A stretch of 63,949 nucleotides of DNA, from positions 1-63,949 of the forward strand of contig NZ_JACDOB010000007.1 of assembly GCF_017656375.1 (NCBI RefSeq), read 5' to 3'. The position numbers were made by a program, and so were the translations under genes. This document shows, piece by piece, positions 1 to 63,949 of this stretch (the first letter of the stretch is position 1; the number at the start of each line of letters is the position of its first letter). Source of the DNA: Thermovirga sp. Lineage in GTDB: Bacteria; Synergistota; Synergistia; Synergistales; Thermovirgaceae. The notes beneath the pieces were generated by a model, which was not told where the DNA came from, made no database searches, and saw only the letters and a list, made by a program, of their open reading frames with translations.

Positions 1-178
1 TCCAAAGCATCCAATTGCCCCCTTCTGCCTTTCTGTATTTTAGTTCTATTTCTTTGTATTTTAATATAATAACACATCACTAAACAATCTCGTCAACAAG
101 ACATACATTCATAATCCTTGAAGGCTCTTGCAAAGATCAAGGTAGGAGAAATACATAAACACCTACAGAGTTGTTCCA
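1..178. other. AT-rich stretch, no gene recognised
   Basis: This AT-rich stretch lies downstream of the ort genes, which are read leftward. In the minus direction a 28-codon frame begins at an ATG at 178 behind a GAGGAGGTG Shine-Dalgarno-like sequence (starting near 189). It ends at a TGA near 92 and resembles nothing I know. No clear terminator or RNA is seen. Confidence 0.3.
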
Positions 179-220
179 TCACCTCCTCGCTCCCCAATCT
201 CGCTCTTCCTTAGAAGGCAT
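179..220 (-). pseudogene. 13-codon reading frame, possible remnant of an oraS-like gene
   Basis: An ATG at 220 follows the ortB stop by 6 bases and has a good ribosome site (AGGGTGA, 6 bases upstream). It encodes MPSKEERDWGARR and then stops at TGA (179-181). In ornithine-fermenting Clostridia, ortB is commonly followed by oraS, the small subunit of D-ornithine 4,5-aminomutase, whose N-terminus I recall as a similar charged segment with an ERR motif. The position, ribosome site and peptide suggest that oraS once began here and was lost. The match is only a few residues, so it may be chance. Reading the TGA as selenocysteine does not help, because the frame ends again soon after. Confidence 0.2.
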
Positions 221-226
221 TCTGCT

Positions 227-1648
227 TCACCCTACCCTCACGCCGTTTTTCTCAAGGAGCTTTAAAACTTTCTCTTTTTCCAATCTCGAATCCTCTGCCA
301 AAAACTCCACGTCAACTTCAGACAGCTTCTTTTCTTCACCCAAGCTAGAGCAGGCATGTTTTATGTAAGATTCCCTAAGTTTTTCTAGAGACACCTCAGA
401 GCAAACTATTTGTTCTGGGCGCTCTGGTATTATTATGTTTTTGCCTGGCAGTTCATCTTTTGGATTGCCTCTTTTAATCTCTACGCCCATCATCTTCGCA
501 AAGTTCAGTTGGGCATAAGGATGCTTTCCAGCTCCGGTGTACTCTGTTTCATTGACAACCACGATATTGTCCTCAGGCAACGAACGAGCAAGGGAAAAAG
601 CTGCCGTAAGGGACGTGTTGCCGGCAGGGCCTCTCTCTAAACCTTCCAGCTGGGCAAGAGCTTCGGTAATGTAAAAAACAGACCCTTGAGTTACAGTCAC
701 ATAACCATCAAGATACCTGAGCACTCGGGCCGCATTGCGAGGCACATCGGAGCGATCAGGCCAAACTGCAAAAGGAATTCCAAATCCTGTATGCCCTGTG
801 GTAAAAGACTTTCTGTTGAAATCCCTGTCGGATGCCATGTGCAGCCCCTGGAGATTCACACTTGCCCCTATTATCTTGGTATTAGGGCTTTTTGCCTTCA
901 GAACACCTCTAGCAGTCCCGGTAGTTATACCTCCTCCGGCATGAGTACTAACTATGTAATCTGGATCCTTGCCGACAAGCTCTCGAACCTGCTCCACTAT
1001 CTCCGTGCCTAATGTCTCTATACCGGCAATGGAAAAAGGAGTATACAAGGAAGCATTAAAATAGCCTGTGTCTTCCAACACCAAGAGGAACATATAAAAT
1101 AGCTCTGGCCCTACTGAAAGCTGCAAAACCTCTGCGCCGTAAGCTTCACACGCCCTTCCCTTTTCAGCTATCTCCGGCTGCTCAAAGCCTTTGCTGTCAA
1201 ACATTTCCTGGACGATTATGCACCCCAGGTTGCTCCTGGCAGCCTGACTGGCCACAGCTGCCCCATAATTGCCGCTCGTAGCAGCCACCACACCTGGATA
1301 TCCTTTTCTTTTCGCATGAAACACTGAAAGGGAAGCCCTTCGGTCTTTAAAGGACCTTGCAGGGTTGTTTGCCTCGTCTTTTACGAAAATTCTGGCTCCA
1401 TAACCAGGCTCTGAAAGCCTTCTCACCAAGGCAGTAAGGTTTTTAAGCTCTATAAGTGGGGTGTTGCCAACATTGGCTTCTTTTTGGATTTTCTTCACTT
1501 CTTGGATGGAATAGCCTGTTTCTTCCATCATTTTTTCATAGTCAAAAGCAAGGCGGCCAAGACTGTACTTGCTGTAGTCGATACCTACAGATGCCCTCAT
1601 TATCTCTGCCCGTCTATCCATGACGCTTTTATAGTCTCTAGGCTTCAT
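227..1648 (-). CDS. ortB: 2-amino-4-oxopentanoate thiolase, beta subunit (OrtB)
   Basis: This is the PLP-binding subunit of the thiolase that cleaves 2-amino-4-oxopentanoate with CoA to D-alanine and acetyl-CoA in the oxidative arm of ornithine fermentation. The 473-residue protein is a fold-type-II PLP enzyme. The PLP lysine sits in the NPARSFKDRRAS motif near residue 100, followed by an ATSGNYGAA loop that holds the cofactor phosphate. The ATG at 1648 is chosen because AAAGGGGG lies about 10 bases upstream; a TTG at 1657 would sit directly on that site. It overlaps ortA by 11 bases, so the two are translationally coupled. The usual partners (ornithine racemase, aminomutase, 2,4-diaminopentanoate dehydrogenase) are not in the window. 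Confidence 0.9.
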   Translation of the reverse strand: MKPRDYKSVMDRRAEIMRASVGIDYSKYSLGRLAFDYEKMMEETGYSIQEVKKIQKEANVGNTPLIELKNLTALVRRLSEPGYGARIFVKDEANNPARSFKDRRASLSVFHAKRKGYPGVVAATSGNYGAAVASQAARSNLGCIIVQEMFDSKGFEQPEIAEKGRACEAYGAEVLQLSVGPELFYMFLLVLEDTGYFNASLYTPFSIAGIETLGTEIVEQVRELVGKDPDYIVSTHAGGGITTGTARGVLKAKSPNTKIIGASVNLQGLHMASDRDFNRKSFTTGHTGFGIPFAVWPDRSDVPRNAARVLRYLDGYVTVTQGSVFYITEALAQLEGLERGPAGNTSLTAAFSLARSLPEDNIVVVNETEYTGAGKHPYAQLNFAKMMGVEIKRGNPKDELPGKNIIIPERPEQIVCSEVSLEKLRESYIKHACSSLGEEKKLSEVDVEFLAEDSRLEKEKVLKLLEKNGVRVG

Positions 1649-1958
1649 CTTGGCCAACCCCCTTTAGAATGCGCCTGAGCTCTTCTCCAACACCCCTCAG
1701 CTCCGCCGGTGGGGGACCATAGCTTATGTCATATGATGGGTTAACTGCCACAAGTGTTCCTTCCAGAACTCTGCCCACGGCAGTTCGTATAGTTACCAAC
1801 TCCCCCAAAGAAGCTTCCTGGTTCAACAATATTCCTTTTACCTTCATTTCAAGAGGAACTTGAGCTGTATCTTCTGGCACCTGCGGGGCTCTTTGCCCTG
1901 CGGGAAGGACAATCTGGTGAATTTGAACCCAGTCGCCTTTTCTGGCCTTATCTGACAT
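1638..1958 (-). CDS. ortA: 2-amino-4-oxopentanoate thiolase, alpha subunit (OrtA)
   Basis: This is the small subunit (106 residues) of the OrtAB thiolase. It starts at ATG 1958 behind GGAGGTGTGA. The frame is open upstream to 2024, but that extension has no ribosome site and is hydrophobic, unlike the family. The sequence begins MSDKARKGDWVQIHQIVLPA, characteristic of OrtA, and contains the conserved segment around RTAVGRVLEGTLVAVNP. OrtA is too small to bind PLP and completes the active site with OrtB. It is the first gene of the ortAB transcript, behind a candidate promoter with a perfect TTGACA box. Confidence 0.9.
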   Translation of the reverse strand: MSDKARKGDWVQIHQIVLPAGQRAPQVPEDTAQVPLEMKVKGILLNQEASLGELVTIRTAVGRVLEGTLVAVNPSYDISYGPPPAELRGVGEELRRILKGVGQDEA

Positions 1959-2062
1959 ATTCACACCTCCAAAATTTCGAAATAAGCCACAAACAAAGTT
2001 AAGGAAATGTTTTTTATTTAACAAAGCAAAGAGACAAACACAAACGCCCCGTTTGTTTGTAT

Positions 2063-2091
2063 AATATGCAATATCACAGACCCTATGTCAA
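2063..2091 (-). promoter_or_regulatory. Candidate promoter for ortAB
   Basis: On the minus strand a perfect TTGACA -35 (2086-2091) is followed after 17 bases by CATATT (2063-2068); TATTAT at 19-base spacing is an alternative -10. It lies about 105 bases upstream of the ortA start. An imperfect inverted repeat (ACAAAC and GTTTGT arms, about 2034-2060) follows immediately downstream and could be an operator. Confidence 0.45.
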
Positions 2092-2137
2092 AGGTTTAAA
2101 CTAAATTATACTGTATACGAAAAGGGGGTGCCGTACC

Positions 2138-3187
2138 ATGTTTCGCATAATGGCGGCAAAAAAGGTGAATCTAGCTAACCTCCCAACCTCTCTACATCCT
2201 CTACCAAAGGTCTCATCCTGGTTGGAAGGTCCGGAAATTTGGGTTAAGAGGGATGATCTTACAGGTTGTGCTCTTTCTGGCAACAAGGTCAGAAAGCTGG
2301 AATATGTAATCTATGACGCTATAAAAAAGAAATCAGATGTCCTCATAACGTGCGGAGGAATTCAATCCAACCATGCAAGGGCTACGGCCGTTGCAGCCGC
2401 GAAAGTAGGCCTTAAATGCCATCTCGTCCTTTCAGGACAGCTGGAGGATGTGCCTGATGGTAACACATTCCTTGATTTTCTCTTCGGTGCCAAAGTAACG
2501 TTCCTGGAAGGCGCAAATCTTTCTGAAATGGACCAAGCCATGGAAGACGTTGCACAAACGTATATAAAAGAAGGCAAAAAACCTTATGTAATACCTCTCG
2601 GAGCATCTAGCCCCCTAGGCGCTTTAGGCTACATAGGAGCGGCAACCGAAATAACGATGCAAGCAGGCGAGCTAAGAGAAAAATTTGACTACGTAGTTGT
2701 GCCCTGCGGCTCTGCAGGCACCCTTGCCGGACTGGCAATTGGCTTCTCCTACCTGAACCCCCAGACTGAAATTTGGGGAATAAGTGTAAGCTTCAAAGAA
2801 AACTGGATAAGGGAAAAGGTCACATCCCTTGCCCAAGAAACAAAAGAGCAATTTCTGCCGGAACTTGCCACACCAATTACCAACTTCCGAGTTTTAGACA
2901 ACTACATAGGTGAAGGATACGGCGAAACCACCCCAGAACAACTCAAGATGATACAGCAAATAGCTTCTCTGGAGGGTTTGGTATTGGACCCTGTATATAC
3001 GGGCAAAGCATTCTGGGGACTAAAGGAAGAGATCCGAAAAGGTACTCTAAAAAAAGGCCAGAAAGTCCTTTTCGTCCACACAGGAGGCATCTTCGGCCTC
3101 TTTGCAAACCATTATCGAAAAATGTTGGCGCGTAACATTTTTGATTTGAAAATTCAAAACTACATACACCTTGACAAAAATGACTGA
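2138..3187 (+). CDS. D-cysteine desulfhydrase / ACC deaminase family PLP enzyme
   Basis: A fold-type-II PLP enzyme of 349 residues. The N-terminal segment RDDLTGCALSGNKVRKLEY carries the PLP lysine (in SGNKVRK), and TCGGIQSNHARATA follows near residue 75, both hallmarks of the DcyD/ACC deaminase family. VPCGSAGTLAGL near 190 is the glycine-rich phosphate loop. Members release ammonia and a 2-oxo acid from D-cysteine, 1-aminocyclopropane-1-carboxylate or other D-amino acids; the substrate cannot be read from the sequence. ATG 2138 has AAGGGGGTG upstream. It is divergent from ortAB and is followed by an aminotransferase on the same strand, which suggests D-amino-acid catabolism (OrtAB yields D-alanine). 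Confidence 0.8.
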   Translation: MFRIMAAKKVNLANLPTSLHPLPKVSSWLEGPEIWVKRDDLTGCALSGNKVRKLEYVIYDAIKKKSDVLITCGGIQSNHARATAVAAAKVGLKCHLVLSGQLEDVPDGNTFLDFLFGAKVTFLEGANLSEMDQAMEDVAQTYIKEGKKPYVIPLGASSPLGALGYIGAATEITMQAGELREKFDYVVVPCGSAGTLAGLAIGFSYLNPQTEIWGISVSFKENWIREKVTSLAQETKEQFLPELATPITNFRVLDNYIGEGYGETTPEQLKMIQQIASLEGLVLDPVYTGKAFWGLKEEIRKGTLKKGQKVLFVHTGGIFGLFANHYRKMLARNIFDLKIQNYIHLDKND

Positions 3188-3262
3188 AGTAAATAGACTT
3201 CTCTTCAATATATAGGGCAATAGATAATAATGTATGGTATTTTAATTGTGGGGGGCTAAAGC

Positions 3263-4654
3263 ATGGACTGGAAGGAATTGAGAAAATTTGCTAGGAAAAA
3301 CATAGAGAAATCGTGTCAGATAATTGAAAAAGATGAAAAGCTTCTCCCGGAAGCTGTGGCTATAAAGTACTTCCCCACTGTTGTAGAGAAGGCAAAAGGT
3401 GCAGAAATTTGGGATGTTGACGGTAATCGTTTTATAGATTTTTTATCCAGCGCCGCTGTATATAACGTTGGACACAGCCACCCAGCCGTAGTGGAAGCCG
3501 TAAAAAAACACGTCGAAAAGATCCAAAATTATACCATCGTATATTTTTACAACGAGGAACCAGTGAAACTGGCGGAGCTTCTAACCCAATCTACTCCCGG
3601 AAGCTTTCCTAAAAAAGTCGCTTACGGCTTTTCTGGCTCAGACAGTGTAGATTCTGCCATAAAGGCTGCCAGGGCTTTCACAGGGAAAAAATATATAATA
3701 AGCTTCAAACATTCCTATCACGGCATGACCTATGGCTCTTTGTCGGCCACAGGAATAATAGACCAAGACTCAAAGAAGATTATTTGTCCAGATGAGCACA
3801 TCGCCTTTGCAGAGTATCCTGACCCATATCGCAACAGTTGGGACATAGATGGCTATACCGAACCAGAGCTTCTTTCCAGAAAAGCCCTATTGCAAATAGA
3901 AAAGATGATAGACGACCTCAACGGCGACGTTGCAGGTGTAATTATTGAGCCAGCGCAGGGCGACGGGGGAATGATATTCCCACCTGTAGAGTTCATGAAA
4001 GGCCTTAGGACTTTGACTGAAGAAAAGAACATAGTTTTCATTGACGAGGAAGTACAAACCGGCATGGGCCGCAGCGGCAAGATGTGGGCGATAGAACATT
4101 ATGGTATAGCCCCCGATATAATTGTATCAGCAAAGGCATTAGGTGGAGGCATGCCCCTGGGAGCCGTAATAGGGCGGGCTGAAATAATGGACTCTGTTCC
4201 TGTGCCATTTTTCGCCTACACTCATTCGGGACATAGCGTAAACTGTGCAGCAAGTATAGCCGTAATGGAAATTATAAGAAAAGAAAATCTCCTGAAACAA
4301 GCGGAAGAAAAAGGGCTTTCCCTTAAAAAATGGTTCCAAGAAAAAACATCCCAGTATCCATTCATAGGCGACGTTAGAGGGAAAGGCCTTCTTATGGGCG
4401 TAGAGATAGTAACCGACAAAATAACCAAAACTCCAGATAAATCCATGGCCCTAAAGATATCCTGGGCAGCATGGGAGCGAGGCTTGATACTGATAACTTT
4501 CGGCAAGAATGGAAATGTCCTACGAGTAGCTCCCCCTCTCAACATCCCTGACGAGCTGCTGAAGGAAGCTCTCGAGATAATAGATGCTTCCTTTAAGGAT
4601 GCGGCAGAAGGTAGGGTTCCCGACGAGATACTGCCGTGCCTGAAAGGATGGTAA
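3263..4654 (+). CDS. Class III (omega-type) aminotransferase or epimerase
   Basis: A fold-type-I PLP enzyme of 463 residues with the class III layout: [22 protein letters not shown] at the N-terminus, [14 protein letters not shown] near 125, the aspartate of [14 protein letters not shown] near 255, and the PLP lysine in [17 protein letters not shown] near 290. Relatives include 4-aminobutyrate and ornithine aminotransferases, dialkylglycine decarboxylase and isoleucine 2-epimerase; I cannot choose between them. ATG 3263 has GGGGG upstream. The gene lies 75 bases downstream of the D-cysteine desulfhydrase-like gene and ends in a strong terminator, so the two may form one transcript for amino-acid breakdown. 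Confidence 0.85.
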
Positions 4655-4687
4655 ATCCTCACTTCCACACTTCTCTTCTCTGCCTGC

Positions 4688-4717
4688 GGTCCCGGTTACC
4701 CCACCGGGACCTTTTTT
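4688..4717 (+). terminator. Rho-independent terminator
   Basis: A perfect 9-base stem (GGTCCCGGT 4688-4696, ACCGGGACC 4703-4711) with a 6-base loop is followed by TTTTTT (4712-4717). It closes the plus-strand aminotransferase transcript. No T run follows on the minus side, so it should not terminate the leftward buk transcript. Confidence 0.9.
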
Positions 4718-4724
4718 ATCAAGG

Positions 4725-5345
4725 TCAAGCCCCGCTCAAATTTAAAAGCCTCCTATATACGAACGTAACCGCCAGAAACGTAACAGGCACCGTAACTACT
4801 ACCCCTATCCCGAAAAGAAACGCCCCACCCAAATTGGCCAAAATCACAAGAACATCCAACATAAAAAGCTCCCAACGGTTTCCTCTCGTAAGGGAAGCGC
4901 TCTCTTTCAAAGCTTCAATGGGACCTACAGCCCTATCCAAGACAAGATAAGGGGCAAATTGGAAAACCACTCCAAGGTAAAGCCCAGGCACAACAAAGAC
5001 CATAAGCCCTAACCCCAGCATCAAACCATACAAGGTGGTTACCACAAAATAAGGCACAAACCTTTTAAACAAGCCGCTGAAGGCCAACAATGATGCCTTA
5101 CCATAGTCAAAAATATAAAGGCAAGCACTTAACACGGCCATGGCGGTCAGTATTCTCCATAAGGATGAGGCCAGCTTCACCACGTTCCACAGGAAACTAG
5201 CCTCTTCCCATCTCTTTGAAGCTGCCTCCAGTAAAAGCAAAGGGAAAAGAGAAATAGCAAAAAGTGCAGTAAAGAAAAAGAAATTCCTCACAAAGGCTTC
5301 CCAGCCGTAGGAAAAAGCATCTTTTATGGCGATCTTACCACTCAT
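4725..5345 (-). CDS. Integral membrane protein, DUF975/glycerophosphodiester-phosphodiesterase membrane-domain-like
   Basis: A 206-residue hydrophobic protein with about five or six membrane segments. The central stretch VVPGLYLGVVFQFAPYLVLD followed by EALKESASLTRGNRWELF is typical of a widespread, poorly characterised family of multi-pass membrane proteins. Its start codon overlaps the butyrate kinase stop by one base, so it is the last gene of the buk-ptb operon. Function unknown; the operon position is the only hint. Confidence 0.75.
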   Translation of the reverse strand: MSGKIAIKDAFSYGWEAFVRNFFFFTALFAISLFPLLLLEAASKRWEEASFLWNVVKLASSLWRILTAMAVLSACLYIFDYGKASLLAFSGLFKRFVPYFVVTTLYGLMLGLGLMVFVVPGLYLGVVFQFAPYLVLDRAVGPIEALKESASLTRGNRWELFMLDVLVILANLGGAFLFGIGVVVTVPVTFLAVTFVYRRLLNLSGA

Positions 5346-6424
5346 CAGCCAGTATATTCCTTCGCTACCTCTTCTCCTTTAAGAACTCGCAATGCTCCTT
5401 CCGCTAGAGCTTGCATCTCATCCTCACCTGGATACACCTTAACAGGAGCTATGAAGGAAACCCTCTCTGTAATTTCTCCAGTAAAACGCTTACTGTAAGC
5501 AAGCCCTCCAGTTAAAACCACAAGGTCAACCCTGCCACTTAAGGCCGCAGCGCGGGAAGCAATCTCCTTTGCCACCTGATAGGCCATGGCTTTAAAAATA
5601 AGTTCGGCATGTTTGTCACCTTCGTCAATGCGCCTTTCTACTTCTCTTAAGTCATTGGTTTTAAGGTGCGCCACAAGGCCACCTTTGCCTGTCAGTTTCC
5701 TCAGCAGCTCGGCCATCTCCACCTTACCGCTGAAAGCATACTTAACCAGCTCGCCCGCTGGAAGGGAGCCAGCTCTCTCCGGGGAAAAAGGGCCCTCCCC
5801 ATCAAGGGCGTTATTTACGTCTATGACTCTACCCTTTTCATGGGCACCAACGGAAATCCCACCGCCCATATGGGCGACCACAAGGTTCACTTCCTCGTAT
5901 TTTTTGCCAAGTTCTGCAGCAGCGCGCCTGGCAACTGCCTTTTGGTTCAATGCATGAAAGATGGATTTGCGGTCAATGCCAGGAAGGCCGGACAGCCTAG
6001 CCTCCTCCATCATCTCGTCCACTACGACAGGGTCAACTATGAATGCCCTTTTGCCTCCAGCTTCTTCCGCTAGATGTTTGGCAAGAGGAGCCCCTAGGTT
6101 GCTAGCATGAGAGCCATACTTGCAAGATCTCAAGTCCTCAATCATCTTCTCGTTGATGTTGTACGTCCCTCCAGGAATAGGGCGTAGCAGGCCACCTCTT
6201 CCCACAAAGGCATCTATGAAAGTTATATCCTCTCCATGCTTTCCAAGGGCCTTTTTGATCTCTTTGAGCCTAAAGGGCTCCTGGGCAGGTATACCGGGGT
6301 AGTGACTCAAGACATCCACGTCATACCGCTGCGTCTCGCTCCATTTCTCCTCTTCGTTCTCGAAAAGGGCAATCTTCGTGCTAGTAGAACCGGGATTTAT
6401 CGCTAAAATTCTAAAAAAGCCCAT
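5345..6424 (-). CDS. buk: Butyrate kinase (second buk of the locus)
   Basis: An acetate-kinase-superfamily (ASKHA) kinase of 359 residues that transfers phosphate from butyryl- or branched acyl-phosphate to ADP. The N-terminal ATPase motif AINPGSTSTKIALF, the internal AHMGGGISVGAH near 185 and the C-terminal VVLTGGLAYSKRF are intact, and the length is normal for Buk. ATG 6424 has GGAGGGATG upstream. It follows ptb by 65 bases. Two pairs lie back to back in this locus (buk-ptb-ptb-buk). With ilvE upstream and ortAB nearby, the likely acids are isobutyrate, isovalerate or 2-methylbutyrate as well as butyrate. Confidence 0.93.
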   Translation of the reverse strand: MGFFRILAINPGSTSTKIALFENEEEKWSETQRYDVDVLSHYPGIPAQEPFRLKEIKKALGKHGEDITFIDAFVGRGGLLRPIPGGTYNINEKMIEDLRSCKYGSHASNLGAPLAKHLAEEAGGKRAFIVDPVVVDEMMEEARLSGLPGIDRKSIFHALNQKAVARRAAAELGKKYEEVNLVVAHMGGGISVGAHEKGRVIDVNNALDGEGPFSPERAGSLPAGELVKYAFSGKVEMAELLRKLTGKGGLVAHLKTNDLREVERRIDEGDKHAELIFKAMAYQVAKEIASRAAALSGRVDLVVLTGGLAYSKRFTGEITERVSFIAPVKVYPGEDEMQALAEGALRVLKGEEVAKEYTG

Positions 6425-6489
6425 ACTCTCATCCCTCCAAGTGAAAAGAAGAGGGCCGGCACAGGCCAGCCCTTATAAGATTTCAACCA

Positions 6490-7410
6490 CTACTTATTCT
6501 GATATACCGAAAGAGCAACCGCTGAAGCGATGGAAAGAAGTTTTGTCTCTGGAGTATCAGACCTGCTGGTCAACACTACCGGAGCCTTTGCACCCAGAAC
6601 AAGCCCAGCAGTCTTATTGTTGCTAAAGTAAACTATTGCCTTCGCCATCATGTTGCCAGCCTCTATATCGGGAACTAGCAGTATGTCCGCTTTGCCTGCA
6701 ACTTCTGAGACAATACCTTTGTGCTTCGCTGATTCCTCGCTTATCGCGTTATCAAGGGCGAAGGGGCCATCCACTATGCAGCCTTTAATCTGCTTGCGGC
6801 GATTCATCTGGGAAAGTGCCGCAGCATCCAGGGTACAAGGCATATCTGGATTTACTACCTCAACTGCAGCTAAAACAGCCACCTTTGGCATTTCTATACC
6901 GAAAGCATGGGCTAGCTGGACAGTATTATTTAAAATGTTGACTTTGGTTGGGAGGTCCGGGTACATGTTGAAAGCCGGATCACAAATGAAAAAGAGCCTG
7001 TCGTAGCCCTCTACTTGGTGAATATATACGTGGGAAAGGGTTCCACCTGTGCGAAGCCCTACTTCCTTGTTCAGTACCCCTCTGAGGAAATTGGCAGTTG
7101 AGATCATACCCTTCATCAAGATGTCTGCCTTGCCAGATGAGACCAATTTTACGGCTTCCAGGCTAATTTCCTTCTGGCCACCTTTTACATCCACTACTTC
7201 ATAGTTGCCCAGGTCAACACCCATAGAATCGGCTACTTCTTTGAGCTTGTCCGCGTTACCCACGAGGAACGCTTCAGCTACACCCTCTTTCCTGGCATTC
7301 TCAACGGCCTCAAGGACCTCAGGATCCTCTGCCAAAGCGACAGAAATTTTCTTAGGACCTACTTCTTTCGCATAAGCAAGAAGCTCTACAAGGGACTTAA
7401 TCTGTTTCAT
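6490..7410 (-). CDS. ptb: Phosphate butyryltransferase (second ptb)
   Basis: Converts acyl-CoA and phosphate to acyl-phosphate, feeding butyrate kinase. The 306-residue protein has the phosphotransacetylase/Ptb fold signatures KADILMKGMISTANFLRGVL (100s), PKVAVLAAVEVVNPDMP (175-190) and DILLVPDIEAGNMM near 245. The last two are almost identical in the adjacent paralogue at 7489-8397, which shows tandem duplication. ATG 7410 has GGAGG 8 bases upstream. The 78-base gap to the preceding ptb contains a TATAAT on the minus strand, so this ptb-buk half may also have its own promoter. Confidence 0.93.
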   Translation of the reverse strand: MKQIKSLVELLAYAKEVGPKKISVALAEDPEVLEAVENARKEGVAEAFLVGNADKLKEVADSMGVDLGNYEVVDVKGGQKEISLEAVKLVSSGKADILMKGMISTANFLRGVLNKEVGLRTGGTLSHVYIHQVEGYDRLFFICDPAFNMYPDLPTKVNILNNTVQLAHAFGIEMPKVAVLAAVEVVNPDMPCTLDAAALSQMNRRKQIKGCIVDGPFALDNAISEESAKHKGIVSEVAGKADILLVPDIEAGNMMAKAIVYFSNNKTAGLVLGAKAPVVLTSRSDTPETKLLSIASAVALSVYQNK

Positions 7411-7488
7411 CTATGGAACCTCCTTGTGAAATATAATTTATTATACGAGACAATATATTATCAAAATACAAATAAATATCTATCACAT

Positions 7489-8397
7489 TTATATCTTGCT
7501 GGCCAAAACAGCCCCTAGTGCTATGGAGCGCAATTTGGTTGCTGCAGAATCGAACCGGCTCGTTAGAACTACAGGAGTTTTTGCCCCTAAAATAACTCCT
7601 GCTCCTACCCCACCAGACATATACATCATCACTTTGCCCATCATGTTACCTGCCTCAATGTCTGGCACTAACAATATATCGGCCTTGCCAGCAACCTCAG
7701 ATACAATACCTTTATGTCTTGCCGATTCTTCACTTATGGCATTATCGAGAGCAAGAGGGCCATCTACTATGCAGTTTTTTATCTGGCCGCGAACGTTCAT
7801 CTGCTTCAAAGCCGCAGCGTCCAAGGTACAAGGCATATCAGGGTTGACTACTTCCACGGCAGCCAGCACTGCAACCTTGGGACACTCGACACCAAGCTTC
7901 CTGTAACATGATACGGCGTTTTCTATGAGTGCCTTTTTCGTGTTTAAATCAGGATACATGGTCATGCCGCCATCTGTTAGAGATACGACTCTGCCTAACT
8001 TGGGAATATAAAAAAGGAAAAGATGGGACAATATAGCTCCCGTTCTGAGTCCCCACTCCTTGTTCAAAACAGCTTTGAGCAACGTAGCAGTCTTTACATT
8101 ACCCTTCATGAGAAGATCCGCTTCTCCCGAAGAGACAGCCTTGACTGCTTTTTCCGCTGCATCCTTCTCACTAGAGCAGGGAACCTTTGCAAAATCGGAC
8201 AAATCAATGCCCAATTCAGCAGCAATGGCACCTATTTTGCCCAAATCACCAAACAAAACAGGCTCAACCACTCCCTCTTTGGCCGCATCCCAAACAGCTT
8301 CAAGCACGTCCACTCCCTGTGCTGCGGCCACCGCCAAGCGCATCTTCCTGCCAGCTTTACTTTCTGAAATCAAAAACTCCAAATCTTTAAAGGACAC
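7489..8397 (-). CDS. ptb: Phosphate butyryltransferase (first ptb)
   Basis: A second Ptb of 302 residues with the same motifs as its neighbour (KADILLVPDIEAGNMMGKV, PKVAVLAAVEVVNPDMP, NCIVDGPLALDNAISEESARHKG) but a divergent N-terminal half. It starts with GTG at 8397, 8 bases after GGAGG, and lies 3 bases from the end of the upstream buk, so the two are coupled. The paralogues share their C-terminal two thirds more than their N-termini. That could reflect different acyl specificity or partial gene conversion. Confidence 0.92.
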   Translation of the reverse strand: MSFKDLEFLISESKAGRKMRLAVAAAQGVDVLEAVWDAAKEGVVEPVLFGDLGKIGAIAAELGIDLSDFAKVPCSSEKDAAEKAVKAVSSGEADLLMKGNVKTATLLKAVLNKEWGLRTGAILSHLFLFYIPKLGRVVSLTDGGMTMYPDLNTKKALIENAVSCYRKLGVECPKVAVLAAVEVVNPDMPCTLDAAALKQMNVRGQIKNCIVDGPLALDNAISEESARHKGIVSEVAGKADILLVPDIEAGNMMGKVMMYMSGGVGAGVILGAKTPVVLTSRFDSAATKLRSIALGAVLASKI

Positions 8398-8400
8398 TTT

Positions 8401-9492
8401 TTACGCCTCCCGCCTTTTTATGGAATCACCGTAAATTCTTGGCTCTTCCTCACCTCTGAGCACCCTTAGTGCTCCTTCTGCGAGAGCTCTCATCTCATCC
8501 TCTCCAGGATATCTCAAAACAGGAGCAATCCACTGTACCCTTTCCTGGACAAGGGCAACAAAGTCACTGTCGTGAGCTACTCCCCCTGTTACCAAAATAG
8601 CATCCACCTTACCCTTCAACGTTGCAGCATAACTGGCTATCTCTTTGGCTACCTGCAGAGCCATGGCCCTGTACACCAATGAGGCTTTTTCGTCTCCTTC
8701 TGCTATACGCTTCTTTACTTCCCTGACATCACTGGTTCCCAAATATCCCATTAGCCCGCCGTTGCCGACCAACTTCCTTCTTACGTCTTTCATGGTGTGC
8801 TCTCCGCTAAAACACAGCCTTACAAGGTCACCAGCAGGCACCCCTCCTGCCCTTTCCGGAGAAAAGGGCCCGAACTCATTGGCGTTGTTAAGGTCGACCA
8901 TGCGACCTCCCGTGTGGGCACACACGGTAATGCCACCGCCAAGATGAGCCACTATGACATCAAGTTCATCCCATTTTCTCCCGAGGTCCTTCGCTGCCTT
9001 TCTCACGGTAGCCTTGACGTTAAGGGCATGGGCCAAGGATCTTTTAGGAAGTTCAGGAAGGCCTGTTATTCTGGATATGTCATCCAGTTCGTCCACTGCT
9101 ACGGGGTCCACTATAAATGCAGGTATGTCTCTTTTGGAAGCTATAGAGTGAGCCAATATACCTCCAAGATTTGAAGCATGTTCCCAAGGTTTCCCTCTTC
9201 TCAAATGTTCTAGCATGAGATCATCTACTACATAGGTCCCTCCAGGAATAGGTTCCAATATCCCTCCTCTTCCTACCACAGCAGATAAATCATCTAAATT
9301 GAATCCTTTTCCTTCCACTGTTCTCAAAACCGTAGATAGCCTGTACTCATACTGACTAGCAACTGACTGAAAAGAAGCTATTTCCTCGGGGTTGTGAGAT
9401 ATAGACTCCTGCCATACCTTCTCTTCATCCTTAAACCACGCTATTTTCGTACTGGTAGATCCTGGATTGATTGCCAAAACTTGAAAAGACAT
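8401..9492 (-). CDS. buk: Butyrate kinase (first buk of the locus)
   Basis: A 363-residue ASKHA-family acyl kinase that opens with AINPGSTSTKIAWF and contains AHLGGGITVCAH and AILVTGGVAHDSDF. The start is ATG 9492, behind GGAGGAGTGGGGAG; the upstream extension to 9525 lies across that site. It shares order and motifs with the buk at 5345-6424 but is clearly diverged, so the duplication is old. It is followed 3 bases later by ptb. A strong hairpin lies 40-65 bases upstream, so its own promoter must be very close or it depends on read-through from ilvE. Confidence 0.92.
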   Translation of the reverse strand: MSFQVLAINPGSTSTKIAWFKDEEKVWQESISHNPEEIASFQSVASQYEYRLSTVLRTVEGKGFNLDDLSAVVGRGGILEPIPGGTYVVDDLMLEHLRRGKPWEHASNLGGILAHSIASKRDIPAFIVDPVAVDELDDISRITGLPELPKRSLAHALNVKATVRKAAKDLGRKWDELDVIVAHLGGGITVCAHTGGRMVDLNNANEFGPFSPERAGGVPAGDLVRLCFSGEHTMKDVRRKLVGNGGLMGYLGTSDVREVKKRIAEGDEKASLVYRAMALQVAKEIASYAATLKGKVDAILVTGGVAHDSDFVALVQERVQWIAPVLRYPGEDEMRALAEGALRVLRGEEEPRIYGDSIKRREA

Positions 9493-9531
9493 ACTCCCCA
9501 CTCCTCCATTTTCTGCACCATACAATCAAAT

Positions 9532-9556
9532 GGGCGGGAAATTCAATATCCCGCCC
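9532..9556 (-). terminator. Hairpin between ilvE and buk, weak terminator or attenuator
   Basis: GGGCGGGA (9532-9539) pairs perfectly with TCCCGCCC (9549-9556) around a 9-base loop. Read leftward it is followed by ATTTGATTG rather than a solid T run, so termination is probably partial. It separates ilvE from the buk-ptb array. Confidence 0.55.
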
Positions 9557-9633
9557 TAAATTACGACAATGCTCTGAAGTTTTTATAGATCGTCTCTTCG
9601 GACCAATTGCGGAATATGGCACGTTACGCCTTA

Positions 9634-10506
9634 TTATATAGGATAACCTTCTTTTTTGACGAGATCCATGAACAAGCTGCGCAATTTTCTGGTTATTGGC
9701 CCAGGCACACCGTCTCCAATCTTTCTGGAATCGACTTCTACCACAGGAATAACTTCTGCCGCTGTTCCTGTGAAGAATATCTCATCAGCAGTGTAAACGT
9801 CAAAGCGGTTCATAAATGTCTCTTCAACAGGTATACCCTCTTGCTCAGCCAATTCCATTATGGCCTTTCTGGTAACGCCTTTCAGTATGCCCACTGCCGG
9901 GTGAGGCGTCTTAAGGACTCCATCTTTCACGATAAAGATGTTGTCTCCAGTCCCCTCAGTTACATATCCTTCCCTGCTCATACATATGGCTTCCAAGCAA
10001 CCTGCAGTGATAGCCTCTATCTTGGCCATAATGTTGGGAAGATAATTGTTGCTTTTTACCTGAGGGGCCAAAACTTCACCATAGTTTCTCCTTGTGGCAG
10101 CGGTAATGGCCTTGAGCCCCTTTTCATAAAATTCCTCAGGATAAAGGGCAATCTTGTCAGCAATGCATATAATGCTTGAATTGCCATGGCATTTTCTGGG
10201 ATCAAGCCCCAAATCTCCTACGCCTCGGCTTACTACAAGCCTGATGTAAGCATCCTTGAGATTGTTCTGCCTGCAGCTTTCCGCTACAACTTCCATCATT
10301 TCCTTTTTGGGCATCTCTATCTCGAGCCAAATAGCCTTCGCAGAGTCGTATAACCTGTCAATGTGCTCTTCCAATCTAAAAACCCGGCCATTGTAAGCTC
10401 TTATACCCTCAAATACCGCATCTCCGTAAAGAAATGCATGATCAAATACCGAAACCTTTGCTTCCTCTTTGGGCACGAACTTGCCGTTCATATAAACCAC
10501 TGTCAT
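9634..10506 (-). CDS. ilvE: Branched-chain amino acid aminotransferase
   Basis: A class IV (fold-type-IV) aminotransferase of 290 residues. It has [19 protein letters not shown] at the N-terminus, [15 protein letters not shown] near 110, the PLP lysine in [13 protein letters not shown] near 160, and [13 protein letters not shown] near 195, an IlvE pattern. It moves amino groups between Val/Leu/Ile and 2-oxoglutarate. ATG 10506 has GGGGGTTGAG upstream. It sits directly upstream of two buk-ptb pairs on the same strand, which supports oxidation of branched-chain amino acids to acyl-CoA and ATP. A second class IV aminotransferase is divergent. Confidence 0.9.
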
Positions 10507-10671
10507 ACTCTCAACCCCCTCAAAATGGTAAGACGTTCAAAAACAGCTTTATTATAAACTAAAACTGAATCCTTATGGGCACTTCAAGCACCAAATATTT
10601 GATTTTTGTCGTATACTATACTATTAATACCTGGAAAAACAACTCATAGAACCCCTCAAGGAGGATTGACA

Positions 10672-11496
10672 ATGAATTTTTGTTATATAGATGGCCTTTA
10701 CAGAAAACCTTCTGAAGCATATATACCTGTAACTGACTTGGCAATTCAAAGAGGCGTGGGGGTATTTGAAACCATACGCACATATAACAGGCGCCCTATG
10801 GCCCTTTCCATGCATTTGGAGCGGCTTCAGGAGTCAGCGCGAAGGTGCGGAATAGCCATGCCTCTAGACATAGAGGAGATGAATAAGATAATTCGAAATG
10901 GGCTAAGCCGTTTCGAAGAGGATGCAAGAGCCAGGCCATACATAACAGGGGGTGATATTGAAGTAGCGGGACAATTCCCTGAGGGACGGTTTTTTGTCTT
11001 CTTTGAGCCCCTAAATCCTCCTGAAGACAGGCTTTACAAGGAAGGTGTAACCCTGCTCCCTATAAATATGGAAAGGCCTTTACCTCACATAAAGAGCATT
11101 AACTACCTTCAGGGTTACCTACCATTGCGGGATGACCCTGAGGCTATAGAAATACTCTATTGCCCAAATGGCGAAATAACTGAAGCCTCCCACAGCAACG
11201 CCTTCATGGTTAAAGGAAAAGAAATAATAACCGCACCAACAAGCAGGGTTTTAGCAGGAACCATGAGGAATATGGTAATAGAAATTGCAAAAGAAGCCGG
11301 GTTTGTCGTAAGGGAACGCTGCCCCCTTGTGGAAGAACTCCCAGAGGCAGCTGAATTTTTCATAACCGGAAGCGTAAAAGAGATAATGCCGGTAGTAAAA
11401 GTTGGGGAAACACTCATAGGAAAGGGAAGGCCTGGCCCCGTCTCGCAAATGCTTAGGCATTTGTATCTACAGAACCTTAAAAGATGGTTAGAGTGA
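10672..11496 (+). CDS. Class IV aminotransferase (IlvE / D-amino acid aminotransferase / ADC lyase family)
   Basis: A 274-residue fold-type-IV PLP enzyme. The start is ATG 10672, with AAGGAGG 9 bases upstream; the longer open frame from 10606 has no site. Motifs are TDLAIQRGVGVFETIRTYN, the PLP lysine in PHIKSINYLQGYLP near 145, and NGEITEASHSNAFMVKG near 170. It is shorter and more divergent than the neighbouring IlvE, so it could act on D-amino acids or other 2-oxo acids, or be an aminodeoxychorismate lyase. Its 3' part (11036-11471) recurs without a mismatch at 19998-20433. Confidence 0.85.
   Translation: MNFCYIDGLYRKPSEAYIPVTDLAIQRGVGVFETIRTYNRRPMALSMHLERLQESARRCGIAMPLDIEEMNKIIRNGLSRFEEDARARPYITGGDIEVAGQFPEGRFFVFFEPLNPPEDRLYKEGVTLLPINMERPLPHIKSINYLQGYLPLRDDPEAIEILYCPNGEITEASHSNAFMVKGKEIITAPTSRVLAGTMRNMVIEIAKEAGFVVRERCPLVEELPEAAEFFITGSVKEIMPVVKVGETLIGKGRPGPVSQMLRHLYLQNLKRWLE
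11036..11471 (+). repeat. Left copy of a 436-bp perfect direct repeat
   Basis: I aligned this stretch base by base with 19998-20433 (constant offset 8962) and saw no mismatch or gap. It covers codons of the class IV aminotransferase from the sequence for YKEGVTLLP to YLQ. The similarity resumes upstream for 27 bases (10844-10870 against 19974-20000, three differences) after a 168-base gap in the right copy. Downstream the copies diverge at once, although both still encode an RWLE ending. The repeats bracket about 8.5 kb. Confidence 0.95.
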
Positions 11497-11507
11497 TATT
11501 CTTACTA

Positions 11508-12422
11508 TCACAAGGAAATATCATACTTCACCAAAAGCGTACTTAGTTTATCAATCTTTTCGTTGGCCTCTTGTGGTTTTTTAGTACCTAAAGCAGCTAC
11601 CAATGCATCGCATATTGTCAAAAGAGAGCTTGAACTGTAATGTGGAGTATTCTGAGGTGCCAACAAAAGTTCGGTTGCAAGTGGTGCTGCAGCGCTAGAC
11701 AAACTATTTGTTATAAGCACCACCGGAATATTGTTGTCGTGCGCGTATTTGACACAAGTTATTGTTCTTTTCGTATAATGTGGGCTTCCCGCCATAAGAG
11801 CTATCAATGCGTCTTCTTTTCCCATATCGAGCATAACATCTAGGATTGTATCGGAGCCAGTAGCATCGACCAGGAATACATCCCTCCAAAATTGCTGAAG
11901 CAAAGCATGCAAATATAAGGCTATTCCTTTTGTAGACCTCAAGCCCACTATATAAATCCTTCTAGCAGAAACCAATAATTCCACGGCTCGTGGGAAATGC
12001 ACCCTGAGATCCGGAGTGTTCATGCTTCTTAGATTTCGTATGTTTTCTTCTATAACCATATCTAAAATGTTATTTTCATCAGCTTCCGCAAATGTATCTT
12101 TCAATCTATCCAAAGGAGGGATACTTGTCTTTGTTAAAACTTCTTGAAGTTTATCCCTCAATGCTATATATGAAGCAAATCCCAAGCTCGCAACAGCCCT
12201 AAAAACCGTAGCGTGGCTAGTCCCTGATTCTCTGGCAAGCTCTTCCGCACTTAAAAAGGCTGCTTTTTGATAATTGTTCAAAATATAATCACAAACCAGC
12301 TGCTGTTTTTGAGGCAAATCTTTGCTTTTAGCTCTTATATACTGGAAAACACCTCCTGCATATCCCTCCAGGACGGCTTTTTTGCCTTTTACACTCACTG
12401 ATTTCTCCTTTCTTCTACCCAT
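11508..12422 (-). CDS. RpiR/MurR family transcriptional regulator
   Basis: A 304-residue regulator. The N-terminal helix-turn-helix (about residues 20-95) has the family signature FLSAEELARESGTSHATVFRAVASLGF, and a C-terminal SIS domain (about 130-270) includes IYIVGLRSTKGIALYLHALL and DALIALMAGSPHYTK. SIS domains sense phosphosugars or related ligands. ATG 12422 has GAGGAG 9 bases upstream. It is divergent from the TAXI/enolase/dehydrogenase cassette and is the obvious candidate to control it. It faces the upstream aminotransferase tail to tail. Confidence 0.88.
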   Translation of the reverse strand: MGRRKEKSVSVKGKKAVLEGYAGGVFQYIRAKSKDLPQKQQLVCDYILNNYQKAAFLSAEELARESGTSHATVFRAVASLGFASYIALRDKLQEVLTKTSIPPLDRLKDTFAEADENNILDMVIEENIRNLRSMNTPDLRVHFPRAVELLVSARRIYIVGLRSTKGIALYLHALLQQFWRDVFLVDATGSDTILDVMLDMGKEDALIALMAGSPHYTKRTITCVKYAHDNNIPVVLITNSLSSAAAPLATELLLAPQNTPHYSSSSLLTICDALVAALGTKKPQEANEKIDKLSTLLVKYDISL

Positions 12423-12488
12423 TCAATAAACTCCTCTCAATATAATCATGTGAATACATTATGCAATATTGTTTTGATTTTCTCAACA

Positions 12489-12517
12489 TTGACCTACAAA
12501 ATAGATTTTGTTAAATT
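12489..12517 (+). promoter_or_regulatory. Promoter of the broken TAXI binding-protein copy and enolase-type gene
   Basis: TTGACC (12489-12494), 17 bases, TAAATT (12512-12517). The same two hexamers at the same 17-base spacing precede the intact binding-protein gene at 14126-14154, although the spacer sequences differ. That conservation supports function. Confidence 0.6.
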
Positions 12518-12523
12518 GTATAC

Positions 12524-12541
12524 TGATACTGTTATGTGTCA
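12524..12541. promoter_or_regulatory. Inverted repeat just downstream of the promoter, candidate operator
   Basis: TGATAC, 6 bases, GTGTCA (12524-12541), with one mismatch between the arms. A very similar element, TTGATAC N6 GTATCAA, lies at 14191-14210 in front of the second copy. The shared sequence near both promoters makes it a reasonable RpiR operator candidate. Confidence 0.4.
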
Positions 12542-12632
12542 ATACACTGAAACTTGTTATTTAAATATGTCAATCTCTACTTGTACAAATTTGTATTCTA
12601 CAACAAATACCAAAAAAAGGAGGCGATGGAAT

Positions 12633-12791
12633 TTGCGATTGAGGAAGTTGGCAACATTGTTTTTGCCTTTTACTCTATTAGAGGTAGCAGGAGCTGCGTC
12701 GGTAGTTGAGAGGCTTTCTCTGGCTCCAGGCGAAACGGCAGGAATATATTATCTCATAAGCTCTGCTATAGCATCTATCATCAACAAATAG
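12633..12791 (+). pseudogene. Truncated 5' copy of the TAXI binding-protein gene
   Basis: A TTG at 12633 behind AAAAAGGAGG starts a 52-codon frame encoding a signal-peptide-like segment and then ERLSLAPGETAGIYYLISSA. This parallels ERLSLATGGTAGTYYPIGSA in the intact protein at 14227-15180. Where the intact gene has CAC after IINK, this copy has TAG, and similarity stops a few bases later. The longer open frame beginning at 12450 runs through the promoter and is not a real N-terminus. The fragment cannot make a binding protein, but its promoter and leader sit in front of the enolase-type gene and may serve it. Confidence 0.85.
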
Positions 12792-12898
12792 GTCGCCCCT
12801 TTTGAGGTTTAGGGTTCTGTTTTTCTTAAGCCTCAAAGCATCAGATAGAACTCAACATCTGGAAATGGACAAGTATTTATTGAGGAGGAAACCTTTCT

Positions 12899-14044
12899 GT
12901 GAAAATAACAAGTATGGAAATATTTGAAATCGTAGTTCCTCTAAAAGACAAATATACCCTTTCGAAAGTCATAGGGTCTAAAAGCTCCACAGAGTGCGTA
13001 CTGGTAAAAATTGACACTGACGAAGGCATCTACGGAATAGGAGAAGCCGATCCCCATGTCCCATTTACAGAGGAATCCATGGAAAGCATAACCTATTGCA
13101 TACTCAACTATTTGTCCCCATTGGTCATCGGCCAGGACCCTGAAAACATCGAAGGCATCAATTCACTTATGGATCAAGGCGTAAAGCTTAACCTGATGGC
13201 AAAGGGAGCCATCAACATGGCCTGCTACGACATCTTGGGCAAGAAGAGGAACATTCCAATATACGAAATGTTCGGAGGCAAAATTAGAGACTTTATCCCT
13301 TTGGCATGGTCCGTGGGCAATTCTCCTCCGGAACAAACTGTCAAAGATGTACAAAAAGCACATGACGAAGGTTTTAAAACCATAATGATAAAAACAGGGC
13401 ATTTTGCTCCCCACACCGATATTGAGCGAATAAGACTTGTTCGAAATACTTACCCAAATATAAAAATAATAGTAGACGTAAATCAGGGATGGGACGTAGA
13501 AACGTCCATAGAAGTTGGGCGCAAAATTGCTCCCCTTGACATATATTTCTTGGAACAGCCTGTGCCTTACTGGGATATTGAGGGCCTTGCGAAGATTAAA
13601 AAATCCATTCCGATCCCAATTTCAGTAGATGAATCTCTCCTTACTCTCCACGATGCACGCAGAATAATTCGCGAAGGCGCTGCAGATATTTTCAGCATAA
13701 AAGTTTCAAAAAACGGTGGAATATCGAGGGCACAAAAGTTAATTAAAATTGCTGCAGAAAACGAAATAAAATGCTGGATGAACTCAATGTTAGAAGAAGG
13801 AATAACCCAGGCAGCAAGCCTTCATCTTGGACTCAGCACTCCTAATCTACTTGACGGAGGCCATGCGTATTTTTCTCCACTGCGTCTCGCTGCTGATATC
13901 TCTACATATTCAGAAAACATCCAAGATTTAAAAATTTACCCTCCGACAAGACCAGGGCTGGGAATTGATTTAAAAACTGAGACGATCAATAGGTTCTTGA
14001 GAAACAAATACAACTTCTCTGCCACAAACTCAGCATATCGATGA
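12899..14044 (+). CDS. Enolase-superfamily enzyme, muconate-lactonizing/dipeptide-epimerase-like
   Basis: A 381-residue protein with an N-terminal capping domain (about 1-125) and a TIM-barrel domain. Metal ligands are seen as the aspartate of IVDVNQGW (near 198), the glutamate of FLEQPV (near 224) and the aspartate of SVDES (near 249). The base lysine on the far side is in FSIKVSKNGG (near 273). The barrel-strand-2 motif is IMIKTG, so the first lysine of the usual KxK pair is methionine and only the second remains. Family members epimerise, racemise or eliminate alpha to a carboxylate. GTG 12899 has GAGGAGG 9 bases upstream. It lies between the broken and intact binding-protein copies and probably acts on the transported substrate. 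Confidence 0.82.
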   Translation: MKITSMEIFEIVVPLKDKYTLSKVIGSKSSTECVLVKIDTDEGIYGIGEADPHVPFTEESMESITYCILNYLSPLVIGQDPENIEGINSLMDQGVKLNLMAKGAINMACYDILGKKRNIPIYEMFGGKIRDFIPLAWSVGNSPPEQTVKDVQKAHDEGFKTIMIKTGHFAPHTDIERIRLVRNTYPNIKIIVDVNQGWDVETSIEVGRKIAPLDIYFLEQPVPYWDIEGLAKIKKSIPIPISVDESLLTLHDARRIIREGAADIFSIKVSKNGGISRAQKLIKIAAENEIKCWMNSMLEEGITQAASLHLGLSTPNLLDGGHAYFSPLRLAADISTYSENIQDLKIYPPTRPGLGIDLKTETINRFLRNKYNFSATNSAYR

Positions 14045-14125
14045 AAGGTATAATCTTTAATTTGACACCCCCCTGCACGGAAAGCTAGGTATACATTATA
14101 CAATATTGCTCCAATCTTCACAATA

Positions 14126-14154
14126 TTGACCCCGGTGATTAATTTTGTTAAATT
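14126..14154 (+). promoter_or_regulatory. Promoter of the intact TAXI transporter operon
   Basis: TTGACC (14126-14131), 17-base spacer, TAAATT (14149-14154), matching the promoter of the upstream copy in hexamers and spacing. Confidence 0.6.
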
Positions 14155-14190
14155 GCATACTGAAATACCTTAGTTTCAATATCATAAAAG

Positions 14191-14210
14191 TTGATACTTG
14201 AATGTATCAA
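14191..14210. promoter_or_regulatory. Perfect inverted repeat in the TAXI leader, candidate operator
   Basis: TTGATAC (14191-14197), 6 bases, GTATCAA (14204-14210). It lies about 37 bases past the -10 box and directly against the AAGGAGG ribosome site, so a bound RpiR-type repressor, or an RNA hairpin, could block expression. Confidence 0.45.
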
Positions 14211-14226
14211 AAGGAGGCGACGGAAA

Positions 14227-15180
14227 TTGAATTTAAGAAAGTTAGCGGCATTGTTTTTGGTTGTTGCTCTGTTAGGAGTAACAGGAGCGGCGTCGGCAGC
14301 AGAGAGACTATCTCTGGCTACAGGTGGAACGGCAGGAACGTATTATCCCATAGGCTCTGCTATAGCATCTATCATCAACAAACACGTCCCAGGTGTAGAA
14401 GTCACTGCAGAATCAACCGGTGCTTCCGTGGCAAACTTAAAAATGCTTCGTAACAAACAGGTAGATCTTATGTTAGGAGCAGCCAATACATCTTGGGGAG
14501 GATATAATGGCTTGCCCCCCTTCGAGAAAAAACCTGTCAAGAACATTCGCGGAATAGCATGCCTCTATCCCGAAACATTCCAGTTTATTGTCTTAAAGAA
14601 TTCAGGACTTAAAACTATTTACGATCTTAAAGGCAAAAAAGTTGCAGTAGGAGCTGCAGGCAGCGGAACGGAGAGAACTGCAAAAATGGTATTAGAAGCA
14701 CACGGGCTAACCTACAAAGATATAGATGAACAATTCCTGAAATTCGGAGAGGCAGTTACGGCCTTGAAAGATAGACTAATCGACTGTGCTATCGTTGGAT
14801 CTGGTATCCCAACTTCAGCTGTTGTAGATGCTTCAACCACATTAGACATCGCCATGTTGGAAGTTGACGAACAAGTTATGAAAGAATTTCTTGCTGACAG
14901 GCCTTACCTTATGCTCTACAAAATACCGGCTGGCGTTTATCGCGGCATAGACAAAGAGGTTCTTACAGTTGCAAGTCCAGCTATCTTTAGTGCAGAAGCA
15001 AGCTTGAGTGAAGAGACAGTATATAAAATCACCAAAGCTCTTTTTGAACACCTCGACGAACTAGCTGCAGCACATGTCCAGGGCAAGAATATAAAGCTCG
15101 AAACCGCGTTGAGCGCTATGTCTGTTCCTCTTCATCCAGGAGCCGAAAAATATTACAAAGAAGTTGGTCTTCTGAAGTAA
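14227..15180 (+). CDS. TAXI-family TRAP transporter substrate-binding protein
   Basis: A 317-residue secreted solute receptor. A TTG start at 14227 follows AAGGAGG at 9 bases; the alternative ATG at 14201-14203 region lies upstream of that site. A lysine/arginine-led hydrophobic signal peptide ends near GAASAAERL. The mature protein opens SLATGGTAGTYYPIGSA, the TAXI signature, and continues with EVTAESTGASVANLKMLR. TAXI proteins deliver amino acids, dicarboxylates or related compounds to a fused DctQM permease, here encoded downstream after a DUF1850 gene. The stem-loop after it (15211-15245) suggests that more binding protein than permease is made. Confidence 0.92.
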   Translation: MNLRKLAALFLVVALLGVTGAASAAERLSLATGGTAGTYYPIGSAIASIINKHVPGVEVTAESTGASVANLKMLRNKQVDLMLGAANTSWGGYNGLPPFEKKPVKNIRGIACLYPETFQFIVLKNSGLKTIYDLKGKKVAVGAAGSGTERTAKMVLEAHGLTYKDIDEQFLKFGEAVTALKDRLIDCAIVGSGIPTSAVVDASTTLDIAMLEVDEQVMKEFLADRPYLMLYKIPAGVYRGIDKEVLTVASPAIFSAEASLSEETVYKITKALFEHLDELAAAHVQGKNIKLETALSAMSVPLHPGAEKYYKEVGLLK

Positions 15181-15210
15181 TCAGCAATATCACGTTGGTC
15201 TCAAATACGC

Positions 15211-15245
15211 AGAGCGGGGGCACTCCTGGGAAAGCCCCCCGCTCT
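15211..15245 (+). other. Stem-loop between binding-protein and permease genes
   Basis: AGAGCGGGGG (15211-15220) pairs perfectly with CCCCCGCTCT (15236-15245). No T run follows, so it is more likely an mRNA 3'-end stabiliser or partial terminator within the operon. Confidence 0.7.
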
Positions 15246-15253
15246 TAAAAAGG

Positions 15254-15790
15254 ATGGTGCCGTTTGTGACTCGTAAGAAAATTATAACATTTTTCCTAAT
15301 ATCTCTCTTTCTTTTTGGTATCGCCTCAATTCTTTTTCATAACGTGATCATACTTGAAATCACGAATTATGAGAACGGCTCAACTTTGTACAGAAAGCAA
15401 GTTCCACCTGGATATTCATTTGCCACGTTGATTCGCCATTCAGTCCACTTAACGCCCGTATATGAATACTACCGTATAGACGAAAACGGAAGGATAATCT
15501 TGGAATCCACCAAACTCCAAGATTTAGGATGGGGTGTACCCTCGACATTCACAGAACCTTGTAGGTTTGAAGGTGGATTTCTCATTATCGAAGGTTTTAA
15601 AAAACCTTTGGATTTTATTCCTTTCAGAGTTAGCTATATAGCACAACCGCACCTATTATTAGATGGGGGGAAACGAAACGTGGACTTGAAATGCGTGGTT
15701 AATGACGAAGAAAGAATTGATATATCCGCAAACAAAGATCCTTTGTGGAAAGTTCTTATTAGAGGTGAGGTCGATGTTCTTCCTAAATAG
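15254..15790 (+). CDS. DUF1850 protein associated with TAXI TRAP transporters
   Basis: A 178-residue protein with one N-terminal membrane anchor (about residues 8-30) and an extracytoplasmic domain. It contains FATLIRHSVHLTPVYEYYRI and LQDLGWGVPSTF, the pattern of DUF1850 proteins, which are typically encoded next to fused TRAP permeases. The molecular role is not established. ATG 15254 is close to its AAAAAGG site; GTG 15266 is an equally plausible start. It overlaps the permease gene by 17 bases. Confidence 0.8.
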   Translation: MVPFVTRKKIITFFLISLFLFGIASILFHNVIILEITNYENGSTLYRKQVPPGYSFATLIRHSVHLTPVYEYYRIDENGRIILESTKLQDLGWGVPSTFTEPCRFEGGFLIIEGFKKPLDFIPFRVSYIAQPHLLLDGGKRNVDLKCVVNDEERIDISANKDPLWKVLIRGEVDVLPK

Positions 15791-17759
15791 AAAGAAAAGG
15801 CAACAAACTACTGTAGACATAGAAGAGTTGAACAAAAAGCTAGATAACAAACGAAGCTTGACTGGAATTGCTGCAAAAATATGTTTCTTTTTAGCTATTT
15901 GCATGTCCATATTTCATTTATATACATCTGGCTTCGGGATGCTTCCGCAAATGCAGCATAGAGCTATCCACTTGGCGTTCGCCCTGTCTCTTACATTCTT
16001 TATCTATCCTTCATCTGATAAGTACAGAGAAAAAGTCCCTTGGTTCGATTGGGTAGTTATCGTTTTTTCATTGGGAGTTGGTGCTTATCTAGTCCTCGAC
16101 TATATGAATATTGCCATGCGCGCCGGTGACCCACTAACTAGGGATCTGGTTCTAGGTGGTTTTACCATATTGATAGTAATGGAAGCCACCCGTCGAAGCA
16201 TGGGATGGCCATTGGTAATAGTAGCATCTTCCTTCTTGCTCTATGCCCTACTAGGGCATCTCATTCCTGGAAATCTGGGGCATAAACAATACGGGCTTTC
16301 AAGAATTATCGAACACATGTTCCTCACGAGTGAAGGAATTTATGGTGTTGCTATTTACGTCACTTCCACTTTCGTGTTTGTTTTCATATTGCTTGGTTCA
16401 TTCCTCATAGAAACGGGCGGAGCGCAAGCCTTTATAGACCTCGCTTTTTCCCTTACAGGCCGTTACCGTGGTGGCCCCGCAAAAGCAGCCGTCGTAGGAA
16501 GCGGATTAATGGGAACTATCTCCGGAAGCTCTTTTGCAAATGTCGCAGGTACGGGAACTTTCACAATCCCATTGATGAAAAGCGTAGGTTACAAACCCGA
16601 ATTTGCCGGAGGTGTAGAAGCAGCAGCGTCATCTGGAGGTCAAATTATGCCACCTATTATGGGTGCTGCAGCATTCATAATGGCAGAAATGACCGGTGTA
16701 CCGTATGGTAAGCTTATTGTTCACGCGGCTATTCCAGCCGTCTTATACTATCTTTCTGTTTTTCTAATGGTCGATTTCGAAGCTGCAAAAATGGGCCTAA
16801 AGGGACTCAGAAAAGATCAATTGCCAAGCTTTATAGAAACGTTAAAAAAAGGCGGGTTCTTACTTCTCGCCCCATTAAGCATAGTTTACATGCTACTGGC
16901 AGGCTACTCACCTATTAAAGCGTCATTTAGTGCAGTTATGCTGGTCATAGTTGCAAGTTTCATAAGGAAAGAAACACGATTGACTCCTAAAAAATTCCTA
17001 CGAGCTCTTGAAATGGGTGCCAGAGGAGCACTAAGCGTAATTGCAGCATGCGCCGTGGCCGGCCTAATAGTAGGCACCGTAACCCTTACAGGATTAGGCT
17101 TAAAATTTGCAGACCTTATAATAGCTCTCTCTAAAGGATCACTTTATCCTGCTCTTGTGTTGACAATGCTCGCTTCAATAATTATGGGTATGGGAATGCC
17201 CACAACTGCCCTTTACATTATTCTTGGCTCCATGGTGGCACCAGCATTGGTGAAAATGAATGTTCCAATAGTGGCAGCACACCTTTTCATCTTCTATTTT
17301 GGGTGTATGGCTTCCGTTACACCACCTGTAGCCCTCAGCTCCTATCTAGCTGCAGCGATAGCGAAGGGGGACGCAGTAAAAACAGCTCTAAATGGTCTAC
17401 GATTAGCCTCTGCAGCATTCATACTTCCCTTTATATTTGCTCTTGAACCCAAACTACTTCTTATAAACGCTTCCTTCTCTTCCGCTACAATAGCTACGAT
17501 AACGGCAATCCTTGGAGTAGTAGCCATGGCATCATGTCTAGAAAACTACTTCTTCGGACCTTTAAACATTTTTCAAAGAATTCTCATGGGCATAGCGGCC
17601 TTGGCCATGATGTATCCAGAGATATACTCAGATTTATTAGGTCTTGGGCTTATCCTGTCAATTTATTTCATGCAGAAAATAATTAAGGCAAAAAACGCGA
17701 CCTCTTTCCCTTTAAAAGTTTCAAAAGCTCCTGTAGAGGGGGAAGAGAAAAATGAATAA
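15774..17759 (+). CDS. TRAP transporter fused permease (DctQM, TAXI type)
   Basis: A 661-residue multi-pass protein combining the small 4-helix DctQ-like part (about 1-170) and the large DctM part. DctM hallmarks are GTISGSSFANVAGTGTFTIPLMK, AAASSGGQIMPPIMGAAAFIMAE, MGMGMPTTALYIILG and ASVTPPVALSSYLAA. The start is ATG 15774 behind GAGGTGAGG; the open frame from 15702 reads through the DUF1850 gene. It imports the ligand of the upstream binding protein using a sodium or proton gradient. It overlaps the next gene by 8 bases. Confidence 0.92.
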   Translation: MFFLNRKKRQQTTVDIEELNKKLDNKRSLTGIAAKICFFLAICMSIFHLYTSGFGMLPQMQHRAIHLAFALSLTFFIYPSSDKYREKVPWFDWVVIVFSLGVGAYLVLDYMNIAMRAGDPLTRDLVLGGFTILIVMEATRRSMGWPLVIVASSFLLYALLGHLIPGNLGHKQYGLSRIIEHMFLTSEGIYGVAIYVTSTFVFVFILLGSFLIETGGAQAFIDLAFSLTGRYRGGPAKAAVVGSGLMGTISGSSFANVAGTGTFTIPLMKSVGYKPEFAGGVEAAASSGGQIMPPIMGAAAFIMAEMTGVPYGKLIVHAAIPAVLYYLSVFLMVDFEAAKMGLKGLRKDQLPSFIETLKKGGFLLLAPLSIVYMLLAGYSPIKASFSAVMLVIVASFIRKETRLTPKKFLRALEMGARGALSVIAACAVAGLIVGTVTLTGLGLKFADLIIALSKGSLYPALVLTMLASIIMGMGMPTTALYIILGSMVAPALVKMNVPIVAAHLFIFYFGCMASVTPPVALSSYLAAAIAKGDAVKTALNGLRLASAAFILPFIFALEPKLLLINASFSSATIATITAILGVVAMASCLENYFFGPLNIFQRILMGIAALAMMYPEIYSDLLGLGLILSIYFMQKIIKAKNATSFPLKVSKAPVEGEEKNE

Positions 17760-18885
17760 AATTACCGTTATAGGAGCAGGTAATGGTGGCACTAGTATTG
17801 CAGCTTGGCTTTCTTTAAAAGGCTGTAAAGTTAAACTTTACGACAAGTTCGAATCAACTTTAACTGAGATCAGAAATGCTAAAGGCATATTATTAAAGGG
17901 GAAAGGAATACGTGGATTCGCACCTATCGAGAAAGCCACATCGAACATAGAAGAAGCGCTTGAAGGCTCAAGCCTTATAATGGTCGTCACTCCTGCCTTT
18001 GCTCATGCAGAAATTGCCAAGCTTTGTGCACCTTATCTAGTCAACGGGCAAATAATAATCCTCAACCCTGGGCGAACAGGAGGCGCCATAGAATTTCATA
18101 AAGTCGCCACGGAAGTTAATCCTTCGGCATCCTTCACCATAGCGGAAACTCAATCGCTTATTTTTGCCTGTAGAATAACTGGCCCTGCAGAAGCAACTAT
18201 ATATGAAATAAAACGGAAAATGCCTGTTGCCGCCATCCCTACATCGCAGACACAAAAAGTAGCAAACATTCTATCTTCTTACTTCCCTCAAATCCAAGCT
18301 GCTCAGAGCGTACTAGAAACAAGTTTATCTAACATAGGAGCTATATTCCATCCAACCCCCACTATATTAAATATTGCAAGAATTGAAGCAAAACACAACT
18401 TTGAATATTACCTGCAGGGCATATCACCTTGCGTCTCAAAAATCCTAGAGCGTTTAGACAGTGAAAGAATAGCTTTAGCTTCAAGAATGGGCCTCAATGT
18501 ACCAAGCGCCAAACAGTGGCTCCAAGAAGTTTACGGTATTCCAATAAAGGACTCCGAAACTCTTTATGAAGCCATACAAAAACAAAAAGCCTATAAAGGC
18601 ATACTAGCTCCCAAAACGCCTGACGTGAGATATATCACTGAAGATGTTCCCATGAGCCTTGTACCCCTCTCTGAGCTAGCCAAGGTTTTTGAAATAAAAA
18701 CTCCTGTCATGGATAGCATCATTTGTTTAGCTAACATCATCCATGATTGTGATTATAGAAAAAACGGGAGAAATCTTAAGAAATTAGGCTTAGAGAAAAT
18801 GACTCCAGATCAAATAATTAATTCTTTTGCACATATAACATCGGAAAGGAAGGTACATAACGATGATAAAAGACAAGCAAGTTAA
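17752..18885 (+). CDS. NAD(P)-dependent octopine/opine dehydrogenase family protein
   Basis: A 377-residue protein. An N-terminal Rossmann domain opens ITVIGAGNGGTSIAAWLSLKG. The C-terminal NAD/NADP octopine/nopaline dehydrogenase domain contains SLSNIGAIFHPTPTILNIARIE, whose histidine matches the catalytic position in this family. Opine dehydrogenases reductively couple an amino acid with a 2-oxo acid, or reverse this. The 8-base overlap with the permease and 23-base open-frame overlap with the next gene make this part of the transporter operon. It could split an imported opine-like compound, but related proteins have other substrates and the direction cannot be told from sequence. Confidence 0.82.
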   Translation: MNKITVIGAGNGGTSIAAWLSLKGCKVKLYDKFESTLTEIRNAKGILLKGKGIRGFAPIEKATSNIEEALEGSSLIMVVTPAFAHAEIAKLCAPYLVNGQIIILNPGRTGGAIEFHKVATEVNPSASFTIAETQSLIFACRITGPAEATIYEIKRKMPVAAIPTSQTQKVANILSSYFPQIQAAQSVLETSLSNIGAIFHPTPTILNIARIEAKHNFEYYLQGISPCVSKILERLDSERIALASRMGLNVPSAKQWLQEVYGIPIKDSETLYEAIQKQKAYKGILAPKTPDVRYITEDVPMSLVPLSELAKVFEIKTPVMDSIICLANIIHDCDYRKNGRNLKKLGLEKMTPDQIINSFAHITSERKVHNDDKRQAS

Positions 18886-19909
18886 ATTTTTATATCTCAA
18901 CCAGAAGGAAGTCATCCAATGCGGAGCTTTGGATATGTTCATGGTTATGGGACAAATAGAGAACTTCTTTTCCCTTCATGATAATGGTGAAACCATAATA
19001 CCAGATAAAGTTACCTTACGTTGGGGAGATGCCTCTTCCGAAGCTGTCACGGGAAGAATAAATGCAATGCCAGGCTTTGTAGGAGGGGAAATAAACACAG
19101 CAGGCATAAAATGGATAGGGAGCAAACCCCTCAATCCCACAAAATACGGTTTACCAAGAGCATCAGCTCTAACCATTTTGAACGATCCAGAAACAGGGCT
19201 TCCAATAGCTATAATGGACGGAACTATTATAAGCGCCATGAGAACTGGTGCCGTCACAGGCGTAGCGACAAAATATCTGGCTCGAAAAAACTCAGAAAAA
19301 GCAGCCTTCATCGGGGCGGGGACACAAAATCATACGCAACTTCAAGCAATTATGACAGCTGTTCCCTCGCTTAAAGAAATCGTGATTTGCGACCTCTCCG
19401 AAGACAGACTCAAAAACTTCGTAAACTTAGAAAAAACGAGATGGCCTGAATTATCGATCAAATATACTACCTCAGCAGAAGAAGCCGTTAGGGACTCAGA
19501 CATCGTTGTCACGGCAACGACAACCTTAAACCCGATAGTCAAGGCTAACTGGATAAAAAACGGTGCTTTCTTAGCAAACGTAGGCAACTATGAATTTGAA
19601 TTCGACGCAATAAGAAAGGCCAATAAAATCATAGTGGATGACTGGGATGCATTGGTTCACCGTGGAATTCAAACTCCGGCTATAATGGCAAAAGAAGGAT
19701 TATTGAGCAGAGAAGATATTTATGCAGAACTGGGAGCAATAGTAAACAGAAAAAAAGAAGCTCGACAAAGCGATGAAGAAATTATTTACTTTTGCGCCGT
19801 AGGAAACGGAGGAGAAGATGTAGCTGTAGCAAAGAAAATATATGACAAAGCATTGGAAAAGGGACTAGGGACATACTTGATTCTTTGGGATGAGCCCTTC
19901 TGGATCTAA
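18863..19909 (+). CDS. Ornithine cyclodeaminase / mu-crystallin family protein
   Basis: A 348-residue protein. The substrate-domain signature IISAMRTGAVTGVATKYLARKN is followed by a Rossmann domain (AAFIGAGTQNHTQLQAI near 155, VICDLSEDRL, DIVVTATTT). The family includes ornithine cyclodeaminase, delta-1-pyrroline-2-carboxylate and ketimine reductases, alanine dehydrogenase and opine enzymes, so the exact reaction is open. ATG 18863 has GGAAAGGAAGG upstream. It is the last gene of the cassette and is followed by a strong bidirectional terminator. Next to an opine dehydrogenase and an epimerase-like enzyme, a role in imino-acid, opine or D-amino-acid breakdown is the best guess. Confidence 0.85.
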   Translation: MIKDKQVKFLYLNQKEVIQCGALDMFMVMGQIENFFSLHDNGETIIPDKVTLRWGDASSEAVTGRINAMPGFVGGEINTAGIKWIGSKPLNPTKYGLPRASALTILNDPETGLPIAIMDGTIISAMRTGAVTGVATKYLARKNSEKAAFIGAGTQNHTQLQAIMTAVPSLKEIVICDLSEDRLKNFVNLEKTRWPELSIKYTTSAEEAVRDSDIVVTATTTLNPIVKANWIKNGAFLANVGNYEFEFDAIRKANKIIVDDWDALVHRGIQTPAIMAKEGLLSREDIYAELGAIVNRKKEARQSDEEIIYFCAVGNGGEDVAVAKKIYDKALEKGLGTYLILWDEPFWI

Positions 19910-19922
19910 GGATTTAAATTAA

Positions 19923-19966
19923 GAAAAAGCGAAATGATAACGGCTTTTCGATCATTTCGCTTTTTC
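19923..19966. terminator. Strong bidirectional terminator closing the cassette
   Basis: GAAAAAGCGAAATGAT (19923-19938) pairs over all 16 bases with ATCATTTCGCTTTTTC (19951-19966) around a 12-base loop. A-rich and T-rich arms give a U tract in both directions. It lies just left of the right-hand 436-bp repeat. Confidence 0.92.
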
Positions 19967-19973
19967 TTTCTCT

Positions 19974-20458
19974 GGTGCAAAATAGCCATGCCTCTAAACA
20001 AGGAAGGTGTAACCCTGCTCCCTATAAATATGGAAAGGCCTTTACCTCACATAAAGAGCATTAACTACCTTCAGGGTTACCTACCATTGCGGGATGACCC
20101 TGAGGCTATAGAAATACTCTATTGCCCAAATGGCGAAATAACTGAAGCCTCCCACAGCAACGCCTTCATGGTTAAAGGAAAAGAAATAATAACCGCACCA
20201 ACAAGCAGGGTTTTAGCAGGAACCATGAGGAATATGGTAATAGAAATTGCAAAAGAAGCCGGGTTTGTCGTAAGGGAACGCTGCCCCCTTGTGGAAGAAC
20301 TCCCAGAGGCAGCTGAATTTTTCATAACCGGAAGCGTAAAAGAGATAATGCCGGTAGTAAAAGTTGGGGAAACACTCATAGGAAAGGGAAGGCCTGGCCC
20401 CGTCTCGCAAATGCTTAGGCATTTGTATCTACAAAATATAGCCCGTTGGTTGGAATAA
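19974..20458 (+). pseudogene. Truncated second copy of the class IV aminotransferase
   Basis: It starts within the codons for the CGIAMPL region of the aminotransferase (10844 onward), lacks the 168 bases equivalent to 10871-11038, then runs identical to 11036-11471 and ends NIARWLE rather than NLKRWLE. The deletion is exactly 56 codons and its ends share ACA, consistent with slippage or recombination at microhomology. No N-terminal domain, ribosome site or start is present; the open frame begins inside the terminator at 19923-19966. The PLP lysine (HIKSINYLQG) survives, but the fragment cannot fold as a complete class IV enzyme. Confidence 0.9.
19998..20433 (+). repeat. Right copy of the 436-bp perfect direct repeat
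   Basis: Identical to 11036-11471 in the same orientation. Beyond 20433 the sequences diverge abruptly, but both still encode RWLE and then stop. The right copy therefore keeps a natural gene end that differs from the left one, as expected if two related gene ends were recombined. Confidence 0.95.
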
Positions 20459-20566
20459 CATGATAAAATTATTCTCAGATAAGAATAAACTCTGTAATCA
20501 CGGCCACGCATAATAAAGCTAAAAAGCTTAAAAGCCAAACCTAATTTGGCGGGAGATGAAAAGGAT

Positions 20567-21484
20567 ATGGGTTTTCTTTCTGTGGGAGTGCAGGCGTGGG
20601 TAGCAGCTTTCGCTTCATTGTTAGTTCAATCTTTTTACTTAGTTTTACTTTTCTTTATGTTTGGCCTTAAGACAAATTTGGCCAAACATATAAGCGTCGA
20701 TGTAAGCCCTTCCCTAACCCTTCCAGCTTCTCCAGCGGAGACAGGCTATCTGTATCATGCAGATTACCATTACAATTGCCTGGTGGCATCTTTGGTACAC
20801 CTTGCAATTGAAGGAATAATATCCATTGCCGACCACTATGAGGGCTGGATAATTCATATGGAATCACCTTGTCCCTCTGCCCGTGCTCAAGAGGAAAAAT
20901 TTCTTTTCCAGGAAATGTTCAAAGACAAAAAAACCTATCTCATTGAACGAGACGCTCCCACAAAATTTGCGGAATTGAATAAATCCTTTCAGATACATAT
21001 GGATAAAACCTTTGGGAGCAAACTAACCAAACCTCATATTGAGGCTATCTTAGGAGTGGTTACCCTTGCAATATTCGGAGGTTTTTTGACCTTTACAGCA
21101 AATAATTGCTCTGCTGCGATCATAACCATATATTCAGCCCTTTCATTTGTATTAGCCTACATAGGCACGTTAATTCTAAGAAAGCCTACTTCATACTTGC
21201 TTAGGGGACATGAGATAGTTTCAGATCTTAGGTCCAAGATTATGAAAGGGCCAGACCCGTCTAAAAACACCGGAGAAATAATAGAGGATTACTTTTTGAA
21301 ATTGCCCCATGCCATAGCATTGGAAGTTGGCAGGTTTTGGACAATTGCAACTGTCGAAATGTTAAAATCAAGAGGCGTGGATCCCTCCTCGATTGAACCA
21401 GAGTGGTATTCTAATGAAAATCGTGGTTTAATGGATATCATAGGTCTTATAGACGGTCTCATAGAATGCCTGAAAAACAAGTAA
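20567..21484 (+). CDS. Membrane protein resembling the DUF2207/YciQ C-terminal region
   Basis: A 305-residue protein with an N-terminal membrane segment (about 10-35), a soluble region and two closely spaced membrane helices (about 165-210). The region from PASPAETGYLYHADYHYNCL through LVHLAIEGIISI and EEKFLFQEMF resembles the YciQ/DUF2207 pattern of a proline-containing lead, a repression-domain-like helix pair and an E-L-F motif. The start is ATG 20567; an upstream TTG at 20546 has no ribosome site. A small hairpin (GCCAAA/TTTGGC) precedes it. It lies 51 bases before the sensor kinase and may share its transcript. Function unknown. Confidence 0.6.
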   Translation: MGFLSVGVQAWVAAFASLLVQSFYLVLLFFMFGLKTNLAKHISVDVSPSLTLPASPAETGYLYHADYHYNCLVASLVHLAIEGIISIADHYEGWIIHMESPCPSARAQEEKFLFQEMFKDKKTYLIERDAPTKFAELNKSFQIHMDKTFGSKLTKPHIEAILGVVTLAIFGGFLTFTANNCSAAIITIYSALSFVLAYIGTLILRKPTSYLLRGHEIVSDLRSKIMKGPDPSKNTGEIIEDYFLKLPHAIALEVGRFWTIATVEMLKSRGVDPSSIEPEWYSNENRGLMDIIGLIDGLIECLKNK

Positions 21485-21535
21485 CCTAAAGGTCGACTAC
21501 ATACAAAAGACTTTCCGCGGAGGCACAAGAGCAGG

Positions 21536-23137
21536 ATGGAATCAGGAACAAAAACTGGGCTTCAGGCTCAATTGGTGCTGGTTTTACTTTTAGTTTCGTT
21601 GATGGGCCTTTTAGCCGTAGGGTTGGTAGGCTCTCACACAATAGAAGCCCAGTTTAAACGCATGATAGCCAAAAATGCCCGTAACATAGCCCTTTTGGTT
21701 GCAGAACATCCTGATATAAAAAAAGCCCTGGGTTTGCCAAAAGGAGAGCAAGTAATCCAGCCGATAGCAGAAAAGCTACGCAAGGAAACAGGCGTAAAAG
21801 CCATTATCATCATCGATAACGACGACAAAATATATTCTCACCCCATCTCGTATGAATTAGGAGCTAAATTTCAGGAAGAAGAGGGAGGCAAGGCATTAGA
21901 TTACCTTCCGCAAACGAAAGAATCCCAAACCATTATAGGCCCTTCCATACGGTCAAAAGCCCCAATAATAAGGGATGGAATCAAGGTAGGAGAAGTGATA
22001 GTGGATGCTTTGGTCAATGAAATCCAAAGCACCAAGTACAGCCTTTATGGCAAATTGCTCCTGGCCATATTCGCAGGCCTTGTAGTATCTGTAATAGCTG
22101 CTGCATCCCTGGCAAAGCGAGTCAAAAACATAATATACGGCATGGAACCAAGCGAAATTGCCCTGCTTTTGAAACAAAGAGAGGGCATAATAGAATCCAT
22201 AAGAGAAGGAATAATCGCCGTTGATTCCGACTCCAATATTACCCTCATTAACAGCGCCGCCAAAAAACTTTTCGGCATAGACAGGGATATCACTGGGCAA
22301 CCACTTGAGCCCATCCTTCCTGGAACGGCTCTCTGTCAAGTTGTCCAAAGCGGAAAGGCCCAATGGGACATGGAACTTAACATAAGAGGCAAAAAATTTT
22401 TAGCCCAACTTATACCCATATATAAGGGAAAAACCATTGCAGGAGCCATAGGAAGTTTCAGAGACCTCACTGAGGTAAGGGCTCAGGCGGAACAGATGAC
22501 TGGAGTTGCCCTCTACATAGAGGCTCTAAGGGCCCAAAACCACGAGTTCAAAAACAAGCTACAGGCTATAGCTGGCCTTATTCAACTTGAAGAATACGAA
22601 AAAGCCCTATCCTTCATATCGGAAATAACTTCGGCTCACCAGTCTCAGATATCTTTCATAGCCAAAAGATTCAAAAACCCTTCAGTGGGAGGCATACTAC
22701 TGGGAAAGAGCTCCAGATGCTCCGAACTAGGCATAGATTTCCAGATAGACCCAGACAGCTTCTGCAGCGAACTGGAAAGCTTCGACAACCTTTCATTGAT
22801 AATGATAATAGGCAACTTGCTGGAAAACGCCATTGAAGCCGTGCAAAGAATGCCCAAAGAAAGAAGAAAAGTGTATTTCGGCCTCTTCGAGGAGTCTGGG
22901 AAAATAATCATAAATGTAAGAGATTATGGAATGGGAATTGAACCTGAGCACATGCCTTATATCTTCGAAAAGGGATATTCTACCAAAGAAGGTCCCCACT
23001 CCAGGGGATACGGGTTATATAATGTAAAAAATAGAGTGGAAGAACTAGATGGAGATATAGAGGTAGAATCTACTCCTGGAGAAGGTACTGACTTTATAGT
23101 AACCCTACCGTATAGAGGTGAGAGCGATGGCCGATAA
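21536..23137 (+). CDS. Sensor histidine kinase, CitA/DcuS family
   Basis: A 533-residue membrane kinase. Membrane segments (about 12-35 and 170-193) flank an extracytoplasmic PAS-like (PDC) domain typical of CitA/DcuS sensors of carboxylates, followed by a cytoplasmic PAS domain (about 215-325). The phosphoacceptor is His336 in QNHEFKNKLQAIAGLIQ, the family's characteristic H-box. The HATPase has NLLENAIEAV, DYGMGI and GYGLYNVKNRVEE. It overlaps the response regulator frame at its 3' end. The TAXI transporter starting at 24000 is the natural target, so the sensed ligand is probably its substrate. Confidence 0.9.
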   Translation: MESGTKTGLQAQLVLVLLLVSLMGLLAVGLVGSHTIEAQFKRMIAKNARNIALLVAEHPDIKKALGLPKGEQVIQPIAEKLRKETGVKAIIIIDNDDKIYSHPISYELGAKFQEEEGGKALDYLPQTKESQTIIGPSIRSKAPIIRDGIKVGEVIVDALVNEIQSTKYSLYGKLLLAIFAGLVVSVIAAASLAKRVKNIIYGMEPSEIALLLKQREGIIESIREGIIAVDSDSNITLINSAAKKLFGIDRDITGQPLEPILPGTALCQVVQSGKAQWDMELNIRGKKFLAQLIPIYKGKTIAGAIGSFRDLTEVRAQAEQMTGVALYIEALRAQNHEFKNKLQAIAGLIQLEEYEKALSFISEITSAHQSQISFIAKRFKNPSVGGILLGKSSRCSELGIDFQIDPDSFCSELESFDNLSLIMIIGNLLENAIEAVQRMPKERRKVYFGLFEESGKIIINVRDYGMGIEPEHMPYIFEKGYSTKEGPHSRGYGLYNVKNRVEELDGDIEVESTPGEGTDFIVTLPYRGESDGR

Positions 23138-23810
23138 AATCCGCGCATTCATAGTAGAAGATGACCCTATGGTTGCAGACATTCTAAAAAAATTTGTATC
23201 TACGATGAAAAACTTTGTAGTCGTAGGACATGCCAGCAATGGGGAAAGGGCACTAGAAGACCTCCAAAAAACACATGTAGACTTGGTTTTTTTGGATATT
23301 TTCATGCCAGAGATGGATGGGCTTAAACTACTAAAGGAGCTGCGTTCAAGGGAGATGCCTGTAGATATCATAGTTATCTCCGCAGCCCAGGAAACGGACA
23401 CCGTAAACCAGGTGATTCGAGCAGGGGCCTTTGACTACATAATTAAGCCTTTCCTTTTTGAGAGGCTTAAATCGTCCCTTGAAACTTATCAAGAATATCG
23501 AGAAAAACTATTAAAAGGCAAAAATTCAGTCTCTCAAGATGACGTTGACGGGCTCTTTATCCTGCGAAGAAGCAAAAAGCATGGTTGCCTCCCTAAAGGC
23601 CTCAATATCTCTACCTTAGAAAGAGTAGAAGCACTGCTTGAAGAAAGCGCTCATCCCCTCTCAGCAGAGGAAACCGCAAAGGCCCTAGGCGTTTCAAGGG
23701 TAACGGCAAGGCGCTACCTAGAATATCTTGTAGATCAGGGAAGGGCTGTCGTAGAGCGAAGCTACGGTGAAGTTGGAAGGCCCGTTAACACCTACATTTC
23801 GATAAAATAA
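23127..23810 (+). CDS. Response regulator, CitB/DcuR family
   Basis: A 227-residue regulator. The receiver domain (1-120) has the acidic pair EDD at 11-13, phosphoacceptor Asp57 in VFLDIFMPEMDG and the lysine of YIIKPF. The C-terminal helix-turn-helix (about 165-220) reads SAEETAKALGVSRVTARRYLEYL, as in CitB/DcuR regulators. The start is ATG 23127 with AGAGGTGAG upstream; the GTG at 23118 lies in that site. It overlaps the kinase by 11 bases and precedes a 189-base regulatory region and the TAXI operon. Confidence 0.9.
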   Translation: MADKIRAFIVEDDPMVADILKKFVSTMKNFVVVGHASNGERALEDLQKTHVDLVFLDIFMPEMDGLKLLKELRSREMPVDIIVISAAQETDTVNQVIRAGAFDYIIKPFLFERLKSSLETYQEYREKLLKGKNSVSQDDVDGLFILRRSKKHGCLPKGLNISTLERVEALLEESAHPLSAEETAKALGVSRVTARRYLEYLVDQGRAVVERSYGEVGRPVNTYISIK

Positions 23811-23814
23811 CTTT

Positions 23815-23832
23815 ATTTTGTTCATTTTGTTC
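23815..23832. repeat. Tandem 9-base repeats upstream of the second TAXI operon
   Basis: ATTTTGTTC occurs twice head to tail (23815-23823 and 23824-23832), just after the response regulator stop. CitB-family regulators bind AT-rich sites; these repeats lie about 93-110 bases upstream of the proposed -35 and could be activator sites. Confidence 0.4.
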
Positions 23833-23881
23833 ATACTCAACCCATGGCACATCTAGTATCTTAGAAAATCTCGCCTCAAAC

Positions 23882-23921
23882 TTTAGACCAAAACTTACAA
23901 AATGTTATTTTAAGGTCTAAA
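23882..23921. promoter_or_regulatory. Inverted repeat upstream of the second TAXI promoter
   Basis: TTTAGACC (23882-23889) and GGTCTAAA (23914-23921) are exact inverted copies 24 bases apart, ending 4 bases before the -35 box. The position fits an activator binding on the same DNA face; a large RNA hairpin is less likely because it precedes the promoter. Confidence 0.5.
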
Positions 23922-23924
23922 CCA

Positions 23925-23953
23925 TTGTTATTGCATTCGCAAACATTTACTAT
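23925..23953 (+). promoter_or_regulatory. Candidate promoter of the second TAXI operon
   Basis: TTGTTA (23925-23930), 17 bases, TACTAT (23948-23953), 47 bases upstream of the binding-protein start. Confidence 0.5.
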
Positions 23954-23999
23954 GTAGCCAGGGTTTATAAAAAACTTACAAGAAGGAGTGATTGGTAGT

Positions 24000-24974
24000 A
24001 TGAGAAAAGTTGTTGCCCTAGCTTTAGTTTTCGCTTTCGTCCTAGCAGGTTCGGCTTTCGCTGCCTCTGCCAACTGGCCACAGCAGATCCGTTTCGTAGC
24101 TGGACCTCCAGGCGGTAACTGGTTTGCCCTTGGTGGAACCCTCGCCGACATGTGGACGAAAAGCGTAATCCCTACCACCAGTGGAACTGGCGGCGGTGTA
24201 AGTAACATAGTTAACGTAGACCGCGGCAAGGCTGATATGGGGCTTTCTGTTGCTTCCGTGGTAGGCGCTGCCCAGGCAGGAGAAGCTCCTTTCAAGAAAC
24301 CAATGAGCAACGCAAAAATTTTCGCCAACCTTTACAGGCAGTACACTTATTTCATCATGAGAAAAGACTATGCGGAAGCTCATGGCATCAAGACTCTTGG
24401 GGATATAGTGGAAAAGAAGCTACCCATTAGAATGGCTACTTTAAAACCTGGCACTTCTTCTGAGTTCGTCATCAGGTCTATCTTCCAAAAAGGCTTTGGC
24501 GTATCATGGAAAGATATCAAATCATGGGGCGGATCTGTAGAGTATGCGTCCTACAGTGACGGTGCCAACCTCCTTGCTGACAATCACATAGACATGTTCG
24601 CATTTGCAGTAGGAAGGGCTGCTTCCATCGTCATGAAGATAGAATCCCAGACTGACATAGTCATTTTACCTGTAGACGAAAAAGCCCGTGACGCCATGAA
24701 AAAAGCTTTGGGGACTACAACTTTTGAAGTAGACCCTGCCATTTACAAGTCCGTGACGAAGCCTGTTCCCGTAGTAGGAGACTACACCTGTATAATCGTC
24801 CGCGGCGACCTTCCTGACGATCTGGTCTACTCTATGGCAAAGACGTTGTGGGAGCACAAAAATGACCTTGCAGCCTCCATCAAGGACATCGCCGAGCTAA
24901 ACCCACAGGAAGCCGTTTCTGACGCTGTAAAAGCCCATCCAGGATCTATAAAGTTCTGGAACGAAGTAAAATAA
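24000..24974 (+). CDS. TAXI-family TRAP transporter substrate-binding protein (second system)
   Basis: A 324-residue secreted receptor. The start is ATG 24000, 11 bases after AAGGAG; the GTG at 23988 overlaps that site. The signal peptide ends near GSAFAASA. The mature protein opens IRFVAGPPGGNWFALGGTLAD, the TAXI pattern. It is quite different from the binding protein at 14227-15180, so the two systems take different ligands. Control by the adjacent CitA/CitB-type system is likely. A stem-loop follows before the permease gene. Confidence 0.92.
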   Translation: MRKVVALALVFAFVLAGSAFAASANWPQQIRFVAGPPGGNWFALGGTLADMWTKSVIPTTSGTGGGVSNIVNVDRGKADMGLSVASVVGAAQAGEAPFKKPMSNAKIFANLYRQYTYFIMRKDYAEAHGIKTLGDIVEKKLPIRMATLKPGTSSEFVIRSIFQKGFGVSWKDIKSWGGSVEYASYSDGANLLADNHIDMFAFAVGRAASIVMKIESQTDIVILPVDEKARDAMKKALGTTTFEVDPAIYKSVTKPVPVVGDYTCIIVRGDLPDDLVYSMAKTLWEHKNDLAASIKDIAELNPQEAVSDAVKAHPGSIKFWNEVK

Positions 24975-24998
24975 CTAGCAAAAAATCTACTCTGGCTG

Positions 24999-25029
24999 GG
25001 GCAAGGGATTAAATTTTACACCCTTGCCC
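24999..25029 (+). other. Stem-loop between binding-protein and permease genes
   Basis: GGGCAAGGG (24999-25007) pairs with CCCTTGCCC (25021-25029). No T run follows. It occupies the same position as the hairpin at 15211-15245 in the first TAXI operon. Confidence 0.7.
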
Positions 25030-25053
25030 TGCCTTTTCAGAGGTGTATGAGAC

Positions 25054-26922
25054 ATGCGCAAACTAAAAGGCAAAACTCAGACTTTCATGTACATATATGT
25101 CATCTTAATGGGAATCTTTCACCTGTATACCGCTGTATTTGGCAATTTTGAAGCATACCTGCAGCGAACCATACATCTTACTTGGGTACTACCCATGGCG
25201 TTTTTACTCTACCCTGCTACCGAACATTCACCCAAGGATAGGCCAACCCTTCTTGACTGGCTTTTGGCTGCTCTGAGCACTGCTCCCGGCATTTACGGAA
25301 TAATTTATTACAATGAGATAGTATCAAGAATTGTGCAAGTGGACCCGTTAACCCAGGCTCAGCTGATCCTTGGAGTGCTTTTAACCATAATGCTTCTTGA
25401 GGCCACACGCCGAGTAGTTGGCCTTCCCCTGGCAATAATTGCAGCGTTTTTCGCTGGTTATATGTATTTCGGAGCTTATCTCCCAGGAGTGCTAAAAGGG
25501 CTACAATTTACCTTAGCCGAAGTAGTAGAAGAAATTTACTTGACTGGAGAAGGTATCTTCTCCATCCCGTTAGGAGTCTCGGCTACCTTTGTAATAATAT
25601 TTCTCATTTTCGGCGGATTCTTGGAGAAAAGTGGTATTGGAGAGTATTTCATGGAGTTCGCCCAGGCCTTCGCCGGCACTACCCCTGGAGGGCCGGCAAA
25701 GATAGCAGTCGTCAGCTCTTGCCTTTTTGGCTCCATCTCAGGCTCAGCCGTAGCAAACGTCTACGGAACGGGCACTTTTACCATCCCCCTCATGAAGCGC
25801 CTTGGATATCCGGCCTACTTTGCAGGAGCCGTGGAAGCCGTCGCAAGCTCTGGAGGACAGATCATGCCCCCTATCATGGGTGCTGGAGCCTTCATTATGG
25901 CTTCACTTTTGGGAATTCAATTCCGAGAAGTAATAATTGCCGCTGCTTTACCTGCTCTTTTGTATTACGGAGCAGTGTTTTTGATGGTTCACCTGAGAGC
26001 TGTTAAAACTGGAATAAAAGGATTAAAGCCTGAAGAGTTACCCTCGAAAAAATATGTCCTTAAAAACTCATACAAGTTGGTCCCAATAGTGGGGCTTTTA
26101 TGGATGCTTCTTTCTGGTTACACTCCTATGCTTGCCGCAGTCATAGGCATAGGCATGGCTTGGGGAATTTCCCTTTTTGACACTAAACGCCGTATGGGAA
26201 TAAAATCCATCCTGGATGCCATTTATACAGGCGCGCTGAATATAACCGTAGTGGCAATAGCTTGTGCTGCCGCGGGCATTATCGTAGGTTCGGTCTCCCT
26301 GACAGGGTTTGGCTTTAAGTTCGTAGGGTTAGTATTTTCACTAGCCAGGGACATACCCTTCCTGGCGCTAATATTGATAATGCTAGTATCGTTGGTCCTT
26401 GGAATGGGACTTCCTACCACTGGAGCTTACATCCTCGCTGCAGCTTTAGGAGTGCCTGCACTGACGAAACTCGGTTTTGCTCCTTTAAGTGCCCATCTTT
26501 TCGTCTTCTACTTCGCCATAATCTCGGCCATAACACCACCTGTGGCCCTTGCAGCATACGCAGCAAGCTCCATCGCTGGTGCTCCCCCAAATAAAACAGG
26601 GTTCCAAGCCATGAGGCTCGGAATTTTGGCGTTCATAGTGCCTTACGCTTTCTGTTACGACAAGGGGCTCATCCTGCACGGCACCATGATCGAAAATGCT
26701 GCTGCCATAGCAGGTGGTATATCTGCTGCCCTTTCTTTGGGCTTTGCTATGGAAGGATTTATGACACGGGCACTTAAATCCTACGAAAGGTTCTTATTCG
26801 TAGCGTCAGGCCTTGCATCTTTTACCCCAATCTTAGCCATCAAACTCCCAGCAGTAGCAGCCACTGTACTTTTCATGTTTCTGTTTTCAAAAACCCCAAA
26901 AACTTTGAAAGAGCCAGCATAA
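25054..26922 (+). CDS. TRAP transporter fused permease (DctQM, TAXI type, second system)
   Basis: A 622-residue multi-pass permease with the fused DctQ-like N-terminal part and the DctM core: GSISGSAVANVYGTGTFTIP, VASSGGQIMPPIMGAGAFIM, LGMGLPTTGAYILAA and ISAITPPVALAAYAASSIAG. ATG 25054 has AGAGGTG upstream. It pairs with the binding protein 79 bases upstream. Unlike the first TAXI operon there is no DUF1850 gene and no enzyme gene, so the substrate is used elsewhere. A strong terminator follows. Confidence 0.92.
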   Translation: MRKLKGKTQTFMYIYVILMGIFHLYTAVFGNFEAYLQRTIHLTWVLPMAFLLYPATEHSPKDRPTLLDWLLAALSTAPGIYGIIYYNEIVSRIVQVDPLTQAQLILGVLLTIMLLEATRRVVGLPLAIIAAFFAGYMYFGAYLPGVLKGLQFTLAEVVEEIYLTGEGIFSIPLGVSATFVIIFLIFGGFLEKSGIGEYFMEFAQAFAGTTPGGPAKIAVVSSCLFGSISGSAVANVYGTGTFTIPLMKRLGYPAYFAGAVEAVASSGGQIMPPIMGAGAFIMASLLGIQFREVIIAAALPALLYYGAVFLMVHLRAVKTGIKGLKPEELPSKKYVLKNSYKLVPIVGLLWMLLSGYTPMLAAVIGIGMAWGISLFDTKRRMGIKSILDAIYTGALNITVVAIACAAAGIIVGSVSLTGFGFKFVGLVFSLARDIPFLALILIMLVSLVLGMGLPTTGAYILAAALGVPALTKLGFAPLSAHLFVFYFAIISAITPPVALAAYAASSIAGAPPNKTGFQAMRLGILAFIVPYAFCYDKGLILHGTMIENAAAIAGGISAALSLGFAMEGFMTRALKSYERFLFVASGLASFTPILAIKLPAVAATVLFMFLFSKTPKTLKEPA

Positions 26923-26924
26923 TA

Positions 26925-26960
26925 AAAGCCTCCAGAGCAACTCTGGAGGCTTTATTTTTT
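26925..26960. terminator. Terminator between convergent genes
   Basis: AAAGCCTCCAGAG (26925-26937), loop CAA, CTCTGGAGGCTTT (26941-26953), then a T-rich run to 26960. Its A-rich left flank also allows termination of the leftward thiamine-diphosphate enzyme gene, which ends at 26960. Confidence 0.92.
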
Positions 26961-28669
26961 TAATATATGCACCTCAAGCCCTTTCCCTTTGCTGAAGCAA
27001 CCCACTTAGGCACAGGAGGCACTAATTTATCTTGCGTAGCAACTTTGATAATAACGAAACAAGGAGCCTCAGTAGCAAATACTTGGGTCAGCACTTGGGG
27101 CAAATCTTTAGGATCTTTCACCATATAGGACCTAAGCCCAAACCCTTCGGCGACCTTAGAGTAGTCCACCAGTGCAAAGTCGGTCCCAAAGGGTTCAAAA
27201 TCGTGCACTAAAGAAGCTTCTCCTTTTATCCAGCCAAAGGCGTCATTTTGGAATAGAAAAACTTTGATGTTCCATCCTAAACGGGATATGGTCTCAAGCT
27301 CGCCGCATGTAAACCCTAAACTTCCATCGCCCACCATTGCTAACGTACACCTTCCTGGAGCAGAAGCAGCCACACCTATAGCCCCTGGAACAGCATAACC
27401 TAAAGAACCCATGGAGTAATTGAAATACAATCTTCTTCCTGCATCCTTTTGTTTAAAAAAGGCAGCTGTATAAATTCCCCCAACTCCGGGATCACAAATT
27501 ATGTGGCTTTCTTCTGGCACCTTTTTTGAAAGCTCCCGAACAAAAAACAAGGGATTTATCGGGATTTCGCTGCTATCTACATATGCATCCAACTCTTTCT
27601 GAAACGAAGCTCTTCTTTTGGCTATCTCATCTTCCCTTCTCGCTTTAGGTTCCTTCTTTTTCTCCCTTATAATGTTTACCATCTCTCCAAGAGTAGCCTT
27701 TGCATCGCCTATCAATACCACATCCAACTTATACATGTTGCCCACGTCAACTCCAGCGATATCAAGCTGAATAAATTTTTTCACAGAAGAGACATCTGGA
27801 AGCCTCCACCCATCAGTGGTAGCTGAATCTGTGTTGGAACCCACATAGAATATGACATCTGCTTCCTCCACGAAAGCATTGGAAAAGCTCGTACCTCCCC
27901 TGGATCCTATAACACCTATGGACAGAGGATGACTTTCAGGGAAAGCTCCTTTACCAGTCATGGTTGTACCAACGGGTATAGACAAAGCCTCCACAAGATC
28001 CACAGCCTCATTCCATGCGCGTGAGACCAGCGCTCCTTGCCCGAGGCAAATAAGTGAGTTTTGAGCTTCCGACAATATATCAACGGCCCTTTCCATTGCT
28101 TCGCGCTCGGCAATGCTCCTATGAGAGGGAAAGACGGTAAAATCCCTCTGCGCGTATATGTCACGAACCTCCACATCTTGGTAAAAAACGTCCTGAGGAA
28201 CCCTTATATGCACAGGGCCCGGACGACCAGTCAAGGCGACCCTGAATGCTCTACGAATCAAAAAGGGGATATCCTCCGCTTTGGTGATGGTTATGGACTC
28301 TTTAGTAATACCACTAAATAAGGCCGGCTGGTCGGACCCCGTGAGCATGTTCCGCTTGTCCCAGTTATAGGGGATGTCGGAAGAAAAACAGACCACCGGC
28401 ATAGAACCCTTGAATGCCTCAGCAACTCCTGGAACACAATGGGTCACCCCAGGGCTAGGGACCTCGAACACCCCAGGCCTGTTGGTAGCCCTAGCGTAGG
28501 CTTCAGCCATAAAGGAAGCGCTGCGCTCATCCCTGGCAAGTATGTATTTTATCTCTGGGAAATTTTTCCATTCAGCATACCAACCTAATGTGGTCTCCCC
28601 CGGTAAACCAAATACGCACTCTACTCCATATGCTTTAAGCATTTCAAGAATAATTCTTCCACCTTTCAT
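26960..28669 (-). CDS. Thiamine-diphosphate enzyme, acetolactate-synthase-like
   Basis: A 569-residue protein with the three-domain layout of the acetohydroxyacid synthase/pyruvate oxidase family. The N-terminal pyrimidine-binding domain has GVECVFGLPGETT and RDERSASFMAEAYARATNRPG, with the expected glutamate. A central domain (about 190-330) follows, and the C-terminal diphosphate domain has MVGDGSLGFTCGELETISR and a downstream asparagine (QNDAFGWIKG). The start is ATG 28669 behind GGAAGGAG; the frame is open further upstream without a site. No small regulatory subunit is adjacent, so a catabolic carboligase or decarboxylase is as likely as biosynthetic acetolactate synthase. Confidence 0.8.
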   Translation of the reverse strand: MKGGRIILEMLKAYGVECVFGLPGETTLGWYAEWKNFPEIKYILARDERSASFMAEAYARATNRPGVFEVPSPGVTHCVPGVAEAFKGSMPVVCFSSDIPYNWDKRNMLTGSDQPALFSGITKESITITKAEDIPFLIRRAFRVALTGRPGPVHIRVPQDVFYQDVEVRDIYAQRDFTVFPSHRSIAEREAMERAVDILSEAQNSLICLGQGALVSRAWNEAVDLVEALSIPVGTTMTGKGAFPESHPLSIGVIGSRGGTSFSNAFVEEADVIFYVGSNTDSATTDGWRLPDVSSVKKFIQLDIAGVDVGNMYKLDVVLIGDAKATLGEMVNIIREKKKEPKARREDEIAKRRASFQKELDAYVDSSEIPINPLFFVRELSKKVPEESHIICDPGVGGIYTAAFFKQKDAGRRLYFNYSMGSLGYAVPGAIGVAASAPGRCTLAMVGDGSLGFTCGELETISRLGWNIKVFLFQNDAFGWIKGEASLVHDFEPFGTDFALVDYSKVAEGFGLRSYMVKDPKDLPQVLTQVFATEAPCFVIIKVATQDKLVPPVPKWVASAKGKGLRCIY

Positions 28670-28858
28670 ACTCCTTCCTCCCCTCAATCCATATAGCCCT
28701 TTTATTTCTCCATATACTTTTGCATTTCTATCTAAATCCAATTATAGGCTCTTCATCTATTTTCCACTATAAAGCAAGGACATGAAGGATGCAGAGTAGT
28801 TGCATATACAACTAATATGATCTATAATTTTTCTCAGTTTCAGATAGGAGGGGTTTTG

Positions 28859-30226
28859 TTGCAAAAACGGGAAAAGCTTTTGGCTAATGAGCCCATCGGA
28901 CACTTAATTGTCAAACTCTCGCTTCCTGCCGTGGTGGGCATGTTTGTAAATGGCCTGTACAACCTTGTAGATACCATATACATTGGACATTCCGTAGGCG
29001 CTTTAGGTATAGCTGGCCTTTCTGTTTCCTTTCCCTTGCAAATGATTATAGGGGGCACCGGCGCAATGCTTGGGATAGGAGCTGCTTCCGTTATCTCCCG
29101 CAGCTTAGGTGCCAAAAATTACGAAAGAGCCGAAAAAACTTTAGGAAACAACCTTTTCTTGATAATCTTTATAGGGCTTCTCTTCGCCACAATGGGTGAG
29201 CTCTTTCTAGAAGAAATACTGAAACTTTTTGGATCAACCGAGACAATACTTCCCTACGCAAAGGATTACATGGGCATAATATTTTTAGGAACACCCCTGA
29301 TTCTCTTTGCCATGTCCATGAACAACGTTATTCGTTCAGAAGGAGCAGCAAGGACAGCCATGGCTTCCATGCTCATAGGAGCTGTTGCCAACATCATTCT
29401 CGATCCTATTTTTATATTTGTCCTAGGCATGGGCGTAAAAGGAGCTGCCATAGCTACAGTGCTATCGAGGATCCTGGTCGCAGCCTGGATAACTCACTTC
29501 TTTTACTCCGGGAAAAGCTTAGTAAAACCCAGGTTGCGCCACTTGATGCCAGACACCGCAATGATCAAAGAAATCTTTGTTATAGGCTTTCCCTCTTTAT
29601 TGCAGCACGCTTCCTCCAGCTTCGTCTTTGGGTTCATAAACAACCTTGCAGGTTTTTATGGAGGAGACCTAGCCATAGCTATATTCGGAATAAGCAACAG
29701 AATCATACGGTTTTCCGGCATGTCTGTCATAGGCATAGCCCAAGGCATGCAGCCAATAGTGGGATACAATTATGGAGCAGAAAGATACGACAGGGCAACA
29801 AAGGCGCTCCGCCTCTCCACCATCATTGCCATGAGTATATGTGGAACCGTTACAGTGCTTCTTCTACTTTTCCCAAAAGCAGCACTACATCTATTTACAT
29901 CTGATCCCCAAGTGCTTGAAAGAGGCCCTATAGCCCTAAGAATAATGGTTTCAGCATTCTTTTTGATGGGCTACAACAGAATAGGCGGGGTGTTCTTCCA
30001 GGCTCTTGGAAAAGCGAAACCAGCCCTAATCATCAATCTTGCAAGGCCCATATTATTTTTTGTCCCCCTATTAATCGTTTTGCCTCGATTTATAGGGCTT
30101 AAAGGCATATGGCTTGCCTTTCCCATATCAGATATCCTCTCTTTTTTGCTGACCATGGGCTTTTTGCTGCCTTACGAAAGATTGCTTAAGAACAAGTACA
30201 CTAAAGCTCAAGGTGAAAAGCTATGA
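28859..30226 (+). CDS. MATE-family multidrug exporter
   Basis: A 455-residue, 12-helix transporter with the two repeated MatE halves: KLSLPAVVGMFVNGLYNLVDTIYIG at the start of the first, and IGFPSLLQHASSSFVFGFINNL opening the second near 235, with GMQPIVGYNYGA soon after. It exports organic cations or other toxic compounds with sodium or proton exchange. A TTG at 28859 is chosen because AGGAGG lies 7 bases upstream; the ATG at 28817 is in front of that site. A MarR-type regulator overlaps the stop by 4 bases and probably controls both genes. Confidence 0.88.
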   Translation: MQKREKLLANEPIGHLIVKLSLPAVVGMFVNGLYNLVDTIYIGHSVGALGIAGLSVSFPLQMIIGGTGAMLGIGAASVISRSLGAKNYERAEKTLGNNLFLIIFIGLLFATMGELFLEEILKLFGSTETILPYAKDYMGIIFLGTPLILFAMSMNNVIRSEGAARTAMASMLIGAVANIILDPIFIFVLGMGVKGAAIATVLSRILVAAWITHFFYSGKSLVKPRLRHLMPDTAMIKEIFVIGFPSLLQHASSSFVFGFINNLAGFYGGDLAIAIFGISNRIIRFSGMSVIGIAQGMQPIVGYNYGAERYDRATKALRLSTIIAMSICGTVTVLLLLFPKAALHLFTSDPQVLERGPIALRIMVSAFFLMGYNRIGGVFFQALGKAKPALIINLARPILFFVPLLIVLPRFIGLKGIWLAFPISDILSFLLTMGFLLPYERLLKNKYTKAQGEKL

Positions 30227-30672
30227 AAGATAAAAACATAGGGAAATTGCTGTCAATTATCCATCGCAATCTATCAATGTTCATGGACCACAGCATCCCG
30301 GCTGAAGGGATAGGCCATGGGCAAAAACGCCTGTTAATTGAAATAGCCCTTCACCCAGGCCGCACGCAAGAGGAGGTGGCAGAATGCTTCCTAAAAGATA
30401 AAACCACCATAGCCCGTGCCGTTAAAGGGTTAGAAAAAAATGGTTATATCACAAAGAGACAAAACCCCGAGGACCTGCGAGAGTATCTTTTGTTCCCAAC
30501 AGAAAAAGGCCTTGCCGTCTTGCCCTTCGCCCTACAAGCAAGAAACAAGGCCATAGAAGAACTTACAAAGGGGTTTTCCGAAGAAGAATATGAAATATTA
30601 GAAGATTTTCTTGTTCGCCTAGCCGAAAACGCTGTAAACTTAAGAAAAAAACATCTTACCAAATCTTCATAA
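30223..30672 (+). CDS. MarR-family transcriptional regulator
   Basis: A 149-residue winged-helix protein. The recognition region reads RTQEEVAECFLKDKTTIARAVKGLEKNGYI, followed by the wing RQNPEDLREYLLFPTEKG, a typical MarR layout with flanking dimerisation helices. Its ATG overlaps the MATE gene stop (ATGA), so it is likely an autoregulatory repressor of the exporter that responds to an effluxed compound. Its 3' end overlaps the convergent folD gene by 6 bases, leaving no room for a terminator. Confidence 0.88.
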   Translation: MKDKNIGKLLSIIHRNLSMFMDHSIPAEGIGHGQKRLLIEIALHPGRTQEEVAECFLKDKTTIARAVKGLEKNGYITKRQNPEDLREYLLFPTEKGLAVLPFALQARNKAIEELTKGFSEEEYEILEDFLVRLAENAVNLRKKHLTKSS

Positions 30673-31518
30673 CGTCCGCTCATACATCTCCAGAGTGTTC
30701 TGCAAAAGCATTGCTATTGTCATAGGGCCAACGCCACCCGGCACAGGAGTTATCCAGGAGGCTTTCATTCGGACACCATCAAAATCCACGTCACCCACAA
30801 GGCCACTTTCAAGCCTGTTAATACCTACATCCACAACTACAGCTCCCTTTTTGACCATGTGCTGGGTTATGAAATGGGGCTTGCCTGCAGCAACCACCAA
30901 TATGTCCGCTTCCTGGGTTATAGCTTCAAGGTTTTTTGTCCTGCTGTGACATATAGTTACCGTAGCGTTTTTCTGCAACAAAAGATGGGCTACGGGCTTT
31001 CCAACTATGTTGCTTCGACCCACAACAACAGCGTTTTTACCTTCTATTTCTATACCATAATATTCCAAAAGATACATTATTCCCTTGGGAGTACAAGGAA
31101 CTGTGCACGGAAGCCCCGCGACGAGCTTACCAAGGTTCATCGGGTGGAAACCGTCCACATCCTTTTCAGGGCGAATAGCCTCTATAACTTCGGTCTCGTT
31201 CAAATGTTTCGGCAATGGCAACTGCACCAGAATCCCATGAACTTTAGGGTCTTCATTCAATTTAGCCACGAGCTCCAGCAATTCTTGCTGCGTGGTCTCC
31301 TCAGGCAAACGATGTAAAAAGGATTCAAAACCCACCTCTTTGCAGGCTTTTTCTTTTTGTCCAACATAAACCTTAGACGCTGGGTTGTCTCCCACTAACA
31401 CCACCGCCAGGCCTGGAGGCACTTTTCCACTTTCCTTTATCTCTTTTACTATGACCGCAATTCGCTCCCTTGCCTCAGATGCAACCTTCTTCCCGTCCAG
31501 AATTTTGCATTCTGTCAC
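30667..31518 (-). CDS. folD: Methylenetetrahydrofolate dehydrogenase / methenyltetrahydrofolate cyclohydrolase
   Basis: A 283-residue FolD that interconverts 5,10-methylene-, methenyl- and 10-formyl-tetrahydrofolate. Signatures are PPGLAVVLVGDNPASKVYVGQKEKAC with the catalytic lysine, VHGILVQLPLP, and the NADP site GKNAVVVGRSNIVGKPVAHLL. The C-terminal PVPGGVGPMTIAMLLQNT is intact. GTG 31518 has GAGGTGATT upstream. It is the last gene of the long minus-strand array. With glyA further up, it can channel one-carbon units from serine, glycine or formimino compounds. Confidence 0.95.
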   Translation of the reverse strand: MTECKILDGKKVASEARERIAVIVKEIKESGKVPPGLAVVLVGDNPASKVYVGQKEKACKEVGFESFLHRLPEETTQQELLELVAKLNEDPKVHGILVQLPLPKHLNETEVIEAIRPEKDVDGFHPMNLGKLVAGLPCTVPCTPKGIMYLLEYYGIEIEGKNAVVVGRSNIVGKPVAHLLLQKNATVTICHSRTKNLEAITQEADILVVAAGKPHFITQHMVKKGAVVVDVGINRLESGLVGDVDFDGVRMKASWITPVPGGVGPMTIAMLLQNTLEMYERTL

Positions 31519-31538
31519 TTCAAATCACCTCTTTTTTA

Positions 31539-32894
31539 TTAAACCTTTCTCCCCAAAAAACGCCCTCTACCTTTTTCCCCTGTAAACTCTCTTTCCTCTA
31601 TTATTACCTCTCCTCTAGAAATAGTATAAGCTACTTTGCCTTTAACTTTTAAACCTTCAAAAGGCGAAAAGTCCACATTCATATGGAGACTATCGGCGCT
31701 TATCACCCACTCTTTTTCGGGGTCAAAGACCACTACGTCGCCATCAGCTCCAGGCATTAATGTGCCCTTTCGGGGATACAGCCCTAGCAGTTTCGCGGGA
31801 GCCGTCGATGTAACACGAACGAAATCGCTAAGTTTTATCTTCCCTTTCTTTACCCCTTCCGAAAACAGCAAAGCCCTCGAAGTCTCTACACCTGGAAGGC
31901 CATAAGGCAATTCCCTAAAAGAACCCTTCCAAGCCTTTTGAGCTCTGGTGAAAGGGCAGTGATCCGTAGCCACGACATCTATTGAACCATTTGCAAGGCC
32001 TTCCCAAAGGCTGCTGCAATCCAAAGGCTTCTTTAAGCTGGGGCTTGCAGAAAAAAGATGGCCTTCGAGGAGATCATAGGCATCTTCTGTGAGCAAAAGG
32101 TACTGTGGACATGTCTCCGTCGTTATCTTAATTCCCAATTCTCTGGCCTTCCGAACTTCTCTCAGTCCCATGGCAGAGCTCAAATGAACTACATGCAGCC
32201 TGCACTCGGTATACCCCGCTATTATGGCGGCCTTTGCTACAGCTGTGGCTTCACAAACATCCGGCCTGGTCAAGGCCAGGCTTTTCATCTCTCCCGACTG
32301 ATCTTCCGAAAGGCCTTCCTCCAGGTAAGATATTATGTCCTCGTCTTCGGCGTGTACTAAAGCTATACCACCAACAGAACTAATTTCCCTGAAGGCTTCA
32401 AGCATTTGCCCTCCGCTTGTTCTCCTGCCAGAATCCCCATAGGCCATGAAAAACTTGAAGGTCCTTACACCATCTTCGGAAACTTCCCTTATTTCATCTA
32501 TCCTAGACTTCCTCCATCCGACAATCTCAGAGTGCAAAACATAATCCAGCACGCTCTCTTTAGCATCCTCCAGCCTATCAGTGAGGTCCTTCTTTAAAGA
32601 TGTTTCAGGGCTTCCCACAGTAAAATCTGCTATCGTAGTTATTCCTCCGAAAGCTGCCGCGACTGTTCCAGAATAAAAATCATCACTCGAACGGGTGCCT
32701 CCTACGGGAAGAGCCATATGAGTATGCATATCTATACCGCCTGGCAAGACAAGCATATCTTCCGCATCAATGACTCTCTTGCCCTCAAGCCCCTCACCGA
32801 TCGCAGCTATTCTACTTCCAGCGATAGCCAAATCAGCCAATAAGGTTTTTTCTCCCAGTACGAGGGTACCCCCCTTTATTACCAGGTCGTACAT
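31539..32894 (-). CDS. Dihydropyrimidinase / D-hydantoinase family amidohydrolase
   Basis: A 451-residue cyclic amidase that opens hydantoin or dihydropyrimidine rings to N-carbamoyl amino acids. Metal ligands are visible: HxH in GGIDMHTHMALP (near 57), the lysine expected to be carbamylated in FKFFMAYGDSG (near 148), histidines in LVHAEDED and VVHLSSAMG, and the aspartate in VATDHCPFTRAQK (near 310). ATG 32894 follows GGAGAGAAG. It is one base from the permease stop, so ring hydrolysis is tied to the nucleoside-type importer. With YgeW- and YgeY-like genes nearby it is the counterpart of E. coli HyuA. Confidence 0.88.
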   Translation of the reverse strand: MYDLVIKGGTLVLGEKTLLADLAIAGSRIAAIGEGLEGKRVIDAEDMLVLPGGIDMHTHMALPVGGTRSSDDFYSGTVAAAFGGITTIADFTVGSPETSLKKDLTDRLEDAKESVLDYVLHSEIVGWRKSRIDEIREVSEDGVRTFKFFMAYGDSGRRTSGGQMLEAFREISSVGGIALVHAEDEDIISYLEEGLSEDQSGEMKSLALTRPDVCEATAVAKAAIIAGYTECRLHVVHLSSAMGLREVRKARELGIKITTETCPQYLLLTEDAYDLLEGHLFSASPSLKKPLDCSSLWEGLANGSIDVVATDHCPFTRAQKAWKGSFRELPYGLPGVETSRALLFSEGVKKGKIKLSDFVRVTSTAPAKLLGLYPRKGTLMPGADGDVVVFDPEKEWVISADSLHMNVDFSPFEGLKVKGKVAYTISRGEVIIEEREFTGEKGRGRFLGRKV

Positions 32895-32895
32895 T

Positions 32896-33816
32896 TTATC
32901 TTCTCTCCTTCACATAGGGAGTGCCAAGGTAAGCCGGAACATTGAAATGTTTTCTCGCTATGGTCGCAACTATAGTTAAAATATACGGAAGAGCAATTAT
33001 AAACTCATTGGGGATAGCTTTGAAAGCCGAGGTCTGGATAGATACAGCAACAGCATCTGCGAGGCCAAAAACCAAAGCTCCAGCCAAAACTCCAAGGGGA
33101 TTCCAATTACCCAAAAAGCAAATAGCAAAGGCAATCCAGCCTCTCCCCCCTATAATATTCTCAGTAAATAGGCCTAAAAAGCCAAGGGAATAAAACGCCC
33201 CGGCCAGCCCGTTCATTGCGCTGGAAAAAAGAACTGCCCAATAACGAACTTTCTCTACGTTTATACCTGCGGCGTCTACAGCCTCTGGGTTGGCTCCTGT
33301 GGAGCGGATAACCAAACCTAATCGCGTGTGATATAACACCCAATAGCCAACCCCAACAAATAAAAAAGCCAGGTACGTCAAGATATTCTGATTGAAAAGA
33401 GCCTCGCCCAAAACAGGAATTTTGCTTAATAAAGGTATGTTTATGCTAGAAAGAGGTTCCACTGTCAAAGGCAAAAGAGGCACGCCAAAGAAGACTCTAT
33501 ATAAATATAAGGTTAAACCGACAGATAAGATGTTAAAAGCCGTCCCTGTGACTATCTGGTGCTGCTTTAAATAAACGGTGAAATAACCGTAAATTGCCCC
33601 TGTAACAAGACCGGCAACCACAGAACAAACCAGCCCCACACCAATACTTTTAGTCAGGTAAGCACCTACAAACCCAGCCCAGGCTCCAATTAAGAAAATA
33701 CCCTCTATCGCTATGTTCATTACCCCTGTTCGCTCGACGAAAACTTCCGCCAAGGCTCCAATCAGCAAGGGAGTACTCATCATAACAGCGCCCTTAAGGA
33801 TGCCCTCTACAATCAT
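32896..33816 (-). CDS. Nucleoside-type ABC transporter permease (second permease)
   Basis: A 306-residue permease of the BPD-transp-2 (branched-chain/sugar/nucleoside) family with about eight to ten membrane helices. VFVERTGVMNIAIEGIFLIGAW near 25 and GRGWIAFAICFLGNWNPLG near 220 are typical of permeases paired with BMP receptors (NupQ/YufQ type). Its start overlaps the other permease by 4 bases. It takes up purine or pyrimidine nucleosides or related ring compounds. Confidence 0.87.
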   Translation of the reverse strand: MIVEGILKGAVMMSTPLLIGALAEVFVERTGVMNIAIEGIFLIGAWAGFVGAYLTKSIGVGLVCSVVAGLVTGAIYGYFTVYLKQHQIVTGTAFNILSVGLTLYLYRVFFGVPLLPLTVEPLSSINIPLLSKIPVLGEALFNQNILTYLAFLFVGVGYWVLYHTRLGLVIRSTGANPEAVDAAGINVEKVRYWAVLFSSAMNGLAGAFYSLGFLGLFTENIIGGRGWIAFAICFLGNWNPLGVLAGALVFGLADAVAVSIQTSAFKAIPNEFIIALPYILTIVATIARKHFNVPAYLGTPYVKERR

Positions 33817-34892
33817 ACGCGAGGATCCTCCTTTCTATCTTCAGCCTGAAGCATCTTCTTTTCCATCCTAATCAAGATACGCTCTCTTAGGAAATAAGAG
33901 AAAATTACTGAAATCATTACCAGCCCTTCCATTATGCCTATGATGCTCGATGGAATGGAAGAGGTTTGAACCACCAAGTTTCCTCCCACCTTCAAAGCGC
34001 CGAAAAGGATGGCAGCAAATACGATACCTAAAGGATGAGCGTTACCCAATATGGCTATTCCTATTCCTTCAGCACCCAGATATGGGTTGAAACCCTGAAC
34101 CAGCATGTGCTGAATGCCATTAACCTCCATGAACCCGGCAAGGCCAGCAAAGGCTCCACTTATAAAAAACACTTCCACAAAAATTCTTTTTTCGTTTATT
34201 CCAGCATATCGAGCACTGTCCCTGTTCATTCCAACTGCCCTTATCTTAAACCCCAGGGTTGTCTTCCATAAAATGAAGTAAGCAAGCGCTGCTATCACAA
34301 CGGCTAGAACAAACCCCCAATGAAGCCTGGTATGTGGAATTATCTGGGGTATCCATGCACTTTGGGCTATCACATCAGTCTGTGGGTACTCTCCCTTGCT
34401 TTCAATCAATGGCCCTCTTATCAGGTAATTCATTATGGCTATCGCAACATAAGTAGACATCATGCTTATCAGAAACTCATTGGCGTTAAACTTTGCTTTC
34501 GCATATCCCACCAAAGAGCCCCATAGTCCACCAGCTACGCCGCTAGCTAATACACAAAGGGGGAGCAAAATCACAGCGGGGAAATTGTTCATGAAAAGGG
34601 AACAAGTTACCGTAGCAAGGCAGCCCATATAAAATTGGCCTTGAGCTCCTATGTTAAATAACGAAGCTCTAAAGGCAAATCCAAAAGCAAGGCCTGTAAG
34701 CATCAGAGGTGTAGCCTTAGCAAAAATATCTGCTATGTTGTAGGCATCCCTGAAGGCAAAGATTAACATTTTCTTGTAAACAAAAAGCGGGTTAGCATCA
34801 AGAAGGAGCATCAACAGCCCACTCAAAATCAACCCCAGGAACACGGAGTAAACAGGGAAAAGGGAAAGAGCTATCTTCTTACTGCGCTTCAT
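33813..34892 (-). CDS. Nucleoside-type ABC transporter permease (first permease)
   Basis: A 359-residue permease (NupP/YufP type) with ATPLMLTGLAFGFAFRASLFN at 60-80, FNIGAQGQFYMG and GAEGIGIAILGNAHPLG near 280. It pairs with the downstream permease and the double ATPase. It overlaps the ATPase gene by 14 bases, which indicates coupled translation. Confidence 0.87.
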   Translation of the reverse strand: MKRSKKIALSLFPVYSVFLGLILSGLLMLLLDANPLFVYKKMLIFAFRDAYNIADIFAKATPLMLTGLAFGFAFRASLFNIGAQGQFYMGCLATVTCSLFMNNFPAVILLPLCVLASGVAGGLWGSLVGYAKAKFNANEFLISMMSTYVAIAIMNYLIRGPLIESKGEYPQTDVIAQSAWIPQIIPHTRLHWGFVLAVVIAALAYFILWKTTLGFKIRAVGMNRDSARYAGINEKRIFVEVFFISGAFAGLAGFMEVNGIQHMLVQGFNPYLGAEGIGIAILGNAHPLGIVFAAILFGALKVGGNLVVQTSSIPSSIIGIMEGLVMISVIFSYFLRERILIRMEKKMLQAEDRKEDPRV

Positions 34893-36423
34893 CGTTGGAC
34901 ACTCCCATCATTGCAAGACCTATCTCATCGACTTTGGCTTCTTGCCTATTAAATACCTTCACTATCTTCCCTCTATAAATTACTCCTACTCTGTCCGAAA
35001 GGGCCAAAATTTCGGAAAGCTCAGTGGAAATAAGCAGTATGGCCTTTCCTTCGGCCTTGGCTTTTAGAAGAGTCCTGTGAACGTAATCTATCGCCCCTAG
35101 GTCAAGGCCCCTTGTGGGCTGTACAGCGACCAGGGCGGTTGTCGCAATATCCATTTCTCTCGCCACCACCACCTTCTGCTGGTTCCCTCCAGAAAGCCCC
35201 CTCACTTTCACTTTCGACGAAGGGGTTTTTATGGCATATTCGTCTATAGCTCTTTCAGCATATCGACGAATATTTTCCTGGATCAAAACACCTCTGGCTG
35301 AAAAACTCTCACTTTCAAACTTCCTCAGGATCAGGTTTTCTTCTAGGCTCATATCCAAGACTAACCCTTCCCTGTGCCTATCCGCGGGGATGTAACCTAT
35401 TCCTTCCTTGATAATTTCCATTACTTTCTTGCCTACTATATTTTTGCTTTCTAAAAGAATTTCTCCTCCATCTATCTTCCTCAAGCCACAAAGAGCTTCT
35501 GCTAATTCCTCTTGACCGTTGCCACTAACGCCGGCAATGCCAAATATCTCTCCCTCGCGTATATCTAGGCTCAACCCATCGACTGCCATGTGCCCCCTAG
35601 CACTTTTGACCCTCAAATTTCTTATGCTGAGAACTATATTGCCAAAAGAATCGCCCTCAGAGACATTAGTGACAGTTATCTCATCCAGATCTTTGCCTAC
35701 CATCATCCGGGCAAGTTCGTTCTCAGAGGCTGCTTCTCTCGGCAGTTCGCCTGTGACTTTCCCTCCTCGCATTACTACTATCCTGTCGGCTATTTCCATT
35801 ACTTCATTCAATTTATGAGTTATAAACACGACGGAGTTTCCCGCCTGGCGAAAATCCTGGACAAACTCAAAAAGTTTTTGAGCATTTTGTGGGGTCAACA
35901 CCGCCGTGGGCTCGTCCATTATCAATATTCTGGCTCCAGCATATAAGGCCTTCAGTATTTCCACGCGTTGCTGCATACCTACTGTAAGTTGGTTTACCAA
36001 GGCATAGGGATCAACCTCAAGGCCATACTTTCTGCCTATTTCTTCTATCTCCTTGGCCGCCTCAGAAACTGGAAGTTTACCCTTGGGAGTGTTAAAAGCG
36101 CTTAACAGTACATTTTCCACGACGGTATGTACTGGCACAAGGGTAAAATGCTGGTGAATCATGCCTATTCCTAAAGCTAGAGCGTCCTGAGGAGAACGGA
36201 TATCTACTTTTTTGCCATCTACCCTTATTTCTCCCTCATCTGGCATGTACATGCCATAAAGGACCTTCATCAATGTAGACTTTCCTGCGCCATTTTCTCC
36301 AAGAAGGGCTAGGACCTCACCTTTTCTGACAGTAAGATTGACCTTATAGTTCGCTATGGTCCCTGGAAAGTATTTTGTTATACCTATAAGCTCTACGGCT
36401 GTGTTTTCATGTCCTATGAGCAT
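34879..36423 (-). CDS. Nucleoside-type ABC transporter ATPase with two ABC modules
   Basis: A 514-residue protein with two fused ATPase domains. The first has Walker A GENGAGKST, a signature variant LTVGMQQRVEILKAL and Walker B ILIMDEPTA. The second has a degenerate Walker A (GVSGNGQEELAEAL), LSGGNQQKVVVAREM and LVAVQPTRGLD. That is the pattern of ribose/nucleoside importers, where one site is catalytically weak. I place the start at ATG 36423, after CGGTGAT; a GTG at 36432 is in frame and less favoured. Confidence 0.9.
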   Translation of the reverse strand: MLIGHENTAVELIGITKYFPGTIANYKVNLTVRKGEVLALLGENGAGKSTLMKVLYGMYMPDEGEIRVDGKKVDIRSPQDALALGIGMIHQHFTLVPVHTVVENVLLSAFNTPKGKLPVSEAAKEIEEIGRKYGLEVDPYALVNQLTVGMQQRVEILKALYAGARILIMDEPTAVLTPQNAQKLFEFVQDFRQAGNSVVFITHKLNEVMEIADRIVVMRGGKVTGELPREAASENELARMMVGKDLDEITVTNVSEGDSFGNIVLSIRNLRVKSARGHMAVDGLSLDIREGEIFGIAGVSGNGQEELAEALCGLRKIDGGEILLESKNIVGKKVMEIIKEGIGYIPADRHREGLVLDMSLEENLILRKFESESFSARGVLIQENIRRYAERAIDEYAIKTPSSKVKVRGLSGGNQQKVVVAREMDIATTALVAVQPTRGLDLGAIDYVHRTLLKAKAEGKAILLISTELSEILALSDRVGVIYRGKIVKVFNRQEAKVDEIGLAMMGVSNDEAQ

Positions 36424-36456
36424 TATTATCACCGTTTCAGAAAAATTTTTAGGAAT

Positions 36457-36480
36457 GATGGGGAGACTAAGCTCCCCATC
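36457..36480 (-). other. Stem-loop between receptor and ATPase genes
   Basis: GATGGGGAG (36457-36465) and CTCCCCATC (36472-36480) form a perfect 9-base stem with a 6-base loop. It lies right after the receptor stop and has no adjacent T run. It probably protects the receptor mRNA end or thins downstream expression. Confidence 0.7.
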
Positions 36481-36489
36481 ATAGTTGAA

Positions 36490-37485
36490 CTACTGATTCA
36501 ATGGCTCCGGGAATTGGGAAAGGAACTTGAGCAACTCCCCATTAGCTATAGCATCTTCTGCCTGGGAGACTAGATCCCTCGTTTCCTGAGAAACTTCGTC
36601 GGTATAAGCGACCTTTACTATTCCTTCTGCTATGCCTGCCTCATTGACTACGGGTTTAAGTTCTCCCTTCAAGTACTTATCTACAGCCCATACGTACATG
36701 GCCTTGAAATCAAAGTAAACGCTAGCCACAACCGTTCCTGGAGCCACATCATTCTGGTTGCTCGCAAAGCCGACAAACTTTGCGCCTTTCTCCTTTGCCG
36801 CCTGTATGGCTCCAAGGCCAACCTGGTTGGCGTAGAAGAAAAGTACGTCAGCGCCCTTTTCTATCATGGACGTAGCCATCTGTTTACCCAAAGCCACATC
36901 ACTCCAAGAATTGGCATAGGCACGCATAGCCTTAACTTCCGGTGTCCCTACTCTTGCGCCAAACTCATAGGTATTAAGTAGCCTTATCATCAACTTGTTG
37001 GGGAAACCTCCGACAAGGCCTATCTTGCCGTTCTTCGTAGTCTTGCCAGCTATAATTCCGGCAAGAAAACTTCCTTCATACTCCTTGGGTAGAATGGGGC
37101 AAACGTTAGGCTCTTTCGCCACAACTCCGTTTATGACCATGAAAGTCGTTTTTGGATAGTTTGGCGCTACTCTCTGTGCCGGCTCATCGAACTGGGTTCC
37201 CGCTGCCATAATGAGGTCGTAACCCCTATCAGCATAATTTCTAAAAGTAGACTCATAATCGCTTGCCTGCACATTTTCTACATATTCAATGTTGGTGCCT
37301 AGCTCTTTGTTGGCTGCCAGCAGCCCTGCATAGTTTGTGGCATTCCAGCTTTGATCATTTATAGGTCCAGGCAAGATAAGCACCATCTTGTAATCTCCTG
37401 GGCTCTTTGCCATGGCAGCCCCGCCAAAAACCATTACAAGGCACAAAACCAATACTACGCTAAACAGCTTCTTTCCTAGCCTCAT
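36490..37485 (-). CDS. BMP-family (PnrA/TmpC-like) ABC substrate-binding protein
   Basis: A 331-residue exported receptor. The signal peptide ends near GGAAMAKSPG. No lipobox cysteine is seen, so it should be soluble in the periplasm, as expected of a diderm cell. The mature part begins MVLILPGPINDQSWNATNYAGL and has GYDLIMAAGTQFDEPAQRVA, both hallmarks of the basic membrane protein family, whose characterised members bind purine nucleosides. It belongs to the transporter encoded just downstream. Confidence 0.9.
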   Translation of the reverse strand: MRLGKKLFSVVLVLCLVMVFGGAAMAKSPGDYKMVLILPGPINDQSWNATNYAGLLAANKELGTNIEYVENVQASDYESTFRNYADRGYDLIMAAGTQFDEPAQRVAPNYPKTTFMVINGVVAKEPNVCPILPKEYEGSFLAGIIAGKTTKNGKIGLVGGFPNKLMIRLLNTYEFGARVGTPEVKAMRAYANSWSDVALGKQMATSMIEKGADVLFFYANQVGLGAIQAAKEKGAKFVGFASNQNDVAPGTVVASVYFDFKAMYVWAVDKYLKGELKPVVNEAGIAEGIVKVAYTDEVSQETRDLVSQAEDAIANGELLKFLSQFPEPLNQ

Positions 37486-37512
37486 ATCCTATACCTCCCC
37501 TATTTATATTTA

Positions 37513-38499
37513 CTATCTCCCACCCATAGTAAGGGCCATTACCGCCTTGGCGGTGTGCAACCTATTTTCGGCCTCATCGTAAATGACCGAGTGGGGCCCA
37601 TCTATTACCGAATCCTCCACCTCGTTCACCCTGTCCGCTGGGAGGGCATGCATATAAAGAGAATCCTTGGCCGTGAGGCTCATCATCTTCTCCGTGCACT
37701 TCCAGTGTTTGTTAGCTTCAAGCAGAGAATCTATGACAGCCGTATCCTCGTTAGTGACCCAGTTGCCCCAGTTTTTGGGGAACACTACATCGGCATCCTT
37801 GTATGCTTCTTCCTGATCATGGGTGATCTTAAGGGATCCGCCGTTTTCCTCCGCATATCTTTTAGCCTTTTCAATTACCCAGTCAGGAAGGTCGTAACCT
37901 TCTGGATAGGCCAATGTCACATCTATGCCCCAGCGAGGGAACAAAAGCACCTGGCTCACTGGAACGGATATGGGCTTCTTGTGGGTAGTAGCATAAGCCC
38001 AAATTATTGAGACCTTTAGGTTACGAAGGTCTTTCCCCCTCTTTTCCTGAATTGTCATCAAATCCGCAATGGCTTGAAGAGGATGGTATAAATCATCTTG
38101 CATGCTTATTACAGGAACCGTCGCGTATTTGGCCATTTCCCTAAGATAAGCATTGCCTACCTTCCAGAAGCAGTTTCTGCAAGCTATGGCATGCCCCATG
38201 CGGGAGAGAATGATAGCCGTATCCTTCGCCACCTCACCGTGAGCTATCTGCATGTTGCTGGTGTCCAAAAAGTGAGCGTGCCCTCCAAGCTGGGTAATAC
38301 CAGCCTCCATGGAATTTCTTGTCCTGGTAGACTGCTCGAAGAACATCAAGAACACCGTCTTGTGGGGCAGATATATGGTTGGCTTATCCATGGCAAAGGC
38401 TCTCTTCAATTCATACGAGCACTCCAAAAGGGTCTCAATCTCCTCCTTGGTCCATTCTGTTAGAGTAATAAAATGTTTTCCCCTGAAAATTGTCTGCAT
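37513..38499 (-). CDS. ygeW: Knotted carbamoyltransferase, YgeW/UTCase-like
   Basis: A 328-residue aspartate/ornithine-carbamoyltransferase-fold protein. The carbamoyl-phosphate motif is FEQSTRTRNSMEAGITQLGGH, followed by HPLQAIADLMTIQ (near 135). The C-terminal motif is MHALPADRV where ornithine carbamoyltransferase has HCLP, so ornithine is an unlikely substrate. The pattern fits the uncharacterised transcarbamylase YgeW. Adjacency to a YgeY-like hydrolase on one side and, across the transporter, a hydantoinase reproduces the E. coli ygeW-ygeY-hyuA association. It may run phosphorolysis of an N-carbamoyl compound to give carbamoyl phosphate. ATG 38499 has GGAGGG upstream. Confidence 0.75.
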   Translation of the reverse strand: MQTIFRGKHFITLTEWTKEEIETLLECSYELKRAFAMDKPTIYLPHKTVFLMFFEQSTRTRNSMEAGITQLGGHAHFLDTSNMQIAHGEVAKDTAIILSRMGHAIACRNCFWKVGNAYLREMAKYATVPVISMQDDLYHPLQAIADLMTIQEKRGKDLRNLKVSIIWAYATTHKKPISVPVSQVLLFPRWGIDVTLAYPEGYDLPDWVIEKAKRYAEENGGSLKITHDQEEAYKDADVVFPKNWGNWVTNEDTAVIDSLLEANKHWKCTEKMMSLTAKDSLYMHALPADRVNEVEDSVIDGPHSVIYDEAENRLHTAKAVMALTMGGR

Positions 38500-38528
38500 T
38501 TTCTTTTCCCTCCTACTATTGTGCGTTT

Positions 38529-39728
38529 TTAATAGTTCTGAACATATATGGAAGGGATGACTGCATACATTGCAGCTGCTTTTACTAGTTCATCCTTCCA
38601 TGTTCTCTCGTTAGGAGCGTGAGCCTGGTCCTCATGTCCGGGACCGAACCCTATACATGGAATGCCAAACCTTCCCATTATGGATACGCCGTTGGTAGAA
38701 AATCCCCATTTGTCAACGAATGGATCCTGGCCAAAAAGGTTTTTATAGGCATCAACTGTGGCTTGACACGCCGGATGGCCTTCCTCAAGAACCCATGCGG
38801 GGAAATAGCATTCCGTAGGGTAAACCAACCCCGTGTAGGAAGGCTTATCGTAGTTGTACATGGTAACCTCTGCGCCTGTTTCCTTCACTGAAGGCAAGTT
38901 GCGTATTTCCTGAAGGGCCTTTTCCCAAGTCTCTCCCCAAGTCAACCTTCTGTCTATAGATATCCAGCAGCTGTCGGCAACGGCACACCTTGAAGGAGAT
39001 GTGAAAAAGATTTCCGATATTGCAAGACTCCCTTTGCCCAGGAAAGGATCCTCGTGAAGGTTTTCGTGAAGGGCCCTCAATTCTTGAAGTATTGGAGCCA
39101 TCTTGTAAATTGCGTTGTCGCCTCTTTCCGGTACCGAGCCGTGGCAGCTGAGCCCCTTAGTTTTGACTTTTATCTCCATCCTGCCTCTTTGTCCCCTGTA
39201 GATATTGAGGGATGTAGGTTCGGTTATAACTACAAACTCTGGCCTTATCCCGTCTTCCTGAATAATGTACTGCCAGCAAAGGCCGTCACAGTCTTCCTCC
39301 TGGACAGTCCCTGTCACAAGTAAAGTGTAATCGTCCTCCAGGCCAAGGTCCTTGATTATCCGAGCGGCATATACCATGGAGGCCATGCCTCCCTCTTGGT
39401 CGCTGGTACCTCTTCCCACTATCACTTGGTCGTCTTCGTAACCTTTGTAGGGATCTACCTCCCACAGGCTCAGATCCCCCACTCCTACAGTATCTATATG
39501 GGCATCCATAGCTATAAGCCTTGAACCTTTACCCACGTAACCCAAAATGTTTCCCATGGGGTCGATTTCAACCTTATCAAAGCCCACCTTCTCCATCTCT
39601 TCTTTTATGCGGAGTATAACGTCCCGCTCTTGACAACTCTCGCTTGGGATGGCCACCATGTCTCGGAGAAATTTCGAAATATCACTTCTGTATTCCTCCG
39701 CCTTTTTAAGCACATTCTTGAATTCCAC
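38529..39728 (-). CDS. ygeY: YgeY-family M20 hydrolase
   Basis: A 399-residue M20 metallohydrolase. Metal-site motifs are [27 protein letters not shown] and the EED of [12 protein letters not shown]. The final ligand lies in the late [11 protein letters not shown] segment, as in YgeY, a hydrolase often encoded with YgeW in purine or ureide loci. Its two paralogues at 46858-48060 and 48102-49298 share RGQRGR and the DRCRCTFDRRL-like segment. A GTG start at 39728 is used, with GATAGG close by; a stronger AGGAG lies 13 bases away, so the start is not certain. Confidence 0.75.
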
Positions 39729-39777
39729 GACCTATCATGCTCCTTTCTTTAATCTAAGCAACATCTTCAACCTTTCC

Positions 39778-41070
39778 CTACCAAGGTGCATAACCCATAA
39801 GCCTGGGCAGGAAAAGAGGTATGCCAGGGAATACGGTTATCAATATGAGAACAGTCACTACCACGAGGATGAAAGGTGCTATCTCTTTGCTGAGCTGTTC
39901 TATGGTCAACCTACTTATTCCACAGGCGACGAACAGGCAGGCCCCCACCGGAGGAGTCATCAATGCTATGTTGAGGGAAAGGACCATTATTATGCCAAAA
40001 TGAAGAGGGTTAAATCCCATCTTTACCGCCAAGGGGTGAAGAATAGGGCCCAAAATTATCAACGCTGCAGCTATATCCATGAACATACCCACAAAAAGCA
40101 AAAGGACCAAGATCATTCCCATAACCACCCACTTATTGGTGCTTATTCCTAACATTAGGGTGGCAACCTTCTCCGGTATCTGTTCCATTGTGAGCACCCA
40201 TCCCAAGATGGAGGCTGCAGCTATAACCAAAAACACTATTCCTGTCGTGCGGGCCATCTTTATGAAAATAGGCACTAGGTCTTTCAATGTAATGCTGCGA
40301 TATATAACAAATCCTACAAACAAAGCATATGCAACGGCAACAGCTGCCGCTTCCGTTGGGGTAAACACACCGCTTAGGATTCCTCCAAGAATGATTATAG
40401 GCATGAGCAAAGCCACGAAGGCCTCCTTGAAAGCTATCGCTATCTCCTTTAGCGTTGCCCGTCTCTTTCCAACAGGATATCCTCTTTTCTTAGAAATTCT
40501 TGCCGTAAGGATCATCAAGGCAACAGCGACCAAAATACCTGGAAGGATGCCAGCCAGAAACAGGCCAGCTATGGAGACCTGCATGAAAGCCCCATAAATA
40601 ACCATGATGTTAGATGGGGGTATGGTAGGCCCTATTATGGAAGAAGATGCAGTAACTGCCGCCGAAAAGTCCTTGTCGTAACCTTCCTCCACCATGGCGG
40701 GAATCAACATTGAGCCTATGGCTGCAGTATCACTAACGGCCGCCCCTGTAAGCCCAGCAAAAAAAACTGAAGCTACAATGTTGGCATGGGCAAGCCCCCC
40801 TTGAAGGTGCCCTACTAGCACATTACTGAACTTGACAAGCTTCTGAGTTATGCCTGTCTTGTTCATTATGTCCCCTGCAAGGATGAAAAAGGGCATAGCC
40901 ATTAACGTAAACATGTCTACGCCAGCAAAGTATCTCTGTGGAACCAGCTGGAGTATGGAAGGTATATGCATCTTAATCATAGCCAAAAGTCCCGTTACTC
41001 CCAAAACGAAACCGATGGGCATACCTACAGCGAGAAATATCACGAATACAGCAGTTATGAATCCAGTCAT
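39778..41070 (-). CDS. dctM: TRAP transporter large permease DctM
   Basis: A 430-residue, roughly 12-helix permease with the DctM core: LFVACGISRLTIEQLSKEIAPF at the C-terminus, SSSIIGPTIPPSNIMVIYGA near 140, and GLTGAAVSDTAAIGSMLIPAM near 105. It drives uptake of the ligand of the DctP receptor with an ion gradient. Its ATG overlaps the dctQ stop by 4 bases. The substrate is unknown; neighbours (an unassigned PLP enzyme, SHMT, threonine synthase) hint at amino acids or their derivatives. Confidence 0.92.
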   Translation of the reverse strand: MTGFITAVFVIFLAVGMPIGFVLGVTGLLAMIKMHIPSILQLVPQRYFAGVDMFTLMAMPFFILAGDIMNKTGITQKLVKFSNVLVGHLQGGLAHANIVASVFFAGLTGAAVSDTAAIGSMLIPAMVEEGYDKDFSAAVTASSSIIGPTIPPSNIMVIYGAFMQVSIAGLFLAGILPGILVAVALMILTARISKKRGYPVGKRRATLKEIAIAFKEAFVALLMPIIILGGILSGVFTPTEAAAVAVAYALFVGFVIYRSITLKDLVPIFIKMARTTGIVFLVIAAASILGWVLTMEQIPEKVATLMLGISTNKWVVMGMILVLLLFVGMFMDIAAALIILGPILHPLAVKMGFNPLHFGIIMVLSLNIALMTPPVGACLFVACGISRLTIEQLSKEIAPFILVVVTVLILITVFPGIPLFLPRLMGYAPW

Positions 41071-41666
41071 TGCCCACGCCCCCCTAACTTAGGCTCATCA
41101 AACTCAAGGTTTTCCTCTCGCTTCACCGCGGCAATAATATCCTCCGCCATAAGGATCTCATCCAGATCCTTGCGCCTTATATCCAGAATCATCTTGCAGA
41201 CAAGCATCACAATGCAAAGCAGGGCACTAACTGGAACAGCCATGAGCCACCAATACATCGTAGTGTTCAAAGCTGTGGAAATCTGTTCTTTGCCTCCTTC
41301 TGCCATCTTGAATCCATAAACGGTAAGAATATAAAGGAAAAACAGTATAAACCCATTGGAAACGAAGATTACTCCCTTTGCTATGAAGCGCGGCAACTTC
41401 TTGACGAACATGGTCACCCCAACATGCTCGTGTCTCCAGATACATGGAGCCACGGCAAGAAGGGCCATCCATATCATCATGTACCTGGAAAATTCCTCCG
41501 TCCAGCTTAAAGGGGAAACAAAAACATATCTAAACAATACACCCAAAAGAACGGTAAAAGTCATGATGACCGAGAGGATCAAAAGAGGGACTTCTATGAT
41601 CTTTTCCAGGGTATTTCCCGTTCTCTCAACTAACCTGAAAAGAAACATATCCTCTTTTTTAGCCAT
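41067..41666 (-). CDS. dctQ: TRAP transporter small permease DctQ
   Basis: A 199-residue four-helix protein with the DctQ core FRYVFVSPLSWTEEFSRYMMIWMALLA and the following HEHVGVTMFVKKLP. The C-terminal cytoplasmic tail (about 150-199) is longer and more charged than usual. It sits between dctP and dctM, overlapping dctM by 4 bases. Confidence 0.9.
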   Translation of the reverse strand: MAKKEDMFLFRLVERTGNTLEKIIEVPLLILSVIMTFTVLLGVLFRYVFVSPLSWTEEFSRYMMIWMALLAVAPCIWRHEHVGVTMFVKKLPRFIAKGVIFVSNGFILFFLYILTVYGFKMAEGGKEQISTALNTTMYWWLMAVPVSALLCIVMLVCKMILDIRRKDLDEILMAEDIIAAVKREENLEFDEPKLGGRGQ

Positions 41667-41700
41667 GGCTTTCCTTTCAGGGAAAAGTAGGGCTTAAGCC

Positions 41701-42738
41701 CTACTTTTCCTCCTTAACTATCTCATTAATGGAATCTAGATATTTGTTAGCCAGTTCTATCCCTTCGTCCCCGTATGTGCTCTTGATGAATTCCATAGCA
41801 GCTTTTTTCCCAATTTCTCTAAACTGTTCAAGAGCCTCAGGTGTAGGTGTGTAAATTTCCATTCCTGCAGCCTGAAGGGCTGGCAGTCCCTTATCGGAAG
41901 CCTCAATGATCCGGTTCAAGCCTCTTCCAGCGACGATAGCAGTCATAGCGGCACCGTCCACAATGGCCTTTTCTTCATCTGTCAGGCCATTGTAGAAATT
42001 TTTGTTCATAACCCAGCAGTAAGTGCTGTAAAGGTGATTGGTCAAAGTCAAATATTTCTGAACTTCATATAGCTTTCCAGTGAGGATAATGGGTATAGGG
42101 TTGTGTTGCCCATCTACAACTCCTGTCTGAAGGGCCGTATAAACTTCCGCCCATGCTACCGGAGTGGCAGCTGCTCCATATGCTTTCATCAAATTCTGAT
42201 GAGAAGGCAAGGTCATGGTTCTCATCTTGAGCCCCTTCATATCTTCAACCGTCTTTATAGGGCGTTTGCTGTTAGTCAACTGAAAGAACCCTCCTGCTTC
42301 CCCAAAACCCAACACCTTGAATCCCGCTTTTTTCTCTATATCCGAAGCCAGATATTGGCCAAATGGCCCATCAAACAACTTCCACGCCACGTTGTAATCG
42401 GGAATGGCAAATGGAATATCCAAGACACTGTACAGGGGATAGAAGGCAGCCATTCCACCTGCGGAAGCTATATAACTCTGTACAACTCCCACCTTTACCT
42501 GCTCCATGGTTTCCCTTTCGTTGCCAAGCTGTCCTGCAGGGTAAATTTCAACCTTTAACTCACCATTGCTCTGGGCCTCAACCATGCTCTTGAAAACTGC
42601 AGCCATCGCAGCCGTCGCCACTTCGAAAGGCTGCTGGGGATTCAAGTGGGACAACTTGATAGTCTTGGCCGCAAAAGCTCCACTAGCACCTACCATTACT
42701 ATAGCTACCACCAACAAGGCTACCACAAGCTTCCTCAT
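41701..42738 (-). CDS. dctP: TRAP transporter substrate-binding protein DctP
   Basis: A 345-residue exported receptor. The signal peptide ends at GAFAAKTIK. The mature part has the DctP features LGNERETMEQVKVGVVQSYI near 75, LKMRTMTLPSHQNLMKAYGA near 170 and WAEVYTALQTGVVDGQHNP near 195. That last motif carries the arginine/aromatic carboxylate site region of this family. ATG 42738 has AGGAGG upstream. It is the first gene of dctPQM. Confidence 0.92.
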   Translation of the reverse strand: MRKLVVALLVVAIVMVGASGAFAAKTIKLSHLNPQQPFEVATAAMAAVFKSMVEAQSNGELKVEIYPAGQLGNERETMEQVKVGVVQSYIASAGGMAAFYPLYSVLDIPFAIPDYNVAWKLFDGPFGQYLASDIEKKAGFKVLGFGEAGGFFQLTNSKRPIKTVEDMKGLKMRTMTLPSHQNLMKAYGAAATPVAWAEVYTALQTGVVDGQHNPIPIILTGKLYEVQKYLTLTNHLYSTYCWVMNKNFYNGLTDEEKAIVDGAAMTAIVAGRGLNRIIEASDKGLPALQAAGMEIYTPTPEALEQFREIGKKAAMEFIKSTYGDEGIELANKYLDSINEIVKEEK

Positions 42739-42820
42739 GCTTTTCCCTCCTTATTTCATACTCTAATTTTTCTTTGCTCCCCTTTACAGCTACCCTTCCA
42801 CCTCCCCTGCCAATGAGCCT

Positions 42821-44293
42821 TTAAAGTTCATCCAGCAATCCTGTCATCTCGTTGAAAGCCTTTATCTTCTCGTCGATAAGCGGCGCCATGCTGTGTATGC
42901 TACCCCAATAGTTTTCCGCGTCGTACCACTGGGCATTAAGCTCATCCAGATCCTTGCCTTGCTGTTCTATCCATGTGTAGTATTTGAGGTTGTGGATGGT
43001 CTTCTTGTCATAATATGTAAGCTCTTTCATCCAGTCCACGGAAAGCCCCATAATGTGTTTTTCAAAATCCACAGCTGCCTGCACCTTAGTATATGGGCCA
43101 AACTCCTCCTCAAGTTCCTTGATTCGGGAGCCATAAAGCTCCATGCTGTCTGTGAAGACCGTCAAAATTATGTCCTTCTCAGTCAGTTCATAGTATTTTG
43201 CCATCTTTATAGCCATAATTACGTTGGCAGCACTGGATATGCCCATCAAATGGAGATTATCAACTACATCTTCAGGCACGCCTTGCTCTTTGAGGAATTC
43301 CTTGCCTATTGGCTCGTTGAAAAGCCTAATCATCGCCATGCTGTCAGCATCGTCTACTGCTATCACCATATCGGTATTTTTGACGTTATGGATCCACGGA
43401 ACGTGTTTGTCTCCTATGCCTTCTATGCGGTGGGCCCCAAAGCCGTTCATCAAAAGGGTAGGGCACTGCAGGGCTTCACCAACTGCGAGCTTGCTTGCAG
43501 GATAAACGTCCTTCATATAATCTCCGCAGCCTAAAGTTCCTGCAGAACCAGACGTCAAAGCCAAGCCGAAAAGTTTATCTTTCGGGCCGGAAATCTGTTC
43601 AACTACTTCCTCCATGGCATGCCCCGTAACTTCGTAGTGCCACAGGTGATTGCCCATTTCCTCAAACTGGTTGAAGACAACCACATTATCCCTGGTACGG
43701 CGGAGTTCCCAGCTTTTATCAAATATCTCTTTGACGTTGCTTTCGCTGCCAGGGGTAGCTATTACTTCTCCTGCGACGCTTTTTAACCACTCAAAACGCT
43801 CTTTGCTCATGCCTTCAGGCAGTATAGCTATAGACTCACACCCTAAAAGCTGGGCATTGTATGCCCCCCCTCTACAGTAGTTCCCTGTGGACGGCCAAAC
43901 GGCTTTCTGTGTCGTAGGGTCAAACTGGCCTGTCACAAGGCGAGGGACCAAGCAGCCGAAGGTAGCTCCCACCTTGTGGGCTCCCGTGGGGAACCATTTA
44001 CCCACCAAAGCTATTATTCTAGCCTTAACACCTGTGAGCTCCGAGGGAAGTTCCATGAAGTTTACTCCATCGTACAGCCCGCCTTTGCTCTTAGGTTCGT
44101 TCTTCCAGGTTATCCTGAAAAGGTTAAGAGGGTTAACATCCCAAAGGCCCACTTCTTTCAGCCTTTCCTTTATTTTTTCAGGAATCTTGTCAGGGTCTTT
44201 CATCTGTTCGAACGTTGGTATGACTATGCCTTTCTCCCTTGCCCTCTCTACCGTACGGCGCAGCTGCTCCTCATTAATAGTCAGATCAATCAA
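42821..44293 (-). CDS. Fold-type-II PLP enzyme of unknown substrate
   Basis: A 490-residue enzyme. The PLP lysine is in PTGAHKVGATFGCL (near 110), the asparagine loop is STGNYCRGGAYNAQLLG (near 140), and the glycine-rich phosphate loop is TSGSAGTLGCGDYMKD (near 245). It is longer than cysteine synthase, threonine dehydratase or diaminopropionate ammonia-lyase and has a C-terminal extension of about 100 residues rich in acidic and aromatic positions. I place the start at TTG 44293 because GGAAGGAG lies 7 bases upstream; the ATG at 44320 has no site. It lies 12 bases or less from glyA and just upstream of dctPQM, so it may process the transported compound. Confidence 0.7.
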   Translation of the reverse strand: MIDLTINEEQLRRTVERAREKGIVIPTFEQMKDPDKIPEKIKERLKEVGLWDVNPLNLFRITWKNEPKSKGGLYDGVNFMELPSELTGVKARIIALVGKWFPTGAHKVGATFGCLVPRLVTGQFDPTTQKAVWPSTGNYCRGGAYNAQLLGCESIAILPEGMSKERFEWLKSVAGEVIATPGSESNVKEIFDKSWELRRTRDNVVVFNQFEEMGNHLWHYEVTGHAMEEVVEQISGPKDKLFGLALTSGSAGTLGCGDYMKDVYPASKLAVGEALQCPTLLMNGFGAHRIEGIGDKHVPWIHNVKNTDMVIAVDDADSMAMIRLFNEPIGKEFLKEQGVPEDVVDNLHLMGISSAANVIMAIKMAKYYELTEKDIILTVFTDSMELYGSRIKELEEEFGPYTKVQAAVDFEKHIMGLSVDWMKELTYYDKKTIHNLKYYTWIEQQGKDLDELNAQWYDAENYWGSIHSMAPLIDEKIKAFNEMTGLLDEL

Positions 44294-44332
44294 CTTGCCC
44301 ACTCCTTCCAAAGAATTCATATTTGCAAAGCT

Positions 44333-45595
44333 TTACAGTTCCCATCCACCGTAAAGCGGGAAGGCCCTGCACAGCTCCAAAACTTCCTCTTTCACTTTCT
44401 TTAAGTTCACCTCATCGTCGGGAGCAGAGGCCACCCTGTCCATAAGATCAGCCAAAACGGCCATCTCACTGGGGCCAAACCCTCGGCTTGTCACCGCTGG
44501 GGTGCCTACCCTTATGCCACTGGTCACGAAGGGGCTGCGAGTCTCAAAGGGTATGGTGTTTTTGTTAACAGTAATCCCTGCTTTGTCCAAAGCTTTTTCA
44601 AAGTCCTTCCCGGTAATGTCTCGATCAGTCAAGTCCAAAAGCATCAGATGATTGTCCGTGCCTCCTGAAACCAACCTGAAACCTTTCTTTGAAAGCGCAT
44701 CGGCAAAAGCTTTGGCGTTCTCTACTATTTTTTTCTGGTACTCCTTAAACTCCGGCTGCAGCGCTTCCTGAAAAGCCACTGCCTTGGCAGCTATGATGTG
44801 CATCAGAGGACCTCCCTGCATGCCAGGGAATATGGTCTTGTCTATGGCTTTGGCATACTCTTCCTTGCACATGACCATTCCGCCTCTTGGGCCTCGCAAC
44901 GTCTTGTGTGTCGTGGTCGTCACAAAGTCGCACCAAGGTATTGGGTCCTTGTGAAGGTCAGCAGCTACTAACCCTGCAATGTGAGCTATGTCAAACATGA
45001 GGTAAGCCCCTACTTTGTCAGCTATCTGGCGGAACTTTTCTGCATCTATCTCCCTGGGATAGGCGCTCGCTCCGCATACTATCATCCTGGGCTTATGCTC
45101 TAAAGCTAAACGCTCCACTTCATCAAAATCGATAGTCTCAGTCTCCCTGGAGACACCGTAAGGGATAACGTTGTAAAGCTGGCCGGAAAAATTGACGGGA
45201 CTGCCGTGAGTAAGATGGCCTCCATGTGAAAGATTCATGGCTAAAATCGTGTCTTTTGGTTTCAATACCGAAAAATAAACGGCCATGTTCGCTTGAGAGC
45301 CTGAATGAGGCTGAACGTTAACGTGGTCACACCCGAAAAGCTCTTTAGCCCTTTCACGGGCAAGCTCTTCTGCCTGGTCCACAAACTCACATCCTCCGTA
45401 ATACCTCTTTGCTGGATAACCTTCTGCGTACTTGTTGGTCAAAACAGAGCCCATTGCAGCCAAAACAGCCGGGGAAACTACGTTTTCGGAAGCTATCAGC
45501 TCTATGCCCTCTCTTTCCCTCCTCAGTTCAGCCTCTATTACAGAGGCTATTGCCGGATCAATCTTCCTCAAATACTCAAAAGACCCCACAAACAT
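44333..45595 (-). CDS. glyA: Serine hydroxymethyltransferase
   Basis: A 420-residue SHMT that interconverts serine and glycine with tetrahydrofolate. It has [19 protein letters not shown] at 34-52, [13 protein letters not shown], and the PLP lysine in [15 protein letters not shown] near 225. ATG 45595 is 8 bases from AAGGGAG; an ATG at 45601 and a GTG at 45604 are also in frame but too close. It follows threonine synthase by 13 bases. Being inside a catabolic array with folD at its end, it may supply or drain one-carbon units, and may also cleave threonine. Confidence 0.95.
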
Positions 45596-45608
45596 TTCCA
45601 TCACTCCC

Positions 45609-46856
45609 TTATATTACGTTTCTCTCCCTCAAGGCTTGCTCCAAAGATTCAAGGCGAGCCTCAGTAACTATGGGTTGTCCTACCGCCTTACGAGCTCCTT
45701 CTATATCCTTAAGGCCATTGCCGGTTACAATAAGGGCAATCCTAGCATCTTGAGGCAACTTTCCTTCCCGTGCGGCTTTCCGAAAACCAGCAAAGGCCGT
45801 AACACCCGCAGGTTCCCCAAAAACTCCTGTGGCTCTGGCCAACTCAGGTATGGCCGAAAGGATCTCTTCGTCTTTCACTGTCATCATTTCTCCATTGCTC
45901 TGCCTTACTGCATTAAGGGCCTTAGCCCAATTTCTGGGAGCCCCAACGGAAATGCTGTCCGCCACGGTAGATGCCGGGCTAAACTTCACCCTTGAGGAGC
46001 CCTCTCTAAAAGCCTTGTATATCGGGCTTGCCCCTTCTGCCTGAACTCCCACTATATGAGGTACCCGATCGGTCAGCCCTAACTTCACCAAATCGGAAAA
46101 CCCCTTGTACAAACCGCTTATGATGCAGCCATCTCCGACGGATACAAAGACGAAATCCGGCACATTCCAATCCAACTGTTCGGCTATCTCAATAGCACAA
46201 GTCTTTTTCCCTTCAACTAAGTAAGGGTTTATCGCGCAATTACGATTATACCAGCCCCAGCGCTCAATTGCCGCAGTTGCCAAATCAAAAGCTTTTTCAT
46301 AGGTGCCCTTCACCAACACTACATGTGCGCCGTACACCAGAAGTTGAGTGATTTTTGCCACTGGAGCGCTTTCGGGAACAAAGATTATGCTCTTAAGGCC
46401 TGAAACTGCTGCAAAACCAGAAAGGGAGCTTGCTGCGTTACCCGTGGAAGCACATGCAATGGCTTTTCTGCCATAATCCATTGCCTTGGCCACACCGACG
46501 GCACTAGCCCGATCTTTCAGCGACCCTGTGGGATTTCGGCCATCATCTTTCACGTAAACTTCCTTTACGCCATAGGACTCAGCAAGCTTCTTAGATCGGT
46601 AAAGAGGAGTCCAACCCACTGCAAGATGGGGAATACTCTCCTCTTTTTCGATGGGCAAAACTGCCTTGTATCTCCAAAGGGAGAAATCGCCGTTTTTTCT
46701 TAGGCTTTCTTTTGTCATCTCCTTTGCTGCCTTTTCGTAATCGTATAGAACGTGAAAGGTTCCATCCAAACCACAGTCAGGACATGTGTATAGGTTTTCT
46801 TCAGGCTTATACTCCTTTCCACAAATGGCACATTTAAGTAATTGGGGTTTTGCCAC
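45609..46856 (-). CDS. thrC: Threonine synthase or threonine-synthase-like PLP lyase
   Basis: A 415-residue fold-type-II enzyme with an N-terminal zinc-ribbon (CAICG and CPDCG, residues 9-31). The PLP lysine is in [18 protein letters not shown] near 107, followed by [17 protein letters not shown] and [16 protein letters not shown]. This layout matches ThrC, which turns O-phosphohomoserine into threonine. No homoserine kinase or dehydrogenase is nearby, and its partners are M20 hydrolases and SHMT, so a related lyase activity is possible. GTG 46856 has GAGGTG 7 bases upstream and starts one base after the M20 stop. Confidence 0.85.
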
Positions 46857-46857
46857 T

Positions 46858-48060
46858 TTATTTCACCTCTTTTGCGAGAAAAGCCCCGCGAGTTATGCCA
46901 AAATATCCTTCGCAGGCTTTTTGTAGATGATCTATCTCTATGTACTCGTCATCCACGTGGGCAAGCCTCTCCAAAGACCCTCCGAACCCAACGGTAGGTA
47001 GGCCTGCCTTTCCGGCGTAATAACTCCCATTGGTGCAGAAATAGTAGTGGGAAATCTCTGGCTCTTGCCCTACCGAACGAAGCCCCTGCAGTGCTGCAGC
47101 TACGAAGGGGTGGTCTTCCGGGAAAATCCAGCCAGGGGCAAATCTCTCAGCTATTATGGGCTCGCCTGTATAACACTTATCCTCCCCTACAGCCAGACTT
47201 ACCTTGTATCTAAACTGGGGATCCAGCCTTTCGATCTTCGAAAGAAGCTCCTCCAGCTGCCCAAGAACCTCATCTTTGCCCTCACCTTCAAGCAGCCTCC
47301 TATCGAAAGTGCACCTGCATCGGTCAGGCACAACGCTGGCTCCCGGGTAGGGGTGAGAAATGATGTCTGTAACCTCCAGAATTCCCTCTCCCAATATAGG
47401 ATGTTTTTTAGGTGTAAATCCTTCTTCTATGGCAAGAAGGGCTCTATTCATCTTCTTTATGGCGTTTATGCCAACAGAGGGATTGGACGAATGGGCGTTT
47501 TTCCCATAGGTTTCCAAGACCACCTCCGCTCTGCCCCTTTGGCCTCGTTTCAGGGTAAGTCCTGAAGGTTCACCTATCACTACACAGTCCGGTTGAGTAA
47601 TTTTGGCTATTTCTTCTGACGCCACACCCTCGAAGCATTCCTCGTGCACACAACCAGCAACAGTTATCTCACCATCCAGCTCTCCTGAAAGATCTTCCTT
47701 CACGAAGGCCGCGGCCAGAACCATAGCTGAAAGGTTTCCCTTCATATCCGTCGTGCCTCTTCCATAAATCTTTCCATCTCTTATTTCAGCCCCAAAGGGA
47801 TCTACGGTCCACTTCGAGATATCCGAAATGCCCACATGATCCATGTGGCCCTCAAACAGTATCTTCCTTCCACCTCTGCCCAACACAATAGTTCCCATCA
47901 CGTTCCCATACCTGTCGAACTCCACCTTGTCGTAGCCAAGAGCCTTCATCTCTTCGGCAAGGCGTTGTGCAACATCTTTCTCCTGCCCCGAAAGGCTTGG
48001 GATACGAATCAAATCCTGACAAAACTTAACTAGCCTTTCCTTTCTCTTCTCTGTAAGCAA
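46858..48060 (-). CDS. YgeY-like M20 metallohydrolase (paralogue A)
   Basis: A 400-residue M20 protein with FEGHMDHVGISD, GRGTTDMKGNLSAMV and VHEECFEGVASEEI as zinc-site motifs and RGQRGRAEVVLE in the lid region. It hydrolyses an amide, N-acyl or carbamoyl bond; the substrate is unknown. A TTG at 48060 is preferred because GGGGGG lies about 9 bases upstream; the TTG at 48069 abuts that site. It is about as long as, and collinear with, the next gene upstream, a clear tandem duplication. Confidence 0.8.
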   Translation of the reverse strand: MLTEKRKERLVKFCQDLIRIPSLSGQEKDVAQRLAEEMKALGYDKVEFDRYGNVMGTIVLGRGGRKILFEGHMDHVGISDISKWTVDPFGAEIRDGKIYGRGTTDMKGNLSAMVLAAAFVKEDLSGELDGEITVAGCVHEECFEGVASEEIAKITQPDCVVIGEPSGLTLKRGQRGRAEVVLETYGKNAHSSNPSVGINAIKKMNRALLAIEEGFTPKKHPILGEGILEVTDIISHPYPGASVVPDRCRCTFDRRLLEGEGKDEVLGQLEELLSKIERLDPQFRYKVSLAVGEDKCYTGEPIIAERFAPGWIFPEDHPFVAAALQGLRSVGQEPEISHYYFCTNGSYYAGKAGLPTVGFGGSLERLAHVDDEYIEIDHLQKACEGYFGITRGAFLAKEVK

Positions 48061-48101
48061 ATTAAACAACCCCCCGTCATCTTCCTATTCAACCCAAAAA
48101 T

Positions 48102-49298
48102 CTAATTTCTTGAGGAAAGCACTTGTGCAGCAATACCATAGTACCCGCTGCAACCCATGCATATCTCCTCTACTTCTATGTATTCATCACTTACGTGAGC
48201 CAAACTCTCCTTCGACGGGCCAAATGCCACCGTGGGAATGCCTGCAACACCACCGTAATAGCAGCCATTGGTTCCAAACCCCGCCCCATCAGCCAAACGG
48301 GGCTTCAGATTCAACCTTGCCAAGCCCTCCAGGCAGCTTCTTACAAAGGGGTGGTCTTCTGGCAAAAGCCAAGCAGGCGCGAAATGCTCGCCAGATATAG
48401 TAGCCCCGGTATAACACTGATATTCTGAAGAAGAGATCCAAGCCCTAGCGTTCAAAAAGGGAATCCTCTTCGAAGCCTCATCCAGAAGGTTCTCTATCTG
48501 CGAAAGAACATCCGCACGGGTTTCCCCCGGCAGAAGCCGTCTATCGAAAGTGGCCCTACAGGAATCAGGGATAATGCCTGTTGCGTTTTCGGGATAGGAA
48601 ATCAAACTCGTAAGTTCAAGTATCCCTTCTCCAAGGAAGGAGTCCCTGGCGGGTTTGAAAGTATCCGTAATGAAATTGACAAGCCGCGCCATGAGCGCCG
48701 CAGCGTTGACACCGTAGCCTGGGCGAGCTGAGTGGGCTTGTTTTCCCGTAACTTCCATGACTATTTCCGCCCTGCCTCGCTGCCCTCTTTCTATAGCAAG
48801 ATCTGAAGCCTCACCAGTCACTACAAAGTCAGGCTGGTATTTTTCTGCCACCAGCATGGAAGAAACTCCCTCAAATTTCTCCTGGCAAACTGTAGCAGAG
48901 ACAACTAGCCTTCCACACAGCTCTTTAAAAAGATCTTCCTTCAGAAAAGAAGCAGCACATATCATGGCTGCCAAAGCACCTTTCTGGTCTGTGGCTCCCC
49001 GCCCATAAATCTTTCCGTCTTCTATGAATCCTCCGAATGGATAGTGGTGCCACTGAAAGGGGTTACCTACATCAACATGGTCTAACTGGGCCTCGAAAAG
49101 AAGACATGGCCCCTTGCCAAAATCCATAGTGCCTATTACACTGCCGTAATAATCTATCTGGACGTCATCGAAACCCAAGGAGAGCATGGTGTCTCTAACG
49201 AAGGCCGCAAGAAGGCGCTCCCGCCCTGAGAGGCTCGGGATGCGAACCAAATTACTACAAAGCTTTACCAGCTCTTCTTTTCGGCCTGAGGTTAACAT
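48102..49298 (-). CDS. YgeY-like M20 metallohydrolase (paralogue B)
   Basis: A 398-residue paralogue of its downstream neighbour: LVRIPSLSGRERLLA, FEAQLDHVDVGN, GRGATDQKGALAAMI, VCQEKFEGVSSML and RGQRGRAEIVMEVTG. In the first metal motif the usual GHxD is AQLDH, so one histidine ligand (FEGHMDH in paralogue A) is replaced by glutamine, which may alter or abolish activity. ATG 49298 has AGGAGA upstream. It is the first gene of the long minus-strand array and faces the LysR gene. Confidence 0.8.
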   Translation of the reverse strand: MLTSGRKEELVKLCSNLVRIPSLSGRERLLAAFVRDTMLSLGFDDVQIDYYGSVIGTMDFGKGPCLLFEAQLDHVDVGNPFQWHHYPFGGFIEDGKIYGRGATDQKGALAAMICAASFLKEDLFKELCGRLVVSATVCQEKFEGVSSMLVAEKYQPDFVVTGEASDLAIERGQRGRAEIVMEVTGKQAHSARPGYGVNAAALMARLVNFITDTFKPARDSFLGEGILELTSLISYPENATGIIPDSCRATFDRRLLPGETRADVLSQIENLLDEASKRIPFLNARAWISSSEYQCYTGATISGEHFAPAWLLPEDHPFVRSCLEGLARLNLKPRLADGAGFGTNGCYYGGVAGIPTVAFGPSKESLAHVSDEYIEVEEICMGCSGYYGIAAQVLSSRN

Positions 49299-49337
49299 GG
49301 TCAGTTCTCCTGACTTTTAGATAAATTACCTAATTGA

Positions 49338-49365
49338 AGTGTAGCCGATTATCTATTAATATCAA
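49338..49365 (-). promoter_or_regulatory. Candidate promoter for the M20-thrC-glyA array
   Basis: On the minus strand TTGATA (49360-49365), 16 bases, TACACT (49338-49343), about 40 bases before the first M20 start. The LysR-type box at 49376-49392 is centred roughly 50 bases upstream of the expected transcription start, a usual place for LysR activation. Confidence 0.45.
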
Positions 49366-49375
49366 TGCATAAAAC

Positions 49376-49392
49376 CTTATCAGAACGATAAG
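49376..49392. promoter_or_regulatory. LysR-type operator (T-N11-A box)
   Basis: CTTATC AGAAC GATAAG is a perfect 6-base inverted repeat with a 5-base centre and contains the TTATC-N5-GATAA form of the LysR T-N11-A box. It lies in the divergent region between the lysR-type gene and the M20 gene. Confidence 0.65.
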
Positions 49393-49512
49393 ATTTTCTT
49401 ATGGTTATTTTGCTAGTCCAAAAAACAGCTAAAAGGACGCTTTATTTACTTTGAGAATAAACTGGGAAGGCTTTGAGAAAATACGCAAAACGCAGGATAG
49501 AGGGGGTACCAA

Positions 49513-50409
49513 GTGATTACTCTTTTTCAGATACAGACCTTCTGTGAGGTAGTGGAAAACGGGACTTTCAGGGCGGCAGCAGACAAGCTGTATATATCAC
49601 AACCTTCGGTAAGCCAGCATATAGCCAACTTGGAAAAACACCTCAGTGTAAGGCTCTTCGATCGCAAGAAGAAAAAAGTCCGTCTGACACCTGAAGGGCG
49701 CATTTTTTACACTACGGCCAAGGAAGTCCTCAAACAGTTGGATGAAGTTAAAAATCGGATCAATGAGCTCAGGTCGCTAGAGGCAGGGACTTTAAAAATT
49801 GGTTGCAGCACTTACGTGGACTCTCTGCTTTTATCTAACATTCTCCCTGAATTCGCCGTCCGATATCCAGGAGTAAGCATAAGTACAATAATGGGCAATA
49901 ATCGAGAGCTTGTGAAGCTGCTGCAATCTTCTGAAATAGAACTTTTGTTAATCGAAAGAACTCGGGATTTTTTGCCTCAAAACGAGATGTCCAGCAAGGT
50001 AATTGCCACAGAGAAATTGGCCTTCGTGGCATCTCACGAAATAGCTCACTCCAAAGATTTACTATTTCCGAAGGACCTGGAAAATTATCCATTTATAGGC
50101 TGGCACCAATCGTCGTGCCTATCCTCTTACCTTTCAGATTTTGAGGTGCAAAACCAGCTTCATCTTAAGCACAAAATAATCGTTTCAAGTATAGAAACTG
50201 CACGAGAGCTAGCCATAAAGGGGCTTGGAGTAGCACTTCTTAATCTTCGCACCGTGCAGGAAGACATAAGAAATGGTTCCCTCTGCAAGCTAGAAGTAAA
50301 ATGCTCCTATCCTCTGGAATTGGACATATTAGCCCTGTTCCATCAAACCCAGGGCTTGACCTATGCTGGTTGGGAAATGCTGAAGTTTCTGGAAGAAAAA
50401 TTAATTTAA
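49513..50409 (+). CDS. LysR-family transcriptional regulator
   Basis: A 298-residue regulator. The N-terminal winged helix (1-62) reads FCEVVENGTFRAAADKLYISQPSVSQHIANLEKHL, and the C-terminal periplasmic-binding-like effector domain starts near 88 (GTLKIGCSTYVDSLLL). GTG 49513 has AGGGGG upstream. It is divergent from the M20-thrC-glyA array and shares a 214-base control region with a T-N11-A box. It most likely activates that array, and possibly the whole block down to folD. Confidence 0.9.
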   Translation: MITLFQIQTFCEVVENGTFRAAADKLYISQPSVSQHIANLEKHLSVRLFDRKKKKVRLTPEGRIFYTTAKEVLKQLDEVKNRINELRSLEAGTLKIGCSTYVDSLLLSNILPEFAVRYPGVSISTIMGNNRELVKLLQSSEIELLLIERTRDFLPQNEMSSKVIATEKLAFVASHEIAHSKDLLFPKDLENYPFIGWHQSSCLSSYLSDFEVQNQLHLKHKIIVSSIETARELAIKGLGVALLNLRTVQEDIRNGSLCKLEVKCSYPLELDILALFHQTQGLTYAGWEMLKFLEEKLI

Positions 50410-50536
50410 GATAGCCTGTCAGGATATCTTGGGGCAACATTTTCTCGGTCCACTTACAGGGTGACAATATCACTGTCCGGTAACAACCTCCAAGATACCA
50501 AGTTGTCTTAGTAACTTTAGTATGTTATCCTCTTGG

Positions 50537-50660
50537 TGCCTCCGAGCTGAAGCTCCTAAAGGCACTAGCCTATGGAGCCCAGCCGAAGGGTATTCCTGGA
50601 AACAGGAGTGCCTCCCGTGTTTGGAAAGGGGGATAGGCATGTTCATGCGGGATGCCTCCT
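50537..50660 (+). ncRNA. Molybdenum/tungsten cofactor (Moco/Tuco-type) riboswitch
   Basis: The leader of tupABC folds into recognisable helices: GTGCC/GGCAC enclosing GAGCT-GA-AGCTC (50538-50564), GCCTAT (50569-50574) pairing with ATAGGC (50633-50638), and an inner CCTG-GAAA-CAGG hairpin. It has the segments GCCGAAGG and GCCTCCCG that I recall from Moco RNAs. Downstream, CCTCCT (near 50655) can pair with the tupA ribosome site AGGAGG, a plausible switch that hides the start. A tungstate importer behind it supports sensing of tungsten or molybdenum cofactor. The Tuco subtype lacks one Moco helix; I cannot settle which this is by eye. Confidence 0.75.
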
Positions 50661-50692
50661 GGAGGGAAAAACTTGAATAAGGAGGAATGAAC

Positions 50693-51520
50693 ATGCGCAA
50701 AACGCTAGTTTTTTTGGCAAGCATTGCCCTGCTTCTAACGCTATCCTTACCCAGTACAGCCGCCTCCCAGTATCTAATGATGGCTACGACAACAAGCACC
50801 GATAATACTGGCCTTTTAAACGTCATTGCCCCGGCCTTCGAAAAAACCACAAAAATTGAGCTGCGGTGGACTGCAGTGGGCACAGGGAAAGCCCTGGAGC
50901 TAGGAAAAAACTGTGACGTGGATGTTTTGTTAGTTCACGCACCAGACAAAGAGAAAAAATTCATAGAAGAGGGATATGGGATCAACCGTAGGGAAGTAAT
51001 GTACAACGACTTTGTCATAATAGGCCCTCGCACAGACCCTGCAGGCATTAAGGGTTTAAAGGCAATTGATGCCCTGAAGCGGATCAAATCGAAGAAAGCT
51101 CCTTTCGTCAGCAGGGGCGACAACTCAGGAACTCATTCGATGGAATTGGAGCTCTGGAAAAAAGCTAACATTACAAACATAGACAAAGAAGAATGGTACA
51201 TACAGACAGGCCAAGGAATGCTAAACACTATAAACATAGCAGCTGAAAGGGATGGCTACACGCTAACGGATAGGGGAACATTCATCAAATATGAAGCAAA
51301 TCATAACGGCAATCCTCCTCTTGTAATACTGGTGGAAGGAGACCAGCTTTTATTCAATCAATACAGCGTGATAGCCATAAACCCAAAACGCTGCCCTAAG
51401 GTAAAATATGACTTGGCACTAAAGTTCATTGAGTGGATAACCTCAGATGAAGGGCAAAAATTAATAGCCGACTTCCGCCTTATGGGAAAGCAGCTTTTCG
51501 TGCCAAATGCTGCCAGGTAA
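50693..51520 (+). CDS. tupA: Tungstate ABC transporter substrate-binding protein
   Basis: A 275-residue exported receptor with a signal peptide ending near STAASQY. The mature N-terminus MMATTTSTDNTGLLNVIAPAF is the TupA hallmark, its Thr/Ser residues forming the oxyanion site. VSRGDNSGTHSMELELWKKA near 140 is also conserved. The start is ATG 50693, 7 bases after GGAGG; ATG 50687 is too close. It is controlled by the riboswitch upstream. Tungsten would serve aldehyde:ferredoxin oxidoreductases or formate dehydrogenase, enzymes expected in an amino-acid-fermenting anaerobe. Confidence 0.92.
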   Translation: MRKTLVFLASIALLLTLSLPSTAASQYLMMATTTSTDNTGLLNVIAPAFEKTTKIELRWTAVGTGKALELGKNCDVDVLLVHAPDKEKKFIEEGYGINRREVMYNDFVIIGPRTDPAGIKGLKAIDALKRIKSKKAPFVSRGDNSGTHSMELELWKKANITNIDKEEWYIQTGQGMLNTINIAAERDGYTLTDRGTFIKYEANHNGNPPLVILVEGDQLLFNQYSVIAINPKRCPKVKYDLALKFIEWITSDEGQKLIADFRLMGKQLFVPNAAR

Positions 51521-51547
51521 CAAAAACGTTTAAGGAGAGGGCCTAAA

Positions 51548-52237
51548 TTGAATTACATATTTGAAGGGGTTATAGGAGCTTTTTATTTACTTCTAGCAAA
51601 GGACCCAGAGACATATTCAGCCATATGGACCACTTTGCGTCTTTCAACCCTCTCCATAACGTGTACATTGATAGTTGGCATACCGTTGGGCTTCCTTCTA
51701 GGGCACTACAACTTCCCCGGCAAGAGGGCCGTTCGAACTCTCGTAGACACTTTACTGGCCTTGCCTACTGTGGTGATTGGCCTTTTGGTTTACGCTTTTA
51801 TATCCCGCAGAGGCCCTCTGGGGGATTTAGGGCTTTTATTTACAATCCCGGGCGTTGCCATAGGACAATTTATCCTGGCACTGCCCATCGTAGTATCTCT
51901 CACTGCCTCTGCAATAGAGGGGATAGACCCAAAAATTTACTTGACCCTTAGGACTCTTGGAGCTTCCGACATGCAGGCAGCATTATCCTCCATGTGGGAA
52001 GGCCGGTATGCAGTTACAGCAGCTGCAGTTACTGCCTACAGTCGAGTAATATCCGAAGTTGGCGTCTCCATGATGATAGGTGGCAACATAAAATGGCATA
52101 CAAGGACCATAACCACTGCTATAGCCCTTGAGACTGGAAAAGGAGAATTTTCCATGGGGATAGCTTTGGGAATTGTCCTGCTGGCTTTTGCGCTAACAGC
52201 AAATACTCTCGTCTCTTCCTTACGCAGGAGGGCATAA
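51548..52237 (+). CDS. tupB: Tungstate ABC transporter permease
   Basis: A 229-residue permease with five or six helices. LRLSTLSITCTLIVGIPLGFLLG begins the membrane domain, and the coupling-loop signature TLRTLGASDMQAALSSMWEGRY near 140 is the EAA-type motif. A TTG start at 51548 follows GGAGAGGG at about 7 bases. It is 27 bases after tupA and one base before tupC. Confidence 0.92.
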   Translation: MNYIFEGVIGAFYLLLAKDPETYSAIWTTLRLSTLSITCTLIVGIPLGFLLGHYNFPGKRAVRTLVDTLLALPTVVIGLLVYAFISRRGPLGDLGLLFTIPGVAIGQFILALPIVVSLTASAIEGIDPKIYLTLRTLGASDMQAALSSMWEGRYAVTAAAVTAYSRVISEVGVSMMIGGNIKWHTRTITTAIALETGKGEFSMGIALGIVLLAFALTANTLVSSLRRRA

Positions 52238-52238
52238 G

Positions 52239-53258
52239 ATGAAGAACATTTTCAGGCTGGAAAACATAGTCCACAGGTACTCCGAAAGAACAGTTCTTGA
52301 CATATCTAAACTTGAAATTGCCGAAGGAGAGGTTGTCGCTCTGGTAGGCCCAAACGGCAGCGGCAAAAGCACCCTACTGCGGATATTGGCCTTCCTGGAA
52401 AAGCCTACAGAAGGAACAGTCTTTTATAACGGGAAACTCGTGAAGGAACCTTCTTTCACCCAAAGGCGAGAGGTAACACTGCTTTTACAGAATTCCCCGC
52501 TTCTAAGAAGAACCGTAGAGGAAAACGTTTCTTATGGCCTAAAGATGAGAAAGGATACCCATAATATTAAGGAAAGAGTAAAAAGGGCCCTTGAAATGGT
52601 GGGGCTTTCCCCGGAAATTTTCGCCAAAAGAAAGTGGTTCGAGCTTTCAGGCGGGGAAGCTCAGCGTGTGGCCCTGGCAGCAAGGCTTATCCTAAGGCCA
52701 AAGGTAATTCTGCTTGACGAACCTACGGCAAGTGTGGACTCAGAAAGTGCAAGAATAATAAAGGAAGCAGTATTCAAAGCCCGGGATGAATGGGGCTCTA
52801 CCCTTGTGATAGTGACTCATGACCTCCCATGGGTTTACCAAATTACAGAAAAAATCCTATCTCTTTTCAAGGGCAAGCTTATAAATTACGTGCCGGAAAA
52901 CGTCCTTGCTGGAGATTGGAAGCCATATAACGATGGGCTCTTGGCCTTACGATTAGCGGATGGTCAAATCCTCATAGGAGCAGGTAGCCCGCAAAGTGGG
53001 TCTTTAGCTCTTTTGGACCCAAAGGACGTAATTATATGCACTGAAATGCCAGAAGAGGACTCGGCTCTCAATTCTATTCTGGGGACCATAACAAGTATGT
53101 CCCTTATAAGCGAGTCCGGCCAGGTGCTGGTAAAAGTGAACGCCGGAGGAAAAACTATATCTTCCCTAGTTACCGAAAAGTCCGTCAAAAATCTCCATCT
53201 CCATCCTGGATTAAAGGTATACCTTCATTTCAAAGCTTCAGCTCTTAAATGGATTTAA
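52239..53258 (+). CDS. tupC: Tungstate ABC transporter ATPase
   Basis: A 339-residue ATPase. Walker A GPNGSGKST (about 35), a Q-loop near LLLQNSPLL, signature ELSGGEAQRVALAARL (about 135), Walker B VILLDEPTA and the H-loop in IVTHDL are intact. Residues about 215-339 form an extra C-terminal region that includes a MOP/TOBE-like stretch (LGTITSMSLISESGQVLVKVNAG). Such a domain may bind oxyanion and trans-inhibit the pump when the cell is replete. Confidence 0.92.
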   Translation: MKNIFRLENIVHRYSERTVLDISKLEIAEGEVVALVGPNGSGKSTLLRILAFLEKPTEGTVFYNGKLVKEPSFTQRREVTLLLQNSPLLRRTVEENVSYGLKMRKDTHNIKERVKRALEMVGLSPEIFAKRKWFELSGGEAQRVALAARLILRPKVILLDEPTASVDSESARIIKEAVFKARDEWGSTLVIVTHDLPWVYQITEKILSLFKGKLINYVPENVLAGDWKPYNDGLLALRLADGQILIGAGSPQSGSLALLDPKDVIICTEMPEEDSALNSILGTITSMSLISESGQVLVKVNAGGKTISSLVTEKSVKNLHLHPGLKVYLHFKASALKWI

Positions 53259-53288
53259 GGATAAAACCAAACTCAGATAACAATTTAA

Positions 53289-53317
53289 TTGAAAAGCACA
53301 CTAACAAACTGTATAAT
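53289..53317 (+). promoter_or_regulatory. Near-consensus promoter of the abg-like operon
   Basis: TTGAAA (53289-53294), 17 bases, TATAAT (53312-53317). This is the best sigma-70-type match in the window. It lies 49 bases upstream of the first amidohydrolase start. Confidence 0.75.
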
Positions 53318-53366
53318 ATACTATCGCGTGCTTACAATTAGATTAAATTGCGGGGAGGTTGTTGCC

Positions 53367-54572
53367 TTGTTTCAAGAGAAAATATCAGAGTTTGTTCAAA
53401 AATATCGAAATTCCTACATATCCTACTGGAAGGATTTTCACCGACACCCAGAACCCAGCCATAAAGAAATACGAACTTCTGGCAAGGTTGCCGAGATACT
53501 AGAAGGTCTCGGAATAGAAGTGAAAAAGCAAGTTGGAGGCACCGGTGTAATTGGCCTATTGAAAGGAGACTCCAATGGCCCTACCGTAGCTTTGAGAGCA
53601 GACATGGATGCACTACAAATAAAGGAGGAAACAGGCTGCGAGTTCGCTTCGGTCAACGACGGAGTTATGCACGCCTGTGGCCACGATTCCCACACAGCCA
53701 TGCTGTTGGGTGCTGCTCATGTACTCTCAGAACTCAAGGGCCATGTAAAAGGCAACATCAAATTCATCTTTCAGCCTGCAGAGGAAGACAGCCCTGTGGG
53801 AGGTGCCCCCGGGATGATAAAAGATGGAGCCCTGGAGAACCCTAAAGTAGAGGCAATCTTTGGCATTCATATGTGGCCAACCTTGGAAACGGGCGTCATG
53901 GGAATAAAAGAGGGGGTCATGTCCGCTGCGTCGGACAGGCTCAACATGTCTGTCCGGGGTAAATCCACTCATGCAGCCACTCCTGAGTTCGGCATAGATG
54001 CCATAGTAATAACGAGCCAGGTCATATCGGCTCTTCAGACCGTCATCTCAAGAAACGTAAGTCCCCTGGACTCCGCTGTCATAACCTTTGGGAAAATCGA
54101 AGGGGGAAGCAGGTACAATATAGTGGCAGACCAAGTAGATCTGGACGGAACGGTCCGAACCTTTGACCCAAACACAAGGAAACTTGTGGCCGAAAAAATA
54201 TCCCAAATAGCGAAAGGGACAGCAAGCAGCATGGGAGGAGACTGCATTGTGGACTACAAATGGGGATATCCTCCCACCATGAACGACCATCAAGCCACAA
54301 AAATAGCCAAAGAAGCAATTGTAAAAACTGTAGGAAAGAATGGTCTTTACGAAATATCCATGCCAAACCCTGGAGGGGAAGACTTTGCCTTCTTCAGCGA
54401 AAAAGTGCCTGCAGCATTTGCATGGCTGGGATGCAGGCCCAAAGGTATCCCTCCAGAAGAGTTCCCCAAACTTCACAACAATAAGTTCTTGCCCGACGAG
54501 GAGGCTTTACCTATAGGGGTTACCTACCTTTGCCAAGTTGCCCTAACTGCATTGGAGGCGCTATCTAAATGA
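53367..54572 (+). CDS. M20D amidohydrolase (AbgB/HipO-like)
   Basis: A 401-residue metal-dependent amidohydrolase. FHRHPEPSHKEIRTS at the N-terminus, ALRADMDALQIKEETG, MHACGHDSHTAMLLGAAH (metal site near 105), QPAEEDSPVGGAPGMI and the late GGEDFAFFSEKVPAAFAWLG are all hallmarks of the hippurate/N-acyl amino acid hydrolase group. A TTG at 53367 is used, 8 bases after GGGGAGG; the open frame back to 53289 runs through the promoter. It overlaps the next gene by 4 bases and probably forms a pair with it, as AbgB does with AbgA. Confidence 0.85.
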   Translation: MFQEKISEFVQKYRNSYISYWKDFHRHPEPSHKEIRTSGKVAEILEGLGIEVKKQVGGTGVIGLLKGDSNGPTVALRADMDALQIKEETGCEFASVNDGVMHACGHDSHTAMLLGAAHVLSELKGHVKGNIKFIFQPAEEDSPVGGAPGMIKDGALENPKVEAIFGIHMWPTLETGVMGIKEGVMSAASDRLNMSVRGKSTHAATPEFGIDAIVITSQVISALQTVISRNVSPLDSAVITFGKIEGGSRYNIVADQVDLDGTVRTFDPNTRKLVAEKISQIAKGTASSMGGDCIVDYKWGYPPTMNDHQATKIAKEAIVKTVGKNGLYEISMPNPGGEDFAFFSEKVPAAFAWLGCRPKGIPPEEFPKLHNNKFLPDEEALPIGVTYLCQVALTALEALSK

Positions 54573-55840
54573 GACTAGAAGAGCTTATCAAATTACGAAG
54601 GGATTTCCATAAGTACGCCGAAGCTGGTTGGTGTGAATTCAGGACCACTTCTGTCATTGCGGAATTTCTTTCGAACCTTGGATATGACGTAAAGGTAGGA
54701 AGAGAAATCCTGGACGAATCATCAGTTATGGGCCGTGACGAATCGGTGATACCAAAGGAAATAGAACGAGCCACAAAGCAAGGCGCAGATCCCAAATGGA
54801 TTGAGAGAATGGCAGGCTACACAGGGGCACTGGCCGTCCTCAACACAGGCAAAAAAGGCCCTACCGTAGCGCTGCGCTTTGACATAGACGCTGTAGAAGT
54901 GAACGAGGCAAAGGACGACAAACATCGCCCCTACAGGGAAGGCTTTTCTTCCGTAAATCCCGGAGCGATGCACGCTTGCGGCCACGACGGGCACGCTGCA
55001 ATAGGGTTGGGAGTCGCCCGGTTGCTGGCAGAAAAGAAAGACAGCCTGCGCGGAAAGATTAAGCTTATCTTTCAGCCTGCAGAAGAGGGAGTAAGAGGCG
55101 GCAAAGCCATCGCAGAAAAAGGAATCCTTGACGACTGTGACTTTTTAGTAGCTCTACACCTTGGGCTCGGGCTGTCCACAGGGAATATGGCTGGCGGCGT
55201 GGCCGGGCTTTTGTGTACCACAAAGTTCGACGTGTTCTATAAAGGAAAGGCTTCTCATGCTGGTGCAGCACCCAATGAAGGGAGAAACGCGCTACTGGGA
55301 GCGGCAAATGCTGCCATAAATTTACACGGAATAGCTCCCCATAGAAATGGCACATCAAGGGTAAACGTAGGAGTTTTACATGCAGGAGAGGGAAGAAACG
55401 TAGTTCCTCCCCATGCCATGTTCAAAGTGGAAACCAGGGGAGAGACAGAAGAGATAGCTTCCTACATGTACCAAAGGGCTATGAAAATAGTCGAATCCTG
55501 CGCACTCATGTACGAGCTGGAATGGACTGTAAAACAAATGGGAGAGTCAATCACTGCAAAAAGCGATGAGGACCTAGTTGGCTTAATATGCAAAGTAGCA
55601 AAAGAAACTGGAGAGTTTGACTCCATAGAAAGTTTTTACAACATGGGAGGAAGCGACGATTTTTCGTGGATGATGAAAAGAGTCCAAGAGAAAGGGGGGA
55701 AAGCATCCTATATGGTTTTGGGCTCTGACATAGAAGCTGGACACCACAACGAGTATTTCGATTTTGACGAAAGGAGCCTCTTAAAGGGAGTAGTTCTCAT
55801 GAGCCAATTAGTTGAAAAACTAAGCAGATTTGAAAGTTGA
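54569..55840 (+). CDS. M20D amidohydrolase (AbgA-like)
   Basis: A 423-residue paralogue. After the N-terminal LRRDFHKYAEAGWCEFRTTS it has an insertion of about 40 residues around VMGRDESVIPKEIERATKQG that is typical of AbgA, subunit A of p-aminobenzoyl-glutamate hydrolase. Metal motifs are ALRFDIDAVEV, MHACGHDGHAAIGLGVAR and QPAEEGVRGGKAI, with GGSDDFSWMMKRV near the C-terminus. AbgA and AbgB act together to release p-aminobenzoate and glutamate. Starting within the previous stop (ATGA) and preceding an AbgT carrier, the assignment is well supported by context; other N-acyl or dipeptide substrates are possible. Confidence 0.85.
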   Translation: MRLEELIKLRRDFHKYAEAGWCEFRTTSVIAEFLSNLGYDVKVGREILDESSVMGRDESVIPKEIERATKQGADPKWIERMAGYTGALAVLNTGKKGPTVALRFDIDAVEVNEAKDDKHRPYREGFSSVNPGAMHACGHDGHAAIGLGVARLLAEKKDSLRGKIKLIFQPAEEGVRGGKAIAEKGILDDCDFLVALHLGLGLSTGNMAGGVAGLLCTTKFDVFYKGKASHAGAAPNEGRNALLGAANAAINLHGIAPHRNGTSRVNVGVLHAGEGRNVVPPHAMFKVETRGETEEIASYMYQRAMKIVESCALMYELEWTVKQMGESITAKSDEDLVGLICKVAKETGEFDSIESFYNMGGSDDFSWMMKRVQEKGGKASYMVLGSDIEAGHHNEYFDFDERSLLKGVVLMSQLVEKLSRFES

Positions 55841-55866
55841 CAAAAAAAGAAAGGAGGCATTAGAAC

Positions 55867-57423
55867 ATGTCACAAGGAAATGAAAAACAGGGTTTTTTGT
55901 ATAGGATCATAAAAGGCATAGAAGTAGCTGGCAACAAGCTACCCCATCCATTCTGGCTTTTCATGGGTTTTTGGGTCCTAGTCTACATACTTTCAGCCGT
56001 TTTCGCAGGAGCCCAGGTAGTAAAACCTGGAACGGATAAGACCGTTCAAATCATAAATCTCATATCTCGCGAAGGACTTGATTGGCAGTTACGCAACATG
56101 GTCAAAAACTTCTCAAGCTTCCCGCCTCTTGGGCTTGTCCTTGTAATGATGATAGGCCTTGGCGTGACAACCAAGAGTGGCTTCCTTGAGGCACTGATGA
56201 AAAGTATCGCCAAAGTTCCAGAAAAGTTCCTTATTTTTGCAGTTTTCCTCTTTGGTATCTGCGGTAACTTGGCATCTGATGCAGCCATAGTAATAGTTCC
56301 ACCACTAACTGGAGCGCTGTTTTTCTCCATGCGAAAAAACCCCATCTTTGGCCTTGTGCTTGGATATGCTGCCGTTTGTTCAGGTTTTACAGCAAACCTA
56401 TTTATCGCAGGAACTGACGTGCTTTTATCAGGAATCTCCACTACAGCTTATCAGATAGTTGTACCGGGGGGAGAGGTATACCCAACAGCAAACTACTTCT
56501 TCATGGTTGCATCAACATTAGTCATATCGTCTCTTGGTGCAATTTTCGTAAGCAAGTTCATGATGCCTTCCTTCGGCGCGTGGGATGAAAAATTTGACAC
56601 CTGCGAGGCCGCACTGGAAAGTAGTGGTTCCTCAGATTCTACGAATGATTTTGCTATAAGCAAAGAGGAAGGTAGGGCCTTCAAGAGCGCTCTTTGGTTT
56701 ACCCTGCTCTATTGGGCCTTCATGCTGGCGATGGTGTTAATCCCAGGCGGTCCCCTGCGCGACCCTGCAAAGAACACCATAATTCCTTCACCTTTCATAA
56801 AGGGCATGGTTCCCCTTATGCTCCTATACTTCATCCTTGTGGGAGTAGTTTATGGGCGCAAGGCCGGCACCATAAGGAACGCAAAAGACATGATAGACAG
56901 CATGGTAGCAAGCGTCGGACATATGGCTAGCTACATAGTGATAATTCTGCCTATCGCCAACTTTATAGCAGCCTTCAAAAAATCCAACATGGCCATAGTC
57001 ATGGCGGTAAAACTGGCAGGATGGCTGCAGGACATGGGGCTAACGGGCTTTGGCCTACTTATAGCAATAATATTACTTTCAACGTTCATAAACCTTTTCG
57101 TCACAAGCGGATCAACCAAATGGGCATTCATGGCCCCTGTAATTATCCCCATGCTCTACTATCTCAACTATTCTCCACAACTTGCTCAGCTGCTCTACCG
57201 TATAGGTGACTCCTCTACCAACTCCATAACGCCCATGATGCCATACTTCCCCATATTGCTTGGCTTTGCCGCAAGATACGATAAAGAGGCTGGAATTGGG
57301 ACAATTGTCTCTTTGGGGCTACCCATTTCCATCTTCTTCATGGTTGTATGGATTGCTCTGCTTGCAATATGGTACTTCTTGGGATTGCCTCTGGGACCAG
57401 GAGCTGGAATCTTCGTAAATTAG
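55867..57423 (+). CDS. abgT: AbgT-family transporter
   Basis: A 518-residue carrier with about a dozen helices. KLPHPFWLFMGFWVLVYILSA opens the membrane domain. GVTTKSGFLEALMKSIAKVPEKFL (95-120), GNLASDAAIVIVPPL and the late GSTKWAFMAPVIIPMLYYL and SSTNSITPMMPYFPILLGFA are AbgT signatures. Members import p-aminobenzoyl-glutamate or export antimetabolites such as sulfonamides. With the two hydrolase genes upstream, uptake of folate breakdown products or acyl amino acids is likely. ATG 55867 has AAAGGAGG upstream, and a terminator follows. Confidence 0.9.
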   Translation: MSQGNEKQGFLYRIIKGIEVAGNKLPHPFWLFMGFWVLVYILSAVFAGAQVVKPGTDKTVQIINLISREGLDWQLRNMVKNFSSFPPLGLVLVMMIGLGVTTKSGFLEALMKSIAKVPEKFLIFAVFLFGICGNLASDAAIVIVPPLTGALFFSMRKNPIFGLVLGYAAVCSGFTANLFIAGTDVLLSGISTTAYQIVVPGGEVYPTANYFFMVASTLVISSLGAIFVSKFMMPSFGAWDEKFDTCEAALESSGSSDSTNDFAISKEEGRAFKSALWFTLLYWAFMLAMVLIPGGPLRDPAKNTIIPSPFIKGMVPLMLLYFILVGVVYGRKAGTIRNAKDMIDSMVASVGHMASYIVIILPIANFIAAFKKSNMAIVMAVKLAGWLQDMGLTGFGLLIAIILLSTFINLFVTSGSTKWAFMAPVIIPMLYYLNYSPQLAQLLYRIGDSSTNSITPMMPYFPILLGFAARYDKEAGIGTIVSLGLPISIFFMVVWIALLAIWYFLGLPLGPGAGIFVN

Positions 57424-57432
57424 CCTGCTTTA

Positions 57433-57464
57433 AAAAGAGGGGCGCCGCAAAGCGCCCCTCTTTT
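57433..57464 (+). terminator. Rho-independent terminator of the abg-like operon
   Basis: AAAAGAGGGGCGC (57433-57445) pairs perfectly with GCGCCCCTCTTTT (57452-57464) around a 6-base loop, with the U run built into the 3' arm. Symmetry of the arms allows action on the minus strand also, although the leftward ABC genes end 80 bases to the right. Confidence 0.92.
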
Positions 57465-57541
57465 AGGATCTATATACGACAATATTACGCAACAAGCTGC
57501 AACCCCTTCGTTTAGCAATTGACGACAACTTGCAATAACTA

Positions 57542-58294
57542 TCACACGGGAAGCACGACGGGGTATCCTTTTATTTCCCCCAATTCTACAGGAATACCAT
57601 ACACTTCCTCTATCATTGAAGCAGAGATACGAGCTCTCTCTGAAGCCGAAAATATTTTCCCATCTTTCATGAAAAGAATCTTGTCAGCAAACCGAAGAGC
57701 TGAATTTATGTCATGCATCGTCATTACTGTGGACATGCCGTGACCACTCACAATATGCCTTATAGTTCTAAGAACCTCCTGCTGATTCTTCAAATCTAAG
57801 CTGCTAGTGGGCTCATCGAGGAGCAAAACTTTTGGGTCTTGGACTAATGCCCTGGCGATGCTCACCTTTTGCAGCTCGCCTCCACTCATCTCGTCCAAGA
57901 ATCTAAGGGAAAGGCTCTCCAACTTCAAGGCACGAATCACTGCATCGGCCTTTTTAAGGTCATCTTCCCCCACCCTCCATCCTATATAAGGCTTCCTTCC
58001 AAGGAGTATTGCATCAAAAGCCGTAAGCCTGCCTTGCTCAGCTCTCTGGGCAACGTAGGCCAAATTCTTAGCTATTTCACTTCTGGACAAATCGGACAAA
58101 TCCTTTCCATCCACAAATACACTTCCACCCTCTGGCTTAAGTGCCGCATTTAAACACCTCAAAAGGGTTGTCTTACCCACCCCATTCGGCCCTAGGATGG
58201 CCAACAATTCTCCAGGGCCCACTTCAAAACTTACATCTTTAAGGACGGACCTGCTCTTATACTTGAAATTTATACCTTTAACCTTAAGTATCAT
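57542..58294 (-). CDS. FecE/BtuD-type ABC transporter ATPase
   Basis: A 250-residue ATPase of the iron-siderophore/cobalamin/heme class. Walker A GPNGVGKTT (about 38), signature EMSGGELQKVSIARAL (about 135), Walker B VLLLDEPTSSLD and an H-loop in MTMHDINSAL are intact. It overlaps the permease gene by 4 bases. It completes a three-gene metal-chelate importer. Confidence 0.9.
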   Translation of the reverse strand: MILKVKGINFKYKSRSVLKDVSFEVGPGELLAILGPNGVGKTTLLRCLNAALKPEGGSVFVDGKDLSDLSRSEIAKNLAYVAQRAEQGRLTAFDAILLGRKPYIGWRVGEDDLKKADAVIRALKLESLSLRFLDEMSGGELQKVSIARALVQDPKVLLLDEPTSSLDLKNQQEVLRTIRHIVSGHGMSTVMTMHDINSALRFADKILFMKDGKIFSASERARISASMIEEVYGIPVELGEIKGYPVVLPV

Positions 58295-59361
58295 CGCCTA
58301 TACCCCTTTACAAGAAGATACAAGAATACAGGAGCACCTACAAAAGATGTAAGGACCGCAACAGGTAAAACCCTGGGTGCCAACATTGTTCTAGCAGCTG
58401 TATCTGCTGCCAAAAGTAAAATTCCACCGATTATGCATGATCCCAAAAGCAAATATCGATTATCGTCCCCTATTAGCCTTCTGGCCATATGAGGGCCTAT
58501 CAAACCAACAAAGCCAATTACTCCTACAAAAGCTATAATCACAGCAGTAGCCAGGGACGCTAATGACATGCCCATAAACCGGACAAGCCTGACATTCACA
58601 CCCAGGCTTATGGCTGTCTCTTCGCCTGAATCTATGGCATTGTAATTCCAAGCATTGGCGACAAAAAAGCATATGCATGAAAAAGTGATGGCTGCCATAA
58701 TCCCAAGCTCCTTCCAACCTGCACGAGCGAGGTCGCCAAAAGTCCAGAAAACTATGGATGCAAGCTGGGTATCATCGGCAAAATACTGCAAAAACATCGT
58801 ACCTGCCGAGCAAAGAGAGCCAATGGCCACCCCAGCCAAAATCATCACATCGGGAGAGCCTCTTCTTACCTGGGCAATCAGAACAACCGCACCTGTAGCT
58901 ACCATGCTGGCTATAAAGGCTACCATAGTAGTAAGGCCAGGACGGACAATAGCAACAGCATCTGCTGTACTACTTCGCATAAATCCTGCACCTAGCACCA
59001 TAACAGAGAATGCCGCTCCAAAGGCTGCAGCCTGGGCGATCCCCAGAGTAAAGGGAGAAGCCAAGGGATTGCCAAGCACCGACTGCATTACTGCACCAGC
59101 CACAGCCAACCCTGCTCCCGCCACTATCGCGGCAATAACTTGAGGAAGCCTTATGTTAAAAATTACAGCATCAAGTGTTTTAGACACATGGACGCCCAGC
59201 AAAGTTTTAAATATGTCCTTTAGCATGTAACTGACCGAACCCACGGATAAGGAGATTGCCGCTGAAAAACAGAGCAACAAAAAAGCCACAATAATAAAGG
59301 CATTTTTCCTGCTGATGTATTTTATGTAATCTACTGGAATTTCCCCTTTTTCAAAATGCAT
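58291..59361 (-). CDS. FecCD/BtuC-type ABC transporter permease
   Basis: A 356-residue permease of about ten helices with the family motifs RLPQVIAAIVAGAGLAVAGAVMQ near 70 and LGNPLASPFTLGIAQAA (the coupling segment). GVIGFVGLIGPHMARRLIGDD lies near 280. I use ATG 59361, with GAGTGG upstream; a GTG at 59370 overlaps the receptor stop. It imports a chelated metal or cobamide. Confidence 0.9.
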   Translation of the reverse strand: MHFEKGEIPVDYIKYISRKNAFIIVAFLLLCFSAAISLSVGSVSYMLKDIFKTLLGVHVSKTLDAVIFNIRLPQVIAAIVAGAGLAVAGAVMQSVLGNPLASPFTLGIAQAAAFGAAFSVMVLGAGFMRSSTADAVAIVRPGLTTMVAFIASMVATGAVVLIAQVRRGSPDVMILAGVAIGSLCSAGTMFLQYFADDTQLASIVFWTFGDLARAGWKELGIMAAITFSCICFFVANAWNYNAIDSGEETAISLGVNVRLVRFMGMSLASLATAVIIAFVGVIGFVGLIGPHMARRLIGDDNRYLLLGSCIIGGILLLAADTAARTMLAPRVLPVAVLTSFVGAPVFLYLLVKGYRR

Positions 59362-59363
59362 TT

Positions 59364-60497
59364 TTACCACTCTATCTCATTGAGGTTTATTCTTCTAAAA
59401 GCCAAATTCCCAAAAGATTCGTCCATATTCTCAAACACTGCTTTGCCTACCAGAAACGTGTATATCTCGTCAGCTTTTTTCATTGGATCTATATCCTTGA
59501 AGCGCTCAGGATACAAAATTTTCCCCACGTAATAAGCGTTGGCCAATATTGAGCCATGGTTTTGAGTGTACCAGTTATATGGCAGCAAACCATATACTTC
59601 ATTTTTTTTGACTGCTGAAAGGATCTTGTATTCTGGATCATTGGCAAGCTGATAAAGGGCGTTTTTGCTACGATCACCTTGAGTAGTAGATAAATCTATA
59701 AAAATTTTATCTGGATCAGCAGACAACAGGTTCTCCCTTGAGAAAACCACTTGCCTCTGATTCTGGGAACTTCCACAAAAGGCCACGTTAACAGCATCCG
59801 TGAAATAAAAAGGCGGATAATTAGGTTCCGTGGAGGTCACCCCGTGAGGGCCTTTATAGGCTATGCCACCTACGTAACAAGATGGCCTTTTGTCATCTGG
59901 CATATCTTCCGTTCTCATTCCTAAATCTTCAATAAGCCCGTTAAAGAAATCTATTACTTCCTCTGCCCTCTCTTCCTTTCCCAGGATTTTACCCATCAAC
60001 ATTAAAGACCTTTCCATATCTTTCCTCTTTGCAACCAAATGCCCATAATTTAGGACCACTACAGGAATTCCAGTTTTTGCCTGAAGCTCATCAGGGTCAT
60101 AACCCATATTTGCATAAGTCTTAAATATCACCTGAGGTGCAGGATCTAAGGACAATATCAATTCCGGGTTATCAAATCCTCGAAACTCACCAAAAAGGGG
60201 CTTATCTTTCAATTCTGGGTGGGCTATGGCATACGGCCGGGAATCAAACCGGCTTTTTCGCTTTTCTATACTATCAACTCCTACAGCAAAATCCTGAGCA
60301 TTCAAATAGACGAGATATCGCAGGCAACCAGGCCCAGAACATATGACCCTCTCCACTTTAGATGGGACATCTACGCGCCTTCCCCACGCATCAACAATCC
60401 TCACCGTTTCTTCTTCAATTGGAAAAGCCGCACCTGCAAAAACCAAGCTCAAAGCCACAACGCATACAACCAAACTGCTTACGAAAAACTTTTTCAT
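59364..60497 (-). CDS. Metal-chelate (iron-type) ABC substrate-binding protein
   Basis: A 377-residue exported receptor. The start is ATG 60497 behind AGGGGGT, and a signal peptide ends near VFAGAAFPI. The mature N-terminus VRIVDAWGRRVDVPSKVERVIC is typical of FecB/BtuF-type receptors. GVTSTEPNYPPFYFTDAVN and SADPDKIFIDLST are seen further on. Ligand not known: ferric chelate, heme, cobamide or another metal complex. A Fur-like box over the promoter favours iron. Confidence 0.85.
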   Translation of the reverse strand: MKKFFVSSLVVCVVALSLVFAGAAFPIEEETVRIVDAWGRRVDVPSKVERVICSGPGCLRYLVYLNAQDFAVGVDSIEKRKSRFDSRPYAIAHPELKDKPLFGEFRGFDNPELILSLDPAPQVIFKTYANMGYDPDELQAKTGIPVVVLNYGHLVAKRKDMERSLMLMGKILGKEERAEEVIDFFNGLIEDLGMRTEDMPDDKRPSCYVGGIAYKGPHGVTSTEPNYPPFYFTDAVNVAFCGSSQNQRQVVFSRENLLSADPDKIFIDLSTTQGDRSKNALYQLANDPEYKILSAVKKNEVYGLLPYNWYTQNHGSILANAYYVGKILYPERFKDIDPMKKADEIYTFLVGKAVFENMDESFGNLAFRRINLNEIEW

Positions 60498-60542
60498 TAA
60501 ATAAATACCCCCTACCAGAAGCAATTCCAACCTTGGTGTTAC

Positions 60543-60561
60543 GATTATTATAATTAGTAAT
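60543..60561. promoter_or_regulatory. Fur-like box over the metal-importer promoter
   Basis: GATTATTATAATTAGTAAT matches 13 of 19 positions of the classical Fur consensus by my count. It covers the proposed -10 of the leftward importer operon, as a repressor site should. Wider inverted arms (GTGTTA/TAACAC) flank it. Confidence 0.45.
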
Positions 60562-60574
60562 AACACTTTTACAA
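60547..60574 (-). promoter_or_regulatory. Promoter of the metal-chelate importer operon
   Basis: On the minus strand TTGTAA (60569-60574), 16 bases, TATAAT (60547-60552), about 50 bases before the receptor start. Confidence 0.6.
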
Positions 60575-60765
60575 GTCATGTTTTACTAAATAAGCATTAC
60601 GTATTTTAAGGTCAATATAAGTCAACTTCTACACGCGCTTTTTTATTTAGGCTAGTAGGTTGTTTTTAACATAAAACAGCTATTGCATACTTACATGTTT
60701 GGAGTAGAATGAATATAATGAAAATTAGATGCACGAAATTTGCGTGGAGGTTGTATGAAGGTTAA

Positions 60766-62310
60766 ATGAGGGCAAGAAGAAAGACTAGGCTATTGAAATA
60801 CCCCAAAATACTAAGCCGCTGGATAAGTTACAAAAAATCGCTAGGCAAGTTACACAAAGGACACAGGCTTGTCCTTGATGTCGCAGTTGACTTGTTTAAC
60901 TGCAATGACCAGCAATCCCTTATAGAAACATTTTTTGACAAGCTCAAAAATGCTCTAGGATATGACAATATATACCTTCTCCTAAGAGAATCTCCTAGTG
61001 GGCCATTGAATCTTGCCGCCTACAAAGGAATGAAAGTAGACGAAGAAGCATTGTACCAAGTGATACAAGACGAAATAGGACTCACAGGAAAGGCATTAAG
61101 AGAGAAGCATCCTATTATTTGCAATGACGTAACTAATAGCCCGGATTACATAAAAGGCACAGATGGCACGCTATCAGAAATGGTGATGCCTATTATTTGC
61201 GATAACATAACCTGGGGTGTATTGATAATAGAGAACTCCCGCAAAGATGCTTTTAGCAAAATAGACCAAGAAATAGTCGGCGTTTTGTGCAAATATTTTG
61301 CTTCAGCCTTAACACAGCTCAGCCAGTACGAAAATATTGAGCACAAAAATAGGATGGAAAGGCTTATTTGGGAAATAGTGATGGAAGCAGCAAAAGAAAA
61401 AAACATTAATCTCCTTTGCAAAAAAGTGGTAAAGAGCCTCTCTCAAAGAACAAATTACACCCAAGTATATATATTGAAGGTAATTGACGAGAATAGTGGC
61501 GCTACTCGCCTAATAGCGGGTAGTGGGCCTGGAAGGTTCGACGATTTGTCACAAATTGAGGCGGGCAGAGGGCTAGTTGGGAAAACAGTGAAGGCAAAAA
61601 AGACGTTGTACTTTCCGGATGTAAGCACTTCCCCAGACTATATACAGGTCGACCAGGACACAAAATCCGAGCTAGATATTCCTATAATGCACGGAGATAA
61701 AATTTTTGGAGTGATCAGCCTGGAGAGCCCTGTAGTAGATGGCTTTGGCGATGGAGATATCGACCTTATGGAAATTTTAGCCAAGCATATTGGCATTCTG
61801 TGGGCTTATCACGACCTTTTCAAAAAGACAAAGCAAGAAGCCTTAAAGGATCCGCTAACCAAGTTATGGAATAGAAGGTATTTCTTTGAGAGTTTGAACA
61901 AAGAAATCAAAAGGCACGAAAGACATGGCGATTCTCTCTGTGTAGCAATGATCGATTTAAGGGATTTTAAAATCATAAACGACACATACGGCCACATGGA
62001 GGGAGATAGGATATTAATCGAATTAAGTGAATTCCTTACCTCTAGAATGAGAGAAAGCGACATCCTGGCCCGCTACGGCGGTGACGAATTTGTAGCGCTT
62101 TTGCCCCAGACTCATAAGGATAACGCGTTCGCTGCCTGGGGTCGGCTGAAGAATGAAGTTGAAAGCAGGATCTGGGGAAGCGCCAGCATTCCAACTACCC
62201 TTGATTTTGGAATAGCTTCTTTTCCGCAAGATGCCACAAACCCCGAGGATATTATCAAATTAGCCGACAAACATCTCTACGAAAACAAATTCCGTGCAAA
62301 AATAATGTAG
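60766..62310 (+). CDS. Diguanylate cyclase with two GAF domains
   Basis: A 514-residue soluble signalling protein that makes cyclic di-GMP. Two GAF sensor domains (about 45-185 and 205-345) show paired motifs: GLTGKALREKHPIICNDVTNSPDY in the first, and GLVGKTVKAKKTLYFPDVSTSPDY in the second. The GGDEF domain (about 355-514) has LTKLWNRRYF, an intact RYGGDEF (438-442) and an RxxD inhibitory site (RESD, 429-432), so it should be active and product-inhibited. The start is ATG 60766; a 4-codon frame (60755-60769) ends across it and contains the only nearby AAGG. No membrane segment is seen. Confidence 0.9.
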   Translation: MRARRKTRLLKYPKILSRWISYKKSLGKLHKGHRLVLDVAVDLFNCNDQQSLIETFFDKLKNALGYDNIYLLLRESPSGPLNLAAYKGMKVDEEALYQVIQDEIGLTGKALREKHPIICNDVTNSPDYIKGTDGTLSEMVMPIICDNITWGVLIIENSRKDAFSKIDQEIVGVLCKYFASALTQLSQYENIEHKNRMERLIWEIVMEAAKEKNINLLCKKVVKSLSQRTNYTQVYILKVIDENSGATRLIAGSGPGRFDDLSQIEAGRGLVGKTVKAKKTLYFPDVSTSPDYIQVDQDTKSELDIPIMHGDKIFGVISLESPVVDGFGDGDIDLMEILAKHIGILWAYHDLFKKTKQEALKDPLTKLWNRRYFFESLNKEIKRHERHGDSLCVAMIDLRDFKIINDTYGHMEGDRILIELSEFLTSRMRESDILARYGGDEFVALLPQTHKDNAFAAWGRLKNEVESRIWGSASIPTTLDFGIASFPQDATNPEDIIKLADKHLYENKFRAKIM

Positions 62311-62353
62311 CACGCTGCCACAAAGAATAGCAATCTAGGGCCAACGTGCTACA
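62306..62353 (+). other. Long inverted repeat after the cyclase gene
   Basis: TGTAGCACG (62306-62314) and CGTGCTACA (62345-62353) are exact inverted copies 30 bases apart, overlapping the cyclase stop. No T run follows. It could be a weak 3'-end structure; a small TTCTACC/GGTAGAA hairpin near 62430-62445 lies beyond the next gene's stop. Confidence 0.35.
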
Positions 62354-62452
62354 CAACCAGGCTTACTACCACCAAGAACATTCTTCAACTTTCTTTTTGA
62401 AACATGTTTATTGCGGCTACCTTATCTTTCTACCAAGGTAGAACCAACCTTC

Positions 62453-63949
62453 TTAATAAAATGTGACCTTTATTCCAGAGTTATCAAACTGCCACTTAGT
62501 TATCACATTATTGGCATTCAGCCCCAGCTGCATCCTGATGGCCATGAGTAAACTGTCTATTATGTTCTGCCTAACGTCTGGCATGTTGATGGCCTGTCGG
62601 ACTCCCCTAGAGATCTCCTTTTTCACCTTGTTGTCCCAGTCAGGCATGAAGAAATCAATGATATCGTCCCATGCCTTACCTGAAGCGTTTATCCTGCCGT
62701 CGAAGGAGGCCGCAGCCGCATAGTCCAACCTTCCGTTTCCTGCATCATAAAATTGGAAAAGAACTGTAACTTTTGCATCGTCCACCTGTATGTCAGGAGC
62801 GCCTGTCCTTCTCCACTTACCTGCGGGGCCGAGCACCTTGTAGTAGCCTATGAGCTCCTTTCCTTCGCTCTCAAACCTCAATATGAGCTTGACTTGGTTA
62901 GCAGCACATCCCTGGCGGCTCATCTCGAAGCCACTCTGAGAGGAGGAAGGCCCAAAGGTGTTGAAATCGTTAATAAGGAATCGGTAGTGTCCTACTGCCG
63001 TTTTAAATTGCACATTGGGAACTTCCAGGGGCATCTCGCTTCCAAAAGGAGGTATAAGCTTGGACTCGTTCACGTAGCCGCTTCCCCCGGACCATGTGTG
63101 AAGCCTTATCTGAAAGGCCCCACCGATGAGGTTGAATACGTCCACGAGGCTGTCCCAGGCTATTGCTTTTCTTTCCAAAACCATCACATTCATAACTGAA
63201 GAAATTGGGCTTAACGTACTGCTGTCTGCTATATACACATAACTTGGACCGTTTTTTGCCTGTTGAGGGATTTTGAAGTAAATAACTCCTGTAAACCAAT
63301 TGGTTACCTCTGCCCTGACTTTAGTTCCTTCTCTTTCAACAACTACCGTTCTTGTTGGATTCTGCGTTCCAAACCCAGTTCCCACAAGGGATATAACGTC
63401 TACTCCCTTGATTGCCTTATTGGGGTTTACAGATACAACATTAGGACGGTAGCCACCAGAAAGAGTTGCCTCATTACTGTAATTATTGTTTTCATTTATC
63501 TCTTTGATATACCCAAACTGGGGAGGAAACTCTTCAAAGCACGCAGAATCCACCATCGCTCTAACTCTTAAAGTGGCATCTGAAATAATAGCCTTGTTTA
63601 TTATGAGTTTTCCACTCACAGTTACCCTGTCATTGGGGTTAAACGTTCTGTTTATTCTTATAGCATGAGCTTTGGTCCTATCACACTCCCACTGTCCTGT
63701 TTGAGGACGATAATACTGAAAAACAACGTATACAGGGCCTTGAGCTGCGGCGTTGCCGATATTTTTTATCACAGCTGATACAGGGTACTCCATATTGCTT
63801 CCTACAGAAACCCCATGGGAGGAATTAATAGAAAAGCTTTCTATCACCAAATCAGGCATGACCAATTTGGGGATTTTCTGTATCTTTGTGGGCATTGTTG
63901 GGACTTTAGGGATGACCTTAACCTGCGCAAGAGCGGAAGAGGCAAACAA
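62453..63949 (-). CDS. Secreted CARDB/IPT-domain protein, 5' end beyond the window
   Basis: A partial protein of 498 residues that runs off the right edge. The visible N-terminus FASSALAQVKV looks like the end of a signal peptide, so little is missing. Residues about 25-145 (MPDLVIESFSINSS, YPVSAVIKNIGNAAAQGPVYV, NENNNYSNEATL) form a CARDB adhesion-like beta-domain, and about 160-245 (NPNKAIKGVDVISLVGTGFG) an IPT/TIG fold. The C-terminal half, with DVFNLIGGAFQIRLHTWSGG and an amphipathic end, matches nothing I know. The first base-triplets read TTG, which should not be taken as a start. Probably cell-surface or periplasmic. Confidence 0.75.
   Translation of the reverse strand: MFASSALAQVKVIPKVPTMPTKIQKIPKLVMPDLVIESFSINSSHGVSVGSNMEYPVSAVIKNIGNAAAQGPVYVVFQYYRPQTGQWECDRTKAHAIRINRTFNPNDRVTVSGKLIINKAIISDATLRVRAMVDSACFEEFPPQFGYIKEINENNNYSNEATLSGGYRPNVVSVNPNKAIKGVDVISLVGTGFGTQNPTRTVVVEREGTKVRAEVTNWFTGVIYFKIPQQAKNGPSYVYIADSSTLSPISSVMNVMVLERKAIAWDSLVDVFNLIGGAFQIRLHTWSGGSGYVNESKLIPPFGSEMPLEVPNVQFKTAVGHYRFLINDFNTFGPSSSQSGFEMSRQGCAANQVKLILRFESEGKELIGYYKVLGPAGKWRRTGAPDIQVDDAKVTVLFQFYDAGNGRLDYAAAASFDGRINASGKAWDDIIDFFMPDWDNKVKKEISRGVRQAINMPDVRQNIIDSLLMAIRMQLGLNANNVITKWQFDNSGIKVTFY

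Follow-up and report, generated by a model that had tools for sequence, protein, structure and literature searches.

A perfect 436-bp repeat around a resident operon in Thermovirga sp. probably reflects recent gene conversion of a decayed aminotransferase gene copy

We analysed a stretch of 63,949 nucleotides from Thermovirga sp. (contig NZ_JACDOB010000007.1), hereafter called the window, which belongs to a draft genome of 85 contigs and 1.80 Mb. The locus under study contains an intact class-IV aminotransferase gene (AT), an RpiR-family regulator, a transport/opine operon and a fragment of roughly 480 bp, 9 kb away from AT and similar to it, here called AT'. Comparisons were made above all with G001, the sole other genome of the genus in a comparison set with one genome per species (2 contigs, near complete). 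The features of the locus are as follows.

10672-11496, forward strand: AT, intact class-IV aminotransferase gene (BCAT / D-amino-acid transaminase-like; Pfam Aminotran_4 over its full length)
11036-11471, forward strand: left copy of the identical tract, inside AT, exactly identical to 19998-20433
11508-12422, reverse strand: RpiR-family regulator of the operon (HTH_6 + SIS), 75% identical to the G001 orthologue at the same place
12454-12794, forward strand: TAXI', a truncated second copy comprising the leader and first part of the TAXI gene and closing with a stop codon; 82% identical to 14209-14388
12899-14044, forward strand: mandelate racemase / muconate lactonizing (MR/MLE, enolase-superfamily) gene (MR_MLE_N/C)
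14191-19909, forward strand: operon, read here as ancestral, of TAXI solute-binding protein, DUF1850, fused TRAP permease, octopine-type dehydrogenase and ornithine cyclodeaminase family protein (OCD) (Pfam/NCBIfam)
19921-19968, forward strand: candidate terminator of the operon, a long hairpin downstream of OCD with T-rich sequence behind it (-23 kcal/mol, z = -6.4)
19974-20000, forward strand: left edge of AT', diverged remnant of AT codons 64-72; 24/27 identical to 10844-10870
19998-20433, forward strand: right copy of the identical tract, inside the presumably decayed AT', exactly identical to 11036-11471
20434-20458, forward strand: diverged 3' tail of AT' (QNIARWLE-stop), 13/25 identical to the left tail
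20546-21484, forward strand: membrane protein gene, with a 68% orthologue next to OCD in G001 and a 33% one next to OCD in G004

The two copies of the tract agree base for base over exactly 436 bp at an offset of 8,962, and outside it they diverge on both sides. The pair is the longest repeat of the window, where the only other direct repeat of at least 60 bp is the older TAXI' pair in the same operon, and a search of the whole source genome (all 85 contigs) found these two copies of the tract and no others. The gene ends beyond the tract differ and nevertheless both encode RWLE, the left one within QNLKRWLE and the right one within QNIARWLE. In both respects our base-by-base comparison bears out the original prediction, which had been made from the sequence of this locus. 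The intact gene, for which 10606 and 10654 are alternative starts, adjoins buk-ptb, an arrangement conserved in genomes G001 to G009, and its product shares 85-86% amino acid identity with the G001 orthologue.

The right copy had been described as lacking the 5' half of the gene. The start is indeed lost, but simple truncation does not account for its anatomy: a diverged block corresponding to AT codons 64-72 is kept at 19974-20000, its final 3 nt overlapping the identical tract, and between this remnant and the core an in-frame deletion of 168 bp has removed AT codons 73-128. To the codon 64-72 block of AT, 19974-20000 is the sole match of at least 20/27 on either strand of the window. At the other end, the tail encodes IARWLE-stop in frame, so that AT' consists of a perfectly identical middle between two diverged ends, with the start and an internal piece missing. 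The match of its frame (19934-20458, 174 codons) to the family is confined to the C-terminal part (profile positions 104-223), and no convincing start site was seen by eye. AT' is therefore most readily taken as a decayed AT copy and a non-functional pseudogene; it could still be expressed, given the in-frame deletion and the open frame.

The genes between the two copies have a longer history in the lineage. G001 carries AT, RpiR, TAXI, DUF1850, TRAP, octopine-type dehydrogenase, OCD and the membrane protein in the same order, followed as in the window by a histidine kinase and a response regulator, with 72-78% nucleotide identity over aligned blocks. The distance from OCD to the membrane-protein homology is 185 nt in G001 versus 657 nt in the window, and the AT fragment is absent from that gap in G001. 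G004, from a second genus of the family, has AT and RpiR as a convergent pair on one contig and the run TRAP-dehydrogenase-OCD-membrane protein on a second one; the two contigs presumably adjoin, and there is no AT fragment at its OCD-membrane protein junction. Synteny of the operon was also found in G010 and, in another family of the order, in G017 and G026; from TRAP onward it holds in G004 as well. In all five of these genomes the TRAP-TAXI, octopine-type dehydrogenase and OCD operon with RpiR has the same genes in the same order. A query with OCD across the accessible genome contigs matched only distant loci (29-43%), and a literature search on this operon returned nothing relevant. Since the same operon occupies the same site in G001 without the right copy, and G004 shows the same junctions, the operon predates the repeat; judged by this gene order, the 8.5-kb segment is an old resident operon of the lineage, in place before AT' arose or was last altered. 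AT' itself could be an ancestral feature lost in G001, the comparison within the genus being with one genome.

As to the end of the operon, a simple terminator scan did not list the hairpin at 19921-19968, probably because of the scan's stem and loop limits. The hairpin sequence is not conserved in G001, where another GC-rich stretch that looks like a hairpin takes its place.

These comparisons bear directly on the original prediction that the segment came by recombining into AT or by integration of a circle. Under that scenario, a DNA molecule, circular or linear, bearing the operon together with an AT end would have entered a resident AT by a single crossover, the right tail being the original AT end. 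The repeat topology is what such an event leaves, and the right tail is an intact, in-frame AT end, so that the crossover product is an intact gene. However, G001 holds the same operon in the same place without the right copy, and G004 has the same junctions. The original prediction had pointed to diverged repeats in relatives as evidence that would speak against it; what the relatives show is the same arrangement without any second repeat, which refutes a cassette insertion more directly than diverged repeats could. Nor does an empty site appear: the membrane protein was found in 5 of 61 genomes, and no genome examined joins it directly to AT. More distant members of the family, which lack the cassette, retain buk-ptb beside AT but have neither RpiR nor the operon there, and a Sir2-like gene (named from its sequence) adjoins AT in several of those whose contig reaches it. 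The low GC of the segment is real (about 0.39-0.44 in the operon), but the same genes dip equally in G001 (about 0.39-0.50, against 0.49-0.52 for the G001 upstream genes), and we rejected a foreign composition on this ground. A plasmid or phage origin was likewise rejected, there being no megablast match in plasmid or phage records; the genes examined, as had been predicted, include neither an integrase nor a transposase. Finally, an integrated cassette should be bracketed by collinear, complete repeats, whereas the right copy has lost AT codons 73-128 by deletion, which is unexpected from a fresh crossover. The locus does resemble Campbell-type integrations and IS-less cassettes in having direct repeats of a gene segment around accessory genes, from which deletion by recombination is possible in principle. 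It differs from them in that the block is resident in relatives without a second repeat, and in that the second copy is internally deleted and has a diverged tail. We consider the insertion of a cassette very unlikely.

Instead, the AT' tract is best explained by a recent gene conversion of an older AT', within a lineage in which the operon was already resident; we assign this reading a probability of roughly 0.7. The original prediction had mentioned ongoing gene conversion as an alternative, and the perfect core between diverged ends now makes conversion the favoured one. At fourfold-degenerate sites, AT of the window and its G001 orthologue are only about 35% identical, which is near saturation, so the unbroken 436-bp identity must be far younger than the species split, in agreement with the earlier view that perfect identity marks a recent event. 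The two paralogous tracts match at 436 of 436 positions, compared with 24/27 and 13/25 in their flanks and 78% between the tract and the G001 orthologue, which is the pattern that conversion produces. With the flanks pooled, AT and AT' are 71% identical (37/52), and the probability of a 436-bp perfect run is about 1e-64 at that identity and still about 1e-22 at 89%; a run so improbable at the flank identity points to recent conversion. Moreover, on its left the tract stops at the deletion edge, which is what a conversion running to the end of homology would produce. The intact AT is the probable donor, because its 5' part stands in the same relation to the family as its core: both are nearest to G001 (82% and 90% amino acid identity, respectively), consistent with the orthologues along the whole length, and the gene has no mosaic sign.

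From these observations we infer the conversion event, its direction from the intact to the decayed copy, and the origin of AT'. AT' would have arisen by an old duplication of the neighbouring AT or by transfer from a relative, would then have lost its N-terminal part, including the in-frame 168-bp internal piece, and would have drifted. More recently, homologous recombination, of the RecA type and without crossover, would have copied 436 bp of the intact AT into AT', starting at the deletion edge and stopping some 25 bp short of the gene end, leaving a perfect middle and the diverged ends. The 52 nt of diverged ends constrain the age and source of AT' only poorly.

The same ends argue against a recent duplication. 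Diverged ends of the same gene on both sides do not fit a recent duplication of the whole fragment, and a recent partial one, in which 436 bp of AT were copied by template switching into the gap between OCD and the membrane protein, would leave the matching ends to chance. Short ectopic copies do arise in bacteria, and such a copy would account for the perfect identity. Against it, the 27-nt left block, unique in the window at the threshold given above, is collinear and in frame, and the tail encodes RWLE-stop at exactly the right place and in the right frame. We regard this explanation as highly improbable.

It is unlikely, too, that AT' was imported from another lineage as foreign DNA, its core being subsequently matched to the resident gene or the resident core giving way to the foreign one. 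Between the AT' tail and the left tail the divergence is about that seen between species, and the AT' tail is somewhat nearer to the G001 tail, both of which would suit an import; but the tail is too short to place, and the core of the left gene has no sign of foreign origin, so a conversion step would be needed anyway.

We also considered that the repeat is an assembly artefact, a mis-resolved repeat arising, for example, from a chromosome that joins AT to the membrane protein together with a free operon circle, or from the collapse of similar copies during polishing. The source genome is a draft of 85 contigs; the repeat forms a node with two entries and two exits, which fits either path, and finished bacterial genomes are known to suffer misassembly at repeats that equal or exceed the reads in length (PMC5771137). 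However, the right copy is flanked by unique, diverged ends that match the gene, which shows that a second AT copy physically exists, and the synteny with G001 supports the assembled linear order. An artefact is accordingly quite unlikely; a mixture of excised and unexcised states would be compatible with the assembly alone.

In ectopic gene conversion and concerted evolution of prokaryotic paralogues (for example PMC6053082), as at the AT/AT' locus, paralogous DNA is more alike than it is to the orthologue, and a perfect tract with sharp edges lies between diverged ends. The present locus differs from the published long-lasting cases in that the recipient is a broken fragment without evident function and in that a single genome shows the event. 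Long-lasting concerted evolution is described there as rare in prokaryotes and as affecting mostly key genes of important pathways over very long times. The AT/AT' locus would thus read as a case of standard ectopic conversion.

A second, older duplication, overlooked in the original prediction, lies in the same operon. Between RpiR and the complete TAXI gene, the window carries 1.6 kb absent from G001, made up of TAXI' and the MR/MLE gene; the latter has no match in G001, and its relatives (67-68%) are the last operon gene, after OCD, in G017 and G026, whereas in the window it precedes TAXI behind a duplicated leader. TAXI' reaches a stop at about codon 60. Since TAXI' and TAXI are 82% alike, and each is 83-89% identical to G001 over 180 bp (TAXI' 83%; leader 69-78%), the TAXI' duplication is, by these identities, old and unconverted. 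The bracketing of the MR/MLE gene by TAXI' looks like an older duplication or insertion in the operon, and a tandem duplication of the operon followed by deletion is one speculative route to the gene order seen here. A single tandem duplication of the AT-to-OCD block as the source of both AT' and TAXI' was rejected, as the order misfits and there is no RpiR remnant after AT'. The 18-bp sequence ATACATTATRCAATATTG occurs twice in the window, at 12454-12471 upstream of the MR/MLE gene and at 14091-14108 upstream of TAXI; the G001 stretch has it a single time, likewise before TAXI. It is a candidate RpiR operator or promoter element, and its presence in both leaders and in the G001 leader suggests that the MR/MLE gene may be regulated together with the operon.

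The MR/MLE-type protein has M in place of the first lysine of the KxK motif in the second barrel strand (IMIKTG, compared with LKIKVG in the 1jpm epimerase), and the second K and the D/E/D/K positions are apparently kept. This change might mean one-base acid/base chemistry rather than racemisation.

By the synteny described above, the repeats are not what brought the operon to this site. The earlier suggestion that they could let the cassette pop out holds to the extent that a RecA-type unequal crossover could in principle delete the 8,962-bp segment; a reading-frame check predicts that the product would be an AT frame of 274 codons ending in QNIARWLE. A far-reaching extension, for which we see only a very remote chance, is that repeated conversion keeps AT' identical as a standing recombination site and that populations reversibly lose the 9-kb transport/opine operon by crossover. 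If true, AT/AT' would be a homology-driven on/off switch without a recombinase, in which the crossover restores an intact aminotransferase.

Upstream of AT, at 6490-8397, two adjacent phosphate butyryltransferase-like genes are strongly alike only in their C-terminal part at the protein level, both in the window and in G001. We do not claim conversion between these two ptb genes, as their fourfold sites have no clear homogenisation.

On this reading, one genome offers a clear example of a conversion tract whose edge falls at a deletion within a pseudogene, and with further strains of the species the locus could serve for following conversion and deletion between repeats. In other respects it would represent ordinary genome housekeeping and not a new mobile cassette. 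A group of genes bracketed by a perfect repeat may be mistaken for a recently inserted cassette, and here comparison with a single close relative overturns that view.
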